Source: Candidatus Marispirochaeta associata (GTDB lineage: Bacteria > Spirochaetota > Spirochaetia > JC444 > Marispirochaetaceae). Taken from it: DNA of 64,000 nucleotides. A program made the position numbers and the translations under genes. Where the stretch lies: assembly GCA_001749745.1 (NCBI GenBank), contig JWTM01000532.1:124001-188000 (forward strand). The letters are read 5' to 3'. Under the pieces are notes generated by a model that saw only the letters and a list, made by a program, of their open reading frames with translations, did no database searches and was not told where the DNA came from. Below, piece after piece: positions 1 through 64,000 of this stretch (the first letter of the stretch is position 1; each line of letters starts with the position of its first letter).

Positions 1-1506
1 CACCGGGGGAGCGCCGCGGCGGATTCGGCCTGGCGTCAGATCCTGGAGTATTTCTCTACCGCCACTCAGATCGGTTTGACGGCCACCCCGAAGGAGACGA
101 CGCATGTTTCGAATAGCGACTACTTCGGCGAGCCGCTCTATACCTACTCACTGAAGCAGGGGATCGAGGACGGCTTCCTCGCCCCCTACAAGGTGGTGCG
201 GATCGATATCGATAAGGATTTGGAGGGGTGGCGACCCGAACAGGGGCGGAAGGACAAGTACGGGAATCTGATAGAGGACCGGATCTACAATCAGCGGGAT
301 TTTGACAAGACCCTGATTCTGGAGAGACGCACCGAGATGGTGGCCCAAAAGATCTCCCGCTTTTTAAAAGAGACCGACCGCTACAGTAAGACCATCGTTT
401 TCTGTGAGAATATCGATCATGCCGAACGGATGCGACAGGCCCTGGTGAACGCCAACGGGGATCTGGCCGCCGAAAACAGCCGCTACGTGATGCGGATTAC
501 CGGGGATAATGAGGAGGGGAAGGCGGAGCTCGATAACTTCATCTTCCCGGAATCCCGCTATCCGGTGATCGCCACCACCTCGAAGCTGATGTCCACCGGC
601 GTCGATGCCCAGACCTGCAGGCTGATCGTCCTCGATCAGCGTATCCAGTCGATGACGGAGTTTAAGCAGATCATCGGCCGAGGGACCCGAATCAACGAGG
701 ATTACGACAAGTACTACTTCACGATTATGGATTTCAAGAAGGCGACCGAGCTCTTCGCCGATCCCGCCTTCGACGGCGATCCGGTGGTAGTCTATAATCC
801 CGGGGACGGGGAGAGTCCGGTGCCCCCGGAGGAGCGAGAGGAGCAGGAAGAGGATGGAGCCGCACCGGAGGGACATGATCCGATCGACGAGGCGGAGTAT
901 CCGGAGGGCGACCCCGGCGATGAGAGCCGGATCAGGAAATACTATGTCCAGGATGTCCCGGTACGAGTGGTCGCCGAACGGGTCCAGTACTACGGCCCCG
1001 ATGGCAAGCTGATCACCGAATCCTTGAAGGAGTACAGCAAGCGGCAAATCAATCGGGAGTTTGCGAGCCTCGACTCCTTCCTGAATGCCTGGTCCGGAGC
1101 GGAGCGGAAGAAGGCGATCATCGACGAGCTGGCCGAGCGGGGAATCTTCTTCGAGGCCTTGGCCGATGAGGTGGGGCGGGAGATCGATCCTTTCGATATG
1201 GTCTGTCATATTGCCTGGGACATGCCGCCGTTGACGCGACGCGAGCGGGCGGAGCAGGTCAAGAAGCGCAACTATTTTCAGAAATATGGGGACGAGGCCC
1301 GGCGGGTCCTAGAGGAGCTTTTACAGAAGTATGCTGATGAAGGTATTGATCAGATTGAGGAGCCTCAGGTGCTGACCATCAATCCCTTTACCGAGTATGG
1401 TACGCCCTACGAGATCGCCCAGTTCTTCGGCGGGCCGGAAGGGTATAGAAAGGCCGTCCAGGAGCTGGAGGCTCAACTCTATAGTGAAAGCCCGCAGGCA
1501 TCATAG
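1..1506 (+). CDS. hsdR: Type I restriction enzyme, R subunit (C-terminal part; cut by window start)
   Basis: This is the ATP-dependent DNA translocase and nuclease subunit of a type I restriction-modification complex. The reading frame is open from base 1, so the gene begins outside the window and the N-terminal nuclease domain and Walker A are not visible. The first codons read HRGSA, the end of the DEAD/DEAH-like motif II. Motif III (LTATPKET) follows at about codon 26, motif V-like ATTSKLMSTGVD near codon 194, and motif VI (QIIGRGTR) near codons 223-230. The last 200 codons resemble the EcoEI-type HsdR C-terminal domain that contacts HsdM. An acidic linker (many E/D/P) lies at about codons 260-300. 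The hsdM gene starts 18 bp after the stop, giving the order R-M-S. Confidence 0.95.
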   Translation, partial: HRGSAAADSAWRQILEYFSTATQIGLTATPKETTHVSNSDYFGEPLYTYSLKQGIEDGFLAPYKVVRIDIDKDLEGWRPEQGRKDKYGNLIEDRIYNQRDFDKTLILERRTEMVAQKISRFLKETDRYSKTIVFCENIDHAERMRQALVNANGDLAAENSRYVMRITGDNEEGKAELDNFIFPESRYPVIATTSKLMSTGVDAQTCRLIVLDQRIQSMTEFKQIIGRGTRINEDYDKYYFTIMDFKKATELFADPAFDGDPVVVYNPGDGESPVPPEEREEQEEDGAAPEGHDPIDEAEYPEGDPGDESRIRKYYVQDVPVRVVAERVQYYGPDGKLITESLKEYSKRQINREFASLDSFLNAWSGAERKKAIIDELAERGIFFEALADEVGREIDPFDMVCHIAWDMPPLTRRERAEQVKKRNYFQKYGDEARRVLEELLQKYADEGIDQIEEPQVLTINPFTEYGTPYEIAQFFGGPEGYRKAVQELEAQLYSESPQAS

Positions 1507-1524
1507 GTAGCGAGGAGAGCAGCA

Positions 1525-2985
1525 GTGTCTATTAACACCCTGGTGAAATCGATCCAGGATATTATGCGTAAGGATGTGGGTGTCGACGGGGATGCCCAGC
1601 GGATCAGCCAGATGTCCTGGCTCCTGTTTTTGAAGATCTTCGATGATCGGGAGAAGGAGTGGAGCTTCACGGTCTCCAATTACACCTCCCCCCTGGAAAA
1701 GCGCCATCGCTGGTCGAGCTGGGCGGCGAACCCAGAAGGGATGACCGGGGATGTGTTGATCGGATTCATCAATAACGATCTCTTTCCGGCCCTGAAGAAG
1801 CTTGCCACCAAGGCGGGGGTAAGCGAGCACGGAAAGGTGGTGGGAAGCGTCTTTGAGGACGCCTATAACTACATGAAATCCGGGACTTTACTGCGCCAGG
1901 TAGTGAACACGATCCAGCACGACGTGGACTTCAACTCATCCCAGGACCGGCACCTCTTTAACGATATCTATGAGAAGATCCTGGCCGATCTTCAGTCGGC
2001 CGGCAACGCCGGCGAGTACTATACTCCCCGGGCGGTGACGCAGTTCATGGTGGATATCATCAATCCCCAGTTGGGCGAGAAGATCCTGGACCCGGCCTGC
2101 GGGACCGGCGGATTTCTCTCCAATACCATCGATCACCTGAAATCCCAGATCAAGACCGCCGAGGATGCTGCTAAACTCCAGCACACGCTCTTGGGGGTAG
2201 AGAAGAAGCCCCTGCCGCACATGCTGGCTCTGACAAACATGATGCTCCACGGTATCGATGTTCCCTCCAATATTCGGCACGACAATACCTTAAGTCGGCC
2301 GCTAAAGGATTACTCCCCCAAGGAGCGGGTGGATGTGGTGATTACCAATCCCCCCTTCGGCGGAATGGAGGAGGACGGAATCGAGAACAACTTCCCGAAG
2401 AAGTATCGTACCCGCGAGACCGCCGACCTCTTTCTGGCCTTGATCATGCATCTCTTAAAGAAGGATACCGGTCGGGCGGCGGTGGTGCTCCCCGATGGCT
2501 TCCTCTTCGGTGAAGGGGTAAAGACCACCATTAAGCGGGAGCTTATCGAAGAGTTCAACTTGCACACCATCGTCCGGCTCCCCAAAGGAGTCTTTAGCCC
2601 CTATACAAGTATCAATACCAATCTCCTCTTCTTTGAGAAGAACGGACCGACGAAGGAGGTCTGGTTTTATGAGCACCCCTATCCCGATGGGTATAAATCC
2701 TACTCTCGTTCCAAGCCGTTAACCATCGGCGAGTTCGATGCGGAGAAGGCCTGGTGGAAGAAGCCGGTCGAGAACGAACGAGCCTGGAAGGTGAGTGCGG
2801 AAGAGATTACCGAACGGAACTACAACCTGGACTTCAAGAATCCCCACCAGGAAGAGGTGAACCATGGCGATCCGGAAGAGCTCTATGCTGAGTATGAAGC
2901 GATTACCAAAGAGCTTGAGGCAGTGCGGGATGAGTTAAAAGCGGAATTGATAGCGGCGCTTTCCGGTAAGAGAGCGAGTCGTTAA
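1525..2985 (+). CDS. hsdM: Type I DNA methyltransferase, M subunit
   Basis: This is the N6-adenine methyltransferase subunit that protects the host at the site chosen by HsdS and is also part of the restriction complex. The 486-aa length is usual for the EcoEI-like family. An N-terminal helical HsdM_N domain occupies about residues 1-130. The SAM-binding motif DPACGTGGF is at residues 189-197 and the catalytic NPPF motif at 275-278. I chose the GTG start at 1525 because a GAGGAGAG ribosome site lies 6-13 bases upstream and no better ATG is near. The TAA stop shares its last A with the ATG of hsdS, so the two are translationally coupled. Confidence 0.96.
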   Translation: MSINTLVKSIQDIMRKDVGVDGDAQRISQMSWLLFLKIFDDREKEWSFTVSNYTSPLEKRHRWSSWAANPEGMTGDVLIGFINNDLFPALKKLATKAGVSEHGKVVGSVFEDAYNYMKSGTLLRQVVNTIQHDVDFNSSQDRHLFNDIYEKILADLQSAGNAGEYYTPRAVTQFMVDIINPQLGEKILDPACGTGGFLSNTIDHLKSQIKTAEDAAKLQHTLLGVEKKPLPHMLALTNMMLHGIDVPSNIRHDNTLSRPLKDYSPKERVDVVITNPPFGGMEEDGIENNFPKKYRTRETADLFLALIMHLLKKDTGRAAVVLPDGFLFGEGVKTTIKRELIEEFNLHTIVRLPKGVFSPYTSINTNLLFFEKNGPTKEVWFYEHPYPDGYKSYSRSKPLTIGEFDAEKAWWKKPVENERAWKVSAEEITERNYNLDFKNPHQEEVNHGDPEELYAEYEAITKELEAVRDELKAELIAALSGKRASR

Positions 2986-4655
2986 TGGAGCAGTTGGAAG
3001 CCTACTTCGACCATTTCCTGGGGATCCCGGACGGCATTAAGAAGCTGCGGGAGCTGATTCTTACCTTAGCCATGCAGGGGAAGCTGGTGGAGCAGGACCC
3101 GAATGATCAGCCGGCCAGTGAACTCTTGAAGGAGATTGAAGCGGAGAAGAAGCTGCTGATGGCTGAGGGGAAGATCAAAAAGCCGAAACCGCTGCCTGAG
3201 ATTAAGCCGGAAGAGGTGCCGTATGAGCTTCCTGCGGGGTGGGAGTGGGTGCGGTTGGGAAATGTTGGAACTACAAATATTGGTCTTACGTACAAGCCAA
3301 CACAGGTCTCAAATCACGGTACACCGGTTCTGCGGTCGAATAATATTCAAAACGGACAGATAGTATTTAGGAACCTTGTGAGAGTAAATGCTGAAATAAG
3401 GCAAAATACTTATGCCCATCCCGGGGATATACTCATTTGTGCAAGAAACGGCAGCAGGAGGCTGGTTGGTAAAGCAGCTATTATACCGATATCTGAAGAA
3501 GTTATGGCATTTGGTGCTTTTATGGCAATTTATCGAAGTAGAATCAATCCTTTTGTACTGCGATTTATTCACTCTCCAATATTCCGTCGAGTGATTGATG
3601 AAGTAAATACAACAACTATAAACCAGATAACGCAAGCAAATCTTAATAAAGCTCTTTTCCCTCTCCCCCCTCTCAACGAACAACACCGCATCGTCCAAAA
3701 AATAGATTCCCTAATGGCCCTCTGTGATCAGCTCGAAGCCAGACGCAAGGAACGGGATGCCAAACGACTCTCGATGCATTCCTCCGCGGTTCATCATCTG
3801 CAGCACAGTAGCGACGAGAACGAGTTTGCTGCCTCATGGAGTTTCATTACCGACCGTTTTGATTCACTCTACTCCGTGAAAGAGAATGTGGAGGAGCTGA
3901 AGAAGGCGATTCTATCCTTGGCTATGCAGGGGAAGCTGGTTGAGCAGGACCCGAATGATCAGCCGGCCAGTGAGCTCTTGAAGGAGATTGAAGCGGAGAA
4001 GAAGCGACTGGTGGCTGCGGGGAAGATCAAGAAGCCGAAGCCGCTACCGGAGATTAAGCCCGAGGAGGTGCCATATGAGCTGCCCAAGGGGTGGGAGTGG
4101 GTGAGGTTGGGAGAATATGGTTATTGGAAGTCAGGAAGCACACCGAGCCGTGGTAATTCTAAATTTTATAACGGCAATATCCCTTGGGTGAAATCAGGAG
4201 AAGTCAAGCAAGGTAGAATTAGTACTGCGGAGGAAACAATTAGTGATTTAGCATTAACTAAATGCTCTCTTGATCTTAATCCTGTTGGTTCTGTTTTAAT
4301 TGCTATGTATGGAGCGAACATTGGTGATGTTGGAATTCTGGAGATCGAGGCTACAACGAACCAAGCCGTATGTGCATGTCAGACTTATGCAGAGGTAGAT
4401 AATGCTTTTTTACTGAGATTACTCAGCTCGCTAAAAGCAAGTTTCATAGTTCAGGGGGCTGGCGCGGCACAGCCCAATATATCCAAAGTTAAAATTAGAA
4501 ATACCATTGTTCCTCTCCCCCCCCTCAACGAACAACACCGCATCGTCCAGAAAATCGATGCCCTAATGGCCCTCTGCGATTCATTGCTCACTAGGATTGA
4601 TGGTAAGAATGAGAAATCCGAACAGTTGGTGAATGCTGTGCTTGCAAGGGTGTAA
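2985..4655 (+). CDS. hsdS: Type I restriction-modification specificity subunit
   Basis: This subunit recognises the bipartite DNA target of the type I complex. It is built of two half-subunits, each containing a conserved spacer helix (residues about 24-90 and 308-374), a target-recognition domain (TRD; about 92-225 and 376-508) and a second conserved segment beginning PLPPLNEQHR (about 226 and 510). The conserved parts are almost identical in the two halves and lie exactly 852 bp apart. The two TRDs differ in sequence and are visibly more AT-rich than the surrounding gene, as expected for exchangeable modules. The gene is intact at 556 aa. The start overlaps the hsdM stop by one base. Confidence 0.95.
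   Translation: MEQLEAYFDHFLGIPDGIKKLRELILTLAMQGKLVEQDPNDQPASELLKEIEAEKKLLMAEGKIKKPKPLPEIKPEEVPYELPAGWEWVRLGNVGTTNIGLTYKPTQVSNHGTPVLRSNNIQNGQIVFRNLVRVNAEIRQNTYAHPGDILICARNGSRRLVGKAAIIPISEEVMAFGAFMAIYRSRINPFVLRFIHSPIFRRVIDEVNTTTINQITQANLNKALFPLPPLNEQHRIVQKIDSLMALCDQLEARRKERDAKRLSMHSSAVHHLQHSSDENEFAASWSFITDRFDSLYSVKENVEELKKAILSLAMQGKLVEQDPNDQPASELLKEIEAEKKRLVAAGKIKKPKPLPEIKPEEVPYELPKGWEWVRLGEYGYWKSGSTPSRGNSKFYNGNIPWVKSGEVKQGRISTAEETISDLALTKCSLDLNPVGSVLIAMYGANIGDVGILEIEATTNQAVCACQTYAEVDNAFLLRLLSSLKASFIVQGAGAAQPNISKVKIRNTIVPLPPLNEQHRIVQKIDALMALCDSLLTRIDGKNEKSEQLVNAVLARV
3055..3254 (+). repeat. Direct repeat, copy 1, inside hsdS
   Basis: This stretch of about 200 bp encodes the first conserved helix of HsdS. 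It recurs nearly identically at 3907-4106, offset by exactly 852 bp (284 codons, in frame). A shorter repeat of the same offset follows at about 3661-3707 and 4513-4559. Such long in-frame repeats can recombine to swap or remove a recognition domain. Confidence 0.85.
3907..4106 (+). repeat. Direct repeat, copy 2, inside hsdS
   Basis: This is the second copy of the conserved-helix repeat of HsdS. It aligns with 3055-3254 with only scattered base differences, mostly silent or conservative. Confidence 0.85.
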
Positions 4656-4664
4656 AGTCATACT

Positions 4665-5423
4665 ATGCTGGGTATCGTTTTGAATCTTACCTATATCGAT
4701 TGGACTTCTATAGCATCTATGGCCACTTTGGGGACCTTGCTCTTCCTTTTGTTGAACTTAAAAGAAGCTCGGAAATTGAGAAAAAGTTCATATCGACCGC
4801 TCCTATATGTACCAGACACCAGTTACTTCATCTACAAAGATTCCTACGGTGTTCCAAACCTGTGGATACGAAAGCCCGACGATGAAAGTAGTGGCCTGCC
4901 ACCAATTGTCTATATTGATTTACTGAATGTAGGATTAGCTGCGGCTGTGCAGATAGAGATCGAGTGGTGCTTTGATCGGGAGCGGCTCGAAAGCGACTGT
5001 ATCCGTTTGATTGATGAGAATGAAACAAGAATTGAATACGCCTATACTTCTGCCGGATTACAGTTTTTTTATACAAATGATGTCCCTTATAAATATGGAT
5101 TTAATCTCTTAGATAAGAATATGAAGCAAACACTTTCGGTAATGCCGAAAGAGAGCAGACAGAGAACAAAAATTCCTCAGGCTTTAGTTAATTATGTCTC
5201 ATACTTTTACTCAGAACAGCGAAGGATGACGAACGTTAAGAGACGAGTTTTAGAGTTTGAACTGCCAATACTGTTGAACCTCAGCTACGACGACATTGAA
5301 CACCAGAAGATAACGAGCGAATTTAAGGTTACTATGGAGTTGACCCAATATGATCCAGATACAAACGAGGAGCGATTGACTGGTATTGCTGCGTTTCGTT
5401 TTCATCGGAAAGCAGGTCGGTAA
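4665..5423 (+). CDS. Hypothetical membrane-anchored protein between hsdS and mcrB
   Basis: I do not recognise this 252-aa protein. One hydrophobic segment (about residues 15-32) is followed by a basic stretch with K/R residues, so it probably sits in the inner membrane with a soluble C-terminal domain of about 200 residues inside the cell. No catalytic motif is evident. The soluble part is rich in beta-forming residues. It begins 9 bp after hsdS with no clear ribosome site and ends 35 bp before mcrB, so it lies in the defence cluster and may be co-transcribed. Base composition is more AT-rich than the core genes. It could be an accessory protein of either neighbouring restriction system or an independent cargo gene. 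Confidence 0.6.
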   Translation: MLGIVLNLTYIDWTSIASMATLGTLLFLLLNLKEARKLRKSSYRPLLYVPDTSYFIYKDSYGVPNLWIRKPDDESSGLPPIVYIDLLNVGLAAAVQIEIEWCFDRERLESDCIRLIDENETRIEYAYTSAGLQFFYTNDVPYKYGFNLLDKNMKQTLSVMPKESRQRTKIPQALVNYVSYFYSEQRRMTNVKRRVLEFELPILLNLSYDDIEHQKITSEFKVTMELTQYDPDTNEERLTGIAAFRFHRKAGR

Positions 5424-5458
5424 GTAACTAATTGTAGTATTATTGATAGGAGCTTTAA

Positions 5459-7552
5459 ATGTCGAACAAAGATCCCTGGGATGAATTTCTCGAACAATGG
5501 CCCGTTTCTCGCGTACAATCAATGACCCTGCCGGAGTACTCTACCGCTGGTGATAAGACCACCTTCACCTACTGGCTTGAATTCGGCCTAACAACCTATG
5601 GCGGAATCGGGGGTGGTTCGTCGTTTAAGTTCGGAATCTACTCCCGGGTAAGTAGCGAACACAAGGATTCAAACAACAAGCGTTCCTATAATGATCAGTA
5701 TGGCTGGTACACGAAGGATGGAGAAACACCAGAGGCTGCGTTCCAGACAATAAAAAAGCGTATTGTCTCTGTGGTGGAGCATGCCCAGCACGGTGAGCTT
5801 GAAGCCATAGACGCCATTGACTTGGGACCGACAGTAAAATGGAAGATTGCCTTCCATTATCAAGATCGAAGCAATCCAGTGATTTGTGCAATTTTCCTCC
5901 ATCCGGCCCTTGCGGGTCTTTGCGGTGAGAAACCGGATGCGAAAAAGATTAGCTCCTACTACCGAAAACTCGCTACTCGTCGACGCGAAAATGAGCCCAT
6001 CGTGGAATTCTCACGGCGCCTTTGGGCAGAATGGCAACGGGGTAAGGATGGCAATGAAGTGGTTGAGAGTCGCGATGAACTACCGCTCAATACCATTTTC
6101 TACGGACCTCCGGGAACTGGCAAAACCTATACGACAATAAACAGAGCCTTAGAGATTATCTGTAGAACCGATCCATCTGTTGCAGATGAGATTGCACCGA
6201 TCTTGAACGATCCGAAAGCAGATCGTTCTTTACTTGAGCATACCTTTTACCGGCTAATCGATGCACAGCGTATCGCATTTCTCACCTTCCATCCTTCCTT
6301 CTCGTACGAAGATTTTCTGCAGGGTATTCGGCCTGTTTTGAATGATTCAACCAACAGCATCGGCTATGAGATGAAGGATGGTGTCTTCAAAAAGATCGCC
6401 GACGCCGCCCGGTCTGAATACGGAGAAAGAAAAAAAGGATCATCTCTCTCAGGCCAGGAAAGAATCTTCAAGATGTCCCTTGGGAATAGTCAGATCAAGG
6501 AAGACCAGGAGATCTATGACTACTGCATCGCAGAAGGATGCATCGCCCATGGATTTGCTGAAGGCTTAGATTTTACTCCTTATCTGGAATCAACTGCAGG
6601 TAGAAATGGGCAAAAGCAGATTAAGGAACTGATAAAGAAGGGAGAGATCCGGGATGATTCGCCAGATTTTAGCGCCAAGGTCTGTTGGCGCTTCATTCAT
6701 GACCTACAAGAAAATGATCTGGTAGTAATCTCCCAAGGAAACTTGAAGGTTCGTGCTCTGGGTAGGGTGAGCGGCCCCTATGAATATAGGGGAGACACGG
6801 ATATTCGCTATACACACTTTAGGCCAGTCGAGTGGCTACTTACTGATGTCAGCATCCCCGTGGAACAGATCCAGGAACGTATTTTCTCCCAACAAACCCT
6901 CTATATGCTGAAGCCTGAGAAACTTCATTGGGATAATATCAAGGCACTGGTTGAGCTTCCTCAAGAACCGACTGAGCGACGAAACTATGTACTCATTATT
7001 GACGAAATAAACCGAGGGAACATACCGCGCATCTTCGGTGAGTTAATAACCTTGCTTGAACCGGATAAGCGTCTTCGCCCAGATGATGAGGGGAAACTGC
7101 GCGGCCTGACGGTGAGCCTTCCTGGATCTGCTGAGGGTGAGCGGACCTTCGGGGTGCCGGAGAATTTGTATGTCATTGGAACAATGAATACTGCTGATAA
7201 AAGTATTACTACCTTAGATGTAGCCTTACGACGTCGTTTTGTCTTCAAACAAATGTATCCTGATTACTCCTTGATTGATGATGATGGTTTGCGTGAGTTC
7301 TTGGAGAACATGAATAGGAAAATTTGTGCTCTTAAAGATAAAGATCATCAAATTGGCCACTCTTATTTTATAGGTCGGGAACTTTCAGATTTGGGGATGA
7401 TTCTCAATGGGCAGGTGCTCCCCCTTCTTGATGAATACTTTTTTGGGGATACTACCAAGGTTAAAGAGATCTTTCGGGACCTTACGATTCCGGAGGGGAG
7501 AATCGAGCTTAACAGTTTGGGTGTGCTCCGCTACAAGCAACATGATGAATAG
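5459..7552 (+). CDS. mcrB: McrB-like AAA+ GTPase of a modification-dependent restriction system
   Basis: This is the motor subunit of a McrBC-type enzyme that cuts modified DNA. It has a roughly 200-residue N-terminal domain, presumably for target recognition. The AAA+ domain follows: Walker A GPPGTGKT at residues 216-223, Walker B in LIIDEINRGN near 511-520, the McrB signature GTMNTAD at 574-580, and an arginine cluster (ALRRRF) just after it. Between Walker A and Walker B lies an insert of about 150 residues (roughly 335-480) that resembles an EVE/ASCH-like reader fold. The family uses GTP rather than ATP. AGGAG lies 6-10 bases before the ATG. The 3' end overlaps mcrC by 11 bases. Confidence 0.9.
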   Translation: MSNKDPWDEFLEQWPVSRVQSMTLPEYSTAGDKTTFTYWLEFGLTTYGGIGGGSSFKFGIYSRVSSEHKDSNNKRSYNDQYGWYTKDGETPEAAFQTIKKRIVSVVEHAQHGELEAIDAIDLGPTVKWKIAFHYQDRSNPVICAIFLHPALAGLCGEKPDAKKISSYYRKLATRRRENEPIVEFSRRLWAEWQRGKDGNEVVESRDELPLNTIFYGPPGTGKTYTTINRALEIICRTDPSVADEIAPILNDPKADRSLLEHTFYRLIDAQRIAFLTFHPSFSYEDFLQGIRPVLNDSTNSIGYEMKDGVFKKIADAARSEYGERKKGSSLSGQERIFKMSLGNSQIKEDQEIYDYCIAEGCIAHGFAEGLDFTPYLESTAGRNGQKQIKELIKKGEIRDDSPDFSAKVCWRFIHDLQENDLVVISQGNLKVRALGRVSGPYEYRGDTDIRYTHFRPVEWLLTDVSIPVEQIQERIFSQQTLYMLKPEKLHWDNIKALVELPQEPTERRNYVLIIDEINRGNIPRIFGELITLLEPDKRLRPDDEGKLRGLTVSLPGSAEGERTFGVPENLYVIGTMNTADKSITTLDVALRRRFVFKQMYPDYSLIDDDGLREFLENMNRKICALKDKDHQIGHSYFIGRELSDLGMILNGQVLPLLDEYFFGDTTKVKEIFRDLTIPEGRIELNSLGVLRYKQHDE

Positions 7553-8900
7553 CACAATTGTTCTGTATGAACATCAAACCTACCCTTTGACCTGGGATGA
7601 AGCTTACGCCCTCGAGGAATCGTGCCGTGCGATCTGGAATCAACGGAAAACATCGGTTCTCTATTTGGGGGCAGCCGCTGAGTATTCCGATGTTGATTCG
7701 CCAGCCCAGTCGCTCATTCAGTTTTCGTATTCTCACGATGGTAGAGTAACCATCAAGCCGGGTGGGTATATCGGCATTATTTCGGCAGGAATGGTCCAGT
7801 ACATTATTCTACCGAAAATCTTCCAGGATGTGGATACAGACCAGATCGCCTGCTACCTGGATCGGATGTTTGGGTATGCAGCACAGATTAAGGCTGCCGT
7901 GAGTATGGCAGTGGCAAGTGGAGCGGAGGCATGTAGTGCCATTTTCGCTGAGATACTCATTAATACCTTTGCGAATCGTGTGTGTGCGCTACTCTCGCAC
8001 CGGCAATACAACGCATACCAGGAAGTGGACGAGAATATAAGTACGGTACGCGGGAGGATAGATTTTTCTGAACATGTGAAGCGGAATCTTACCGCAGGGC
8101 GGCATGACCGTATTGCGTGTACCTTCGAGCTTTATCAGGAGGACAACCTTCTAAACCAGATTATAAAATATGTATGCCGGCTTCTGATTGCCCGAACTCG
8201 CTTATACGAAAATCGGCGCATTCTTTCTGCGGCACTCGAGCAGCTTGAAGATGTCTCAGATAGACATGTGGATTATCGATCCTGCTTGCGGATTAAGCTT
8301 AATGCCTACCAACAGGAATATGTTCCGATCCTTGATTACTGCAAGATGTTTCTATCCTATCGCATGGCAGATGTGGCGTCAGGGGAATACGGGATTGACC
8401 ATGTGGTGATCAAGACTGCTGCACTGTATGAAGACTTTGTTGCCGGCTACCTAAGGGAGCACGCTAGTAATATCTGGCGCGTCGAAACGAAAAAAACCGG
8501 ATACATCGCCACCGAAGGCGGGAATCCTCTCTTTCAGTTTGAAAACGACCTTCTCCTGGTTCACCAGGAAATTGACTGCACAATCATTGTAGATGCTAAA
8601 TATAAATCAGTAGAACTTGAGGACCGAAGCAACAAATTCGGTGTTTCACAGGGAGATCTCTACCAAATGATTAGCTATGCGGTCTGTCGCGGAGCACGTA
8701 CGGTTGTACTGGTCTATCCGGGGCGACACGAGTATGCGGATACAGGCCGGGTGCTTCACATTAATGATAGCCGGAGCCGGCTCCCCTTAACGGTACATAT
8801 CTGCACCATTCCGATGGATATCGATGATCAAACAAATGATCACCCCCCTGCATGGCTAGATCGCCTCCTATCAGAGGTCGAATCTATCATGGAGAGGTGA
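7542..8900 (+). CDS. mcrC: McrC-like nuclease subunit
   Basis: This subunit stimulates the McrB motor and carries the DNA-cleaving PD-(D/E)xK site. The C-terminal domain shows D345 in EIDCT followed by D351-A-K353, a good match to the D...(D/E)xK triad, with a conserved glutamine-tyrosine helix (QGDLYQM) shortly after. I chose the ATG at 7542, inside the end of mcrB. The frame is open further upstream but that part is out-of-frame mcrB sequence with no McrC likeness. Length (452 aa) is typical. The 11-bp overlap indicates translational coupling. Confidence 0.9.
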   Translation: MMNSTIVLYEHQTYPLTWDEAYALEESCRAIWNQRKTSVLYLGAAAEYSDVDSPAQSLIQFSYSHDGRVTIKPGGYIGIISAGMVQYIILPKIFQDVDTDQIACYLDRMFGYAAQIKAAVSMAVASGAEACSAIFAEILINTFANRVCALLSHRQYNAYQEVDENISTVRGRIDFSEHVKRNLTAGRHDRIACTFELYQEDNLLNQIIKYVCRLLIARTRLYENRRILSAALEQLEDVSDRHVDYRSCLRIKLNAYQQEYVPILDYCKMFLSYRMADVASGEYGIDHVVIKTAALYEDFVAGYLREHASNIWRVETKKTGYIATEGGNPLFQFENDLLLVHQEIDCTIIVDAKYKSVELEDRSNKFGVSQGDLYQMISYAVCRGARTVVLVYPGRHEYADTGRVLHINDSRSRLPLTVHICTIPMDIDDQTNDHPPAWLDRLLSEVESIMER

Positions 8901-8933
8901 TGAGATACTTGGAGGAAGGGTGAGGATTTCTTG

Positions 8934-11090
8934 ATGGCGATGTTTCCCATCGGTACGATACTGAATCTTGCACAAAGTACTTTCAACCTAACAACTAAAC
9001 AGAAGGATCCGAAGGGACGGTTGCGCAAACGCTTCGATCGGATGGCTAAAGAAGAAGAGATCGACTTCGAGGAGATTGACTCACTCTGGGAGCTGGTAAA
9101 CCAGGAATCAGAGGAGCGTTTATCAGCTTATACGAATCACTTCCTGAATGATCAGTCCTGGTATCTCTATCGTACCGCCTACACGGTCTTAACAACTCAC
9201 TTGTCCGTCATCGGGATTCCGGACCGTATTCTTCATTACATCCTCTGGCGCGAGATCGGCAACTGGGTAGTTATACAGCTCTGCCGTTGGATAGCGCATG
9301 CGCAGGAGGAAGAACTGCCCATGGCATATCATTCAGATCCTCTCTGGTTCTTTCCCCGCTACCAGCAAGAACAGGCATCTCCTTATGCATATCTCTTCGC
9401 CGGGGTGATTTATGGCTTGAACCTTACTGACGAATCGAACCGCATGCTGGTTAATTTATTCGTTCATCCCGAAGACGATGCCATACGGTACGAACAAAAA
9501 TCTAAAGATCGAGAGCGGGAGATGCAGTCCTGGCTTAGTGGTGCGAGTATCCCGCGTTGGAGTACCCTGGAAGATTGTCGGGATGCCCTACAAGTGAATA
9601 TGGGAAACATTCCTGATGGGCAATTACGACGTTCTCGAGCACACATACTCCGCGATTTCACAGAGAATGCGGTTGTTCTATGCTTCAGTTGTGATTTTGC
9701 GGAAAGAATGATTAAGATCGCTGGTCAGTCCGGGTATTCGATGTGGCTTCATAAAATGGCGGAAAATATTGTGCAGCACTTTTCTGAAGACCCACATGGT
9801 GCACTGCAGAATTTCATGATCCCCTCGCCACGGCTGTCTATTAAAGAGATGTTATCAGGCTATATTCAGTATTTGGAGGAACAAGCAGAGATTCTAAGTA
9901 ATGATGTTGATGAACCTGTTGATTCTGGTACTGTTACTGCGTTACATAACACCTGTGCCACTGCACTGAAGAGTCCCACCCTCACAGAAGAGTTATGGAG
10001 TTCGCTCTATTGCGCCCGCTATCAGGAAGGGCCGATTTTTACGGAACTCTTACTCAAGGCCTATAGCCTCGCCTTAGAGCAAGGCGATAAGGTCGCTCTT
10101 TATGAGCTCCATCGTCTGGGCTACTACCATGGACTCTTCAAATCAACCAGTGTAGCAGCTCGATCATGGGTTCGTGACCAATTGGAAGAGCGATTTCCTT
10201 TTTTCATTCTCACGCAGAATGATATCAAGCGTATTAGAAGATGGGCGCCTCGAAGCGTCAATAGCTTCCGAGAAGTAGGGAACTATAAGCGAACCCCACT
10301 TATGATTCATGCCTGGCTGGGAGACCGGATTGAAGTAGAGAAAATCCTACATGCAGGAGCTGATCCGGATCTTCTCTCCGAGGCAAAAAAGCACCGGAAT
10401 GGCGATAATTCATCGGCCCTCTTACTGGCTATTCAAGGTTACCAGCAGTATGTCTGGCAGGAGGAACATCCTAAGTACGCAGCGTATCGTGCAATTATTT
10501 CACTGATTCTTCAGGCGCTGCCAAAAGATGCGAAAAGTTTGGGCGCTTCGACATTAATAAGAAATACGACGCCGCTCTATGCAGCGATTGAATCCTGTGA
10601 TCTGAACGTGGTCGAGGAGCTTCTCACGAAAGGGGCAGCTCCGAATCAGGCTGCTGGAGGAGATTGCTTTTCTCCCCTCTATGGAACTATGAATCTCTTT
10701 GCGTTCTACCGCCGTTTTCGTGAGTGGGATACCGACACCTTCCTGGAATGGCTTTGCTTACCCCATCGGATTGATCCTCATCGTATGCGACTACCACTGC
10801 AACCGGGTATTGTGACCAGTAAAAACTTTTATCAACATCGTCGAATGCTTCTTCACGATCCAAATTTCCAGAGAATCTACCGCAAAGCTGTTGTGCACAC
10901 ATTCCGCCATCCGATTACCGCCGAGGCCAATCTTCTCGCCATTATCGATCTCCTGGCAGAGTATGGAGCAGATCCAAATAGCCTCCAGCCGAACGGTTAT
11001 ACGCCCTGTGATTTGGCGCTGGAGATTGGGAATGAGGAACTGATCGGCTTGATTCAGAAGATTGGCGGAACGAAAACTCTAATCTTGTAA
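8934..11090 (+). CDS. Large hypothetical protein with C-terminal ankyrin repeats
   Basis: I do not recognise the first 450 residues of this 718-aa protein; they look alpha-helical and soluble, with no enzyme motif I can name. The C-terminal third contains at least three ankyrin-like units: around residues 455-490 (TPLMIHAWLGD..VEKILHAGADP), 545-580 (TPLYAAIES..VVEELLTKGAAP) and 672-715 (LLAEYGADPNS..GYTPCDLAL). It starts 33 bp after mcrC with GGAGGAAGGGTGAGGA just upstream; I preferred the ATG at 8934 over the TTG one codon earlier. Position and direction suggest a third gene of the McrBC operon. It may be an accessory, a regulator or a separate ankyrin-type defence effector. Confidence 0.7.
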   Translation: MAMFPIGTILNLAQSTFNLTTKQKDPKGRLRKRFDRMAKEEEIDFEEIDSLWELVNQESEERLSAYTNHFLNDQSWYLYRTAYTVLTTHLSVIGIPDRILHYILWREIGNWVVIQLCRWIAHAQEEELPMAYHSDPLWFFPRYQQEQASPYAYLFAGVIYGLNLTDESNRMLVNLFVHPEDDAIRYEQKSKDREREMQSWLSGASIPRWSTLEDCRDALQVNMGNIPDGQLRRSRAHILRDFTENAVVLCFSCDFAERMIKIAGQSGYSMWLHKMAENIVQHFSEDPHGALQNFMIPSPRLSIKEMLSGYIQYLEEQAEILSNDVDEPVDSGTVTALHNTCATALKSPTLTEELWSSLYCARYQEGPIFTELLLKAYSLALEQGDKVALYELHRLGYYHGLFKSTSVAARSWVRDQLEERFPFFILTQNDIKRIRRWAPRSVNSFREVGNYKRTPLMIHAWLGDRIEVEKILHAGADPDLLSEAKKHRNGDNSSALLLAIQGYQQYVWQEEHPKYAAYRAIISLILQALPKDAKSLGASTLIRNTTPLYAAIESCDLNVVEELLTKGAAPNQAAGGDCFSPLYGTMNLFAFYRRFREWDTDTFLEWLCLPHRIDPHRMRLPLQPGIVTSKNFYQHRRMLLHDPNFQRIYRKAVVHTFRHPITAEANLLAIIDLLAEYGADPNSLQPNGYTPCDLALEIGNEELIGLIQKIGGTKTLIL

Positions 11091-11113
11091 AAAAGCACCC
11101 TACTGTCTATGGT

Positions 11114-11139
11114 TTTCCCCGATTACGGCGGAGGGGAAA
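11114..11139 (+). other. Small hairpin between the ankyrin gene and the DUF4258 gene
   Basis: Seven bases TTTCCCC (11114-11120) pair with GGGGAAA (11133-11139) across a 12-base loop. A short TCTATT follows instead of a full U tract, so this may be a weak terminator or a leader structure for the next two genes. Confidence 0.35.
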
Positions 11140-11156
11140 TCTATTAGCGTAAAATC

Positions 11157-11471
11157 ATGAAAATGATTCAGGTGCCGTGTCTGCAGGACACAAGGGAACG
11201 TACACAGTTTGCTCTCTCGTCGCATGCCGAGGAACGCATGCAAGAACATCACCTTTCACCGACAGATGTTGGAACTATCCTCACCCAGGGAGAGTGGTCA
11301 CGAGCGCGTGGGAATCGCACGCTCTACTACTTCCCGGAGTCTCCCTTTCTTGCCTGGCTGGACCCCAGGCGTACTCGTCTTACCGGATATGTGGTAGTCC
11401 TGGCCGCTGATGAAACCATTGTCTCTGTCTATCGGCAGGACTGTCGCTTTCGTAGCGGGGATCTCCGATGA
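11157..11471 (+). CDS. Small DUF4258-like protein upstream of the viperin-like gene
   Basis: This 104-aa protein has the pattern of DUF4258 proteins: a HAEERMQEH motif near residues 23-31, a helix with LSPTDVGTIL, then beta strands ending in VSVYRQ. DUF4258 resembles BrnT/RelE-type small RNA-acting folds, so a toxin-like or nucleic-acid-related role is possible but not shown. No antitoxin-like gene lies beside it. A second ATG is at 11163. Its stop overlaps the start of the radical SAM gene by 4 bases (ATGA), so the two are translated together and likely act together. Confidence 0.65.
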   Translation: MKMIQVPCLQDTRERTQFALSSHAEERMQEHHLSPTDVGTILTQGEWSRARGNRTLYYFPESPFLAWLDPRRTRLTGYVVVLAADETIVSVYRQDCRFRSGDLR

Positions 11472-12331
11472 AGGGGGTGTCATCGTTCGATCAAATGGGA
11501 ACGTTCCATCTGAATATCCATGTGACCAATCGCTGCAATGCACGATGCATCGGATGTTTTGGCTGTTTCCCAGTACATCGTGAGTTAACGATGCGTGAAT
11601 GGTTCCCGATTATTGATCGTCTTCAGGCGCTTACCCGGCATCTCCCGGAGAGAAAGATCAATATCGCTGGCGGAGAGCCGCTCTGCTATCCCGGCCTTAT
11701 TCCACTTCTGCGGTACAGTAAACAGGCTGGCTTCATAACCACTATCATCACGAATGGCCTCTCTCTGTCAGATCTTACCATACCTGGTTTCGTGGATTGT
11801 GTTGATTATATCGGGATCAGCATTGATTCAGCGCGTGAACGGACGAATCGTCGCTTAGGCCGGGCCAGCAAAAGGCGAACCCCCTCGGGGGATTTTTACC
11901 ACTCTCTCGCTACGGAACTGCACAAATACGGAATTCCAGTGAAAGTGAATACCGTCGTCTCCCGGTTTACGGTCCAGGAGGATCTTATCCCGCTCATGCA
12001 GGATCTACAGCCCCTACGGTGGAAGATTCTCCAGTTTACCGAGAATCGCGCCACTCCAGAGAAGTTCCGAAAGCGCTTATCCATCTCAACCGATGCATTC
12101 AAACACTACTGTGATAAAGTGCGTGCTGCTGATCTCCCAGTCGTGTGTGAGGATCGGGAGATGGTTCGCTCCTCCTATCTCCTCGTGGGGCCGGATGGAT
12201 CTGCCATCGGTTGTCGTGATGACTCCTATCAGGTGCAGCCGATTTCCTGGGAACAGATTTCATCCTTATCGGAACTTGAGCAATTCTTTCCACAATTCAG
12301 GCCGGATTCGTTCCGCAAGCGGCAAGGATAG
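11468..12331 (+). CDS. Prokaryotic viperin-like radical SAM enzyme
   Basis: This 287-aa radical SAM protein carries the CxxxCxxC cluster motif at C23-C27-C30 and GGEP at 68-71. Beyond the generic fold it matches viperin. After the ISIDS strand come VKVNTVVSRFTVQEDL at about 158-173 and PLRWKILQF at 182-190, which align with the KINSVINRFNVEEDM and PVRWKVFQ regions of animal viperin, including its nucleotide-contacting Asn (N161), Arg (R184) and Lys (K186). Further on, MVRSSYLLVGPDG..GC aligns with viperin's MKDSYLILDE..NC. Viperins convert CTP, GTP or UTP to 3'-deoxy-3',4'-didehydro nucleotides that stop phage RNA synthesis. The protein ends at KRQG, without the usual tail after KRGG. It overlaps the DUF4258 gene by 4 bases. 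Confidence 0.8.
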   Translation: MKGVSSFDQMGTFHLNIHVTNRCNARCIGCFGCFPVHRELTMREWFPIIDRLQALTRHLPERKINIAGGEPLCYPGLIPLLRYSKQAGFITTIITNGLSLSDLTIPGFVDCVDYIGISIDSARERTNRRLGRASKRRTPSGDFYHSLATELHKYGIPVKVNTVVSRFTVQEDLIPLMQDLQPLRWKILQFTENRATPEKFRKRLSISTDAFKHYCDKVRAADLPVVCEDREMVRSSYLLVGPDGSAIGCRDDSYQVQPISWEQISSLSELEQFFPQFRPDSFRKRQG

Positions 12332-12339
12332 CAGAGATC

Positions 12340-12376
12340 ATGGTCGCTCGTTCCTCTGGTAGGGGAGAGCGACCAT
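12340..12376. terminator. Hairpin between the convergent viperin-like and HExxH genes
   Basis: A perfect 10-bp stem (ATGGTCGCTC at 12340-12349 with GAGCGACCAT at 12367-12376) can be extended inward by CCTCT/AGGGG pairing. It lies between two converging stop codons, so it probably works as a bidirectional terminator. There is no clear U tract on either strand. Confidence 0.5.
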
Positions 12377-12383
12377 CTGTTCC

Positions 12384-12911
12384 TCAGCTTTGGAGGTAGC
12401 GTTTGATGCGCATAGTAAAGATTCGCTCTTCAAGAGCTTTCCCCACCCGAAACAACGGGAGAGCGGCCCAGCCGAACGAGAGGAGCACAGAACCAAGGCA
12501 AAACCAAAGGAGTTGATTGATATCTGGCGGTGTCGAAAGATCCGCTACAATATCGCTTGAGGTGAAAGGGGTGATAAACTCGCTGATCGCCACACCCAAA
12601 AAGAACCAGGCGCCGCATCCATGTTGCTTGTAGGCAAGCCACCATATTAGCGCGACTGGGCAGCCTAAGCCCGCGATTGGGCCGGCCCAGGTAACCAGAT
12701 CAAGTGCCCATCGCCGTGAAATACCTCTGAAGAAGATACTGTTCCAGCCAAGATATTCGGGATTGCCCCCCATCAAGAGCACCATTATATAATGGCCCAT
12801 CTCGTGAAAGAAGGGGGTGAAAAGCCCTACCCAACCCAGGATAGCACCCAGCATAACGCAACCCGACATAAGGATGTAGCGAAGAGCATGTGGATGACCG
12901 GTTATCGCCAT
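12384..12911 (-). CDS. Membrane protein with HExxH motif (M50-like)
   Basis: This 175-aa protein has about four hydrophobic segments and a zinc-protease motif HEMGH at residues 36-40 at the end of the first membrane helix, as in site-2 (M50) intramembrane proteases. A possible third zinc ligand is the Asp in SSDIVADLS further on, but the NPDG-type motif of classical M50 proteins is not obvious. If active, it would cleave a substrate within or near the inner membrane. It faces the viperin-like gene tail to tail and reads out of the repeat-rich region 12,912-13,096, which should contain its promoter. Confidence 0.6.
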   Translation of the reverse strand: MAITGHPHALRYILMSGCVMLGAILGWVGLFTPFFHEMGHYIMVLLMGGNPEYLGWNSIFFRGISRRWALDLVTWAGPIAGLGCPVALIWWLAYKQHGCGAWFFLGVAISEFITPFTSSDIVADLSTPPDINQLLWFCLGSVLLSFGWAALPLFRVGKALEERIFTMRIKRYLQS

Positions 12912-12955
12912 AATCCAATTGTAGCACAGCCATTCCCCTTTCTCTTTCTAGTCCA

Positions 12956-13089
12956 GTGTACTTTCTGTACTTTGTGTACGTGATATAGAGTAAGGGGTTC
13001 TATAAAGAATAGACAGATACTACGATACCAGAGAGACCAATGAAGGTTCTGCTGGTATCGTAGCATGTACAGTAAGTACACGGAATACA
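12956..13089. repeat. 9-bp-spaced GTAC boxes and nested inverted repeats in the mobile region
   Basis: GTAC occurs at 12958, 12967 and 12976, exactly 9 bp apart. A mirrored set starts at 13067 and 13076, with ATAC at 13085, also 9 bp apart. The 15-bp arms 12956-12970 and 13067-13081 are inverted repeats with one mismatch. Between them is a perfect 12-bp inverted repeat, CTACGATACCAG at 13020-13031 and its complement at 13052-13063, with a 20-base loop. The array lies between the stop of the RepA-like gene and the start of the HExxH gene. It looks like an iteron-type origin, a recombinase arm-site cluster or an operator; the sequence alone does not decide. Confidence 0.75.
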
Positions 13090-13096
13090 CTACGCG

Positions 13097-14068
13097 TCAG
13101 GGCAAGCAGTAACATCCATGTTGTGGCTTACATATGACGCCTTCTTTCACCATATCCCTCAGAAGATTGCCCGTATTTTGCTTTGTTTTCCCGATTGCCT
13201 CTTCTATGGAACCCGCCTTCTGGGGCTCTGGATGTTCTCGGAGATAGTTAATGATTTCTTGACGGGCGAGAGTCGGCTGCAACAGGTCAGCGGAGCCACG
13301 CAGTGACCAGCGTCCATGGTCTGGATCAAACTCAAGGGCATAGGCTGCCTCCTCAACATCCCGGCCGGTGATTTCCAAGAGTGCACTTCGAGCATTGCGA
13401 GCGCGGCGCATCAGAAGAATAGTATCCGCCGCTCCGGTAAGCCCGGTAGATCCCGATACCTGGTCCAAGAAATCACTCGCATCCGCCTTACGAGTATGGG
13501 TTACGACCAGTATTGGAATCCCCTCATCATCCGCGACCTTCTTGAGACGTTCAATATCCCCATAGTCAGCATCGTAGAGGGAGGTCGTCGAAGGACGATC
13601 GCGTTCGCGGACGCGGGCCAGTGTGTCGATAATCACGAACCGGATATCCGGGTGTTTAAGAAGTACCTGATGGAGCTGTATCCGACTCTTTTCCCCTCGG
13701 GGCCACTCGGTACTGAGGAGAAGGTGTGGCGTCTCCTTCGCTTCCATCTGGTCGAGCCGATGACGAAGGCGATAGGGCGGGTCTTCCAGGGCAAGATAGA
13801 GCACCGTAATCTGGGGCGCTGGTGCATGATCCAGTGCCATCCCCCCTATTGCACAGCTGTAGGCCAGATTGAGTACCAGAAAACTCTTGCCGAGCTTCGG
13901 TGCGCCGGCCAAGACCGTGAGCCCTGCCGGAAGAATACCGGGTATGATCCAGTCGATATGTGGTGGCTCTGCAGTTTGTAAATCAGCCATAGTCCAGATT
14001 GTCGGCAGTGCATACTCGTCCTTTTCAGATGAACCGTGAGGCTGTTCCGTTAGTGCGTTTCTGGCCAT
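13097..14068 (-). CDS. RepA-like (AAA_25, RecA-fold) ATPase
   Basis: This 323-aa protein is related to the hexameric helicase RepA of RSF1010 and to RecA/KaiC-like ATPases common on plasmids and integrative elements. Walker A is GAPKLGKS at residues 55-62, a catalytic glutamate is in ALEDP near 95, and Walker B is FVIIDTL ending at D148. A winged-helix-like tail (LREHPEPQKAGSIEEAIG) may bind DNA. It probably serves replication or transfer of the element. It overlaps the end of the preceding small gene by 19 bases, and all element genes to the integrase run in the same direction. Confidence 0.85.
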   Translation of the reverse strand: MARNALTEQPHGSSEKDEYALPTIWTMADLQTAEPPHIDWIIPGILPAGLTVLAGAPKLGKSFLVLNLAYSCAIGGMALDHAPAPQITVLYLALEDPPYRLRHRLDQMEAKETPHLLLSTEWPRGEKSRIQLHQVLLKHPDIRFVIIDTLARVRERDRPSTTSLYDADYGDIERLKKVADDEGIPILVVTHTRKADASDFLDQVSGSTGLTGAADTILLMRRARNARSALLEITGRDVEEAAYALEFDPDHGRWSLRGSADLLQPTLARQEIINYLREHPEPQKAGSIEEAIGKTKQNTGNLLRDMVKEGVICKPQHGCYCLP

Positions 14069-14358
14069 AACAGCCTCATAAGATCCCGCGCAATACGACG
14101 ATACTGACGATCAGACAATGAGTAATTGCAGAAATCCTGGTAGAGGCGCGAACCGGGATAGAACGCAGCCAGGTAATCCTTCCAGTCGAAGACCAGACAG
14201 ATACAGCGTGTACGGGGCAGATAGGGAAGAATCGGCGCTGATCCAGGTAAAAGACAGTCGCCCACTCGGTAGAGCGATAGGTTTTGCTCTACGCATGCTT
14301 CTATGGTTCGGTCAATCTTCTGTTTCCATTCCTGGTCTGCAATTGAATTATGCTTCAT
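14050..14358 (-). CDS. Small hypothetical protein of the mobile element
   Basis: I do not recognise this protein of about 102 aa. It is soluble, without a signal peptide or membrane segment. I chose the ATG at 14358, which overlaps the end of the HTH gene by 11 bases; a start at 14388 is possible but would overlap more. It is coupled to the RepA-like ATPase downstream and may be a replication accessory. Confidence 0.55.
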   Translation of the reverse strand: MKHNSIADQEWKQKIDRTIEACVEQNLSLYRVGDCLLPGSAPILPYLPRTRCICLVFDWKDYLAAFYPGSRLYQDFCNYSLSDRQYRRIARDLMRLLWPETH

Positions 14359-14533
14359 GGTGTGACCCTCCTGCCTGGTGCTGATCAAGCCAGCGCATCA
14401 GTTCGTCTTCGCGGAAGAGCAATCTCCTTCCAAGATGCATATGTGGAAGGGAATGATTCTGTATGTGTCGATACAGGGTTGCACGTGAAATTCGTAAGAA
14501 CAGAGCTGTTTCCTTAGCAGTGAGTATTCTCAT
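14348..14533 (-). CDS. Excisionase-type helix-turn-helix protein
   Basis: This 61-aa protein matches the short MerR/excisionase-like DNA-binding domain: LTAKETALFLRISRATLYRHI is the helix-turn-helix, followed by the wing LGRRLLFREDELMRWL. Such proteins control integration or excision or act as element regulators. I chose the ATG at 14533 because a GGAGGT ribosome site lies exactly 6 bases upstream; the frame is open to 14563 but without such a site. Confidence 0.85.
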   Translation of the reverse strand: MRILTAKETALFLRISRATLYRHIQNHSLPHMHLGRRLLFREDELMRWLDQHQAGGSHHEA

Positions 14534-14683
14534 TCTGCTACCTCCAAAGAAATTTGATTTCACGACGTTCTACGTGTCGACACATCGCGTCATGTTTTAT
14601 CAAGAGTAACGGAGGGAAGCATACGAAAAGTAGTACGAAATATTTTCATCTGAATGGGGAAGCGGAAGGAGTGGTCAGCTAAT

Positions 14684-15484
14684 TTACAGAAATATGTAGT
14701 TTATTTCCGTTCGTGTATTTTCTGGAGCCTCTTCCTTCGGAAGTCGGTCGTATTCAATGCGATGATCTCCATGCAGGACATACCGAGCACACAGCTTAGT
14801 CAACGGAATGAGGAGTAACCCTTCTCTTTTCAATTCACGTAAAAATGCTTTGACAAAATATGTGGTAGTAGCCTTGGGGAACCAGATTTGCATACCGTCA
14901 GCAAAACATTTTTCTTGTTCACTGGCTCGGGAGAAGATGCGTTGCACCTCCTCCAAGCGGAACGGCTGCCATATCCGGGTATCCTCCAGGATCGATTTTG
15001 CACTCGTACTTAAAATCTCTCCATACTCCTTGGTAGGTATGGCAAACTCTTCAAACTCAACATCACTCATGTCTACTTGGTCTTGAAGCATGCTTTGGTA
15101 ATCAAGGAAATCGAGTATACCTTTTAATTGGGTGTAAACAAGAAGTTCGTCGATATTCGTAATAGTTATATCCTCAACGGTTTCTACCCGATCACCACGC
15201 TTCTGGAGGACTAAGCGAAATGCTTCATTCTCGATGATGCTGACATCATTATCAGAGAGAGGAAGGATTTGCTTCGCCTTTGCAGTGACCTTTAGGGGGG
15301 AAATTTCTGGATGCTCATCAAGCAGTTCTCGATATCGCTGGAAATCTTCTCGAAAGCGGGAAAGCACATAACGCAGGTACTGTTTGGCGGCATGAACCGG
15401 TGCCCGTCGTGAGTGCACAAAATGAAAAATGCGTTCGTAATCATAGTCAAAGAGGGGGAGGTGTTCCCGTACTTGATCACTCAT
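14684..15484 (-). CDS. Hypothetical protein co-translated with the integrase
   Basis: I do not recognise this 266-aa protein. It is charged and soluble, probably largely helical, with no catalytic motif I can name. Its start overlaps the integrase stop by 4 bases (ATGA), so it is translated together with the integrase and probably belongs to the element's core. The base composition is more AT-rich than in the integrase gene. Confidence 0.6.
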   Translation of the reverse strand: MSDQVREHLPLFDYDYERIFHFVHSRRAPVHAAKQYLRYVLSRFREDFQRYRELLDEHPEISPLKVTAKAKQILPLSDNDVSIIENEAFRLVLQKRGDRVETVEDITITNIDELLVYTQLKGILDFLDYQSMLQDQVDMSDVEFEEFAIPTKEYGEILSTSAKSILEDTRIWQPFRLEEVQRIFSRASEQEKCFADGMQIWFPKATTTYFVKAFLRELKREGLLLIPLTKLCARYVLHGDHRIEYDRLPKEEAPENTRTEINYIFL

Positions 15485-16641
15485 TCCTGTTCCTCCCAGA
15501 GCCGCTCTTGACTTGCAGCAATATCCTGATAGTGCTCCAGATCAAACTGGGTGTACTGGTCGGTCATTCGTTGGGTCATATGGCCGGTGATCGCCTGAAC
15601 CTTCGCATCGGAGATATTGTTCCCGCGACAGTAGGTATTGAAGAAATGACGCCAGGAGTGAAAGACGATACCTCGCTCCTTTCGTTCTAATTCGTCGATC
15701 CCAATCCGGCCTAAGGCGCGATAGAGGGCGCGGGTGACGGTCCGGCTGGCAATCGGCGTCACCCCGGCATCGAGGGAAAAGAGGAACTGGTTAGTGGTGC
15801 CGGCAAGCTGGGTGAGGTACGCACTGACCCGGCTGGGGATCGGGACGATCCGGGTGCGACTCGTCTTGGTCCCCTTGAGCCTGCTGGTCGGGCGATAGGC
15901 GTGATTCACCTCAACATGGGTCGTATGGACCTCCTGGGCGGTCAGGGCCAACAGCTCAGATTGACGCATCCCGGTGGCTGCCGCGGTCAGGTTGAGGGTG
16001 AAGTGAACCAGATGGCCGTCCCAGATTGTCTCCAGAGCCTCATCATTTAAAAGCCGGCGCACCTCTTGGAGGGTAAGAATCCCGCGCCGGGCATGCTCTT
16101 CATGCAAGAGGGGCACCGGCTTCCCCACATCGACGGGGATATCCCCCAGCCGGGCGGCCTCGGAAAGGATCTTCTTGAGGTTCTTTAAGGCGTGATTGAT
16201 GGTTGCATCCGATTTCTTCCCAACTGCCTTCATCTGCATCAGCCACTCCTCGATCATACGGGTGGTAATCGCCTTGATCTTGACCGATCCGAAGGCGGGG
16301 TGTAGATGCTGCACCAGCTCGCTGCGGCGGCTCTGAGCATACTCGGGGGTCAGGGATCGGGGATTGCGTGCCAGTTGGCGGGAGATGTAGGGGCAGGCAT
16401 CCCAGAGCCACCAGGTCGCGGTATAGTCGGCGAAGGTCGGATTGGGTGAGCGGTCCGGCAGCAATTTCCCGTCGCGAATCAGCTGATTCATGTGGTCCAT
16501 GAAGCGGGCCTTGGTGGAACAGCCGGTGGAAATGGGACCGGTGCGGTTCCCGTTCGTATCATAGGTCTGGTAATAGAAGACTTTGACGCCTTTTTTGGTG
16601 GTGCGCGTGTAGTAGGTGTAGGGTTGCCGGTAGCGTGGCAT
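15481..16641 (-). CDS. int: Tyrosine recombinase (phage-type integrase)
   Basis: This 386-aa site-specific recombinase has an N-terminal SAM-like core-binding domain (about 65-165) and a C-terminal catalytic domain (about 185-375). Catalytic residues visible are R226 (ATGMRQSEL), H328 and R331 (HSWRH), H354 (ITGHM) and the nucleophile Y363 (DQYTQ). Its gene starts 135 bp from the 3' end of a tRNA-Gly gene, the classic arrangement for an element that integrates into that tRNA. Confidence 0.95.
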   Translation of the reverse strand: MPRYRQPYTYYTRTTKKGVKVFYYQTYDTNGNRTGPISTGCSTKARFMDHMNQLIRDGKLLPDRSPNPTFADYTATWWLWDACPYISRQLARNPRSLTPEYAQSRRSELVQHLHPAFGSVKIKAITTRMIEEWLMQMKAVGKKSDATINHALKNLKKILSEAARLGDIPVDVGKPVPLLHEEHARRGILTLQEVRRLLNDEALETIWDGHLVHFTLNLTAAATGMRQSELLALTAQEVHTTHVEVNHAYRPTSRLKGTKTSRTRIVPIPSRVSAYLTQLAGTTNQFLFSLDAGVTPIASRTVTRALYRALGRIGIDELERKERGIVFHSWRHFFNTYCRGNNISDAKVQAITGHMTQRMTDQYTQFDLEHYQDIAASQERLWEEQE

Positions 16642-16708
16642 GGGCTCCTCCTCAAGGGTTCACCGTCCCGCAACGAATGACGAAGTGCCTACATAAATGC
16701 ATCAACAC

Positions 16709-16738
16709 AAAAAAAGGGAAGCTTTCAGCAAGCTTCCC
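16709..16738 (-). terminator. Rho-independent terminator of tRNA-Gly
   Basis: On the minus strand a perfect 9-bp stem (GGGAAGCTT/AAGCTTCCC, arms 16716-16724 and 16730-16738) with a 5-base loop is followed by seven T. It lies about 40 bp downstream of the tRNA 3' end and so ends that transcript before the integrase gene. Confidence 0.9.
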
Positions 16739-16775
16739 CTCGATGCAATTCCTTGTGCTACAAATAATTAAGTAC

Positions 16776-16847
<72 letters not shown>

Positions 16848-16863
16848 GTTTAATGTGATAGGA

Positions 16864-16892
16864 AACATACACAAAGAGCTCTTTTTTGTCAA
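16864..16892 (-). promoter_or_regulatory. Promoter of tRNA-Gly
   Basis: Read on the minus strand: TTGACA (16887-16892), a 17-bp spacer, then TATGTT (16864-16869), with the tRNA 5' end 16 bases after the -10 box. This is a good sigma-70 promoter. Confidence 0.8.
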
Positions 16893-16918
16893 GAAACCTT
16901 AATGTGTAACTAGGCGGA

Positions 16919-16981
16919 TTAGACCAGTTTGATAATTACAATTACCAGAATCACTACAACCAGTGCGGTTACCAGACCCAT
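16919..16981 (-). CDS. Possible 20-aa hydrophobic peptide
   Basis: A very short frame starts at an ATG (16981) with an ideal AGGAGG ribosome site five bases upstream. It encodes 20 residues, almost all V, I, L or A, with a single lysine near the C-terminus, enough to cross a membrane once. It lies downstream of the ABC permease gene on the same strand and upstream of the tRNA-Gly promoter. It could be a small membrane protein, a type I toxin-like peptide, or chance coding. The strong ribosome site and uniform hydrophobicity argue against chance. Confidence 0.45.
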   Translation of the reverse strand: MGLVTALVVVILVIVIIKLV

Positions 16982-17051
16982 GCTTTCCTCCTGCTGTCCT
17001 TGTAATTAGTAGCCTAACCATACCAGTTAGAGGTGGGGAAATCAAGAAAAA

Positions 17052-18176
17052 TTATCGCTTGATGGCCCTTTCCCGACGGTAACAGCCAATGGTAAAGCTA
17101 AGTATCAGGATGATATAGATCAGGGTCCATACAACAACAAGAAGCCATTGAACAAAGGAGAAACGGTCGATGGCGATAATCCGGATCAAGAGCGCCAGAT
17201 TGACAACCGGTATATGGAACTTCCAGGCGGGTAGAGGGGCGATCTGGCTGTTCTGAGCCAGGTAAACCGCACCCATAGAGAGTATTAGGAGGGGCATCCC
17301 GCTTAATTGGGCTTCCCGGACCGACCGGGTAAGCGTTCCGAGTAACAGTTGCAGGGCTGCAAAAAGCGCAGTGGCGAGAATAATGAAAGTAATGAGGGCT
17401 ACGACCTGTTGAAAATTCAAGCCCAGTTGCATCGGCTCCGGGCCTGCGATAGAAGGAATAAAGCGGTACGAGAGATAGACGCCCAGGAAGTATGCCCCCA
17501 CGCTGGCCAACGAGGCGAAGAGTAGGGCCAACTCCTTGCCGGCTACGATTGCTCCGCGCGGTGCGGCTGTGGCAAGAAGGGGTTCCAGGCTGCCCCGTTC
17601 CCGTTCCCCGGCGCTCAGGTCCGCCGCAATCGGCAGGGGACAGCTGACGGCGAAGATCAGGATCATAAACGGCAGGAGCAGGGCCAGAAAGAGCCTCCCG
17701 GCAGCTAATTCCGGGTCGAGTAATGGTTTGAGAATGATAGGAGAGGCCTTTTCTGCGGAATCCTGTTGCAACTGCTTAGGATTCTCGACCAATGAGCTCA
17801 CCAGTGAAGCGGCGTTTATCGAAGAGGGATTTATATTGTCGAAATATAGAAAGTAATTTCCATTGCTCTCTGTTTCAAGAATAATATCAAAGCCGTCGAA
17901 TAGGAGCTGCTTATCGAAGTTCTCGACCGGTACTATTTCCAACTGAGGTGAGTTCAGGCTCGGACTCTCAAGCTCTTCGCCGATGGTCGCTACACGAAAA
18001 TGAGCGTCGGATACTGCTTGAATCGGCTCCTCCTGGCTGAGTACCCAGAACAGCAGCGGAAAGAGGATCAACGGGAGAACGATCGAGAGAATCAGGGTAC
18101 GCGGATCCCGAAGCAGATCGGTAATCTCTTTATAGAACACGGCACGGATGGTATCGAGAAAACCGGATTGCATCAT
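17052..18176 (-). CDS. natB: ABC transporter permease (NatB/ABC-2 type)
   Basis: This 374-aa inner-membrane protein has one N-terminal membrane helix (about 26-46), an extracytoplasmic region of about 130 residues, then five or more membrane helices, the layout of NatB-like ABC-2 permeases. It overlaps the ATPase gene by 4 bases, so the two form an exporter. Bacillus NatAB exports Na+, but related pairs carry other substrates, so the symbol indicates family only. Confidence 0.75.
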   Translation of the reverse strand: MMQSGFLDTIRAVFYKEITDLLRDPRTLILSIVLPLILFPLLFWVLSQEEPIQAVSDAHFRVATIGEELESPSLNSPQLEIVPVENFDKQLLFDGFDIILETESNGNYFLYFDNINPSSINAASLVSSLVENPKQLQQDSAEKASPIILKPLLDPELAAGRLFLALLLPFMILIFAVSCPLPIAADLSAGERERGSLEPLLATAAPRGAIVAGKELALLFASLASVGAYFLGVYLSYRFIPSIAGPEPMQLGLNFQQVVALITFIILATALFAALQLLLGTLTRSVREAQLSGMPLLILSMGAVYLAQNSQIAPLPAWKFHIPVVNLALLIRIIAIDRFSFVQWLLVVVWTLIYIILILSFTIGCYRRERAIKR

Positions 18177-18904
18177 GAGGCCTGCAACAGCTTAGACATA
18201 TAGGTTCCCAATCCTCCGGGAAACTCACCCGGCGGCGACAGTGCATTCAATTCGCCCTTGTGAAGCACCACTACCCGGTCGCTTAGGGCAGAGACGGCTT
18301 CAATCTGATGGCTGGAAAAAAGTACCGTGCCGCCTTTTTTGGCGTAGGTTTTAATGAATTGAAAGATATTCTCAGCCGCCTTGAGATCCAGGCCGTTAGT
18401 CGGCTCGTCCAACAGGAGGAGCTTGGGACGATGGATGATCGCCCGGGCAATCAAGGTCTTTTGTCGCATCCCGGTGGAGAAATCGGCGCTGCGCCGGTTG
18501 AGAAAATCACTCATATCGAGGAGAGCGGAGATCTCCTTCAGGCGGGTATCGAACTCCTTTTTTTCTATACCGTTCAGCCGGGCAAAGTAGGCGATGTTCT
18601 CTTTTGCGGAGAGTCGCTCGTACAGTCCGCTTTGCAGGCCGAAGAGGATTCCCATGGATCGGCGGATTTCCCGGGCTTCTTGGCGCAGACTGAACCCGCA
18701 GATCCTCCCGTTTCCCGCGGTCGGCTCGAGCATGGTGGCAATCATCCGCAGGGCGGTACTCTTCCCGGCGCCGTTCTCGCCGACCAGGCCGATGATCTCT
18801 CCCGGATGGGCCTCGAGGCTCAAGTCCCTGACCGCCCATAGGGCGCCGGGGCGATACTGTTTTCCAATGCCGTCGAGTTCAACCGTCGGTTGCTCATCTA
18901 ACAT
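18173..18904 (-). CDS. natA: ABC transporter ATP-binding protein (NatA type)
   Basis: This 243-aa ATPase carries Walker A GENGAGKST near residues 38-46, a Q-loop in GLQSG, the signature FSTGMRQ, Walker B LLLLDEPTNGLD and the switch histidine in SSHQIEAV. It energises the downstream permease. The gene starts 71 bp from a divergent zinc-ribbon gene. Confidence 0.85.
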   Translation of the reverse strand: MLDEQPTVELDGIGKQYRPGALWAVRDLSLEAHPGEIIGLVGENGAGKSTALRMIATMLEPTAGNGRICGFSLRQEAREIRRSMGILFGLQSGLYERLSAKENIAYFARLNGIEKKEFDTRLKEISALLDMSDFLNRRSADFSTGMRQKTLIARAIIHRPKLLLLDEPTNGLDLKAAENIFQFIKTYAKKGGTVLFSSHQIEAVSALSDRVVVLHKGELNALSPPGEFPGGLGTYMSKLLQAS

Positions 18905-18975
18905 CGCTCCATCATACCGACGAAGGGTGAGCTTAGCAACTTCACATAACGAATAAGATAGTCTACTCTTTGCCT

Positions 18976-19251
18976 ATGTGCGTCTTATGCGGAACTCCCC
19001 TCCCGGAGGGGAAAATCTACCGATCCGACTCATGCAGCAACTGTGGTAAAGCATTGCGGACCTGTCGTAACTGCAAGTTTTATGCACCGGGGAAGCAGTA
19101 TGACTGCAGCGAGCATATCAGTGAACCGGTGTTCGACAAAGAAAAAGAGAACTACTGCGACTCTTTCTCACCCAATCGTTCAGTCGGTGGTGACCCGGGA
19201 AAGAGCAAGGCCGATGATGCCCGAGATGCATTCAACAATCTCTTCGACTGA
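18976..19251 (+). CDS. Small cysteine-rich zinc-ribbon protein
   Basis: This 91-aa protein contains four CxxC pairs or equivalents in its first 60 residues (C2/C5, C20/C23, C30/C33, plus C44 and a later Cys) and a charged, disordered tail. It looks like a zinc-binding adaptor; no function is evident. I chose the ATG at 18976 over an upstream TTG at 18970. Its 3' end overlaps the start of murI in another frame by about 38 bases. Confidence 0.7.
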   Translation: MCVLCGTPLPEGKIYRSDSCSNCGKALRTCRNCKFYAPGKQYDCSEHISEPVFDKEKENYCDSFSPNRSVGGDPGKSKADDARDAFNNLFD

Positions 19252-20065
19252 GGAGCATGCCGGTCTGATAGGCCGTCCCCGGCTGGCGGTTCTGGATTCG
19301 GGCGTCGGCGGGCTTCCCTATCTGCATTGGGTGTATCGCGAGTTCCCCGCCGCAAGCTACCTCTACCTGGCGGATACCGCCGCCTTTCCCTACGGTAATA
19401 GAGGTGCCGATGAGCTGACCGGACTGGTTCTCTCTCGGATCGACTGTTTACAGGCGGAATTTCAGCCTGATCTCTATCTTATAGCCTGTAATACCGCCTC
19501 TGTCGTAGCCTTGGAGTCCCTGCGCAAGCAATTTAACGTTCCCTTTGTGGGCGTGGTTCCCGCGGTAAAGCCGGCGGCTATAAAAAGCCGTAAGCGGCGA
19601 ATCGGCATTATCGCCACATCGGGAACAGTGGTAAACACCTATACAAATCGACTAATCGCGGAGTTTGCCGCCGACTGCACGGTTGTTCGCTATGCGGGCC
19701 AGGACATTGTCGATTTCGTCGAACGCTCCTATGCCCGGTCAGGTCCTGACGATCGACTGAACGCCGTGCGCGAGGCGTGCGCTTACTTTATTGATCAGGA
19801 TGTAGATAGCCTTGTGCTCGGATGTACCCACTTTCTCCATCTTCGGTCCGAGTTTCAGACGGTATTGGGTCCGGAGATCGAGGTTGTCGACTCGGTGGAG
19901 GGAGTCGGACGCCAGGTGTTGCGGAAGCTCCGGGAGCTGCCCGTTGAGGCTTCTGGCAATCCGACCTATCGCATATACACCACCGGATTCGGTGCGGAGG
20001 CGTCTTATAGAGATTTTTCCCGTATTTACGGCGCTGAATACCAGGGAGCGCTGCCATGCCCTTAG
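19214..20065 (+). CDS. murI: Glutamate racemase
   Basis: This enzyme interconverts L- and D-glutamate, giving the D-glutamate of peptidoglycan. The family motif DSGVGG is at about residues 28-33. The two catalytic cysteines lie in ACNTAS (C92) and GCTHF (C204). Length 283 aa fits the family. The frame is open to 19043, but the part upstream of 19214 overlaps the zinc-ribbon gene and is not MurI-like; the ATG at 19226 is an alternative start. It overlaps rsgA by 10 bases. Confidence 0.9.
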   Translation: MMPEMHSTISSTEEHAGLIGRPRLAVLDSGVGGLPYLHWVYREFPAASYLYLADTAAFPYGNRGADELTGLVLSRIDCLQAEFQPDLYLIACNTASVVALESLRKQFNVPFVGVVPAVKPAAIKSRKRRIGIIATSGTVVNTYTNRLIAEFAADCTVVRYAGQDIVDFVERSYARSGPDDRLNAVREACAYFIDQDVDSLVLGCTHFLHLRSEFQTVLGPEIEVVDSVEGVGRQVLRKLRELPVEASGNPTYRIYTTGFGAEASYRDFSRIYGAEYQGALPCP

Positions 20066-20994
20066 GTCGCGTCGCTTCCGGAATAAATAATATCTATACC
20101 GTTCGCGGGGAGAGCGAGACCGTTCTCTGCCGCATTAAGGGCAAAAAACTCCAGCAGGATTTAGGCCGTTACAACCCGATTGCCGTCGGGGATTGGGTCG
20201 ACTACGAGGCGGACGCCCATAATCCCGGGTATGGATTGATAACCGGCCGGCAGGAGCGGAAGAACGTTTTCGCCCGGCTCAACCGAAAACGAAGAACCAT
20301 GCAGACCATCGTCGCCAATATGGATCAGCTGATCTGCATAACCTCCCCCGAGTCTCCGCCCTTCAGGCCGCGCTTTATCGACCGGGTTCTGGTGGCCGCG
20401 GCTATCGGCGATCTCCCGGTTCTTTTACTGGTAAATAAGATAGATCAGGGCCTAGATCCGGAGATGGAACGCCGGCTCAACGCTTATGCAGAAATCGGTA
20501 TTCAGCTGCACTACTGCTCGGCCGAGAACGGCGAGGGGCTGGATGATTTGCGGTCCCTGCTGGTGAATAAAGCCAGCGCTTTTGTCGGACAGTCGGGAGT
20601 AGGAAAGTCGACGATCTTGAACCGGCTGGTCCCGGGTGCCGACCTCGCGACCGGTGAAATTACCCGGAAATATAACCGCGGCAGCCACACCACCTGCTTC
20701 GCCTTAATGCTCGACGGCGATTTCCCCGGGATCCTGGTGGATACTCCCGGAATCCGGGAGATCGATATTGCGGGCATCGAAGCCCTTGATCTTGACCACT
20801 ATTTCCCTGAGTTTGTACCCTACTTAGGGGAATGTTCGTTTTCTCCCTGTTACCATGACCATGAACCGCGCTGTGCGGTTCGGCGTGCGGTCGAATCGGA
20901 TAAAATTCATCCGGACCGCTACGAAAGTTATCTACGCATTCTTGAGCAGTTGCGGCGAAGCGAGGAACTTAGCGGAAGGGGGCGGGGGATATGA
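20056..20994 (+). CDS. rsgA: Ribosome small-subunit-dependent GTPase A
   Basis: This is a circularly permuted GTPase that assists late maturation of the 30S subunit. An N-terminal OB fold (about 1-70) precedes the GTPase domain, whose motifs appear in permuted order: NKID near 127, then P-loop GQSGVGKS near 177-184, then DTPGIRE near 233-239. The C-terminal zinc site is CSFSPC...H...C. Length 312 aa is usual. It ends overlapping the next small gene by 4 bases. Confidence 0.95.
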   Translation: MPLGRVASGINNIYTVRGESETVLCRIKGKKLQQDLGRYNPIAVGDWVDYEADAHNPGYGLITGRQERKNVFARLNRKRRTMQTIVANMDQLICITSPESPPFRPRFIDRVLVAAAIGDLPVLLLVNKIDQGLDPEMERRLNAYAEIGIQLHYCSAENGEGLDDLRSLLVNKASAFVGQSGVGKSTILNRLVPGADLATGEITRKYNRGSHTTCFALMLDGDFPGILVDTPGIREIDIAGIEALDLDHYFPEFVPYLGECSFSPCYHDHEPRCAVRRAVESDKIHPDRYESYLRILEQLRRSEELSGRGRGI

Positions 20995-21194
20995 GTCGAA
21001 TTATAGCCGAGGTCCTGCTGGGCCTCTTTCGGTCCTGGGAGTTTCTGTTTGTTACCGGGGCTATTATTGTCTTTCTACCGATTGTCTTCTCCGTTGCTTC
21101 CCGGGATTTCAAGAAAGCCAAGCAGGAACGCCCTGCAGTGCGGGAACAGACCCGGTCGCAAACTGATTCCGGAGGCGACGATGAGACATCCTAA
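20991..21194 (+). CDS. Small single-pass membrane protein
   Basis: I do not recognise this 67-aa protein. One strong hydrophobic segment (about residues 17-36) is followed by a basic stretch (KKAKQER) and a polar tail, so the N-terminus anchors it and the tail is probably cytoplasmic. It overlaps rsgA by 4 bases (ATGA) and the next gene by 14. Confidence 0.7.
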   Translation: MSRIIAEVLLGLFRSWEFLFVTGAIIVFLPIVFSVASRDFKKAKQERPAVREQTRSQTDSGGDDETS

Positions 21195-21579
21195 AATCAA
21201 TCAATGGGATAAACAGATGAAGTCCCTCTTCGACGAGGTCGACGATTATCTCGAAGAGCACTACGGGCATCTCTATCCTCTGCATCCTAATCGAGCAAGC
21301 CGGGGCAGAACCTCTAATAAGGAGCATGACGGTTTATTTAACGTCGGCGCCGACTTCTCGTCCGGTTACGGTTCCTCGATCGGTCGCGGCTATGTGATCG
21401 ATGTGGATATGGTCACCCTATCCGAGGTGCCGGACAAGGTCGAGCATGAGATCCAGGAAGAGGTGGTCCAGCTAGTCAGGGAGCGACTGCCGAAATATTT
21501 CCCCAACCGGGATCTGTCCGTATCCCGGGATGGGAATGTATTCAAAATTCACGGCGATTTTTCCCTGGGTTCTCTATAG
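21181..21579 (+). CDS. Hypothetical protein
   Basis: I do not recognise this 132-aa soluble protein. A polar, glycine-serine-rich middle (about 40-75) is followed by a helical segment EVPDKVEHEIQEEVVQLVRERLPKYF split by charged residues. The ATG at 21181 overlaps the preceding gene by 14 bases; the frame is open further upstream, but that is the small membrane gene in another frame. Confidence 0.7.
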   Translation: MRHPKINQWDKQMKSLFDEVDDYLEEHYGHLYPLHPNRASRGRTSNKEHDGLFNVGADFSSGYGSSIGRGYVIDVDMVTLSEVPDKVEHEIQEEVVQLVRERLPKYFPNRDLSVSRDGNVFKIHGDFSLGSL

Positions 21580-21637
21580 AGGCTATTTGCTTTTTAGGTC
21601 AGAATGCATAGACTGTAAGGTAAGGAAGGAGTAAGAG

Positions 21638-22003
21638 ATGAAAGAACGAATCTCAAAGTTCCTGAGAATCTTAAAGATCGAGCTTGAAGATTTAGAAGAG
21701 GACATATCCACCCTGGCCGAACTGACGGAAGAACGCCGTCAGCAGCATGCGATCACCGAGTATGTCAGTATGGAAAACATCAGTCTCCTACGCCAAGAGT
21801 TTTCCGGCATTAAAGCGGTGGTTGAGCGTTTGGACAGTATGCAGCTGGACAGCAGTCAATCCTTCCAGGATTTTGTGGATTCCCTGAAGCGGCAGATTAA
21901 AGAGGTGATAATCTCTTCTGCCTACCCCGATGCGGTGAATATCTTCATAGAGCGCAAGATACAGAAGGTTGCCGATTATTTTGAACACAATGTTGTTCAA
22001 TAG
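21638..22003 (+). CDS. Hypothetical coiled-coil protein upstream of the V-ATPase operon
   Basis: I do not recognise this 121-aa protein. It is almost wholly helical, with heptad-like leucine/isoleucine spacing over residues 5-60, so a coiled coil is likely. AAGGAAGGAG lies 8 bases before the ATG. Its position just before the V-ATPase E gene suggests a possible link, but a 90-bp gap and a hairpin separate them. Confidence 0.65.
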   Translation: MKERISKFLRILKIELEDLEEDISTLAELTEERRQQHAITEYVSMENISLLRQEFSGIKAVVERLDSMQLDSSQSFQDFVDSLKRQIKEVIISSAYPDAVNIFIERKIQKVADYFEHNVVQ

Positions 22004-22039
22004 ACTAATAAATGATTGATCGATAAATATTGATTAAAA

Positions 22040-22056
22040 AGTAGTCCTCCACTACT
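22040..22056 (+). other. Small leader hairpin before the V-ATPase operon with CCTCC loop
   Basis: AGTAGT (22040-22045) and ACTACT (22051-22056) can pair, exposing CCTCC in a 5-base loop. CCTC is complementary to the GAGG of the ribosome site before the E-subunit gene. No U tract follows, so it is not a terminator. Confidence 0.35.
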
Positions 22057-22092
22057 ATGTGGACAGACCAATACTGCCGGAGAGAGGAAAGA

Positions 22093-22704
22093 ATGGACGT
22101 TCAACTGAATGAACTAATTGAGAAAATAAAGACCGAAGGAGTCTCCTCCGCCAAGGAAGAGGCCGCAACTATTCTGGATGAGGCTCGCAATAAGAAAGCC
22201 GAGATTATCAAAGAAGCTGAAGCCGAAGCCGAGAAGATACGATCCAATGCCAAGGCCGACGCGGCGCGGATGGAGCAGAGTGGTAAGGCCGCTCTCCAAC
22301 AGGCATCCCGGGATCTGATCCTTCAGGTGCGACGTTCGATCGAGGCCATCGGCGAGAGAGTCCTTCAAGCCAAGAGCTCCGAAGCCTTAAGCGGCGAAGC
22401 CTTAGCGGCTGTAATCAAGACAGCCGTGGAAAAATGGGACGGCGGCGAAGGTGAGCTGACGGTATTGGTCTCCGAAAAAGACGCTGAGAAACTCGGTAAA
22501 GGGCTTGAAGCGGAGCTCTCTAAGCTCTTCAAGGCCGGCGTTGAGCTGAAACCCTTCTCCGGTATCAGTGCCGGATTCCGGATCGGCAGCAAGGAGAGCG
22601 GAAGCTACTTCGACTTCTCCGCCAAGGAGATCGCCGATATGCTGGCCCAGCTGGTCAATCCTCAGGTAGCGGCACTCGTCGAGGAAGCGGCGAAAGAGTC
22701 GTAA
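22093..22704 (+). CDS. atpE: V-type ATP synthase/ATPase subunit E
   Basis: This is the peripheral stalk subunit of the V/A-type ATPase. It has a long charged N-terminal coiled coil (about 1-95, rich in K/E/A) and a globular C-terminal domain, the E-subunit layout. I chose the ATG at 22093, preceded by AGAGAGGAAA; the upstream ATG at 22057 has no ribosome site and adds residues unlike the family. It is the first gene of the operon E-DUF2764-A-B-D-I-K. Confidence 0.9.
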   Translation: MDVQLNELIEKIKTEGVSSAKEEAATILDEARNKKAEIIKEAEAEAEKIRSNAKADAARMEQSGKAALQQASRDLILQVRRSIEAIGERVLQAKSSEALSGEALAAVIKTAVEKWDGGEGELTVLVSEKDAEKLGKGLEAELSKLFKAGVELKPFSGISAGFRIGSKESGSYFDFSAKEIADMLAQLVNPQVAALVEEAAKES

Positions 22705-22714
22705 GGAGCGGCGT

Positions 22715-23248
22715 GTGTATTATTACCTTGTCGCAACCCTGCCGTTTCTGGATTTTGCCGCCACCCAGGAAGTAGATATTGACGGTTTTACGGCCTTTGC
22801 CCTCAGCATGCTGCCCGAGAAGGAGGGCGCCCTGCTGCTTGAAGCCGCCGAAGGCGGCGATTCTTCTCATCCCTTTATTCGAGAAGCCGCCGTATTTGAG
22901 GCTGAATTTGCCGCCGAGTTGGCCCGGAACCGGGCGCTTAAGCTCGGCCGGGACCCGGGGCAGTACCCGGAAGCCTCCCGGGCCTGGGTGAGCGAACGCG
23001 CCCGACAGCTGGCCGGTATCGAGGATCCATACGAGGCCGAGATGGGCACCATGCGGCTGCGCTGGGAGTTTCTGGAAGAGCTCGAGTCGGGACACTATTT
23101 CGATCTGGAGCGACTCATCGTCCACCTGTTGAAGCTCCAACTCCTAGACAGAAAACTTAAACTTACCGAAGAGCGGGGAACTGCCCGCTACGCCGAAACA
23201 TATGCACATATTACCCAAGCCCTGAAGGACGCCGACGTCGGCGTTTAG
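22715..23248 (+). CDS. DUF2764 protein of the V-ATPase operon
   Basis: This 177-aa protein starts MYYYLVATLP, as expected for DUF2764, a family found in V-ATPase operons of spirochaetes and some other bacteria at the position of subunit C. It is helical and soluble. It may serve as a C-like central stalk socket; that is inference from position. The GTG start at 22715 follows GTAAGGAG. Confidence 0.8.
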   Translation: MYYYLVATLPFLDFAATQEVDIDGFTAFALSMLPEKEGALLLEAAEGGDSSHPFIREAAVFEAEFAAELARNRALKLGRDPGQYPEASRAWVSERARQLAGIEDPYEAEMGTMRLRWEFLEELESGHYFDLERLIVHLLKLQLLDRKLKLTEERGTARYAETYAHITQALKDADVGV

Positions 23249-23274
23249 GGAAGCGGAGAGCGGAGTAGAATGAA

Positions 23275-25035
23275 ATGACGAAAGGAACGGTTGTAGGTAT
23301 AAACGGAAACATGGTCACCGTCGCCGTAGACGGGACCGTGTCAATGAACGAAGTTGGATACATCATCGTCGGCGATCAACGGCTTAAAGCCGAGGTTATT
23401 CGTGTCAATGCGAATAACGTCGAGGTACAGGTCTTTGAAGTTACCCGGGGAATCTCCATCGGCGATAAAGTCGATTTTAGCGGAGAGCTCCTCGCGGTTG
23501 AACTCGGTCCCGGACTACTGGGCCAGATCTACGACGGATTGCAGAATCCGCTTCCCCAACTGGCCGAGCAGTGCGGCTTCTTTCTTCAAAGGGGAGTCTA
23601 TCTAAACGCTCTTCCCCGGGAAGATAAGTGGGAGTTTACCCCCAGCGTCAAAGTGGGAGATACCCTTCTCCGAGGCGAGACGGTCGGTACGGTTCCCGAG
23701 GGAATCTTCAAACATAGGATTATGGTCCCCTTCGGCTTTCTCGGCAGCTATACGGTTGACTGGGTAGCCGATGCGGGCAGCTATACGGTGGAAGATAAGA
23801 TCGCCACCATTAAGGACGGCGACGGCAAGAGCTTCGATTTAACGATGAAGTTTGAGTGGCCCGTTAAGCGGGCGGTCACCGCCTACGACGAGCGGCTGAA
23901 ACCCTCGGAACCGATGGTCACCAAGGTACGGATCATCGACACCTTCTTACCCGTAGCCCGGGGCGGTACCTACTGTATCCCCGGACCCTTCGGCGCCGGT
24001 AAAACGGTGCTGCAGCAGGTAACCAGTAGGAACGCCGAGGTCGACGTAGTTATCATCGCCGCCTGCGGCGAGCGGGCCGGTGAGGTTGTAGAAACCCTCA
24101 AGGAGTTCCCTGAACTCCTCGACCCGCGGACCGGCAAGACTCTTATGGAGCGGACGATTATTATCGCTAACACCAGTTCTATGCCGGTAGCAGCTCGGGA
24201 AGCCTCGGTATATACCGCGGTAACCCTGGCCGAGTACTACCGTCAGATGGGGCTGCATGTCCTGCTCTTAGCGGATTCCACCTCACGTTGGGCTCAGGCC
24301 ATGCGCGAGATGTCCGGCCGCCTGGAAGAGATCCCCGGCGAAGAGGCCTTCCCGGCCTATCTTGAATCGACGATCGCCTCCTTCTACGAGCGGGCCGGTA
24401 TTGTGCGGCTCAAGGACGGAAGCGTCGGCTCGGTAACCATCGGCGGTACGGTCAGTCCCGCGGGCGGTAACTTCGAGGAACCGGTAACTCAGGCGACTCT
24501 GAAGGTTGTGGGGGCTTTCCACGGACTCTCCCGGGAACGCTCCGATGCCCGGAAATACCCCGCCATCCACCCGCTCGATTCCTGGTCGAAATATGAGGGA
24601 TCGGTTGATTTCGCCCGTACCGAGTATGCCCGGGAGCTCCTCTTCAGGGGGGATGAGATCGGACAGATGATGAAGGTCGTCGGTGAAGAGGGAACCAGCC
24701 TCGATGACTATGTACGCTATCTGAAGAGTGATTTCCTCGATGCGGTCTATCTCCAGCAGAACTCCTTCGACCCGGTCGATTTTGCCGTAACCGTAGAGCG
24801 GCAGAATCACACCTTCGACATCATCTTTGATATCCTCGGCGCCGAGATGGACTTCTCCAGTAAAGAGGAGGCCCGGAGCTACTTTAACAGCCTTCGCCAG
24901 CTCTTCCTGGACTACAACGGTACCCAGTGGCAGTCCGACGAGTTCAAGGAGCTCGAAAAGAAGGTTCTCGCTTCCATTAAGGAGCGCAAGACCGGAACCG
25001 AACCCAAAGCCGCGCGGATCCTGCAGGCTGTATAG
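23275..25035 (+). CDS. atpA: V-type ATPase catalytic subunit A
   Basis: This catalytic subunit hydrolyses or makes ATP in the V1 head. The P-loop GPFGAGKT is near residues 237-244, after the A-type non-homologous insert region (about 115-190). The catalytic glutamate follows in GERAGE, and SSMPVAARE and ADSTSRWAQA are further family motifs. Length 586 aa is standard. It begins 26 bp after the DUF2764 gene. Confidence 0.97.
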   Translation: MTKGTVVGINGNMVTVAVDGTVSMNEVGYIIVGDQRLKAEVIRVNANNVEVQVFEVTRGISIGDKVDFSGELLAVELGPGLLGQIYDGLQNPLPQLAEQCGFFLQRGVYLNALPREDKWEFTPSVKVGDTLLRGETVGTVPEGIFKHRIMVPFGFLGSYTVDWVADAGSYTVEDKIATIKDGDGKSFDLTMKFEWPVKRAVTAYDERLKPSEPMVTKVRIIDTFLPVARGGTYCIPGPFGAGKTVLQQVTSRNAEVDVVIIAACGERAGEVVETLKEFPELLDPRTGKTLMERTIIIANTSSMPVAAREASVYTAVTLAEYYRQMGLHVLLLADSTSRWAQAMREMSGRLEEIPGEEAFPAYLESTIASFYERAGIVRLKDGSVGSVTIGGTVSPAGGNFEEPVTQATLKVVGAFHGLSRERSDARKYPAIHPLDSWSKYEGSVDFARTEYARELLFRGDEIGQMMKVVGEEGTSLDDYVRYLKSDFLDAVYLQQNSFDPVDFAVTVERQNHTFDIIFDILGAEMDFSSKEEARSYFNSLRQLFLDYNGTQWQSDEFKELEKKVLASIKERKTGTEPKAARILQAV

Positions 25036-25056
25036 GACAAGGGAGAAAAAGAGACA

Positions 25057-26355
25057 ATGCGCAAGGTGTACAGCAAAATCGAATCAATATCCGGAAACGT
25101 TATTACCGTTTCCGCAAGTGATGTTAAATACGGCGACTTAGCGGTGATCTCCTCCGACCATGGCGAGTCCCTGGCCGAGGTTATCCGGATGCGGGGAGAG
25201 AAGGTCTCCCTGCAGGTCTTCTCCGGCGGCCGGGGTATCTCAACCGGCGATGAGGTTCGCTTCCTGGGGCACTCCATGAAGGTCTCCTTCTCGGACAACC
25301 TCTTGGGCCGGATCTTCGACGGTTCCGGCAGGCCGCGGGACAACGGACCGAGTCTGGAAGAGAACATGATCGAGATCGGCGGTCCGTCGGTCAATCCCGC
25401 CAAGCGGATTATTCCCCGCAACATGGTCCGGACCGGTATCCCGATGATCGACGTCTTCAACTCCCTGGTGGAGTCTCAGAAGCTGCCGATCTTCTCGGTA
25501 TCGGGCGAGCCCTACAACCAGCTTCTGGCCCGTATCGCCCTTCAGGCGGAGGTCGATATAATCATCCTGGGAGGAATCGGGCTGAAGTTCGACGACTACC
25601 TCTACTTCAAGGAGACCCTGGAAGAGGGCGGGGCGATGAGTCGTACGATCTTCTTCGTCCATACCGCCGCCGATCCGATCGTCGAAGCTCAGCTGGTCCC
25701 CGACGTGAGCTTGGCCGTGGCGGAGGGATTCGCCCTGAAGGGTAAGAAGGTTCTTACCCTGCTGACCGACATGACCAACTATGCGGATGCTATGAAGGAG
25801 ATCGCCATTACCATGGAGCAGGTCCCCTCGAACCGCGGTTATCCCGGCGATCTCTACTCTCAGCTTGCCTCCCGCTACGAAAAGGCGGTCGACTTCGAAG
25901 GCGCCGGATCGATCACGATTCTTGGGGTTACTACCATGCCCGGCGACGACGTCACCCACCCGGTACCGGATAACACCGGATACATCACCGAGGGGCAGTA
26001 CTACCTGAGGAATGGGCGAATCGAGCCCTTCGGTTCCCTTTCGCGGCTGAAGCAGCAGGTCAACAAGGATACCCGCGATGACCATCGGGCCCTGATGGAC
26101 GGAATGATCAAGCTCTATGCGGCTTATAAGGAGTCCCTGGAGAAGAAATCGATGGGATTCAGGATGTCCGACTGGGATACCAAACTCTTGAAATATGGAG
26201 ATCTCTTCGAACAGAAGATGATGGACCTGACGGTCAACATACCTCTGGAGCAGGCTCTGGATCTGGGATGGGAAATCCTGGCCGAGTGTTTCACCCCCGA
26301 AGAGACGGGCTTGCGTTCATCCCTGATTGACGAGTTCTGGCCCGGGGAGAAATAG
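25057..26355 (+). CDS. atpB: V-type ATPase subunit B
   Basis: This non-catalytic nucleotide-binding subunit of the V1 head (432 aa) has a degenerate P-loop ([10 protein letters not shown] near 146-155) and the conserved [14 protein letters not shown] region. It alternates with A in the hexamer. It ends directly at the start of the D gene with no gap. Confidence 0.97.
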
Positions 26356-26952
26356 ATGGCTGCCGTCAAACTGACGAAGAACGAGTTAAAGAAGCAGAAG
26401 GACGCCTTAAAGCGATTCCAACGCTATCTGCCGACCCTGCAGCTGAAAAAACAGCAGCTGCAGCTGGTTATCCGACAGGTAGAGGCCCACGAGCAGGAGC
26501 TGCGCCGCAAGCAGCAGAAGCTGCGGGACTCTATGCAGAGTTGGATTGCCGTCTTCGGCGACGAGATCGATCTGGGAGAATATGTCGAAATCGACAAGAT
26601 TCTGACCGAGCTCAGCAACATCGCCGGTGTCGATGTGCCCGTCTTTAAGGAGCTGACCTTCAAGAGTATCCCCTGGGATCTGGAGGCGACGCCGCTCTGG
26701 ACCGACGCCGGGATCAAGGCCTTGAAGGAGCTTATCGCCTTCGATGCCGAGGTCGCGGTACTGCAGCGGCAGCGGGAACTCCTGGAGCGGGAGCTTCGAA
26801 CGACATCTCAGCGGGTAAACCTCTTCGAGAAGGTGAAGATTCCCGAGTCCAAGAACAATATCCGCAAGATTCAGATCTACCTTGGAGACCAGCAGACCGC
26901 CGCCGTAGTACGGGGAAAGATGGCCAAGGCCAAGGTGGTCGAAGTAGGATGA
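26356..26952 (+). CDS. atpD: V-type ATPase subunit D
   Basis: This is the central rotor shaft (198 aa). It is an almost entirely helical protein with long N- and C-terminal coiled-coil helices; the N-terminal KLTKNELKKQKDALKRF and the C-terminal RVNLFEKVKIP are typical. It follows subunit B without a gap. Confidence 0.95.
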   Translation: MAAVKLTKNELKKQKDALKRFQRYLPTLQLKKQQLQLVIRQVEAHEQELRRKQQKLRDSMQSWIAVFGDEIDLGEYVEIDKILTELSNIAGVDVPVFKELTFKSIPWDLEATPLWTDAGIKALKELIAFDAEVAVLQRQRELLERELRTTSQRVNLFEKVKIPESKNNIRKIQIYLGDQQTAAVVRGKMAKAKVVEVG

Positions 26953-26977
26953 TGTTGAGAATAAGGATGAACGCAGC

Positions 26978-28792
26978 ATGATAGTAGCAATGAAAAAGGT
27001 CTACCTGATTCTGCTCGACGCCTACCGGGAGGAATCCCTGAAGGCGCTCAAGGATCTGGGGGTCGTTCATTTAGAGGACTGCAGCGGCTCGAGCCCTGAA
27101 CTCGACGCTTTGAAAGAGCGTCGGGAGCGTCTCTTGCAGGCGCGGATCGTGCTAAACGATATCGACGCCAAAGAGCAGCAGCCGGCGGAAGAACCGGTAA
27201 ACCTGATCAATGAGATCAATGACCTGATCGGTCGTAAGAAAGATACGGAAGAGAGAATCCTCCACTTGGAGAAGGAACAGGATTCCTTTTCAGGATGGGG
27301 CGAGTTCGATCCCGCGGATATCCGTTTCCTGCACGATGCGGATATAGATTTCCGCTTGGCGATTATCCCCAAGAAAGCCTCCGAAATCTTCCGTCGGAAG
27401 CCCGAGGCCTTCTGTGTGGACGATTCGGGCCCCATGCACCGCTATGCCTTGGTAAACGACACGGAGGACCTGCCGGAGGAGGCCCAGGCCTTTCCGCTTC
27501 CTCAGAAGAGTCTTAGCGAGATCGCCGCAGATTTGGCCGAGTCCCGGACTGTTATGGCGGAGATTAACGAGCGACTCAAGACCCTGGCCGTCTATCGGGA
27601 GAGCCTGGAGGAGTACGCCGCCGAGCTCGAGGATCAGATCCGCTTCGAGGATGTGCGGGCGGGAATCGGCCGCGAAGAGGAGCTCAGTTATCTGCAGGGC
27701 TTTGTACCGGAGAAGCGCGCTCTTGAATTGAAGCAGAGCGCCGCCGACCACGGTTGGGGGATTATGCTCCGGGATCCGACGGAAGAGGAGTATGTTCCTA
27801 CCCTGGTCGAGCGCAAAGGCCCGGTCAAGATGGCCAAACCCATCTTCGATCTGATGGGTACCCTGCCGGGCTACCGGGAATTCGATATCTCCCTGGTTTT
27901 TCTGGCGGCATTCACGATATTCGTGGCTATGATCGTCGGCGATGCCGGGTACGGAATGATTTTTCTCATCTTGAGCTTCTGGGGCTTAGCCAAGGTGCCT
28001 CAATCCGGAAAGATTGTAATGCAGTTGATGATACTACTATCGTCGGCAATAGTGATCTGGGGAACTATTACCGGCACCTGGTTCGGTTCCGAGGCGATCG
28101 CCTCATGGGCGCCGTTAAATAACCTGATAATTCCGCAGATCGCCTCCTTCGCCCAAGAGGGAATCGATTCGGTTATGATGGTGCAGTTGCTCTGTTTCGT
28201 AATCGGGATTGTACAGCTGAGCATCGCTCGAATCGAGATGTTCTTTCGTACTCTGCCGAAGCTGAAGGCCTTCGAGCACTTGGGCTGGCTGAGCCTCCTC
28301 TGGGGACTCTTCTTTCTCGCGCTGAATATCGTGTTAGGGATAACCTCTTACCGCGGAGTGGAATTCGGTCCCCTGGTGATCCCCTTCGCGGCGACAGGAT
28401 TCGCCCTGATCGTGCTCTTTTCCAATCAGCAAGGACGCTTTATCCGGGATATGCTGGCGGGCTTGAATCCGATCAACCTGCTGTTGAACTTTCTCGACGG
28501 TGTAAGCGCCTTCTCGAATATCATCAGCTACATTCGCTTGTTTGCCGTCGGTCTCTCTAGCGTGGCAGTGGCCGCAAGCTTTAATGCCATGGCTAGCTCT
28601 ATCGGCTTCGATGGGCCTCAGGCTATCGGCGCGGTGCTGATGTTGATCATCGGGCACGGCCTAAATATCATCCTGGCGCTGATGTCGATTATCGTGCACG
28701 GAATCCGGCTGAACATGCTGGAGTACTCCGGTCAGCTAGGGCTGGAATGGTCCGGCTATGCCTTTGAGCCGTTTGCAAGGCGGGCGGCTTAG
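26978..28792 (+). CDS. atpI: V-type ATPase subunit I (a-subunit)
   Basis: This is the stator subunit that forms the ion half-channels next to the K ring. The N-terminal cytoplasmic half (about 1-300) is helical and charged; the C-terminal half (about 305-600) has seven or so membrane helices with the conserved RLFAVGLSS segment containing the essential arginine. Length 604 aa is normal. A second ATG is at 26990; the true start is uncertain by four codons. Confidence 0.95.
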   Translation: MIVAMKKVYLILLDAYREESLKALKDLGVVHLEDCSGSSPELDALKERRERLLQARIVLNDIDAKEQQPAEEPVNLINEINDLIGRKKDTEERILHLEKEQDSFSGWGEFDPADIRFLHDADIDFRLAIIPKKASEIFRRKPEAFCVDDSGPMHRYALVNDTEDLPEEAQAFPLPQKSLSEIAADLAESRTVMAEINERLKTLAVYRESLEEYAAELEDQIRFEDVRAGIGREEELSYLQGFVPEKRALELKQSAADHGWGIMLRDPTEEEYVPTLVERKGPVKMAKPIFDLMGTLPGYREFDISLVFLAAFTIFVAMIVGDAGYGMIFLILSFWGLAKVPQSGKIVMQLMILLSSAIVIWGTITGTWFGSEAIASWAPLNNLIIPQIASFAQEGIDSVMMVQLLCFVIGIVQLSIARIEMFFRTLPKLKAFEHLGWLSLLWGLFFLALNIVLGITSYRGVEFGPLVIPFAATGFALIVLFSNQQGRFIRDMLAGLNPINLLLNFLDGVSAFSNIISYIRLFAVGLSSVAVAASFNAMASSIGFDGPQAIGAVLMLIIGHGLNIILALMSIIVHGIRLNMLEYSGQLGLEWSGYAFEPFARRAA

Positions 28793-28866
28793 ATTACTTA
28801 TGTGAACGTTCTCCTGGTTTAAGGAGAATCAGATACGAAACGAAAATAATTTGTAAGGAGCATCCT

Positions 28867-29289
28867 ATGAATTTTGGTTTGCTTGGTTTTTCCGCTGCAA
28901 TCGCATTCGCGGCCATGGGGTCGGCCATCGGTGCCGGTTCCGCCGGTATGGCGGCCGTGGGCGCCTGGAAGAAGTGTTTTGCCCAGAATCGTCCCGCACC
29001 CTTCCTGTTGGTAGCCTTCGTCGGTGCGCCGCTGACACAGATCATCTATGGAATGATTCTGATGAACTCCCTGATGGCTGTGCAGAATCCCACTCCCGCT
29101 CATCTGGGAATCGGTCTTTTCGGCGGTATCGCTATGGGCTTTTCGGCCGCTTTCCAGGGACGAGCCGGTGCAGCTGCATCCGATGCGCTCGCAGAAACCG
29201 GAAAGGGATTTGTAAACTACATGATGGTACTCGGTCTGGTCGAGACTGTCGCCCTCTTCGTGATGGTTTTCCTCTTAGGCACCATCTAA
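28867..29289 (+). CDS. atpK: V-type ATPase subunit K (rotor ring)
   Basis: This 140-aa subunit has four membrane helices (two hairpins) and forms the ion-carrying ring. The ion-binding glutamate is E126 (LGLVETVAL) in helix 4. T57, Q58, Y61 and Q97 occupy the positions of the Na+ ligands and supporting tyrosine of Enterococcus NtpK (T64, Q65, Y68, Q110, with E139), with matching spacing. This points to Na+ rather than H+ coupling. A strong terminator follows. Confidence 0.95.
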   Translation: MNFGLLGFSAAIAFAAMGSAIGAGSAGMAAVGAWKKCFAQNRPAPFLLVAFVGAPLTQIIYGMILMNSLMAVQNPTPAHLGIGLFGGIAMGFSAAFQGRAGAAASDALAETGKGFVNYMMVLGLVETVALFVMVFLLGTI

Positions 29290-29312
29290 GTTCGCTTTCC
29301 AAAAAGACCAAG

Positions 29313-29359
29313 AAACTCCTTCGGACTCGTCTAACAGGCTGCGGTTCGAAGGAGTTTTT
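29313..29359 (+). terminator. Rho-independent terminator of the V-ATPase operon
   Basis: AAACTCCTTCG (29313-29323) pairs perfectly with CGAAGGAGTTT (29347-29357) and the stem can extend three pairs inward. A run of T follows immediately. It lies 24 bp after the K-subunit stop. Confidence 0.9.
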
Positions 29360-29412
29360 GATTTTATCCCCTGCTTGGCACAGCCCTTCAAAGTGCCGAT
29401 AATAGAACTGAT

Positions 29413-30483
29413 ATGAGTAGAGATGCCTCCCGTCCTGTTACGCGTGAAGTACATGCCGGCTCCGTTTCCATAGGCGGAAAGGCCCCTGTTTCGATTCAAA
29501 CTATGTGGAAACGGGCGCTCCCTGACGATGATGAACTCCTGCTGGAGAAGCTCAAGGCCTTCGCGACACTCGGCTGCGAGATAATACGATTCGCTGTACC
29601 GGATGAGAAGAATGCCCGGCGACTGGTTACGATCGCGGCCCGTTCTCCGCTGCCGGTGGTTGCGGATATCCATTTTGATCATACCCTGGCGTTAATCGTT
29701 CTCGACGGCGTCCAAAAGGTACGCATCAATCCCGGTAACATCGGGGCTCGCTGGAAGGTGCAGGAGGTGCTGTCAAAAGCCTCCGATAAGGGAATTCCTA
29801 TACGCGTCGGTATCAACGGCGGATCATTGCCGAAGGACTTACGGGCCATGGATCAAGCCGAAGGGATGCTCAAAGCCGCCGAACGGGAAATCGAGCACCT
29901 GGAACGGGAGAATTTTCAGAAGGTTGTTTTTTCTCTAAAATCCTCTTCCACCCAGACGACGATGGAAGTGAATCGTCGTTTCGCAGCGACCTACGATTAT
30001 CCCCTCCATCTCGGAGTAACCGAAGCCGGCCCGCAAATCGCCGGCATCGTCAAGAATACCCGAGCCATATGCTCGCTGCTCGAGGAGGGGATCGGTTCCA
30101 CGGTTAGGGTTTCCCTTTCCGCTCCTGAGGAGGAGGAGATCATCGCCGCCCGGGAGATACTTAAGGAAGCCGGCTGCCGCCCGGGAGGCGTGAATATCGT
30201 CTCCTGTCCCCGATGCGGCCGATCCGAGTTTCCCGTACATGAGATCGTGGCTGAGCTGCAGCAGGAACTATACGCTATCAGCGCATCCTTAACCGTGGCC
30301 GTGATGGGCTGCGTCGTTAACGGTCCCGAGGAAGCCAGGCATGCCGATTTCGGCATAACCGGGGCGGGGAATGAAGCCATCATCTTCAAGCACGGCGAGC
30401 TTCTGCGAAAAATTCCCATGGCGGAAGCGAAAGATGCATTAAGGGAAGAATTGAGCCGGGAACTGAAAGGGGTGGGGAAATGA
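29413..30483 (+). CDS. ispG: 4-hydroxy-3-methylbut-2-enyl diphosphate synthase (flavodoxin/ferredoxin)
   Basis: This iron-sulfur enzyme makes HMBPP in the MEP isoprenoid pathway. A TIM-barrel N-terminal part contains the family start TREVHAGSVSIGG and VADIHFD. The C-terminal domain binds the [4Fe-4S] cluster through C265 and C268 (CPRCGR) and C300 (MGCVVNGPEE). Length 356 aa matches bacterial IspG without the extra inserted domain of plant enzymes. It overlaps the next gene by 4 bases. Confidence 0.95.
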   Translation: MSRDASRPVTREVHAGSVSIGGKAPVSIQTMWKRALPDDDELLLEKLKAFATLGCEIIRFAVPDEKNARRLVTIAARSPLPVVADIHFDHTLALIVLDGVQKVRINPGNIGARWKVQEVLSKASDKGIPIRVGINGGSLPKDLRAMDQAEGMLKAAEREIEHLERENFQKVVFSLKSSSTQTTMEVNRRFAATYDYPLHLGVTEAGPQIAGIVKNTRAICSLLEEGIGSTVRVSLSAPEEEEIIAAREILKEAGCRPGGVNIVSCPRCGRSEFPVHEIVAELQQELYAISASLTVAVMGCVVNGPEEARHADFGITGAGNEAIIFKHGELLRKIPMAEAKDALREELSRELKGVGK

Positions 30484-31412
30484 GACCAAATTGGAATGGC
30501 AGATTAGTACTCATCCTTACAGTTATTCTACTCGGACAACTCCTTTACGCCCAAGAGGCCCAGGAGAGTGTGCCAAGTTGGTTGCTGCTCGAGCGGGGTA
30601 AGATTCTCTATGAAGAGCAGGAGTTTGGCGAAGCCCTGCGACTTTTTCGGCAGATCCTTGAGAAGGATCCCATCAATCCTGAACCCCATTACTGGATCGG
30701 GAGGATATTCGAGGAAGAAGGTGAACTTGATTTAGCCGAAAAGCAGTATCGGCTCGCCCTCGATTATCGTCGTGAGCTGTATGTCTTAGAAGAGGAATAT
30801 ACTATTCGCGAACGCTTGGCCAGGCTCTATAAGATACGCGGAGACTACGCCCTTTTCGAGGAGGCTCTCCTAGAGATAATCAATCTCGATGTAGAGTTTA
30901 ATTCACCAGCTGGCATCGCCCAGCAGACAGCGCTATCCCGTCTAATTGCCAATCAGGGACTGGATAAGGTCGTAGAGCTCTATCGGATCGACAAATCGCC
31001 AAGTTTTATCGCCCACGCGGAGCTGGGACTCTTCTATTATCGTACCGGACGTTACCGGGATGCCGTACTTCATCTTCTCTACGGCGGTTTGACGGTCATA
31101 ACCCGCAGTATCGAGTACCAGCGGATCGAAGAGCCATTCTACGAGTTCCAGGGTGTCGCAGATTTACTCTCTATTGCTCAAGAAGATAAAGAAAACCGCT
31201 CTTATCTGCGAGAAACTCATTTAGAAGCACTGCTCTACTATCTCGGCGCATCCCTCTATGCGGCCGGGGAGCCACAGGTTTCCCAAGAGATCATGCAGCT
31301 GGTTAGAACCGCCTTTGCCGACACCCCCTGGAGTACCCGGGCGCTGGCTCAGCTGGCAGATCCTTTTATTGAACCGGTAATTACCGCTGAAGAGTTTTTC
31401 TACTTTTTTTAG
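30480..31412 (+). CDS. Secreted TPR protein
   Basis: This 310-aa protein has a signal peptide (hydrophobic residues 9-22, cleavage probably after LLYA) and TPR-like repeats at about 30-110 (LLERGKILYEEQEFGEALRLF, YWIGRIFEEEGELDLAEKQY). It probably acts in the periplasm. The start overlaps ispG by 4 bases. The insertion sequence inserted exactly at its TAG stop, leaving the frame intact. Confidence 0.8.
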   Translation: MRPNWNGRLVLILTVILLGQLLYAQEAQESVPSWLLLERGKILYEEQEFGEALRLFRQILEKDPINPEPHYWIGRIFEEEGELDLAEKQYRLALDYRRELYVLEEEYTIRERLARLYKIRGDYALFEEALLEIINLDVEFNSPAGIAQQTALSRLIANQGLDKVVELYRIDKSPSFIAHAELGLFYYRTGRYRDAVLHLLYGGLTVITRSIEYQRIEEPFYEFQGVADLLSIAQEDKENRSYLRETHLEALLYYLGASLYAAGEPQVSQEIMQLVRTAFADTPWSTRALAQLADPFIEPVITAEEFFYFF

Positions 31413-31415
31413 GTT

Positions 31416-32654
31416 AGTGTGCCTTTTCCTGTGTATTAGCTGAAGCAAACTCACGGCTACGCCTCTATTTAGGATATAAACCATCCACTCGATGAGGAGT
31501 ATGCTTATGAAGATCCCCCCATTTTGTCCCAATCCCGACTGTGATTTCCATCAAGATGTACCGAAATCCAGTGTGTGGTATGTACGCTACGGCCATTACA
31601 CCACCAAGGTGGATGGACAGGTCCAACGCTATCGCTGTAAACAGTGTGGTTGCCACTTCTCATCCCAGACCTTCAGCCTTGATTATGGGGTCAATCGCCA
31701 TATTTCCTACCGTCAACTGTTCGAGCTCTTGATCACCTCCTCGGGTATTCGCGATATGGGGCGGATTCTCAAAGCATCTCCCCATTGCATCACCAATCGT
31801 CTCTCCCGCCTGGCCCGTCAGTGCCTGGCTGTCCATGCCGACCTCTTAGGAGAACTCTCGCTTGATGAAGCCCTGGTGGCCGACGGTTTCGAGAGCTTCG
31901 CCGTCTCTCAGTATTTCCCGAACAATATTCAGCTCTTGGCGGGGAAGCTTTCCCAATACTGGATCTACTCTGATTATGCTCATCTGCGACGCAAAGGAAG
32001 AATGACGCCCTACAAAAAACACCGTAACCAGTTGCTGCAATCCAAGTTTACTCACGGTAGGGTAACGGTTTATGAATCATTTGAGGAGCTAGTGCGCCTC
32101 AGCTTGATTCTGAAAGAACGCTCAGATAGGGAAGTGATCGATCTCTACACCGACAGGCATCAGAGCTATCTCAATGTGATGAGGAATATGAATGCAGGAG
32201 TTCGGCGCAAAGTGCATCATATTTGCTGCAGTTCAACAGCTCCCCGGACAACCAGTAATATGCTCTTCAGCGTGAATTATCTTGACCGGGAAATCCGCAA
32301 GGACCTTGCCGAACATACCCGGGAGACGGTGCAGTTCGGTCGAAATGTCTCAAATCAAATGGAGCGTTTGGCGATCTACCGCACTTATCATAACTATTGT
32401 AAGCCCTTCAGAATTAGCGGCGGAGAGAAAGAGCGGTATTGCCATGCGGAGATGGCGGGGATCTCACGCAGTTCTATTCAGCGAGAGTTGAAGACGCTCT
32501 TCACCCAGCGCCGGTTCTTGAGCAGAATCAAAGGGATAATGATCCGTGATCTTGATGTGTGGCTGAGAGGTGTAACTACTCCCTTGAAACGCTATGCGGA
32601 GGATCTTCCGGCCTATGCCTGGGCCTGAGATTTCAACATGATAGGGAACACTAC
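31416..32654 (+). mobile_element. Insertion sequence (IS1/IS1595-like)
   Basis: This element of about 1,239 bp carries one transposase gene. Imperfect 18-bp terminal inverted repeats lie at 31415-31432 and 32636-32653 (14 of 18 identical). A 9-bp direct repeat flanks them, consistent with the 8-9 bp target duplications made by the IS1 and IS1595 groups. Exact ends are uncertain by one or two bases. The gene is intact, so the element may be active. Confidence 0.8.
31507..32628 (+). CDS. Transposase of the insertion sequence
   Basis: This transposase of about 373 aa has an N-terminal zinc ribbon (CPNPDC near residues 6-11 and CKQCG about 40 residues later), a helix-turn-helix-like region, and a DDE catalytic core. 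Candidate acidic residues are D in LVADGF (about 127), D in LYTDRHQSY (about 216) and E in LDREIR (about 260). This resembles IS1/IS1595-type enzymes. I chose the ATG at 31507, eight bases after GAGGAG; ATG codons at 31492 and 31501 are alternatives. Confidence 0.8.
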
Positions 32655-32707
32655 TTTTAGGTTGCCAATCTTCAGGTTTTTCGGTACCGTTTCTACCTTG
32701 AGGTGAC

Positions 32708-35527
32708 ATGAAAAAGCTGATAATTAAAGGTGCGCGTGAGCATAACCTGAAAAACGTCGATCTCGAGCTCCCCCGGGACTCACTGATCGTTATATCCGGA
32801 TTAAGCGGCTCCGGGAAGTCCTCACTGGCCTTCGATACCATCTTCGCCGAAGGACAACGCCGCTATGTAGAATCACTTTCCGCTTATGCCCGTCAGTTTT
32901 TAGGACGGATGGACAAGCCGGATGTCGACTATATCGAAGGTCTATCGCCGGCTATCTCCATCGAGCAGAAGACCACCCATCGAAATCCCCGTTCAACCGT
33001 GGGAACGGTAACCGAGATCTACGATTATCTGCGGCTTCTCTATGCGCGGATCGGCATACCCCACTGCCCCAACTGTGGTCAGGAGATCAGGGAGCAGTCG
33101 GTGGATCAGATTCTGGATACGATTCTCGAGTACCCCACGGGAAGCAAGGTTATGATCCTGGCGCCGGTGGTACGGGGTAAGAAAGGCGAACATCGAAAGA
33201 TTATCGAGGATGCGGCCAAGGCGGGATTCGTCAGAATGCGGGTGAACGGAGAAGTCCGCTCCCTGGATGAGGATATCTCCCTTAACAAGAAGCAGAAGCA
33301 CAGCTTGGAGATTGTGGTCGACCGGCTGAAGATTACCCCGGATGTGCGCAAGCGCTTGGCCGAATCGGTCGAGACCGCAATGGAGGTGGCCGACGGTCGC
33401 GTGATTGCCCTCCGGAAGGAAGAGGCGGGCGACACGGAGGAGTTTTTTAGTCAGAAGAACTCCTGCCCGGACTGCAATATCAGTATTCCCGAGCTGCAGC
33501 CCCGGCTCTTCAGCTTCAACAATCCCTATGGAGCCTGCGACTCGTGCGCGGGTCTCGGTGTTACCATGGAGTTCGATCCTGATCTGGTCGTTCCCGATCG
33601 CAGCCTCTCCTTCAATGAAGGGGCCTTCAAGACCCACAATCCCGACGCCGCCTGGCACCGGAGCTGGTTCGAGTCCCTGGCGGATCATTTTGGTTTTGAT
33701 CTGGACACGCCATTCGAGGAGCTGCCAGAGGATATTCAGCATATCATTCTCCACGGTACCGACGAGGTGATAGATTTTACCTACGTCAACCGCAAACAGA
33801 CCGGCCGCTACGAGTACTCATCCTCCTTTAAAGGTATCCTGGCCGATCTGAAGCGCCGCTATATGGAAACCGGGTCCGACGGTATCAAGGACTGGTTAGA
33901 GGCTTTCATGCGTCAGCAGCCCTGCCGCGCCTGTGAGGGAAGACGCTTAAAACCGGAAGCCCTGGCGGTTACGGTGGGCGGCGAGAATATATTCGATCTT
34001 ACCAGCCGTTCGGTGCTCAAGCTGCTCGAGTTTTTTGAGGAGATCTCCTTTAGCGAGACAGAACAGCATATCTCGGTTCAGATCCTCAAGGAGATTCGAG
34101 ATCGTCTGAAGTTCATGACCAGCGTCGGCCTCGAATATCTCACCCTGGAGAGGCGGGCGGCTACCTTGTCGGGCGGAGAGGCCCAGCGCATACGCCTGGC
34201 AACCCAGATCGGTTCCCAGTTGGTTGGGGTCCTCTACATTCTGGATGAGCCGACCATCGGACTCCACCAAAGGGACAACGAACGCTTGATCAACACCCTC
34301 TGTCAGTTGCGGGATATCGGCAACACCCTGGTCGTAGTCGAGCACGACGAGATGACCCTGCGAACCGCCGACTATATCGTCGATCTGGGGCCCGGAGCGG
34401 GCGTACACGGAGGACATGTAACGGCGAAGGGCAACCTCGACCAGGTCTTGAAAGCCAAGAAGAGCCTGACTGCGCAGTATCTGCGGGGAGATCTGAGTAT
34501 ACCTGTTCCCGATGTGCGGCGTCCTGGTAACGGGAATGAGATTGTCATTCGAGGCGCGAAGGAGCATAACCTAAAAGATATCGACGTCGGTTTTCCGCTG
34601 GGTACCTTTACGGTGATAACCGGGGTTTCGGGCTCGGGGAAATCTACCTTGATGGGTGATCTTCTCTATCCCATTCTTCACAACCAGACCAATCCTTCGC
34701 ATATTCAAGCCGGCGAGTATCAGTCTGTTGCAGGAGTGGAAGAGATCGACAAGGTGATCAATATCGATCAAAGTCCGATCGGCCGGTCCCCCCGGTCAAA
34801 CCCGGCCACCTATGTAGGCCTGTTTACTCCTATTCGCGAACTCTTCGCCTCCCTGCCGGAGAGCCGTGCCCGGGGCTATAAGCCGGGACGTTTCTCCTTC
34901 AATGTAAAGGGCGGGCGCTGTGAAAACTGTCAGGGCGACGGGACGATAAAAATCGAGATGCACTTCCTGCCGGACGTATACATCACCTGCGATGTCTGCA
35001 AGGGAAAGCGTTTCAACCGGGAAACTTTAGATGTGCGCTATAAGGGTAAGAATATCCACGATGTTCTCGATATGTCGATCGAGGAGGCCCTGGAGTTTTT
35101 CGATAAAATACCGGCGGTAAAGCGCCGTCTGGCGACCCTCCAGGCGGTCGGTCTCGATTACGTCAAGCTGGGGCAGTCGGCGTTGACCCTCTCCGGCGGT
35201 GAGGCTCAGCGGGTTAAGCTCTCCCTGGAGCTCTCGAAGCGCAGCACCGGGAAGACCTTCTACATTCTCGACGAACCGACTACGGGTCTCCATTTTGCGG
35301 ATGTGAAAAAACTCCTCGAGGTATTGCAGATGCTGGTGGAGAAGGGGAATACCGTCGTTCTGATAGAACACAACCTGGATGTGATCAAGCAGGCCGACCA
35401 CGTGATCGATCTGGGGCCCGAGGGAGGGGTGAACGGCGGCAGAATTGTTGCTCAGGGGCCGCCGGAAGCGGTGGCGAAATCGAAAAAATCATATACCGGA
35501 CGCTTCTTGCGCGAGGTATTGAATTAA
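32708..35527 (+). CDS. uvrA: Excinuclease ABC subunit A
   Basis: This is the damage-recognition ATPase of nucleotide excision repair. It has two ABC-type ATPase domains: Walker [10 protein letters not shown] at about 31-39 and GVSGSGKST near 638, with signatures LSGGEAQR and Walker B ILDEPT in each half. The zinc motifs are CPDC...CDSC near 255-282 and CENC...CDVC near 737-762. Length 939 aa is typical. The insertion sequence lies between it and the upstream TPR gene, so its own promoter must lie in or after the element. Confidence 0.98.
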
Positions 35528-35530
35528 GCG

Positions 35531-38500
35531 GTGCCCACTGGACGAGCATCACCACTGGCGATTATTCTCACTCTTCTCCTTCTCGGTTCGCTACACGCTC
35601 TCCTTTACTCGCAAGAGAGCGACATCCTCGATCGGGATATCTATCTTCAGCTTACAGTCAGGGATATCGCCACTGCCGATCTCTATCAACTGATAGACTG
35701 GTGTCGAATTCTCGATCTGGATCACCGGGGCGGGGTCGATACGCTACGTTCCCGCCTTTATGCTTACTACGGCCATGATCCCTCCCTGGAAGCGGCGGAT
35801 ACGGGGCCGCCGGACGAAACCCAACGCATTACTATTCGCTCCGCCGATACAACCCGCTATTTCACCCTGGAAGCCAGAGAAGAGGGATATGTGGAGATCT
35901 CCGGCGGGGTAGAGCTGGAACTCTACTCTCCGGCAGAGGGGTCTACACACTCGATTCGGGCCGACAGGTTGCTCTATAACCAGAGTACCGGGGATATCAG
36001 CGCCAGCGGTAATGTGCGTTATGCATTGGGCGAGGGAGATACCCAGGAGGAGACCTTCTTCGGCGAGAGTCTAACGGTGAATCTGGGGAGTTGGGAGAGC
36101 CGTTTCCTAAAAGGCTATACCCTGCAGGACCGGACCATCAACGAACAGGAGATCACCTTCACCTTTTTCGGGGAGACGATCGCTCGCTCCCCCCAGGAGA
36201 TTCTCTCCTTAGAGGAGGGGAGCATCACCTCGAGTCAAATGGAGGATCCGAGCTATCGCATCGAGGCCGATCAGATCTGGGTTTTCGAGCCGGGCGAGTG
36301 GCTGCTGAACGGAGCGACCTTCTATCTGGGGCGCGTGCCGGTCCTCTACTTCCCCTTCTTCTTTCAGTTGCGGGACAAGATGTTGATCAATCCCTCCTTC
36401 GGATTCGATCAACGGGACGGAGCCTATTTGCAGACGACGACCTATCTCTACGGGGCCCAACCCAAGAGCGACGAGGAATCCCTCTCCTTTCTGCAGCTGG
36501 CCGAAGATGAGGATGCCGGTCGGGTAACTGAGATCCGCGGACTCTATCGGCGAACCAAAGAGAATCCCACCACCGAAGAGATAGCCGCCGCCCGGCGAGC
36601 AGAGGAGCGGGGAGAGTACGTGAGGGTGCTCTTCGATTATTATAGTCGTTTAGGCCTCCTCGGTGCGGTCGATCTTTCGCTTCAACGAGAGGGGCTCCTG
36701 GAGTCGGCGGAGCTCTTCGCCGGAGCGGGCCGTACCCGGCTCGTCTCCGAGTTTTCACCCTTTACCTTCTCCTGGCAGGACCCGGATTTAACTGATCCGA
36801 TATCGCTCTGGGAGGGGAGCTGGTTCGGCGCTGTCTATCTGCCCCTGCGTTTCCAGTTCGATTCCGCCCTGTCAGGCTCCGCCGGGGGATTCTCCTACGA
36901 CCTGACGCTACCCTATGAGTCGGATCCCAGGCTCTCCCTCCTCTATGATGAGCGTAGAGAATCAATCGACTGGGGAACCCTCCTGGCCATTAGCGATCCC
37001 CTGGAGGAGACGAGCAGCAGCTCCTTGCCTTCGGGTTTCACCTGGCGGCTGAAGACTGCTTATAATGCAAATGTAGGCACTCTCTCTCCTTGGATCAATC
37101 AGCTGAGAGTAACGGAGCTCAGTACCCAATTAGACTGGCGTTACGGGACGATTTCGGGAAGCCCAGCGGAGATAGAGGAGCTTCTTCCCAACTGGGATGC
37201 GGTTCCATCATATCTGCAGGATGAGTATGCCTCCCGCTATTTTCCCTATCCGGAAAGCACCGTGCTTCCCAAACTCAATCTCACCATCGGCGGTCAACTC
37301 TATCCCTTTCCCGAAAGCGACGCTGTTCAAGCCGATCCGGCCGGGGATACGGGGGAAGAACTTATCCCCCCGTGGGAGGGCGGCACGCCGTCAGAAAGTG
37401 GACCGAAGAGTGAGGAGATCCTTTCTCCGGAAAATCCCGACTCCTTCGCCATACCCCTGGACGGCGATTTGGGGCAGGGAAGCAGCTTGAGTTATCTGTT
37501 AACTCCGCGCCTCACCCATGGGATCAACTATGATATCTACGGATGGGATGATGGAGAAAACGCCTTGTACACCTCCCCGAAAGCGGTGGATTTCGATACG
37601 GCCTATACGGTTACCACTATCGGGGGGGATGCAAAATTGAACTACGCCGGAGATTACTTTAATAATCTCTGGTCCCTCGAGGATTCTGTCGGCTATAGTC
37701 TGCAGGAGAAGAGCCGGACCAGGACTATCGATTCCTCGATTCCCAATTACGATGTCCTCGAGGAGAGTGACAAACAGAGTAGCTATCAGCGTCTCAGCCA
37801 TTCCCTGGTGCTGACAAATCGTCCCTTTATCCATTCTGCGATTCCGGTGGACCAGACCTTTGAATATAGGCTACAGCATTTTCTCTATACCAAGGAGTAC
37901 GAGGCTCAGGCCAAGGAGTTTCAGACGGAGCTCTTTCCCTGGGAGCGGGATTCCATACAGCAACAGCAGATCAGCTCCGTCACCGCCTACGACCTCGGTC
38001 CAGTGGGGAATACTAGTACCGTCAAGGGCACCCTTCCGCCCCTGCTGGGAGAGATCGACCTCTCCCATACCAGTGAGCTGGGCCCCTTGCGTTTTATCGG
38101 AACCGGCGGCTTCGAGGAGATCGACGACGGGGATTGGGAGCCGAAGAGCGCATCCCTCGACGGAAAATGGTCTTTCAACGACTACTCGTTCCTGCGACAG
38201 AAAATCGAACTTGATGAAAACGAGGATCGAAGAAACTTCCGACTCCGGGAAGGGGAGAGTGAAGCCGCCGCAGCCGCCGGGGATAACCGCTACGGTATCA
38301 GCAGCCGTATCGACTACTGGATAGATGAGGAAGATGATAGCGATAGGGCTGCACTTATTCTTCCCGAGAGCTGGGAAACGAAGGCCTGGCTGGACGAGTT
38401 CTGGACCTCATATACCATGGAGTATATCTTTCCGGTCTCTTTACAAACCGGTACGGGCTGGGTTCAAGAGAGCGAGCGGGAGTTTATCCCCAGCACCTAC

Positions 38501-39025
38501 TCCTTTGGCTACCAGCGGGAATTCGAGCCGGAACCCCGCTGGAAGAACCGGATCAACCTCCGGTATGGTATCGATACCGGCTACACCCAGGATTTGAACC
38601 GCTTCTCGGACACCACCTTCTTCTTCAAGACCGCATTGAATTTTAGGGTGCATCAGTTCCTGGATCTCCAATTCTCATCATATACCGAGAATACCTCCGC
38701 CTTTCGTTATTTCCCCTGGCTTATCGAAGGCACGGAGATCAGCGGCGTCAACCCGGTGGAGGATCTCATCCGGTCGATTAACATCTTCGATGTCGATGAT
38801 CGCCGCCGGTCGAATTTCAATCTGCGTTCGATCGACCTCAAGGCGGTTCATCACCTCGACCAGTGGGACCTTACCGTGGAGTACACCGGCGAGCCGGTGC
38901 AGGAGACAGAGGATGGGTTCCCGGTCTACCGCTGGCAGTCGAATTTCTCCATCTACGTGCAGTGGAATCCCATCCCCGAACTCGAAAGACGGGTCGATTT
39001 CGAGGACGGCGAACTCTTTCTCTAG
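35531..39025 (+). CDS. lptD: LptD/OstA-like outer-membrane protein
   Basis: This 1,164-aa protein begins with a signal peptide (hydrophobic about 7-28, ending LLYSQ). An OstA-like periplasmic domain (about 90-190) includes RADRLLYNQSTGDISASGNV, and a large beta-rich C-terminal region has the LptD hallmark segment with VLYFPFFFQL. LptD inserts lipopolysaccharide into the outer membrane. Treponema pallidum, which lacks LPS, has an LptD-like protein (TP0515) directly after uvrA (TP0514), the same order as here, so its cargo in spirochaetes may be a different glycolipid. GTG start 3 bp after the uvrA stop. Confidence 0.85.
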   Translation: MPTGRASPLAIILTLLLLGSLHALLYSQESDILDRDIYLQLTVRDIATADLYQLIDWCRILDLDHRGGVDTLRSRLYAYYGHDPSLEAADTGPPDETQRITIRSADTTRYFTLEAREEGYVEISGGVELELYSPAEGSTHSIRADRLLYNQSTGDISASGNVRYALGEGDTQEETFFGESLTVNLGSWESRFLKGYTLQDRTINEQEITFTFFGETIARSPQEILSLEEGSITSSQMEDPSYRIEADQIWVFEPGEWLLNGATFYLGRVPVLYFPFFFQLRDKMLINPSFGFDQRDGAYLQTTTYLYGAQPKSDEESLSFLQLAEDEDAGRVTEIRGLYRRTKENPTTEEIAAARRAEERGEYVRVLFDYYSRLGLLGAVDLSLQREGLLESAELFAGAGRTRLVSEFSPFTFSWQDPDLTDPISLWEGSWFGAVYLPLRFQFDSALSGSAGGFSYDLTLPYESDPRLSLLYDERRESIDWGTLLAISDPLEETSSSSLPSGFTWRLKTAYNANVGTLSPWINQLRVTELSTQLDWRYGTISGSPAEIEELLPNWDAVPSYLQDEYASRYFPYPESTVLPKLNLTIGGQLYPFPESDAVQADPAGDTGEELIPPWEGGTPSESGPKSEEILSPENPDSFAIPLDGDLGQGSSLSYLLTPRLTHGINYDIYGWDDGENALYTSPKAVDFDTAYTVTTIGGDAKLNYAGDYFNNLWSLEDSVGYSLQEKSRTRTIDSSIPNYDVLEESDKQSSYQRLSHSLVLTNRPFIHSAIPVDQTFEYRLQHFLYTKEYEAQAKEFQTELFPWERDSIQQQQISSVTAYDLGPVGNTSTVKGTLPPLLGEIDLSHTSELGPLRFIGTGGFEEIDDGDWEPKSASLDGKWSFNDYSFLRQKIELDENEDRRNFRLREGESEAAAAAGDNRYGISSRIDYWIDEEDDSDRAALILPESWETKAWLDEFWTSYTMEYIFPVSLQTGTGWVQESEREFIPSTYSFGYQREFEPEPRWKNRINLRYGIDTGYTQDLNRFSDTTFFFKTALNFRVHQFLDLQFSSYTENTSAFRYFPWLIEGTEISGVNPVEDLIRSINIFDVDDRRRSNFNLRSIDLKAVHHLDQWDLTVEYTGEPVQETEDGFPVYRWQSNFSIYVQWNPIPELERRVDFEDGELFL

Positions 39026-39040
39026 GCCCTCAGGTACCGC

Positions 39041-39070
39041 TTGACGCGGATAGAAGGGGGCCAGTACACT
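39041..39070 (+). promoter_or_regulatory. Possible promoter before phoH
   Basis: TTGACG (39041-39046) and TACACT (39065-39070) are 18 bp apart. Transcription would begin only a few bases before the GTG start of phoH. Confidence 0.4.
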
Positions 39071-39083
39071 ACCTCCTGTAACA

Positions 39084-40034
39084 GTGAAAGACGACGTAGC
39101 CATAGTATTAGAAGACAGCACGACCCTGCATGAGCTTTGCGGCGTCAATGACCGGAACCTACGGCATATCGAGGGAGTATTCGGTTCCCGGGTTCATACG
39201 CGGGGAAACCAGATCACCCTTGATTCTGCCGATACCGCCGAACAACGGCTCTTCCGCGAGCTAATCGACGAGCTCCAGACCCATCTCAAGAACGGTCACT
39301 ACCCGGACCGGGACCTGATTCAGGGAATTTACCGCTCTCTACAGGAAGGGGACGACTCCGGGCTCTCCTTGATCCGGGAAAGCTCGATTACCGTCCCGGG
39401 AAGCAACTTCAAGGTCTTCCCCCGGGGTTATAATCAGGCCTCCTATATCGACAGTATGCGGGAGAAGGATATTGTCTTCGGCGTGGGCCCGGCGGGAACG
39501 GGTAAAACATTCCTTGCCATCGCCTATGCGCTGCAGGAGATCCTCTCCAAACGGATGCGGAAACTGGTTTTGACCCGACCGGTAGTCGAGGCCGGGGAGA
39601 GCCTCGGGTATCTGCCCGGAGATCTGGCGCAGAAGATCAATCCCTACTTGCGTCCGCTCTACGATGCCATGGATATCCTGGTTCCCTACGAAACGGTAAA
39701 TCGCCTCGAGGAGAACAGGATTATCGAGATCGCCCCGCTGGCCTATATGCGGGGACGAAGCCTGGCCAACGCCTTTATTATCCTCGATGAGGCGCAGAAT
39801 ACCACCAAGGAGCAGATGAAGATGTTCCTGACCCGGCTTGGGGAGGGATCGAAGGCCATCATTACCGGCGACATTACACAGATAGATCTGCCTCAGAAGA
39901 AGAAATCCGGTCTCGTGGATGCGGTCAATGTCCTGGGCGGGATTGACGATATAGCCTTCCGCTACTTTACCGCCCACGATGTGGTGCGTCATCCGATAGT
40001 CAAGAAGATCATACAGGCATATGAGACGCAATAA
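39084..40034 (+). CDS. phoH: PhoH-like ATPase
   Basis: This 316-aa cytoplasmic P-loop ATPase has Walker A GPAGTGKT near 135-142 and Walker B FIILDEAQN near 228-236, and is usually linked to RNA metabolism. A short N-terminal KH-like region precedes it. In many bacteria it stands before a 7TM-HD gene and ybeY, exactly as here. The GTG start at 39084 is the only start near the ATPase-like N-terminus. It overlaps the next gene by 14 bases. Confidence 0.95.
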   Translation: MKDDVAIVLEDSTTLHELCGVNDRNLRHIEGVFGSRVHTRGNQITLDSADTAEQRLFRELIDELQTHLKNGHYPDRDLIQGIYRSLQEGDDSGLSLIRESSITVPGSNFKVFPRGYNQASYIDSMREKDIVFGVGPAGTGKTFLAIAYALQEILSKRMRKLVLTRPVVEAGESLGYLPGDLAQKINPYLRPLYDAMDILVPYETVNRLEENRIIEIAPLAYMRGRSLANAFIILDEAQNTTKEQMKMFLTRLGEGSKAIITGDITQIDLPQKKKSGLVDAVNVLGGIDDIAFRYFTAHDVVRHPIVKKIIQAYETQ

Positions 40035-42252
40035 GAATCCGGGTTTTCTAAACCGCATCCGGGAGTATCTCGGCACCTCCCCGCGCCGACGACGGAAGGT
40101 GATCCTGATCGCCGCCAGTTTCCTGCTGCTCTACATCTATCTGGTCGCTACGACCCAGTTCGGCAGTTTCTTTTCCCGTGCCCAGCTATCGGACTACGAG
40201 GTAGGCCGGGTTGCCGATAAGGATCTGATCCTGCAGCAGGAACTGGTCTATGTTGATGAAGAGGCTACCGCTCTCAAGATTGCGGCTAAGATGCAGCTGG
40301 TCAGACCCATCTTCGAGGTGGAAGAGGAGGTCACCGCCCGCAGCCTCAAGCTGCTCTCCAGTTTCGTGGATGCCGTAGAAGAGGCAGTGGCCGCCAGGCT
40401 TCCCGACGATACTGCGGTGTTGCAGGTGGAGAGCGAGTTCCCCGGCCTATTCAGCACCGAAGAGCTTCAGGATATCCTGATGGTTGCCCGTTCGCCCTTC
40501 GGATTGGGCTATTGTGAGGATATTCTTAAACGAATCATGCGCTTCGGCCTGGTTCGTTTCCCCGATCAGTGGGAGCCGGAGAACGGCGAGATTATCGATA
40601 TCTGGCGGCTCAGGAACGGCAGCCGCGAGCATGAGGAGCTGGCGCTGGATCAGCTCTATACGGTTGATAATCTGAACGACCGCGTCCGCGAGGAGTTGGC
40701 CGGGCAGGGGATATCCTCAGGCTTTATTCCTATTTATGCATCTATCATCGAGGTCTTTGCGGCGGCGAACACCTTTTATGATGAGGAGCAAACCCTGCGC
40801 AACCGGGAACGGGCCAAGCAGGAGGTCGAACCGGTGGTGATCCGTCTTGAGGCGGGCGAAACGATCGTCCGCAGGGGCTTTATCGTTACCGAAGAAGAGA
40901 TGGAGAAGATCCGGGCCTTAGGGAGTTACTCCTCGACGATCAACACCGTCGGGGTAATCGGCACAGGGATTTTCCTGGCTGTACTCTACCTCCTAGCCTT
41001 CTGGCTCTTAGGCCCTCGCTACGCAAAGGCGGAGCTCAAACACGGCCAACTCTACCTGATCCTCGGCATGGCCGTCACCTATCTGATCCTGGCGGTATTG
41101 ATAGCGAAACTGGTGCAGTTACCCGATTGGCTTCCGGTTTCGCTGCTTTTACCCACCGCCCTGATTGCGATGCTCCTGGCACTGCTGGTTTCACCGCGGA
41201 CGGCGGTCAGCCTTACCATTGTCCTGACCTTCAGCCTGATATTCGTCAATCGCAGCAATCCCTTCGAGCTGGTTTTCGCTTTTCTGTCGGGGATCTCCGC
41301 CTCATTCGTGGTTCTCGGGGCCGATAAACGCCTGGACCTGGTTAAAGCGACCCTCTATCTGGTCCTGCTCCATCTGGGGATCGTAGGGGTTATCGCTTTT
41401 CTGGCTCAGCTACAGCTCCTGCCGGTGCTCACCCTGGCCGGGTGGGCGGTGATGAACGGACTCTTCTGTTCAGTCTTGAATCTCGGGCTGCTCCCCTTTT
41501 TCGAGCATCTGCTCAATATCCCGACCACCTTCCGCCTGATCGAACTCTCCGACCTGAACACCCCGCTCTTCCGCCGTATGCTAACCCTCGCCCCGGGCAC
41601 CTATAGCCATAGCGTCAGCGTGGCCAACATGGCCGAATCGGCAGCCCGCGAGATAGGCGCTAATCCGCTTTTAGCGCGGGTGGGGGCCTATTATCACGAT
41701 ATCGGAAAGATCGATCAGTCCCAGTACTTCGTCGAGAATCAGCCCGACAGCGCCAACAAACACGACGATTTGAAACCGAGTCTCTCTGCGGCGGTAATTA
41801 AGTCCCACGTCAAGATCGGTATAGAGAAAGCCCGGGAGTTGAAACTTCCGGAGGAGGTGGTCGAGGTCGTCGCCCAGCACCACGGCAGCGGTTTGATCAA
41901 CTACTTTTATGTGGAGGCCCTCAAAGCGGACGGCAAGACGAAGCCCGAGGATTTCTCCTACAACGGCACACCCCCGGCTTCTCGAGAGGCGGCGGTGGTG
42001 ATGCTGGCCGACAGCATCGAGGCTTCCAGCAGAACCTTGACCAATCCGACGGTCGCCAAGCTCGAAAAGCATATCTGGAAGCTGATCATGCAGAAATTTG
42101 AGACTCGACAACTTGACAATTGCGATCTAACCTTTAAAGATCTTGATAAGATCAAGCAGACCTTTGTGCAGATTCTGGCGGGCCATTTTCATACCAGAAT
42201 CGAGTATCCCGAACAGCCCGAACGGAAGGGTGAGGATAAGGCGGACCGGTGA
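40021..42252 (+). CDS. pgpH: 7TM-HD family cyclic-di-AMP phosphodiesterase (PgpH-like)
   Basis: This 743-aa membrane protein has an N-terminal helix (about 25-45), an extracytoplasmic 7TMR-HDED region (about 55-300), seven membrane helices (about 308-495) and a cytoplasmic HD domain. The HD pair is in YYHDIGK (about 558-564) and further ligands are in KSH and AQHHGSG. PgpH enzymes degrade c-di-AMP. It overlaps ybeY by 4 bases. Confidence 0.92.
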   Translation: MRRNKNPGFLNRIREYLGTSPRRRRKVILIAASFLLLYIYLVATTQFGSFFSRAQLSDYEVGRVADKDLILQQELVYVDEEATALKIAAKMQLVRPIFEVEEEVTARSLKLLSSFVDAVEEAVAARLPDDTAVLQVESEFPGLFSTEELQDILMVARSPFGLGYCEDILKRIMRFGLVRFPDQWEPENGEIIDIWRLRNGSREHEELALDQLYTVDNLNDRVREELAGQGISSGFIPIYASIIEVFAAANTFYDEEQTLRNRERAKQEVEPVVIRLEAGETIVRRGFIVTEEEMEKIRALGSYSSTINTVGVIGTGIFLAVLYLLAFWLLGPRYAKAELKHGQLYLILGMAVTYLILAVLIAKLVQLPDWLPVSLLLPTALIAMLLALLVSPRTAVSLTIVLTFSLIFVNRSNPFELVFAFLSGISASFVVLGADKRLDLVKATLYLVLLHLGIVGVIAFLAQLQLLPVLTLAGWAVMNGLFCSVLNLGLLPFFEHLLNIPTTFRLIELSDLNTPLFRRMLTLAPGTYSHSVSVANMAESAAREIGANPLLARVGAYYHDIGKIDQSQYFVENQPDSANKHDDLKPSLSAAVIKSHVKIGIEKARELKLPEEVVEVVAQHHGSGLINYFYVEALKADGKTKPEDFSYNGTPPASREAAVVMLADSIEASSRTLTNPTVAKLEKHIWKLIMQKFETRQLDNCDLTFKDLDKIKQTFVQILAGHFHTRIEYPEQPERKGEDKADR

Positions 42253-42704
42253 ACAGTATCGAGATTACCTTAGAGCGGATCGAGCTCCCCGAATGGTTAG
42301 GGGAGTATCGTGATTTTATAAACCGCTTGCTCAAACACCTCTCCATCGACAACTGGGAGATCTCTATTTTGCTCTGTGACGGAGAGATGATCCGTACCCT
42401 GAATGCCAGTTACCGGAACAAGGATGAGGTAACCGATGTGCTCTCCTTCCCCCAGGGGGAAGGGGAGAATCCAGGAGGCGGAGAGGGGCCGATCCCGGCG
42501 GGAGATATCGTGATCGCCATCGATCGCATCGAAGAGCAGGCCGAAGAGTTCGGCGTACCCTTTATGCAGGAGCTCTACCGGATGTCGGTGCACGGCATCC
42601 TCCACTTAGCCGGTCATACTCACGCATCGACGGATGAAGACGAGCCGATGCTGAAGCTGCAAGAGAAAATTGTGTCCGAATTAACGGGAGAAAAGGATCA
42701 TTGA
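42249..42704 (+). CDS. ybeY: Endoribonuclease/16S rRNA maturation factor
   Basis: This 151-aa zinc enzyme takes part in 16S rRNA 3' processing and ribosome quality control. The zinc motif HGILHLAGHTH gives H115, H119 and H125; the family usually has a tyrosine-aspartate where GHTH reads here. DVLSFP at about 58-63 is the other signature. The GTG start overlaps the preceding TGA (GTGA). Confidence 0.93.
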   Translation: MNSIEITLERIELPEWLGEYRDFINRLLKHLSIDNWEISILLCDGEMIRTLNASYRNKDEVTDVLSFPQGEGENPGGGEGPIPAGDIVIAIDRIEEQAEEFGVPFMQELYRMSVHGILHLAGHTHASTDEDEPMLKLQEKIVSELTGEKDH

Positions 42705-43483
42705 AAAAACTGAGTCTGGTAAAGAAACTCTTCTCTAAACGCAGGCAAGAGGCCGAAGAGACCTATCAATCCCTGAATCTCGAAGAGAAGGATATGATCC
42801 GAGGGATAGTAGAGCTTTCGGATACCAATGTAAAAGAGGTTATGGTTCCGCGGATCGATGTGGTCTTCGTCTCGGTCGAGACCGAAACCGAGGAACTCTT
42901 AAGCATCCTGACCGACTGCGGGCATTCCCGGGTACCGGTATATGAAGAGACTATCGACAATGTAATCGGCATGCTCTATGCAAAGGATCTCCTGAAGTAC
43001 ATGCTGCGCCACGAGGAGATCAATATTCGCAATATCATCCGCAAGGTCTACTTTGTCCCGGAGAGTAAGAAGCTCGACTCCCTGCTCAAGGAGTTCAAGC
43101 GTCGTCGGGTCCATATCGCCGTCGCCGTTGACGAGTACGGCGGGGTTTCGGGAATCGTTTGCATGGAGGATATCATCGAAGAGATCGTGGGCGAGATTCA
43201 GGATGAGTTCGACAATGAGGTTGAGGATATCCTCGAGGTCGGCGACGGAGTCTACCTTTGCGATGCCCGGGTGAATCTCGAGGATCTCCAGGAAGAGACC
43301 GGGATTGAACTCCCTCTGGATAACTTCGATACCCTGGGGGGATTCGTGTTCGAATTAATGGGAAAGATTCCGGTAAAATTCGAGAAGGTGAGCTACCAAA
43401 ATCGGGATTTCATTGTGCAGGACATGGACGGCCACAAGATTAAAACGGTAAAAATCGTCAGTCGGGAGACCGCCGGTGTCTAA
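42701..43483 (+). CDS. corC: CorC/HlyC-like CBS-domain protein
   Basis: This 260-aa protein has two CBS domains (about 48-185, MVPRIDVVFV and VAVDEYGGVSGIVCMEDI) and a C-terminal CorC/HlyC domain (about 195-258). Unlike the larger family members it lacks the membrane DUF21 domain. Related proteins are tied to Mg2+/Co2+ efflux. TTG start at 42701, overlapping ybeY by 4 bases. Confidence 0.88.
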   Translation: MKKLSLVKKLFSKRRQEAEETYQSLNLEEKDMIRGIVELSDTNVKEVMVPRIDVVFVSVETETEELLSILTDCGHSRVPVYEETIDNVIGMLYAKDLLKYMLRHEEINIRNIIRKVYFVPESKKLDSLLKEFKRRRVHIAVAVDEYGGVSGIVCMEDIIEEIVGEIQDEFDNEVEDILEVGDGVYLCDARVNLEDLQEETGIELPLDNFDTLGGFVFELMGKIPVKFEKVSYQNRDFIVQDMDGHKIKTVKIVSRETAGV

Positions 43484-45446
43484 GGGACGGCTGATCCCGC
43501 TCTTCTGTATTCTTGTCTCCCTGCTCTGGTCCCAGGATTCCGCCACTATCGTGAGATATCAGGCCGCCCGGCAACTGCAGCAGGAGGGGCGTTATTTCGC
43601 GGCCATCGAGGAGTATACCGACCTGGTACTCGCCTTTCCCGATTACGCCGAGCCTATCTTGGCTTTGGCCGAATCCTATTTCATGATCGGCGAATACGGA
43701 GACGCCTTGGATTATGCCCTGCGGGCAAAACGACTTCGTCGCGGCGATACCGCCGTAGAGGTGCTTCACGCTAGGATTCTGGTCGGCTCGGGCGCCTACG
43801 ACGAGGCGCGGGAACTCTTCAACGATATTCTCTCCCGGGAGCCCAATAACGTCGAGGCGCGACTGGGCTTAGCCGAACTGGACGTCGCCATCGGTCAGGT
43901 CGGCGATGCGGTGCGGAATTATACGGAGCTCTTGGAACGAATACCCAACGACCGTCGGGCGCTGCTCGGTCTGTTATTGCTGTCCGACGAGCTGGAGCGC
44001 TTCGAAGCCTCTGAGATGTACGTCAGTGCCGCGGTTCGCTATCATGGAAATACCCCGGCGGTGCAGGTAGCGGTGGCGCACCACTACATGCGCATCCGCC
44101 GTTTTGAGGACGCCCTCTATCACGCTCGTCTGGCGGTCTCCCTCGACCCGAACTATCATCCCGCCCTCATCGCCGAGGCTAACGCCCGGCTATCGCTGCT
44201 CGATTACGACGGCGCGGTTGATACCCTTGCCGCCGCCTTGCGGGTTCTTCCCGATGATCCGGATACCCTCTACGCCCTGGGCACCGCCTATGCGCTGGCC
44301 GGCAGAAACGAGGAGGCCTTGCGCAGCTATACAGCGGTATTCCGTCGCCGCCGGGACGATGAACTTACCCGTTTTGCCCTGGAACGACTGGTTAAGGCCG
44401 AGACCGCCATGGATCATCCGCTGCGGGTCAGTCTGGGGGACTACCATCTGGACCGGGGGCGTGAGTTCGAGGAGCGTTTCCTGCTGACCAAAGCCTTGCG
44501 GGAGTATCGACTGGCTGTCCAGCTAATCCCTTCCAATACGACCTACCGCCGGGAGTACGCCGAGGTTTTCAACACCCTCGGCTATCCGGCCAAGTATCTT
44601 AGCGAACTCGAGGTTATCGCCGCCGAAGGCGAGACCGATGTAGAGATCAGCGACGAGCTCGAGATCCAGCGCAGTCTGCAGGAGTCCGGGATCGCACGGA
44701 ACTGGGGGATCGAGCAGTTTGCTCTCCAGCGAGAGGAGTTCAACCTGGGGATCTATCTGATCAGCGGTTCCTCCCGGATGACCCACTTCGCCGGGGACGG
44801 AGTTGCCGCCGATCTCTTCGTTAATCTGCTGCAGGCCGGGGAGCGGGTACGGATTAATACCGGCGGCGTTCGGCGGGTCTCGTCCTATGCTGAGGCCTTT
44901 CGCCTCTCCCGGACCTCCGGGGAGGATTACTTCGGTCTGGTGAGCTTCGATGAAACCGAACGAACCTTCAGTATGCGCCTCGATTTTCATCTCTCCGCCA
45001 ACGGTAAGCGCCTGAGACGTTTCCATACCTTCCGCACCGGGAATGATCGCGTGGTAGAGTCCCTGGCGAAGACAAGTGATGATCTGCGCTCGTCTCTCCC
45101 CTTGAAGGGACGACTGATCGACAGAGAGTTCGATCAGGGACTGATCGGTCTCGGTCGCTTCGACGGCATTGAGGCGGAGGATGAGTTTCTGATTATTCGT
45201 AAGGGCGAAGCCGGGCTGAAACGGGAAAGTATCGGTTTCGAGTACGACGAGCCGGCGGTAGTCGGTCGATTTGTCGTTGAATCAGCGGACGAACTGGTCG
45301 CCGAGGGCCGGATTATCAAGGATGGATTCTTCGATTACGTGAACGAAGGGGATTTGATTATTCACCCCGAGCAAGAGGTTGACCCGCAAAACGGGGGAGA
45401 GGAAGCGAAGCGCTCACTCTATCAAGAACTTATTACCATACAATGA
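43476..45446 (+). CDS. Secreted TPR protein
   Basis: This 656-aa protein has a hydrophobic N-terminus (about 5-18, signal peptide or anchor) and about nine TPR units between residues 25 and 400, for example YFAAIEEYTDLVLAFPD and YALGTAYALAGRNEEALRSY. The last 230 residues form a separate domain of unknown role. It probably works at the cell envelope. GTG start overlapping corC by 8 bases. Confidence 0.8.
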   Translation: MSKGRLIPLFCILVSLLWSQDSATIVRYQAARQLQQEGRYFAAIEEYTDLVLAFPDYAEPILALAESYFMIGEYGDALDYALRAKRLRRGDTAVEVLHARILVGSGAYDEARELFNDILSREPNNVEARLGLAELDVAIGQVGDAVRNYTELLERIPNDRRALLGLLLLSDELERFEASEMYVSAAVRYHGNTPAVQVAVAHHYMRIRRFEDALYHARLAVSLDPNYHPALIAEANARLSLLDYDGAVDTLAAALRVLPDDPDTLYALGTAYALAGRNEEALRSYTAVFRRRRDDELTRFALERLVKAETAMDHPLRVSLGDYHLDRGREFEERFLLTKALREYRLAVQLIPSNTTYRREYAEVFNTLGYPAKYLSELEVIAAEGETDVEISDELEIQRSLQESGIARNWGIEQFALQREEFNLGIYLISGSSRMTHFAGDGVAADLFVNLLQAGERVRINTGGVRRVSSYAEAFRLSRTSGEDYFGLVSFDETERTFSMRLDFHLSANGKRLRRFHTFRTGNDRVVESLAKTSDDLRSSLPLKGRLIDREFDQGLIGLGRFDGIEAEDEFLIIRKGEAGLKRESIGFEYDEPAVVGRFVVESADELVAEGRIIKDGFFDYVNEGDLIIHPEQEVDPQNGGEEAKRSLYQELITIQ

Positions 45447-45459
45447 CTTATTGCTTCAA

Positions 45460-45489
45460 TTGACATATCCCTGAGCTTTATCATATAGT
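45460..45489 (+). promoter_or_regulatory. Promoter of the gapA-pgk-tpiA-secG operon
   Basis: TTGACA (45460-45465) and TATAGT (45484-45489) are separated by 18 bp. AGGAGG then precedes the gapA ATG. It is the clearest sigma-70-type promoter in the window. Confidence 0.8.
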
Positions 45490-45496
45490 GCACTAA

Positions 45497-46525
<1,029 letters not shown>

Positions 46526-46548
46526 TCGGATTATTAGGGGGAACCAAC

Positions 46549-47730
46549 ATGGCCCTGAAAACGGTAAAAGATTTAGATTTAACGAATAAACGCGTCCTGG
46601 TACGGGTTGATTTCAATGTCCCCTTGAAAGAGGGGACTATTACCGACGATACCCGTATTCGCGCGGCTCTGCCCACGCTGAACTATATTCTGGAGCAGCC
46701 GGGTGCCTCCTTGGTGATTATGACTCACCTGGGTCGTCCGAAGGGCGAGAAGAAGCCCGAATTCAGCCTTAAACCGGTGGCGTCGCGACTCCAGGAACTC
46801 CTGGGACGCACCGTCGTGATGGCGGAGGATACCATCGGTGCGGCTGTCGAAGCTCAGGCGGCTAAACTCCAGGCCGGGGAAGTACTCCTTCTGGAGAATG
46901 TTCGCTACTATGCGGGCGAGACAAAGAATGATCCTGAATTCGCCGCCTCTCTGGCGAAAATGGGCGATGTCTATGTGAACGATGCCTTCGGCACGGCTCA
47001 TCGGGCCCATGCATCCACCGAAGGAGTTGCCCATCACCTTGAAGCGGCAGCCGGATTTCTGATCGAGAAAGAGGTGAAATTCTTCGCCCCCCTGCTGGAC
47101 AACCCGGCGCAGCCCTTCGTCGCCATTATCGGCGGAGCAAAGGTATCCACCAAGATTGCGGTGCTCGAATCGCTGTTGCCGAAGTGCAGCACCCTGGTTA
47201 TCGGCGGCGGAATGGCCTATACCTTCTTGAAGGCCCAGGGATACGAGATTGGGAAATCTCTCTTAGAAGAGGAGTTCCTCGATACGGCAAAATCCCTGCT
47301 CAAAAAGGCTGAATCGGCGGGCGTCAAGGTATTATTGCCCCAAGATCATCTGGTCGCTGAGGAATTCTCCGAAACTGCCCGGGCTGAAGCGGTTGATGCT
47401 AAGGATATCCCCGCCGGCAAGATCGGTATGGATATCGGACCTAAAACCCTGGCCGAGATAAAGGGTGAGATCGCCGCGGCCAAGAACGTCGTCTGGAACG
47501 GTCCTTTGGGGGTATTCGAATTCGATGCCTTCGCCAAGGGAACCCTCGAGGTTGCGGGCTTTGTAGCTGAGTGTAGCGGAACAACCGTCGTAGGCGGCGG
47601 AGATTCTGTAGCCGCGGTAAATAAGTTCAATCTGGCCCATAAAATCGACCATGTATCGACCGGCGGCGGGGCTTCGCTCGAGTTCCTGGAAGGTAAATCC
47701 TTACCCGGAATCGTAGCCCTGATGGACTAG
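46549..47730 (+). CDS. pgk: Phosphoglycerate kinase
   Basis: This glycolytic kinase makes ATP from 1,3-bisphosphoglycerate. RVDFNVPL near residues 19-26, the substrate motif MTHLGRP, and GGGDSVAAV near the C-terminus are seen. I chose the ATG at 46549 (AGGGGG upstream); the frame is open upstream only because gapA overlaps in another frame. Length 393 aa is usual. Confidence 0.97.
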
Positions 47731-47749
47731 TCGATAGCTTGTTACTAGG

Positions 47750-47771
47750 GTCCCGGCGTCGCCGCCGGGAC
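47750..47771 (+). other. Intercistronic hairpin between pgk and tpiA
   Basis: GTCCCGGCG (47750-47758) pairs perfectly with CGCCGGGAC (47763-47771) across a 4-base loop TCGC. No T run follows, so it is more likely an RNA-stability or processing element than a terminator. Confidence 0.65.
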
Positions 47772-47804
47772 TATTCAATTAATCGAACGGAAGAAGGAAT
47801 AGAG

Positions 47805-48557
47805 ATGAGAAGCTATTTTATTGCCGGAAACTGGAAGATGAATAAAACCGTGTCCGAAGCCCTGGAACTGGTGAACGGTCTCAAGGCCGGACTGGACGGG
47901 GTAGAGCACCGCGTAATGGTAGCTCCTCCTTTTACGGCTCTTTCCGCAGTTTCTGAGGCTGTGAAGGGCTCACAGATTATAGTCGGCGCCCAGAATATGT
48001 CGGATAATGAGTCCGGCGCCCACACCGGCGAGGTTTCGGTGCATATGCTCAAAGACCTCGGGGTCGAGGTGGTGATTCTCGGGCACTCCGAACGGCGCGC
48101 CATCTACGGCGAGGACGACGCCTTTATCAACCGCAAGGTTAAGCTGGCGATAAGTCAGGGACTCGAGGTGATTCTCTGTGTCGGCGAAACCCTGGAAGAA
48201 CGGGAAGCGGGTAAGGCCGAAGCTGTGGTCGAAAAGCAGCTCGAGGGCGGACTTAAGGATGTCGGTCCGGCCGAACTGGCTAAGGTAACCATCGCCTACG
48301 AACCGGTATGGGCGATCGGAACCGGTAAGACCGCCACTCCCGCCGATGCCGACGCGATTCATAAATCTATAAGAGAGAAAATTACCGCTCTGTACTCGAA
48401 AGATGCGGCGGAAAAAATAATCATTCAATACGGTGGATCAGTTAAGCCCGATAATGCGGCGGAGCTGATGGGAATGGAGAATATCGACGGCGCTCTCGTG
48501 GGCGGCGCGGCTCTCAAGACTGAAACATTCCTCCCCATTGTAAAGTTTGATAAGTAG
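47805..48557 (+). CDS. tpiA: Triosephosphate isomerase
   Basis: This enzyme interconverts dihydroxyacetone phosphate and glyceraldehyde-3-phosphate. GNWKMN at about 7-12, the catalytic histidine in GHSERR near 97 and the catalytic glutamate in AYEPVWAIGTG near 167 are present. 250 aa. I chose the ATG at 47805 behind GAAGGAATAGAG; earlier in-frame codons lie in the intergenic hairpin. Confidence 0.97.
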   Translation: MRSYFIAGNWKMNKTVSEALELVNGLKAGLDGVEHRVMVAPPFTALSAVSEAVKGSQIIVGAQNMSDNESGAHTGEVSVHMLKDLGVEVVILGHSERRAIYGEDDAFINRKVKLAISQGLEVILCVGETLEEREAGKAEAVVEKQLEGGLKDVGPAELAKVTIAYEPVWAIGTGKTATPADADAIHKSIREKITALYSKDAAEKIIIQYGGSVKPDNAAELMGMENIDGALVGGAALKTETFLPIVKFDK

Positions 48558-48569
48558 GAGAGACTGTAG

Positions 48570-48914
48570 ATGGGGATTATTTCCATTCTGTTGCTCATTG
48601 TATTTGTTATTAGTGCTCTGCTTCTGATTCTGATGGTACTGCTCCAGGATGATCAGGGCGACGGCATCGGGGGCATGTTCGGCGGCGGCAGCTCGACGAC
48701 CTTTGGTTCCCGATCAGGGAATATCCTGACCCGATTCACCTCGATTTTAGGCGTGGTTTTCATGGTTAGCGCCTTCGCCCTGGCCTGGGTAAACATATCC
48801 ACCGCCGAAGGGGACGTAGAGGGCGCCGCAAGACGGCTTTCAACGGAAGCGAACGACACCGAATGGTGGAACCAGGACGCCGACTCCCTCTCGAACGATC
48901 AGGGCGCTGAATAA
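48570..48914 (+). CDS. secG: Protein translocase subunit SecG
   Basis: This inner-membrane protein of the SecYEG channel has two membrane helices (about 3-24 and 50-72) joined by a glycine-rich loop with GGMFGGGSSTTFGSRSG, the family signature. A polar, acidic tail of about 35 residues follows. It follows tpiA closely, a common order. Confidence 0.93.
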   Translation: MGIISILLLIVFVISALLLILMVLLQDDQGDGIGGMFGGGSSTTFGSRSGNILTRFTSILGVVFMVSAFALAWVNISTAEGDVEGAARRLSTEANDTEWWNQDADSLSNDQGAE

Positions 48915-48928
48915 GGACTCGACAACCA

Positions 48929-48949
48929 GGCCGCCTTCTACTGGCGGCC
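48929..48949 (+). other. Hairpin after secG
   Basis: GGCCGCC (48929-48935) pairs with GGCGGCC (48943-48949) around a 7-base loop, without a T run, just before the next gene's ribosome site GAAGGAGG. It may be a weak terminator or a processing element. Confidence 0.45.
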
Positions 48950-48965
48950 GCGCGAAGGAGGCAAC

Positions 48966-49379
48966 ATGCGTGCAGCAGTAATCTATTTCGCAGGTTCTAA
49001 GAGGCAAAAGCTGACCGAACTTTCACGCGCCCTCGCAAAGGGGCTCGAGGAGCAGGGGCATCAGGTAGATATTATCGATGGGGAGCGGGATGTAAACACC
49101 AAGCTCACGATTTACAACTACATTGCCGTCGGCACCGGAGCCACCACCTTTTTCGGGGGAAAAATCTCCGACGGAATAGCCAAGTTTTTGGCCAACTCCG
49201 GCATGGTCTCCGGCAAGCGCAGTTTCGCCTTCCTTGCCAAGGGAGGCCTGCGAACCGGAAAGACCCTCCAGAAGCTAATGAGGGTTATGGAGCACGAGGG
49301 GATGTATCTGAAATATTCGGAAATCTTCACTCAACCCGAAGAGGCTCAGATGGTCGGTCGGAAACTTCACGTCGGTTAG
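48966..49379 (+). CDS. Flavodoxin-like protein
   Basis: This 137-aa protein has an alternating alpha/beta layout starting MRAAVIYFAGSKRQKLTELSRAL, like a flavodoxin fold with an unusual phosphate loop. The middle IAVGTGATTFFGGKI resembles the second flavin loop. FMN binding is possible but unproven. AGGAGG precedes the ATG. Confidence 0.65.
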   Translation: MRAAVIYFAGSKRQKLTELSRALAKGLEEQGHQVDIIDGERDVNTKLTIYNYIAVGTGATTFFGGKISDGIAKFLANSGMVSGKRSFAFLAKGGLRTGKTLQKLMRVMEHEGMYLKYSEIFTQPEEAQMVGRKLHVG

Positions 49380-49387
49380 GTAGAGTT

Positions 49388-50458
49388 ATGACAATGCGGC
49401 GCTGGATCAGTCTACTTCTCTTTTTTCTCCTTCTGGTGCCTCTCTCTGCAGCTCCGGTCGATTCACCGGCAGCCGTGGTCAATCTCATCAGGGCGGAGAT
49501 AATAACTCAGAAGCAGCTTCAACAACGCTTTGAGGAGACTGAAGAGGTACGAATCCAAGCCAGATTGCCGATCCCCCCTCAAACGGAGGAGCAGGTTCTC
49601 GATGCGATGATCGCAGAGATCCTCATCAAGCAGGCCGCCGAACGGGAAGGAATCAACATAACCGCCAATGAGATCGACCAAGCCCTAGAGGGGCAGCGCC
49701 GGTCCGCCGAGACGCAACTGAAGCAACAGGGCCAGCTCCAAGCCGCCGAGAGCTTGAGCGAGGCCAATTTTCGGGATCTGATGATCCAACAGACACGGAT
49801 GAGCTGGGACGAAATCAGGGAATCCATCGAGAAACAGATCATTCAGCAGCGCTACATCGCCGAAACAAAATCGGATTTACTGCAGAATATCTCCGCCCCC
49901 GATGAAAGGGCGATTCAGGAGCGCTACCGCAAGATAGCGACTCGTCTGGTCAATCCGGAGATTGTCCGTTTTAACCAGATTTTTATTTCCACGGTCAACA
50001 AGAATCAGAGCCAGGTCGATGCGCTGCGGGCCAGAGCGGATGAAGCCTTTCGCAAGCTGCGTCAGGGCGGCGATTTTAGCTCCCTGGTCACCGAATATAC
50101 CGACGATCAGAACTCCCGCTACTCCGGCGGAGATTTCGGCTACCTCGCTCGGGACGACGCCCGGGCTGAAGCCTATTTCGGGGAAGACTTTTTTAGCAGG
50201 CTCTTCGAACTTGAGGTCAATCAGGTCTCGGAGATACTGCGATCAAACATCGGTTTTCATATCGTCAAGGTGCGGGAACACATCGACGCCAAAATCCTCA
50301 AGCTTGATGATCAGTTGAGTCCTACGAATCGTATGACCGTCAGGGAGTATATCAGCCGACTGTTAATCAATGAGCGACAGCAGAGGATCCTGCAACAGGC
50401 TTATGCCCAGGTTGTGGAGGAACTTCGCAGCGAAGCTTCAGTGGAGATCTTCAATTAG
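49388..50458 (+). CDS. Periplasmic parvulin-type peptidyl-prolyl isomerase (SurA/PrsA-like)
   Basis: This 356-aa protein has a signal peptide (about 5-21, ending PLSAA), a helical SurA_N-like chaperone domain (about 25-160), and one parvulin domain (about 195-305) with FNQIFIST, GGDFSSLVTEYTDD and VGFHIVKV-like motifs. It probably folds outer-membrane proteins. It ends one base before nusB. Confidence 0.88.
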   Translation: MTMRRWISLLLFFLLLVPLSAAPVDSPAAVVNLIRAEIITQKQLQQRFEETEEVRIQARLPIPPQTEEQVLDAMIAEILIKQAAEREGINITANEIDQALEGQRRSAETQLKQQGQLQAAESLSEANFRDLMIQQTRMSWDEIRESIEKQIIQQRYIAETKSDLLQNISAPDERAIQERYRKIATRLVNPEIVRFNQIFISTVNKNQSQVDALRARADEAFRKLRQGGDFSSLVTEYTDDQNSRYSGGDFGYLARDDARAEAYFGEDFFSRLFELEVNQVSEILRSNIGFHIVKVREHIDAKILKLDDQLSPTNRMTVREYISRLLINERQQRILQQAYAQVVEELRSEASVEIFN

Positions 50459-50881
50459 ATGGGTTCCAGAAGAAAAGCCCGTGTCTTAGCCTTTCAAGCC
50501 CTCTTCTGTTTGGAAGCCAATCCCGGTGCGGAAGATGAGATTCTCGATTTTCCGTGGTTGGACGAGGAGATGCGGTCCCGCTATGAGGAAGATACCCTTG
50601 TCTTCTCCCGTATGCTGATTGCCGGTACCTTGGAGCACCGCGACGAAATCGACGCCAAGATCGAATCGCGGCTGGAGCATTGGGATATTCACCGGCTGGG
50701 GAAGGTTGATCTCGCGATCCTGCGCATTAGTGTTTATGCGCTCCTTTTTCAGAAAGAGATCCCCGCCACGGTTACAATCGACGAAGCCGTCGATATCGCC
50801 AAGGACTACGGCAGCGATGAATCCTACCGCTTTATAAACGGGGTTTTGGACGGGATCCATAAATCCGACCATGAAGAGTAA
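50459..50881 (+). CDS. nusB: Transcription antitermination factor NusB
   Basis: This 140-aa helical RNA-binding protein is part of the rRNA antitermination complex. It has the family N-terminus GSRRKARVLAFQALFC and C-terminal YGSDESYRFINGVLD. It overlaps the next gene by 11 bases. Confidence 0.95.
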   Translation: MGSRRKARVLAFQALFCLEANPGAEDEILDFPWLDEEMRSRYEEDTLVFSRMLIAGTLEHRDEIDAKIESRLEHWDIHRLGKVDLAILRISVYALLFQKEIPATVTIDEAVDIAKDYGSDESYRFINGVLDGIHKSDHEE

Positions 50882-52499
50882 GCTTCGGATAATCCTTCCA
50901 CGCTTGATCGTCGTCCTGGCTCTGGCCGTGATTACCTACGCCGTTATCGATTTTACCGGTAAACGGGTACAAACCGGCAACCTCAACGAATACCTTGCCG
51001 ATATCGATACTCTCCTCTCTGCCGGACGGGAGGCGGAAGCCGCCGATCTCTTGGAAAGCCGACCGGACGGTCGCCTCAGCAGTTTTCAGTATCTCCTGCT
51101 GGCCAAGCGCATGTGGCGACTCGGCGATCACGAGCGAAGAAACGAGCTCCTCGAATCTCTTACCCGCACTGCGGTCGAGGTCTATCCCGGCAATCAGGAT
51201 CTTGCGGTATTGCGATCCTATGTTCTTCTTGCAGCCGAGAGACCGGAGACCGCCTATCGTTTTGCTACGGAAAAGCTCAAAGACGATCGTTATTTGGGCT
51301 TAATCGCCCAAGCGGGCCTGGCATCGGGTCTCCCCCTGGAGAACTCGTTCTTCGAACGGGCGGAAGGAGTCGCCTACGGCTATGCAAGTCTCATTTCCCT
51401 GGTTGCAGAAGAACCAGAAGCCGAGGCCTATGCATCCGCCGGGGCAGGGTGGCAGATCCATGAGTTTATTGCCGACGCAGCTCTCTTATATGCTCGGGAA
51501 GGTAAGGTCGATACAGCCAATGAGCTGATGCGGCGATCGGCCTATCTCCGTTTTCCGGAACTGGAGCTGCAGCTGGCCTACGATGCCCGGGATGCCGCAT
51601 ACGGTTTGGCCGCCATCGAGGCTCTCACTTCGACCGACGATGATTACGGACTCTATCGAGCCGAATTCCTCTATCTTGCCGGACGGGAGGACGCAGCCGA
51701 AGAACGGTATCGGGCAATACTCACTAATGATCCTAACGCTTCGATATTGGCCTATCTCAACCTTGCATATCTCGACCCCGACGATGCGCTAGCGGTGCTG
51801 GACGATGGGATTGCGGCTTTTCCCGACTCCTTGAGGCTGCTTGAACGTTTGGGAGAACGATTGTATCAGCAGGGCGAGACGACCCGCGCGGCGGAGATAT
51901 TCAATCGTGTGCTCGCCATCGATCCGGAGCGGGCCGCGGCTCGCATACGTCTCAGCGAAAGCAGACGGGGAAGCGGTTCCATGGGGGATATTTCCCGACT
52001 CTGGGACGCCTACCATGACGCCGAAGAGAAGGGACCATTTGCATCGCAGCTGGCCTGGCGCTTGTACGGAGAACGGAATCGGGAAGGACTTGAGTTGCTG
52101 GTCGCTTATCAGGCGGCTCAGCTCGACGGAAGGAGTGCTTTGGCGGGGGCCCTGCTTTACATCCTTGAAAGTGAATACGCTCAGGCCGCAGCGCAGTTCG
52201 ACGCTCTCTACCGACTCGATAACAATTGGCGCTACGCCCATAATCAAGGTTTGCTCCTCCGCTATGCAGGCCTCTATGAGGAATCCGTCGATGCCTTTCA
52301 GGCGGCCGAAGGGCAATTGACTCGAGGCGGAGGGGAGGAGAAGTACCAGAGCGAACGCAGTCTCGTTTGGCTGGGACTCGCGGAAACACAGCTCGCCATG
52401 GGCGAACGGAAAAACGCCGCTCTTTCCCTCGATTTCGCCTTGGATCTCGATCCTGATAATTTACGCGCAGGTCTCCTTCAGGCTAATATGAATCGTTGA
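50871..52499 (+). CDS. Membrane-anchored TPR protein
   Basis: This 542-aa protein has a hydrophobic segment (about 8-25) that is a signal peptide or anchor, then TPR-like helices across most of its length, clearest at about 280-360 (AAEERYRAILTNDPNASILAY, LLERLGERLYQQGETTRAAEIFNRVLAIDP) and 430-540. No enzyme domain is evident. Confidence 0.8.
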   Translation: MKSKLRIILPRLIVVLALAVITYAVIDFTGKRVQTGNLNEYLADIDTLLSAGREAEAADLLESRPDGRLSSFQYLLLAKRMWRLGDHERRNELLESLTRTAVEVYPGNQDLAVLRSYVLLAAERPETAYRFATEKLKDDRYLGLIAQAGLASGLPLENSFFERAEGVAYGYASLISLVAEEPEAEAYASAGAGWQIHEFIADAALLYAREGKVDTANELMRRSAYLRFPELELQLAYDARDAAYGLAAIEALTSTDDDYGLYRAEFLYLAGREDAAEERYRAILTNDPNASILAYLNLAYLDPDDALAVLDDGIAAFPDSLRLLERLGERLYQQGETTRAAEIFNRVLAIDPERAAARIRLSESRRGSGSMGDISRLWDAYHDAEEKGPFASQLAWRLYGERNREGLELLVAYQAAQLDGRSALAGALLYILESEYAQAAAQFDALYRLDNNWRYAHNQGLLLRYAGLYEESVDAFQAAEGQLTRGGGEEKYQSERSLVWLGLAETQLAMGERKNAALSLDFALDLDPDNLRAGLLQANMNR

Positions 52500-52524
52500 A
52501 GATAGCGCGATCAAGTGAGGCATA

Positions 52525-53277
52525 ATGATAAAGCTAAAGAATAGGAGCCAGTTGGAAGGCATACGTAAATCTTGCCGGCTTCTTGCAGATCTATTCGATG
52601 AGATCGGCGGGATGATCCGCCCCGGAATCAGCACCGCAGATATTGATGCCAAAGCGGCCGAGTTCATTCGCAAGGGCGGAGGAACCGCCGCCTTTCTGGG
52701 GTATATGGGTTACCCCGCCAGTATCTGCGCATCGGTAAACGAGGTCGTCATACACGGTATTCCCAACCATCGGCCCCTGGTCGAAGGAGATATAGTGGGT
52801 ATCGATATAGGTATAATTCTCGACGGCTACTATAGCGATCGGGCCTATACCTATGCGGTCGGCACTCCCAGTCCGGAAAGGGAAGAGCTGATGCAGGTGA
52901 CCCAGCGCTGCCTCGATTTAGCAATCGAGAGTGCGGCGAAGGGGAAACGGATCAAGGATATCTCGCGGGCGGTGTTCGAATGCGCCGATTCCGCGGGATT
53001 CGGCGTAGTCCGGGACTATTGCGGCCACGGCGTGGGGCTTGATGTTCACGAAGAGCCTCAGGTGCCCAACTACGTCGGGCGCGGTCCCAATCCCCGTTTG
53101 AAGCCGGGAATGGTGCTCGCTATCGAGCCGATGATCAACCTCGGCACCCATGAAGTCGAGGTTTTAGAGGATGAATGGACGGTGGTAACCCTCGACCGCC
53201 GAGCCTCCGCCCATTACGAGCATACCATTGCGGTGGTGGACGAGGGAATCGAGGTTCTAACAGCGCCCCAGGCTTGA
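52525..53277 (+). CDS. map: Methionine aminopeptidase, type I
   Basis: This cytoplasmic enzyme removes the N-terminal methionine. Metal ligands are the aspartates in DIGIILDGYYSDRAY, the histidine in CGHGVGLDVHEEPQ, and glutamates in AIEPM and YEHT. Length 250 aa matches type Ia. It lies 4 bp before the HtrA-like gene. Confidence 0.97.
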   Translation: MIKLKNRSQLEGIRKSCRLLADLFDEIGGMIRPGISTADIDAKAAEFIRKGGGTAAFLGYMGYPASICASVNEVVIHGIPNHRPLVEGDIVGIDIGIILDGYYSDRAYTYAVGTPSPEREELMQVTQRCLDLAIESAAKGKRIKDISRAVFECADSAGFGVVRDYCGHGVGLDVHEEPQVPNYVGRGPNPRLKPGMVLAIEPMINLGTHEVEVLEDEWTVVTLDRRASAHYEHTIAVVDEGIEVLTAPQA

Positions 53278-53281
53278 GATT

Positions 53282-54739
53282 ATGGGCAAGCTGATCGACA
53301 ATAGAAACAAGTGCCCCCTGGGCCGGGAGAAATGCATGACCAGTAAGCGCCGCCGTTGGATGTCCACTTTCCTGCTTTTAAGCATAAGCCTGATATTTAC
53401 AGCATGTACCGGAATTACCAGTCTCACGGTGCAACAGAGTTACCGGTCTGTAGCCGCTAAAACTCTTCCGGTGGTGGTTCAGGTCAATACCGTGGATATT
53501 CTCTCCCAAGAGGTCCCCGAGGTCGACGGCTGGGATTTCTTCTTTCCCGATCCGGATGGAGAGACCCCGTCCGAGGAGCGGCAGTTCAGAACCCAGGGCT
53601 TAGGCTCCGGGGTAATCGTCGAGCGGGAAGACCATCTCTATTATGTAATTACCAATAACCATGTGGTGGGCGAGGCCGACGAGGTTAGCGTAACCCTCCA
53701 CGACGGACGAATTTTCCCCGCCGAATTAATCGGCAAAGACGAGCGGCGCGACTTGGCGCTGCTCAGTTTTTCCGCTCCCGAGAGTGAACTCCCCACGGTA
53801 CGCTACGGCGACTCAGATACCCTTCGCCAGGGAGATCTGGTCGTAGCTGTGGGCAATCCATTCGGCTATAGCGGTACGGTCACCTCCGGCGTTATCTCCG
53901 GGCTGCACCGTTCGGGTCCTACCGACATCAGTGATTTTATTCAGACCGATGCGGCCATAAACCAAGGCAACTCCGGCGGTGCCCTGGTCGATCTCCAGGG
54001 ACGCCTGGTGGGCATTAATACCTGGATAACGACTCCCACCGGCGGCTCTATCGGGCTCGGTTTCGCCATACCCGTCAATAGCGTTCGGGTTGTAATCCGC
54101 CAGCTGATCGATAACGGCGAGGTCGCCTACGGTTGGCTGGGCGTCAGTATTGCCGATGCTCTTCCCGACCTGGTCGCGAGTCTCGGCGAGGAGACCAGCG
54201 CCGGTGCGATCGTAACCAATGTATATCTCGACAGCCCCGCCTTCGCCGCGGGAATCCGCCCGGGGGACATCATTCTGCAGATCGGACGTAAAAGCATCAA
54301 TAATGCGGATAACCTCATTCAGGCGGTGAGCGATCTGCTCGTATCGTCGGAGAACAGCTTTATTATTCTCCGGGACGGTGAAGAGATCGAATTAACCGTG
54401 ACCATCGCCGAGCGGAATAGCGACGATGCGATTCGTTCCCGGTCGGAACTATTCTGGCCCGGGCTGCGACTCTATCCGTTGACGGATTATATCCTCCAGG
54501 ATCTCGAGATTTCCGCTGAGAACGGCATTGTCGTTCTTGGTGTAGATAGAGGAACCCCGGCGGAGAACGCCGGATTCGAATCGGGGGATATAATAACCGC
54601 CCTGGATGGCGAGCGAATCCTCTCCTTAGACGATTTCTACAGAGGATTGAACAGAGATGATTCGACAGCGTCGGATGTTACCGTGGTACGGGAAGGGGAG
54701 GAGCTGAAGCTTACCCTCGGGCCTGCTGTCGTAGATTAA
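53282..54739 (+). CDS. HtrA/DegP-like serine protease, predicted lipoprotein
   Basis: This envelope protease has the catalytic triad H127 (TNNHVV), D157 (RRDLALL) and S231 (GNSGGAL), and two PDZ domains (about 285-375 and 405-480). The N-terminus contains a membrane segment ending LIFTAC, a relaxed lipobox of the kind spirochaetes use, so it is probably lipid-anchored. Start at 53282 or, more likely, the ATG at 53336 just before the signal segment. Confidence 0.88.
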   Translation: MGKLIDNRNKCPLGREKCMTSKRRRWMSTFLLLSISLIFTACTGITSLTVQQSYRSVAAKTLPVVVQVNTVDILSQEVPEVDGWDFFFPDPDGETPSEERQFRTQGLGSGVIVEREDHLYYVITNNHVVGEADEVSVTLHDGRIFPAELIGKDERRDLALLSFSAPESELPTVRYGDSDTLRQGDLVVAVGNPFGYSGTVTSGVISGLHRSGPTDISDFIQTDAAINQGNSGGALVDLQGRLVGINTWITTPTGGSIGLGFAIPVNSVRVVIRQLIDNGEVAYGWLGVSIADALPDLVASLGEETSAGAIVTNVYLDSPAFAAGIRPGDIILQIGRKSINNADNLIQAVSDLLVSSENSFIILRDGEEIELTVTIAERNSDDAIRSRSELFWPGLRLYPLTDYILQDLEISAENGIVVLGVDRGTPAENAGFESGDIITALDGERILSLDDFYRGLNRDDSTASDVTVVREGEELKLTLGPAVVD

Positions 54740-54768
54740 TTGCACAAATAGATAGGATGGAATGCAAG

Positions 54769-55380
54769 ATGAATAAAGAGTTTCTGGCGTACAAGACCAT
54801 GCGGGATAATGCGATTAAGCTGGCCCACAGGATCTATGTGGACGGGTTTGTTCCCGATGTAATCTATGTCTCCTTGAGGGGAGGCGCGTACCTGGGAAAT
54901 ATTATCAGCGAATACTTTAAAGCCGTGCGCCGGCATGACCGCCCCGTCTTCTACGCGGCTGTGGTCGCCCGCTCCTACACCGACCTTCGCCGTCAGGAGA
55001 AGGTCATGGTGGACGGCTGGACCTATGATCCCGCATACTTGAGAAACGGCGATAAGATCCTGTTGGTGGACGATATCTTTGATTCCGGAAGGACAATGAA
55101 CCACCTGGCCGAGATTATCATGGAGAAGGGGATTCCCCGGGAAGACATGAAGATCACCGTCTATGATTACAAGATTCTCGAATATTTACCGGAAGAAGAA
55201 CGCCTGCCGCTTCAGCCTGACTATTATTGCCGCAAACATCTCGTTAAAAGCCCGGAACAGTCCCGGTGGATTCACTATTCAAGCCATGAACTGATCGGCC
55301 TCACCCATCAGGAGCTGGAGGAGCACTACTTCAACGGCGATGAGGAGCTCAAGAAAGCCTTGGAGTGTGCACTGGGATGA
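54769..55380 (+). CDS. Phosphoribosyltransferase-family protein
   Basis: This 203-aa protein has the PRPP-binding motif ILLVDDIFDSGRTM near residues 98-111 and YVSLRGGAYLG near 34-44, so it is a type I phosphoribosyltransferase. The substrate is unclear (hypoxanthine, xanthine or pyrimidine regulator type). Start at 54757 or 54769. It overlaps the next gene by 4 bases (ATGA). Confidence 0.8.
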   Translation: MNKEFLAYKTMRDNAIKLAHRIYVDGFVPDVIYVSLRGGAYLGNIISEYFKAVRRHDRPVFYAAVVARSYTDLRRQEKVMVDGWTYDPAYLRNGDKILLVDDIFDSGRTMNHLAEIIMEKGIPREDMKITVYDYKILEYLPEEERLPLQPDYYCRKHLVKSPEQSRWIHYSSHELIGLTHQELEEHYFNGDEELKKALECALG

Positions 55381-58300
55381 TCAATCTACGGTCGGGATTA
55401 CTCGGATTCCTGCTATTTATGACTCTTTTCACCGGCTGGACTGAGGGGGTCCGACCGTCGATTGAACCGGGTGTCTACGATCGTAATCTGATCCTTCGTC
55501 TCGACGACGATACCGGTCAGGAACTATTCTACCGGATTTACACAGGGGAGGCTCATAATCCTGGGGCGGCGGCTTCTCCTCCGATACTCTATCGCATACC
55601 GCTGCATCTCAGCGCCCTGGTCGGTGAGGAGCGCAGCTATCGTATCGAAACCTTTCGACTCGTCTCCGGCGCCTATGAGGCGACCGACACTTATGTTTTT
55701 ACCATCGATCGTCGCCCCCCCCACGCACCGCGCATAGATTTGGCGACCGGTGTTTACAGCGGTTCGCAGCGACTCGCTTTTCTTCCCCACGGGGATACTA
55801 TAATCTACAGCCTCGATAAAGATATCGCCGCCTCATCAGCTGAGTGGCGGGGCGAGGTCCTCGAGCTTAACCCCAGGCCGGGCGCCTATACCCTCTATGC
55901 CTATGCCGCCGACGCGGCGGGAAACACCAGCCCCCTAAAAAGCTGGGAGTTTACCGTCAACGGGAGAGGGGCTGTTGAGGAGGGCTTGACGATTCACAGT
56001 CCCGTTGCCGGGAGCTTCGCCAATCGGCAGTACCTCTATATTGAGTCCCAGGGCTACGACGAAATCCTCTACACCCTCGACGGGAGCAATCCTCAGGAGG
56101 CCGGTCTCCTTTACCGGGAGGGGCTTCTGCTTGAACAGGAGGGGGATCTTGAGCTGGCGGTGATCGGAAAACGGCGGGACGGTACTTTTTCTGGAATTGA
56201 GCGCGTAAAATTCGCGGTGAGCCCGGGAGAAACCTACTCCTCCCTGTTGGAATCCGGTTCATACCAGACCAGTCAGCGGCTAAACCTAGGCGATATACCC
56301 CTCCGCTATACCTTTGAGGAGCGACGTCCTCGTCAGGGTGATTTAGCCGCTACTTCTCCCATCAACCTCAGCGCGCCGCCCAGAGGTCTGGCCTACTATG
56401 CCCTGCGGTTCAGACCCCTCGAAAACAGTAGACTCTCCGACCGGGAGTACCGTTATTTCTATCTCTTCGATACCCGCATTCCCGGAGAGCCGCTGATTTC
56501 GATCGCCGGGGATGCCCCCTACAGCGAGCCTCCCCGGGTGGCGATCTCCGCGGCCGGTTATGCCGATATATACTATACCCTCGACGGAACCTCACCTACG
56601 GAGAGTTCCCTCCAGTATAACGGACCCTTTCAGCCGGTCTTTCCCGCGGACGAGGGCAGCCTGTTGATCAAAGCGGTAGCCTACGGAGCGAACGGCCGTA
56701 GGGGCGAAGAGAGCGGCGCACTGCTCAGTTTCGACACGAATCCTCCGGCGCCGCCCCAGATAGAGGAACGAGAGAGGGAGAACGGCCTGCTCAGTCTCCG
56801 CATTACCCCCCCCGCGGGGAGCGATGCGGTATTCGAGGTAAATCTCGAGGGTGAAGAGCCACTGGTCCCCGGTATTGATTCTCCCGTATGGTCCGGCCCG
56901 GATATAGATATCCCCTATGGCATGCAGGCCGATATCCGATTCCGTTTTGCCAGCCGCGATACTGCGGGAAATGTTTCCGATCCTGTTGAATATGCCCGTA
57001 GAATAGACAAACTTCCGCCGCCGAGACCGGTTATCGGCTATCAGGAAGGAAAAGTATTCGTGGATGCCGCGGAAAGAGTCTTCTACAAGCTGGAACGAAT
57101 CGACGGCGGAAAGCCTCGGGCCGATGAGTATCAACCCTTCACCGAGGCGATAACTCCTCCGGAAATCCCCGGCGAGATGGCTCGCTTCCGCATCAGCAGC
57201 TACGCGGAGGATCAGGAAGGGAATCGGAGCGCTACGGCGGTGAGGGAGATAAGTGTGGATCGTCGTCTCCCGAAGGTACCCTTTATCCCCGGGCTTGAGG
57301 ATCGGAGAATTTACACCGATCCAGAGAAGATAATTAGTTTTACCCCGACGGATCAGGATTTTAAGCTCGTTTACACCTTAGGACGGGATGGATTAGAACC
57401 GCCTGATCCGACCACCGAATCCCCCTCTGCAGCTGATCTCAGGATAGAGGCAGGTGCCGGAGTGGAGGAGACGCTGATCCTGAAACTTCTCCCCATTTTT
57501 CCTCAACGGGAACGGATAGGCAAGGTAAAGACCATACGTTTCGGTTTCGACCGTAAATTACCGGCACTGCCTGATCTCGTCGGTCTGCCTGCCTCGGGAA
57601 TCAGCCCGGACAGTATTGAACTGAGTCTTACAAATACCACGGAAGAGGATAGCTATTTTCTCTTGATCGGCGAGTCTGAGACGGCGGTACAGCCGCTGGA
57701 TCCCGTCGAGGAGGGGGAACTCTACACTAAGCCTGTAGAGATAAGCACCGAATCTGATACGGAAAAGAGTTTTTTTATACGCCTCGCGGCCCTCGATCCC
57801 GCAGGAAATAGAAGTTTGGATGAAAAGCTCTATACCCTCGTTATTGATCGCCGCGCACCCGTCTTACCTGAGTTACTGGGTTTTCCCGATACCGGGGTCT
57901 CCGACAAGGATATCAGTCTCCGCTTTGAGACCGATGAAGCCGTAGGGGTCGAATATCGTCTTCTCCGGACAGATAGTCTCGATCCGCCGGAAGCTATCGC
58001 ATTTAAGCCATACAGCGAGAGTCTCCTAATAAGCTCCCCATCCGATCAAATGAGTACCTATCAACTCGAGTATCGAAGCATCGATGCCGCGGGAAATATC
58101 TCTCCAGAGACGGCACGGGTCTTGCTGACTATAGATAAACGTCCTGTTCGTCAGCCAGCTAAACCATCGGTGACCTACCGGGACGACGAAGGATTTGCGA
58201 ACCTCTCCTGGGATCTCGAGAGCGGCAAGCAACTGTTCTACCGCATAGGACCGGAAAGTGAATACTCTCGCTATCGTAGCCCTATCTCGATAGCCCTGCA

Positions 58301-60461
58301 GGGTGAGAATCCGCCTCAGCTGGAGTATTACCTTCTCTCGGAGACGGGAATAGCCTCGGCTACGCACACCTTCCAACTAAGCGCCAGTGCCGGCGTGAAC
58401 GCCGCCAATCTGGTCAGCGGTGCCGAGAATGGGCGTACCTATGCCGAAGAGGTGGTTATTCAACCCGTCCTGCGCAGCACGGGGCTGATTCGGTATGAAT
58501 TCAGCACCGGAGAGAGGCTTCCAAGGGTGAGTCCATACTCACCGGTGCTGGACGATGAGATCCGATTTGCAATTCCCGAAGGTTCCAGCAAGCGCTTTCG
58601 GCTGGTCTTCGGACTTTTTGAGAGCAAAAGCAGTCAATTACCGCGCATGAGTGAGGAGCTGGAGTTTACCATCGACCGGTCTCCGCCCCCGCCGCCGCTC
58701 TTGACGGAATTAATTAATCCCGAGGCCGATTCGCCCTATAAACTGATTGAGCTCGACGGCCGCGGGAATGAGACCTTCTACTCCATAGAAACTCCGGGAG
58801 GCGAAAGCACGGAGTTCAGCCCTTACAGAACCACCCTGCGCCTGGATACCCGGGAAGAGGCCGGCGTGACCGTGCGTATCTCCGCCTACAATGTCGACCC
58901 GGTGGGTAACAGAAGCCGCACGGAGAGCTGGGCGGTCTTACTCGATCAGGATATCGTATATGTCTCTCCCTTGGGCAATGATCTCTATGAGGGTACCCGT
59001 TTGCGGCCCTACCGCAGTTTGGAGAAAGCCATAGCTACCGCCCGGCAGCTAGGTAAGGAAACCCTCTACCTGGCCGAAGGACAGTATCCAGTTCAACGGC
59101 CGGTCATACTCGATTTTCCTCTCGAGCTGAAAGGCGGACTCGATGCCGAGACCTGGCGTTCATCGGGAGTCTCGGTGATAGACACCGGGCGCTACTTCCC
59201 CGAGAGCAGGCCCATTCTCAGCCTAACGGATCGCCACCGCCTCGAGGGGCTCCGCATGGCGGATTCCGCGAGCAAGGTGGAGGTCCCGCTCTTCATTGAT
59301 AATGCCGATGTCGAATTAGTCGATGTCTCCCAGTTCGCGGGTGCTGAATTTTCACGCTTAATCGAGCAGCGCCGGGGTAGCCTGCGCATTCAAGACAGCG
59401 TGATCTCCGCCGAGACAAGCCGCGGGCTTATCTACAGTGAGAACGGGGCTCTTCTTGTCCGGAATTCCGAACTGAACCAAGCCCGATCCAGCGAAGCGAT
59501 GATTTGGCTACAGGGAGGCTCTTTACGACTGGAGCAGAGCTTCTTATCCCCGGGAGGGGGAGACCGCAGCAGCGCCGTAGAGGTGGTGAACGGTTTCACC
59601 GTGCTCCAGGGGTCCGAAATTTCCTCAGGAAGCGGAGGCCGGCAGGCAAAGGCCTTAACTCTGCGCGGCGGACAGTTGCGGGTGGAAGAGAGTCTCTTCC
59701 GCGCTGAAAGCGGGGCGCACGCTACGGTTCTGATAGACGCAAACGACGGGGAGCTCACCATTAATGACAGCAGCTTCGAACTCGCCGGCCGAAACGGTTC
59801 GGTAGGGATGCTGATACGCGACGGACGTGCAAAGATCAGTCATTCTGCTTTCATCTCCCGCAACCAGCCGGGATACATCTTCCTGCTGCAACAGCAGGGG
59901 GGAATAGTCGAGTTCGAGAATACCACCGCCGACCTCAGCGCCCGCAGCGAATCCGTGCTGGCCGATATAGAAGGGGGGCGATTGAGTCTGCTCCATAACA
60001 GCTGGCTTCTCACCTCCGCCAGAGCTCGCAGCGCCGGTTTTCAGACCCGAAACGGCGCCCAGCTCTACATTACTAACTCGATTGTAAGCAATCGCGAGGA
60101 TCCATCAGGCATCGCCCTTAGCGGGGAGGATGCCGATACCTGGAGTATCCGGAATTCGAATCTCGGCGGCTGGAGTCAGATTGCCCGTTATGGGCGGCAG
60201 AGTGCGGTAAAGGTCGAGGAGCTTGATCTGCTCGACGGCGATCCCTTCGGCGGCTGGCTGCATGCGAACATTGCGGAGTCGGCATCTGAAAGCTTCGCCG
60301 GAGAGCTCTTCCGCCTGCGGGAGGATTCAGCCTGCGTGGACGCCGGGGTTGAATCGGGAGGTGAGCTCCTGGACATTGACGGACAAAAAAGGCCCAACCC
60401 CGACCACGGGATTAGGCCCTTTCCGGATATCGGAGCCGACGAGTTCTACGCGGGGCGCTAA
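55377..60461 (+). CDS. Giant secreted chitobiase-C-like/beta-helix protein
   Basis: This 1,694-aa protein begins with a signal peptide (about 8-23). Residues about 25-1,180 hold repeated beta-sandwich units with chitobiase C-terminal-like motifs such as YTLDGSNPQEAGLLY and YYTLDGTSPTESSLQY, and repeated phrases like AGNxS and IDRRxP. From about 1,194 a DUF1565-type start (VYVSPLGNDLYEGTRLRPY) leads into a right-handed beta-helix of about 400 residues, ending in the common DIDGQKRPN...DIGADEF tail. It is probably a surface or periplasmic carbohydrate-binding or adhesive protein. I chose the ATG at 55377, which overlaps the upstream stop (ATGA). Confidence 0.85.
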   Translation: MINLRSGLLGFLLFMTLFTGWTEGVRPSIEPGVYDRNLILRLDDDTGQELFYRIYTGEAHNPGAAASPPILYRIPLHLSALVGEERSYRIETFRLVSGAYEATDTYVFTIDRRPPHAPRIDLATGVYSGSQRLAFLPHGDTIIYSLDKDIAASSAEWRGEVLELNPRPGAYTLYAYAADAAGNTSPLKSWEFTVNGRGAVEEGLTIHSPVAGSFANRQYLYIESQGYDEILYTLDGSNPQEAGLLYREGLLLEQEGDLELAVIGKRRDGTFSGIERVKFAVSPGETYSSLLESGSYQTSQRLNLGDIPLRYTFEERRPRQGDLAATSPINLSAPPRGLAYYALRFRPLENSRLSDREYRYFYLFDTRIPGEPLISIAGDAPYSEPPRVAISAAGYADIYYTLDGTSPTESSLQYNGPFQPVFPADEGSLLIKAVAYGANGRRGEESGALLSFDTNPPAPPQIEERERENGLLSLRITPPAGSDAVFEVNLEGEEPLVPGIDSPVWSGPDIDIPYGMQADIRFRFASRDTAGNVSDPVEYARRIDKLPPPRPVIGYQEGKVFVDAAERVFYKLERIDGGKPRADEYQPFTEAITPPEIPGEMARFRISSYAEDQEGNRSATAVREISVDRRLPKVPFIPGLEDRRIYTDPEKIISFTPTDQDFKLVYTLGRDGLEPPDPTTESPSAADLRIEAGAGVEETLILKLLPIFPQRERIGKVKTIRFGFDRKLPALPDLVGLPASGISPDSIELSLTNTTEEDSYFLLIGESETAVQPLDPVEEGELYTKPVEISTESDTEKSFFIRLAALDPAGNRSLDEKLYTLVIDRRAPVLPELLGFPDTGVSDKDISLRFETDEAVGVEYRLLRTDSLDPPEAIAFKPYSESLLISSPSDQMSTYQLEYRSIDAAGNISPETARVLLTIDKRPVRQPAKPSVTYRDDEGFANLSWDLESGKQLFYRIGPESEYSRYRSPISIALQGENPPQLEYYLLSETGIASATHTFQLSASAGVNAANLVSGAENGRTYAEEVVIQPVLRSTGLIRYEFSTGERLPRVSPYSPVLDDEIRFAIPEGSSKRFRLVFGLFESKSSQLPRMSEELEFTIDRSPPPPPLLTELINPEADSPYKLIELDGRGNETFYSIETPGGESTEFSPYRTTLRLDTREEAGVTVRISAYNVDPVGNRSRTESWAVLLDQDIVYVSPLGNDLYEGTRLRPYRSLEKAIATARQLGKETLYLAEGQYPVQRPVILDFPLELKGGLDAETWRSSGVSVIDTGRYFPESRPILSLTDRHRLEGLRMADSASKVEVPLFIDNADVELVDVSQFAGAEFSRLIEQRRGSLRIQDSVISAETSRGLIYSENGALLVRNSELNQARSSEAMIWLQGGSLRLEQSFLSPGGGDRSSAVEVVNGFTVLQGSEISSGSGGRQAKALTLRGGQLRVEESLFRAESGAHATVLIDANDGELTINDSSFELAGRNGSVGMLIRDGRAKISHSAFISRNQPGYIFLLQQQGGIVEFENTTADLSARSESVLADIEGGRLSLLHNSWLLTSARARSAGFQTRNGAQLYITNSIVSNREDPSGIALSGEDADTWSIRNSNLGGWSQIARYGRQSAVKVEELDLLDGDPFGGWLHANIAESASESFAGELFRLREDSACVDAGVESGGELLDIDGQKRPNPDHGIRPFPDIGADEFYAGR

Positions 60462-60473
60462 AGTAATAGTCCG

Positions 60474-61598
60474 CTACTCTAGATCCCAAGAACCGCCGCT
60501 GTTCTTCCAGATGCCGTTGGTGGCGGTTAAGGCGAAGAAGGTTCCGCTGGGACCGTCTAAAAATCCCATGACTGCCGCGGATTCGAGTTCTTTATTTTCA
60601 TAATTATTGGTATCAATGGTTGCGCTGGTTTCGCTGGTAAAACCGGTTCCCCCCAGGGGCATCTCCTGGTAGCCTGATTGAGTTCCGAGCAGCACATAGT
60701 CGTTAGTTCCGTCGTTAACCTCTCCAAAGTCATTCGGATCGGTTCCGACAGAAGAGTCGAAGACTACCCATGCTAAGCCATCCCATTCATAGACCGCTCC
60801 GGTGCCGTTCAAGGCTTCGCTGGAGGTAGCCATAAACAGTGTATCGTCGATGGCGCCGGTATAATGTAGGCTGCGCTTGAAGAGATTATCCGTTACGCCG
60901 TTAACTATGCTTGTTAAATTAGTACCGGATCCATCGTCTTGGAAACAGTCGGCAGGGGTGATAACGAAAAGGTTCGCCCCATTATGCTCAACATCCACAA
61001 TCGGATTAGTAGTTGCATTTGCGGTATCGAAGGGTGCCAGGAATTGAACTTGAGTAAAGGTTCCTGGGATCGGGAAGTCCAGTGGGTCCCCAGCAAATAA
61101 ACGATAACTGTAGCGCTTGTTTTCTTCATCCTCGGTAGTGACGGTAGCCACGTAGATGGTGCCGTTTTTGTACCAGACCTTGTAGGGGCGTCCTTGAGGT
61201 AAGGCGTAATTAGTCCAGTTCGTCCCGTCGTATTCGTAAAAGGCCGCACTGTCCCCTTCCCGATTCTCCAATATGGCGTAAAGATTTGTTGTTCCATCCG
61301 TCGCTATCTGCATCGCATAGCGCCAGCCGTCGGGTAGCGCGACCTTGCTCAGATCGCTTCCGGCGGTTATTTGGGCAGTGGTTCCACTATAGAGCTGAAG
61401 GGCGCCGAAGTAGTAGTCGCTTCCGATCTGGACCGCACTCTGGCTGGTCAGGAAGTCGGGGAGGTCGTTGTTACTGATCGGTTCCTCGATCTCGATAGAG
61501 TAGAAGATTCCCGCTCCGCCGTCGGTGCAGGCGAAGAGGAGAAGAGTCGACAGTATGAGCGCGAGGCTCTTGGATATAGTGCGCATGATAGTCCTCAT
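60474..61598 (-). CDS. Predicted lipoprotein of unknown function
   Basis: I do not recognise this 374-aa protein. A signal segment with LLLFACTDGG near residues 17-26 predicts lipid attachment at the cysteine. The mature part is rich in aromatic and small polar residues with repeated beta-strand-like phrases (YEYDGTNW, YEWDGLAW), suggesting a propeller-like fold. AGGAGG lies 6 bases before the ATG. It ends 13 bp from the converging giant gene and follows the barrel gene by 12 bp. Confidence 0.75.
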   Translation of the reverse strand: MRTIMRTISKSLALILSTLLLFACTDGGAGIFYSIEIEEPISNNDLPDFLTSQSAVQIGSDYYFGALQLYSGTTAQITAGSDLSKVALPDGWRYAMQIATDGTTNLYAILENREGDSAAFYEYDGTNWTNYALPQGRPYKVWYKNGTIYVATVTTEDEENKRYSYRLFAGDPLDFPIPGTFTQVQFLAPFDTANATTNPIVDVEHNGANLFVITPADCFQDDGSGTNLTSIVNGVTDNLFKRSLHYTGAIDDTLFMATSSEALNGTGAVYEWDGLAWVVFDSSVGTDPNDFGEVNDGTNDYVLLGTQSGYQEMPLGGTGFTSETSATIDTNNYENKELESAAVMGFLDGPSGTFFALTATNGIWKNSGGSWDLE

Positions 61599-61609
61599 TG
61601 CGTCCCTCC

Positions 61610-62251
61610 TTAGAAATGGTAGCTGGCCGAGAGGGAGATGTCGAGAAAGTTGCCGAAGCGGCTTTCACCGGCTCTTTCGTTGTCGCTGCCGTACCACATG
61701 GGTACCCACCAGTAGGTGGCGTTGAGGCCGAAGCCCCAGGAGGAGCTCATATTCCAGACGACCCCGGCTCCCGGCATCAGGGTCGGACCGTAGTAGGTCT
61801 CATCCTCGAGGCGGGAGATACAGAGTCCTCCGTGAATGAAGAGGGGAAACTCGAAGGGGTAGGCATCGAGCAGATAGTAGGTATATTTGGCGGTAATCGG
61901 AAACATCGAGAGCAGCCTGTCGGTCGGGGTGTAGGCGAACATCCCCTTAAGGCTGAATCCCAGGGACATCTGGGAGTCGATGAAGGTGGCGTACTCGAGG
62001 CTACCGGTGCCTCCCAGGCTCAAGTTGGTGTCGGCCGTAGAGAAATCCCCGGGATTTCGGTACCACATGGGAATGAATAGTCCCGCATTAATATTAAAGA
62101 TCTGATCACCGAGCTGATAGAGGGTAGGCGCATAATCCTCTTCGGGTTGCGTCTCCTGGGCGCTCAGGGGTAAGAGGCACAAGATAAGTAAAATAAGGCA
62201 TGGTAAGACTATATTTCTGCCGGTCAATGGGCACCTCGCAAGCAAGTTCAT
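61610..62251 (-). CDS. Small outer-membrane beta-barrel protein
   Basis: This protein of about 213 aa has a signal peptide (hydrophobic about 11-29, ending PLSA) and then alternating beta strands, ending in SLSASYHF, the C-terminal phenylalanine pattern of outer-membrane proteins. It looks like an OmpW/OmpA-type 8-stranded barrel of unknown role. Start at 62251 is preferred; 62293 is possible but adds a polar N-terminus. Confidence 0.7.
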   Translation of the reverse strand: MNLLARCPLTGRNIVLPCLILLILCLLPLSAQETQPEEDYAPTLYQLGDQIFNINAGLFIPMWYRNPGDFSTADTNLSLGGTGSLEYATFIDSQMSLGFSLKGMFAYTPTDRLLSMFPITAKYTYYLLDAYPFEFPLFIHGGLCISRLEDETYYGPTLMPGAGVVWNMSSSWGFGLNATYWWVPMWYGSDNERAGESRFGNFLDISLSASYHF

Positions 62252-62360
62252 GTTTGAGATTCCAATAGTATCACCGGCCAATCCTTTTTTCAATACGAGC
62301 TCTCGATTGAAAAGAGCCGTTATTAATGGTAAACCCTAGCATCAGGAACGAGGAGCCCCT

Positions 62361-63242
62361 ATGGCAGAGAAGATAGACGGAAAGAGGATCGCCGCCAAGG
62401 TTCGAGCGGGATTGACGGATCGAATTAAGACTTTAAAGGAAGAGGGAATCACTCCCGGGCTGGCTGTGGTGCTGGTGGGAGATGATCCGGCCAGTGTCTC
62501 TTATGTTACCGCAAAGGAGCGGGCCTGCGATGAGTTGGGACTCTACTCGTCGGAGAATCGGCTTCCGGCGGAGACAACGGAAGAGGATCTGCTGGCCCTG
62601 GTGGAGAAGTTGAATCGGGATCCCAAGATCCATGGAATTCTGGTCCAGCTTCCCCTGCCGAAGCATATGGACGAGCAGAAGGTTATTATGGCTATCGATC
62701 CCGATAAGGATGTGGACGGATTTCATCCGGTAAACGTAGGCAAAATGCTTCTGGGACAGGATGCCTTCCTGCCCTGTACCCCCAACGGTATCCTCAAGAT
62801 GCTGGAAGAGGAGGGGGTGGAGACCGCCGGAGCGGAAGTAGTCGTTCTCGGGCGCAGCAATATTGTAGGCAAACCGGTAGCAAATCTTCTCTTCCGCAAG
62901 GCCCAGCCGGGCAATGCTACGGTCACGATCTGCCACACCCGTACCAAGGACACAGCCGCCCACTGTCGGCGAGCGGACATCATTGTGGTCGCCGCCGGCC
63001 GACCGCAGACCCTAACCGGCGATATGGTAAAACCCGGCGCGGTTGTGATCGATGTGGGGGTTAACCGCATTCCCGATGAGACCCGCAAACGGGGATATCG
63101 CCTCGAAGGGGACGCTGACTATCAAAGTGTGAGTGAGGTGGCATCGAAGATTACCCCCGTCCCCGGCGGTGTGGGGCCGATGACGATCACCATGCTGCTC
63201 TTTAACACGGTGGCCGCCGCGGAGAAGATGCATGGAGCTTAA
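62361..63242 (+). CDS. folD: Methylenetetrahydrofolate dehydrogenase/cyclohydrolase
   Basis: This bifunctional folate enzyme makes 10-formyl-THF, which feeds the purine genes that follow. The catalytic residues Y48 and K52 (SYVTAKERACDELG), the substrate motif VQLPLPKH, and the NADP-binding GRSNIVGKPVA are present. Length 293 aa is standard. It overlaps the next gene by 11 bases. Confidence 0.97.
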   Translation: MAEKIDGKRIAAKVRAGLTDRIKTLKEEGITPGLAVVLVGDDPASVSYVTAKERACDELGLYSSENRLPAETTEEDLLALVEKLNRDPKIHGILVQLPLPKHMDEQKVIMAIDPDKDVDGFHPVNVGKMLLGQDAFLPCTPNGILKMLEEEGVETAGAEVVVLGRSNIVGKPVANLLFRKAQPGNATVTICHTRTKDTAAHCRRADIIVVAAGRPQTLTGDMVKPGAVVIDVGVNRIPDETRKRGYRLEGDADYQSVSEVASKITPVPGGVGPMTITMLLFNTVAAAEKMHGA

Positions 63243-63927
63243 CACAGTCGTTAAGAGTGAGGATCAGGTAAAACTGCGGCATGTACTGATCAGCCTGGCC
63301 GATAAACGTGGGCTGGATACGCTGGTGACGGGACTGGTCGCGGTCAATCCGGATATCAAACTCTATAGTACCGGCGGCACCTACGCTAAAATCGCCGAAA
63401 TTCTGGGTCCGGATAAAACGGCTCACAATCTAATGCGGGTTTCCGATTACACCGGTCAGCCGGAGATGCAGGGCGGCCTGGTAAAGAGTCTCGACTTCAA
63501 GATCTATTTGGGACTATTGAGTGAGAGTTTCAACCCCGACCATCAGGATGATCTCGAGCGGACGAAGGCGGTACGCTTCGACGCAACCATCGTAAACCTC
63601 TATCCCTTCGAACAGACCGTTGCCGATCCGTCGGTGAGTCCGGAAAAGGCCCGGGCCAACATCGATATCGGCGGGCCGTGTATGCTCAGGGCCTCGGCCA
63701 AGAATTACCTTCGTGTAGCGGTGTTGTGCGACCCGGATGACTACCCGGCATTTCTGGAGACGCTGCGGCGCACCAAAGGCGCCACCAGTCTGCAGCAGCG
63801 TTTCGAGCTGTCCAGGAAGGCCTTCCGCTATTCCGCCGGCTACGATGCCGCCATTGCTGCCTATCTGGAATCCCTCGATGGGGATATCGCCTATTCGACC
63901 TACACGATTGCGGAGCGGGAGGCCTAG
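63232..63927 (+). CDS. purH: IMP cyclohydrolase (N-terminal PurH domain as a separate protein)
   Basis: This 231-aa protein contains only the MGS-like IMP cyclohydrolase domain (ALISLADKRG-type start, LYSTGGT, NLYPFEQTV, NIDIGGPCMLRASAKN), ending where the formyltransferase domain would begin in the usual bifunctional PurH. It closes the last step of IMP synthesis. The next gene starts 2 bp later and appears to encode the other half. Confidence 0.9.
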   Translation: MELNTVVKSEDQVKLRHVLISLADKRGLDTLVTGLVAVNPDIKLYSTGGTYAKIAEILGPDKTAHNLMRVSDYTGQPEMQGGLVKSLDFKIYLGLLSESFNPDHQDDLERTKAVRFDATIVNLYPFEQTVADPSVSPEKARANIDIGGPCMLRASAKNYLRVAVLCDPDDYPAFLETLRRTKGATSLQQRFELSRKAFRYSAGYDAAIAAYLESLDGDIAYSTYTIAEREA

Positions 63928-63928
63928 G

Positions 63929-64000
63929 ATGCAAGCCGATAGACAACAGTACCGCAGAATGCTGGCCGAGGATTTTCCCCGCCGGCTGGAGCTCTCTTTT
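63929..64000 (+). CDS. Start of AICAR formyltransferase-like gene (cut by window end)
   Basis: An ATG two bases after the cyclohydrolase stop, behind GGGAGG, opens a frame for the last 24 codons: MQADRQQYRRMLAEDFP continuing to LELSF. This resembles the N-terminus of stand-alone AICAR transformylase proteins, as expected for a split purH. Only the first codons are visible. Confidence 0.65.
   Translation, partial: MQADRQQYRRMLAEDFPRRLELSF

Follow-up and report, generated by a model that had tools for sequence, protein, structure and literature searches.

The window analysed here, a stretch of 64,000 nucleotides (contig positions 124001-188000) from the 5.25-Mb draft genome of Candidatus Marispirochaeta associata, for which contamination is estimated at 11%, contains most of an integrative element of about 22.6 kb that is flanked on both sides by a 46-bp repeat, a copy of a tRNA-Gly 3' end. 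One copy is the 3' part of tRNA-Gly(TCC) itself (repeat at 16775..16820, minus strand; gene at 16776-16847), and the second is found at about contig position 118199, 5.8 kb to the left of the window. Reading inwards from the tRNA gene, one encounters a tyrosine integrase (15481..16641), a 266-aa ORF to which no family could be assigned (14684..15484), an HTH_17/AlpA-like regulator or excisionase (14348..14563; PF05930, 23.5 bits against a cut-off of 21), a 112-aa ORF of the replication/integration module, also without a family (14050..14388), and a RepA-like initiator helicase (13097..14068), all on the minus strand, followed by the array of short repeats that is our subject and then by the cargo genes. 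A preliminary description of this DNA had named a RepA-like ATPase and an integrase as the neighbours of the array, and this is borne out: the helicase gene adjoins it, and the integrase belongs to the same element. We recognised no primase in the element, and no terS, packaging or capsid gene among those of its genes that were scanned, which are part of the gene set. Elements with repeats of this kind are inserted at this tRNA gene in two genomes of the same genus as well; one is 16.5 kb long, its integrase and RepA being 61% and 35% identical to those described here, and the other is 5.9 kb long and has a different integrase. About 79 bp from attachment repeats the tRNA end recurs in part, perhaps as a trace of former insertions (contig ~118144-118223 in L009; 12796-12874 and 18736-18815 in L013).

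The array begins 7 bp past the repA stop codon. Its unit is a 9-bp box with the consensus TGTACTTNN, present in three consecutive copies on the plus strand (TGTACTTTC, TGTACTTTG and TGTACGTGA; 12957..12983) and in three inverted copies on the minus strand (TGTATTCCG, TGTACTTAC and TGTACATGC; 13063..13089), the two sets being separated by a spacer (12984..13062) that we presume to be the melting region. The GTAC cores noticed earlier are indeed at 12958, 12967, 12976, 13067 and 13076, with ATAC at 13085, and the accompanying 15-nt inverted repeat (12956-12970/13067-13081, 14 of 15 positions matching) can be extended to 31 nt at 74% (12955-12985/13061-13091). The spacer is about 59% A+T compared with 47% in the flanks, only a moderate enrichment, and the spacers of other family members range from 28 to 78%.

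To score such arrangements we used a hexad detector that looks for a run of three boxes, spaced 8-10 bp apart, opposite a run of three in inverted orientation, with a maximum score of 42; it replaced an 8-mer scan with one mismatch allowed, which had found arrays in several relatives though it was blind to that of the window. The array scores 38 and is the top hexad of the window, the next independent match scoring 34, and in 40 Markov shuffles of the 64-kb sequence the top scores were only 33-35, none of them reaching 38. The 15-bp motif, with at most one mismatch, occurs nowhere else in the 5.25-Mb genome. A search against Rfam gave no match above threshold. The box core TGTACTT is present in six copies in the window where 2.7 would be expected, and one extra copy (16770-16776), which may be there by chance, adjoins the 3' end of the tRNA-Gly gene on the side of the element.

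Within the spacer lies a perfect 12-bp inverted repeat with a 20-nt loop (13020-13031/13052-13063). It had been described as a hairpin sitting between mirror-image box sets, and it is found between them, though not placed symmetrically: the midpoint of the boxes is at about 13023 and that of the hairpin at about 13041, beside the right-hand set. No other perfect 12-bp inverted repeat whose loop measures 3-60 nt occurs in the window, 7 of 20,000 shuffled spacers contained one, and DNA folding of 12950-13095 gives z = -5.8. None of the relatives described below has a counterpart, most of their spacers containing no comparable inverted repeat, while the long inverted repeats in the spacers of an Armatimonadetes locus (L101) and of plasmid pATHE01 (L102) derive from extra copies of the boxes. 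The hairpin is thus real but not conserved, and we rejected it as a conserved part of an origin. A hairpin downstream of repA might also suggest a transcription terminator behind that gene, and boxes this short a mere chance arrangement. Yet no terminator-like site was found here, a 20-nt loop and a missing T-run are not terminator-like, and neither the outcome of the shuffles nor the retention of the layout in relatives fits chance, so that we find an explanation of this sort scarcely credible.

The RepA-like protein has 323 aa and an AAA_25 domain (1.7e-28), with a core of the DnaB/RSF1010-RepA type. By its family profile the nearest solved helicase is RSF1010 RepA (1g8y, 1.4e-18), followed by weaker matches to DnaB and Twinkle helicases. 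The predicted structure (pLDDT 82.5, pTM 0.72) matches DnaB, RadA and RepA folds, and the modelled C-terminal end (residues ~267-321, encoded at 13106..13270 on the minus strand) is a winged helix of the order helix-helix-helix-strand-strand, in agreement with weak matches of this protein and its relatives to MarR-type and winged-helix families. This domain is our candidate for the reader of the boxes.

Homologues were collected by class-wide and phylum-wide profile searches, from viral contigs and genome contigs, and by tblastn on phages and plasmids, and therefore represent several collection methods and not a random sample. A single-protein search of the viral contigs gave no RepA relative, and the scan of genome contigs yielded four loci, one of them already in the set; most relatives were supplied by the profile searches of genomes, the viral contigs and tblastn. 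At each locus a domain HMM set the end of the conserved region, the 600 bp around that end were scored, and proteins with an HMM score of at least 160 were counted as family members; 34 of these could be scored, one more being interrupted by a contig end. Shortly beyond the winged helix, 23 of the 34 members had the three-plus-three layout with a score of at least 36, one more scored 35, and 11 of the 34 lacked such an array there. Among 850 control tiles taken from these loci, 9 (about 1%) reached 36. More distant AAA_25 relatives, 13 in number and among them pPNAP08 with its RepA of the IncQ type, did not reach that score in any case. A lack of conservation in related elements, by which the preliminary description would have judged the arrangement fortuitous, is therefore not what we observe.

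The carriers of the layout are found in Spirochaetia, in Armatimonadetes, on plasmids of Caldicellulosiruptor and Tsukamurella, and in gut phage contigs, and the sequences of their boxes differ. In L060 the boxes are of the type TGTAAAC (score 41/42) and in L069 of the type GTGATAG (39), while an Armatimonadetes MAG (L101) has CGAATAC (42), pATHE01 of Caldicellulosiruptor bescii TTCACTC (42), the Tsukamurella plasmid (L103) TGAAAGT (39) and a gut phage contig (L106) ATCATTG (41). Of 96 spacings between boxes, 74 measure 9 bp, even though 8 and 10 bp were equally allowed. That one layout is retained with so many different box sequences indicates a selected architecture rather than simple inheritance of a sequence. 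Of 24 arrays, 14 have their left set within the 3' end of the repA frame, and in 10 of those 14 the right set lies there too, so that the C-terminal tail of these RepA proteins would be translated origin. Where the frame crosses the iterons, similar C-terminal motifs are seen in L008, L049, L060 and L069 (QVPLF, NFEIF, DLEIF and DRPIF), which resemble SSB-tail or clamp-binding motifs. One RepA homologue (L061, G066:C39) has no array on its 3' side; its 9-bp array, of the ACTTTTACC type, instead precedes repA, with boxes of the same type further off, which raises the possibility that the origin can move.

Such a distribution also bears on the suggestion that the array is a recombination site, that is, the arm-type integrase sites, the resolution site or the attP of the element. 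The integrase gene is nearby, arm sites of integrases are often closely spaced repeats, and a copy of the box core adjoins the tRNA end (see above). The attachment repeats, though, are the 46-bp tRNA-Gly copies, at distances of 3.7 kb and 18.9 kb, and an array that is internal to the element they bound is not its attachment site; as a candidate for that role it was rejected, since the core that the element and its chromosomal target have in common is found in those repeats instead (16775-16820 and about contig 118199). Furthermore, the array is missing from all eight loci that have related integrases and no RepA, and it is present on pATHE01, an 8.3-kb plasmid with an annotated AAA_25-family helicase and no annotated integrase. 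The array thus goes with RepA and not with the integrase, and we consider a recombination site highly improbable.

If the winged helix reads the boxes, similarity between boxes should follow similarity between winged helices. We compared the two in 18 replicons with a complete winged helix and observed a Mantel rho of 0.39 (p 0.0006; partial 0.34), whereas for the ATPase domain the value was 0.20 (p 0.06; partial 0.06). Box similarity thus tracks the winged helix and not the ATPase, which points to the former as the probable box reader.

The same result weighs on the idea that the array is an operator at which RepA, or the AlpA-like HTH protein, controls the rep operon or the cargo gene starting at 12911. 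The array does lie upstream of that ORF (12384-12911), operators typically contain boxes in inverted orientation, and autoregulation is frequent among initiators. On the other side, no sigma-70-like promoter was found nearby, the inside of the repA frame, where the left set falls in 14 of 24 replicons, would be an odd place for an operator, and box sequence follows the winged helix of RepA. An operator role, which was among the functions first proposed for the array, is compatible with the data as such; what it leaves unexplained is the pattern, in which the layout is constant while the downstream gene varies between elements. We therefore regard it as unlikely.

The remaining proposal, a replication origin, is strongly supported, the layout being kept 3' of RepA-like helicase genes in unrelated replicons that include a small autonomous plasmid. 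As judged from sequence comparison, the array is very probably the oriV of the 22.6-kb element. In such an origin, the winged helix of RepA would bind the 9-bp boxes, in line with the covariation, and the three boxes on each side, in their opposite orientations, would nucleate two RepA assemblies facing each other, as the symmetry of the array and the two-hexamer model for SaPI Rep (see below) would lead one to expect. ATP-driven opening of the A+T-richer spacer could then load helicases for two forks, and the hairpin might, more speculatively given its lack of conservation, serve as a cruciform or a priming site. An origin of this kind may still be active in the present-day element.

Among known origins, one may first consider that of the IncQ plasmid RSF1010, since, of the helicases with solved structures, its RepA comes closest by profile. 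Repeats occur together with hairpins in the RSF1010 origin, and in IncQ plasmids RepA is without a winged helix and iterons of about 20 bp are read by a separate RepC. Here the boxes are of 9 bp and the winged helix is fused to the helicase, and the IncQ-type relative pPNAP08 has no three-plus-three array at its RepA gene.

A closer parallel is provided by the phage-inducible chromosomal islands (PICIs), whose origins, tested experimentally, have two iteron sets directly 3' of rep, an arrangement described as common to no other known bacterial replicon (PMC6092414). The array shares with them its place immediately 3' of the gene of an initiator helicase, the two opposed iteron sets around a spacer (here three and three) and, as the covariation suggests, the reading of the iterons by the C-terminal domain of the helicase. 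PICI-type origins also have an A+T-rich region between the two sets, where our spacer shows the moderate enrichment given above, and their rep together with the origin drives autonomous replication; of the present layout, it is the copy on plasmid pATHE01 that may correspond to this. The origin of EcCICFT073 (strain CFT073, L121:3997-4284) has 9-bp CTGTCTACC-type boxes, in groups and on both strands; the box period is the same, but the groups are more numerous and less regular than here. Its Rep is of the D5_N/Pox_D5 (SF3) type, as opposed to AAA_25 (DnaB/RepA type) in our element, so that the likeness is one of organisation and not of helicase family. By its Rep the element differs from PICIs, its RepA being AAA_25 and not a D5/SF3-like protein; an AlpA-type regulator near the integrase is a trait that it has in common with them. 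SaPI Rep binds iterons downstream of its own gene through the C-terminal domain, apparently as two hexamers, and the putative origin of SCCmec Cch2 is similar in that a helicase uses a C-terminal domain to bind direct repeats beyond the end of its gene, but with three 5-nt iterons and a D5-type helicase instead of inverted 9-bp boxes in two sets of three (PMC7581432). In the Sulfolobus plasmid pRN1, too, the origin is just 3' of a primase-helicase gene that ends in a winged helix, and a hairpin is present; there, however, the helicase is SF3, the stem-loop is about 100 nt long and iterons are missing, whereas here it is the boxes that are conserved and not the hairpin (PMC4234260).

We lean towards the view that these loci represent a widespread class of replicons, found on islands, plasmids and phages of several phyla, in which a DnaB/RepA-type helicase with a winged helix is combined with three plus three inverted 9-bp iterons at, and often inside, the 3' end of its gene, so that in many of them the C-terminal tail would be translated origin, and in which the design of PICI origins is used with a different helicase superfamily. 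Since it recurs in several phyla and also on a small plasmid, the design may be a general, recognisable signature of the origins of self-loading initiator helicases. The novelty of this view is stated relative to the open-licence literature, and arrays of single plasmids, such as pBAL/pATHE01, may already have been described. In practice, looking for three-plus-three inverted 9-bp boxes where a helicase/winged-helix gene ends offers a simple sequence test for origins in uncharacterised islands, plasmids and phages, and the loading of a DnaB-type helicase without a separate loader becomes directly testable.

As for the cargo, the genes in the left part of the element, which extends beyond the window, are defence-like (5459-11090 in the window and L009:11990-18655). 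They include a complete type I restriction-modification set, a SoFic-like Fic protein, an ankyrin-repeat protein and a McrBC-like pair, the first gene of which has a PD-T4-1-like N-terminal stretch. A same-genus element at the same tRNA-Gly (L008:11315-18000) has DISARM-like DrmA/DrmB genes and a methyltransferase instead, so that this tRNA-Gly appears to be a hot spot at which defence cargo can be exchanged. Just beyond the putative origin and an M50-like ORF, a DUF4258-like protein of 104 aa is followed by a radical SAM protein (11157-12331), possibly a small modification cassette.
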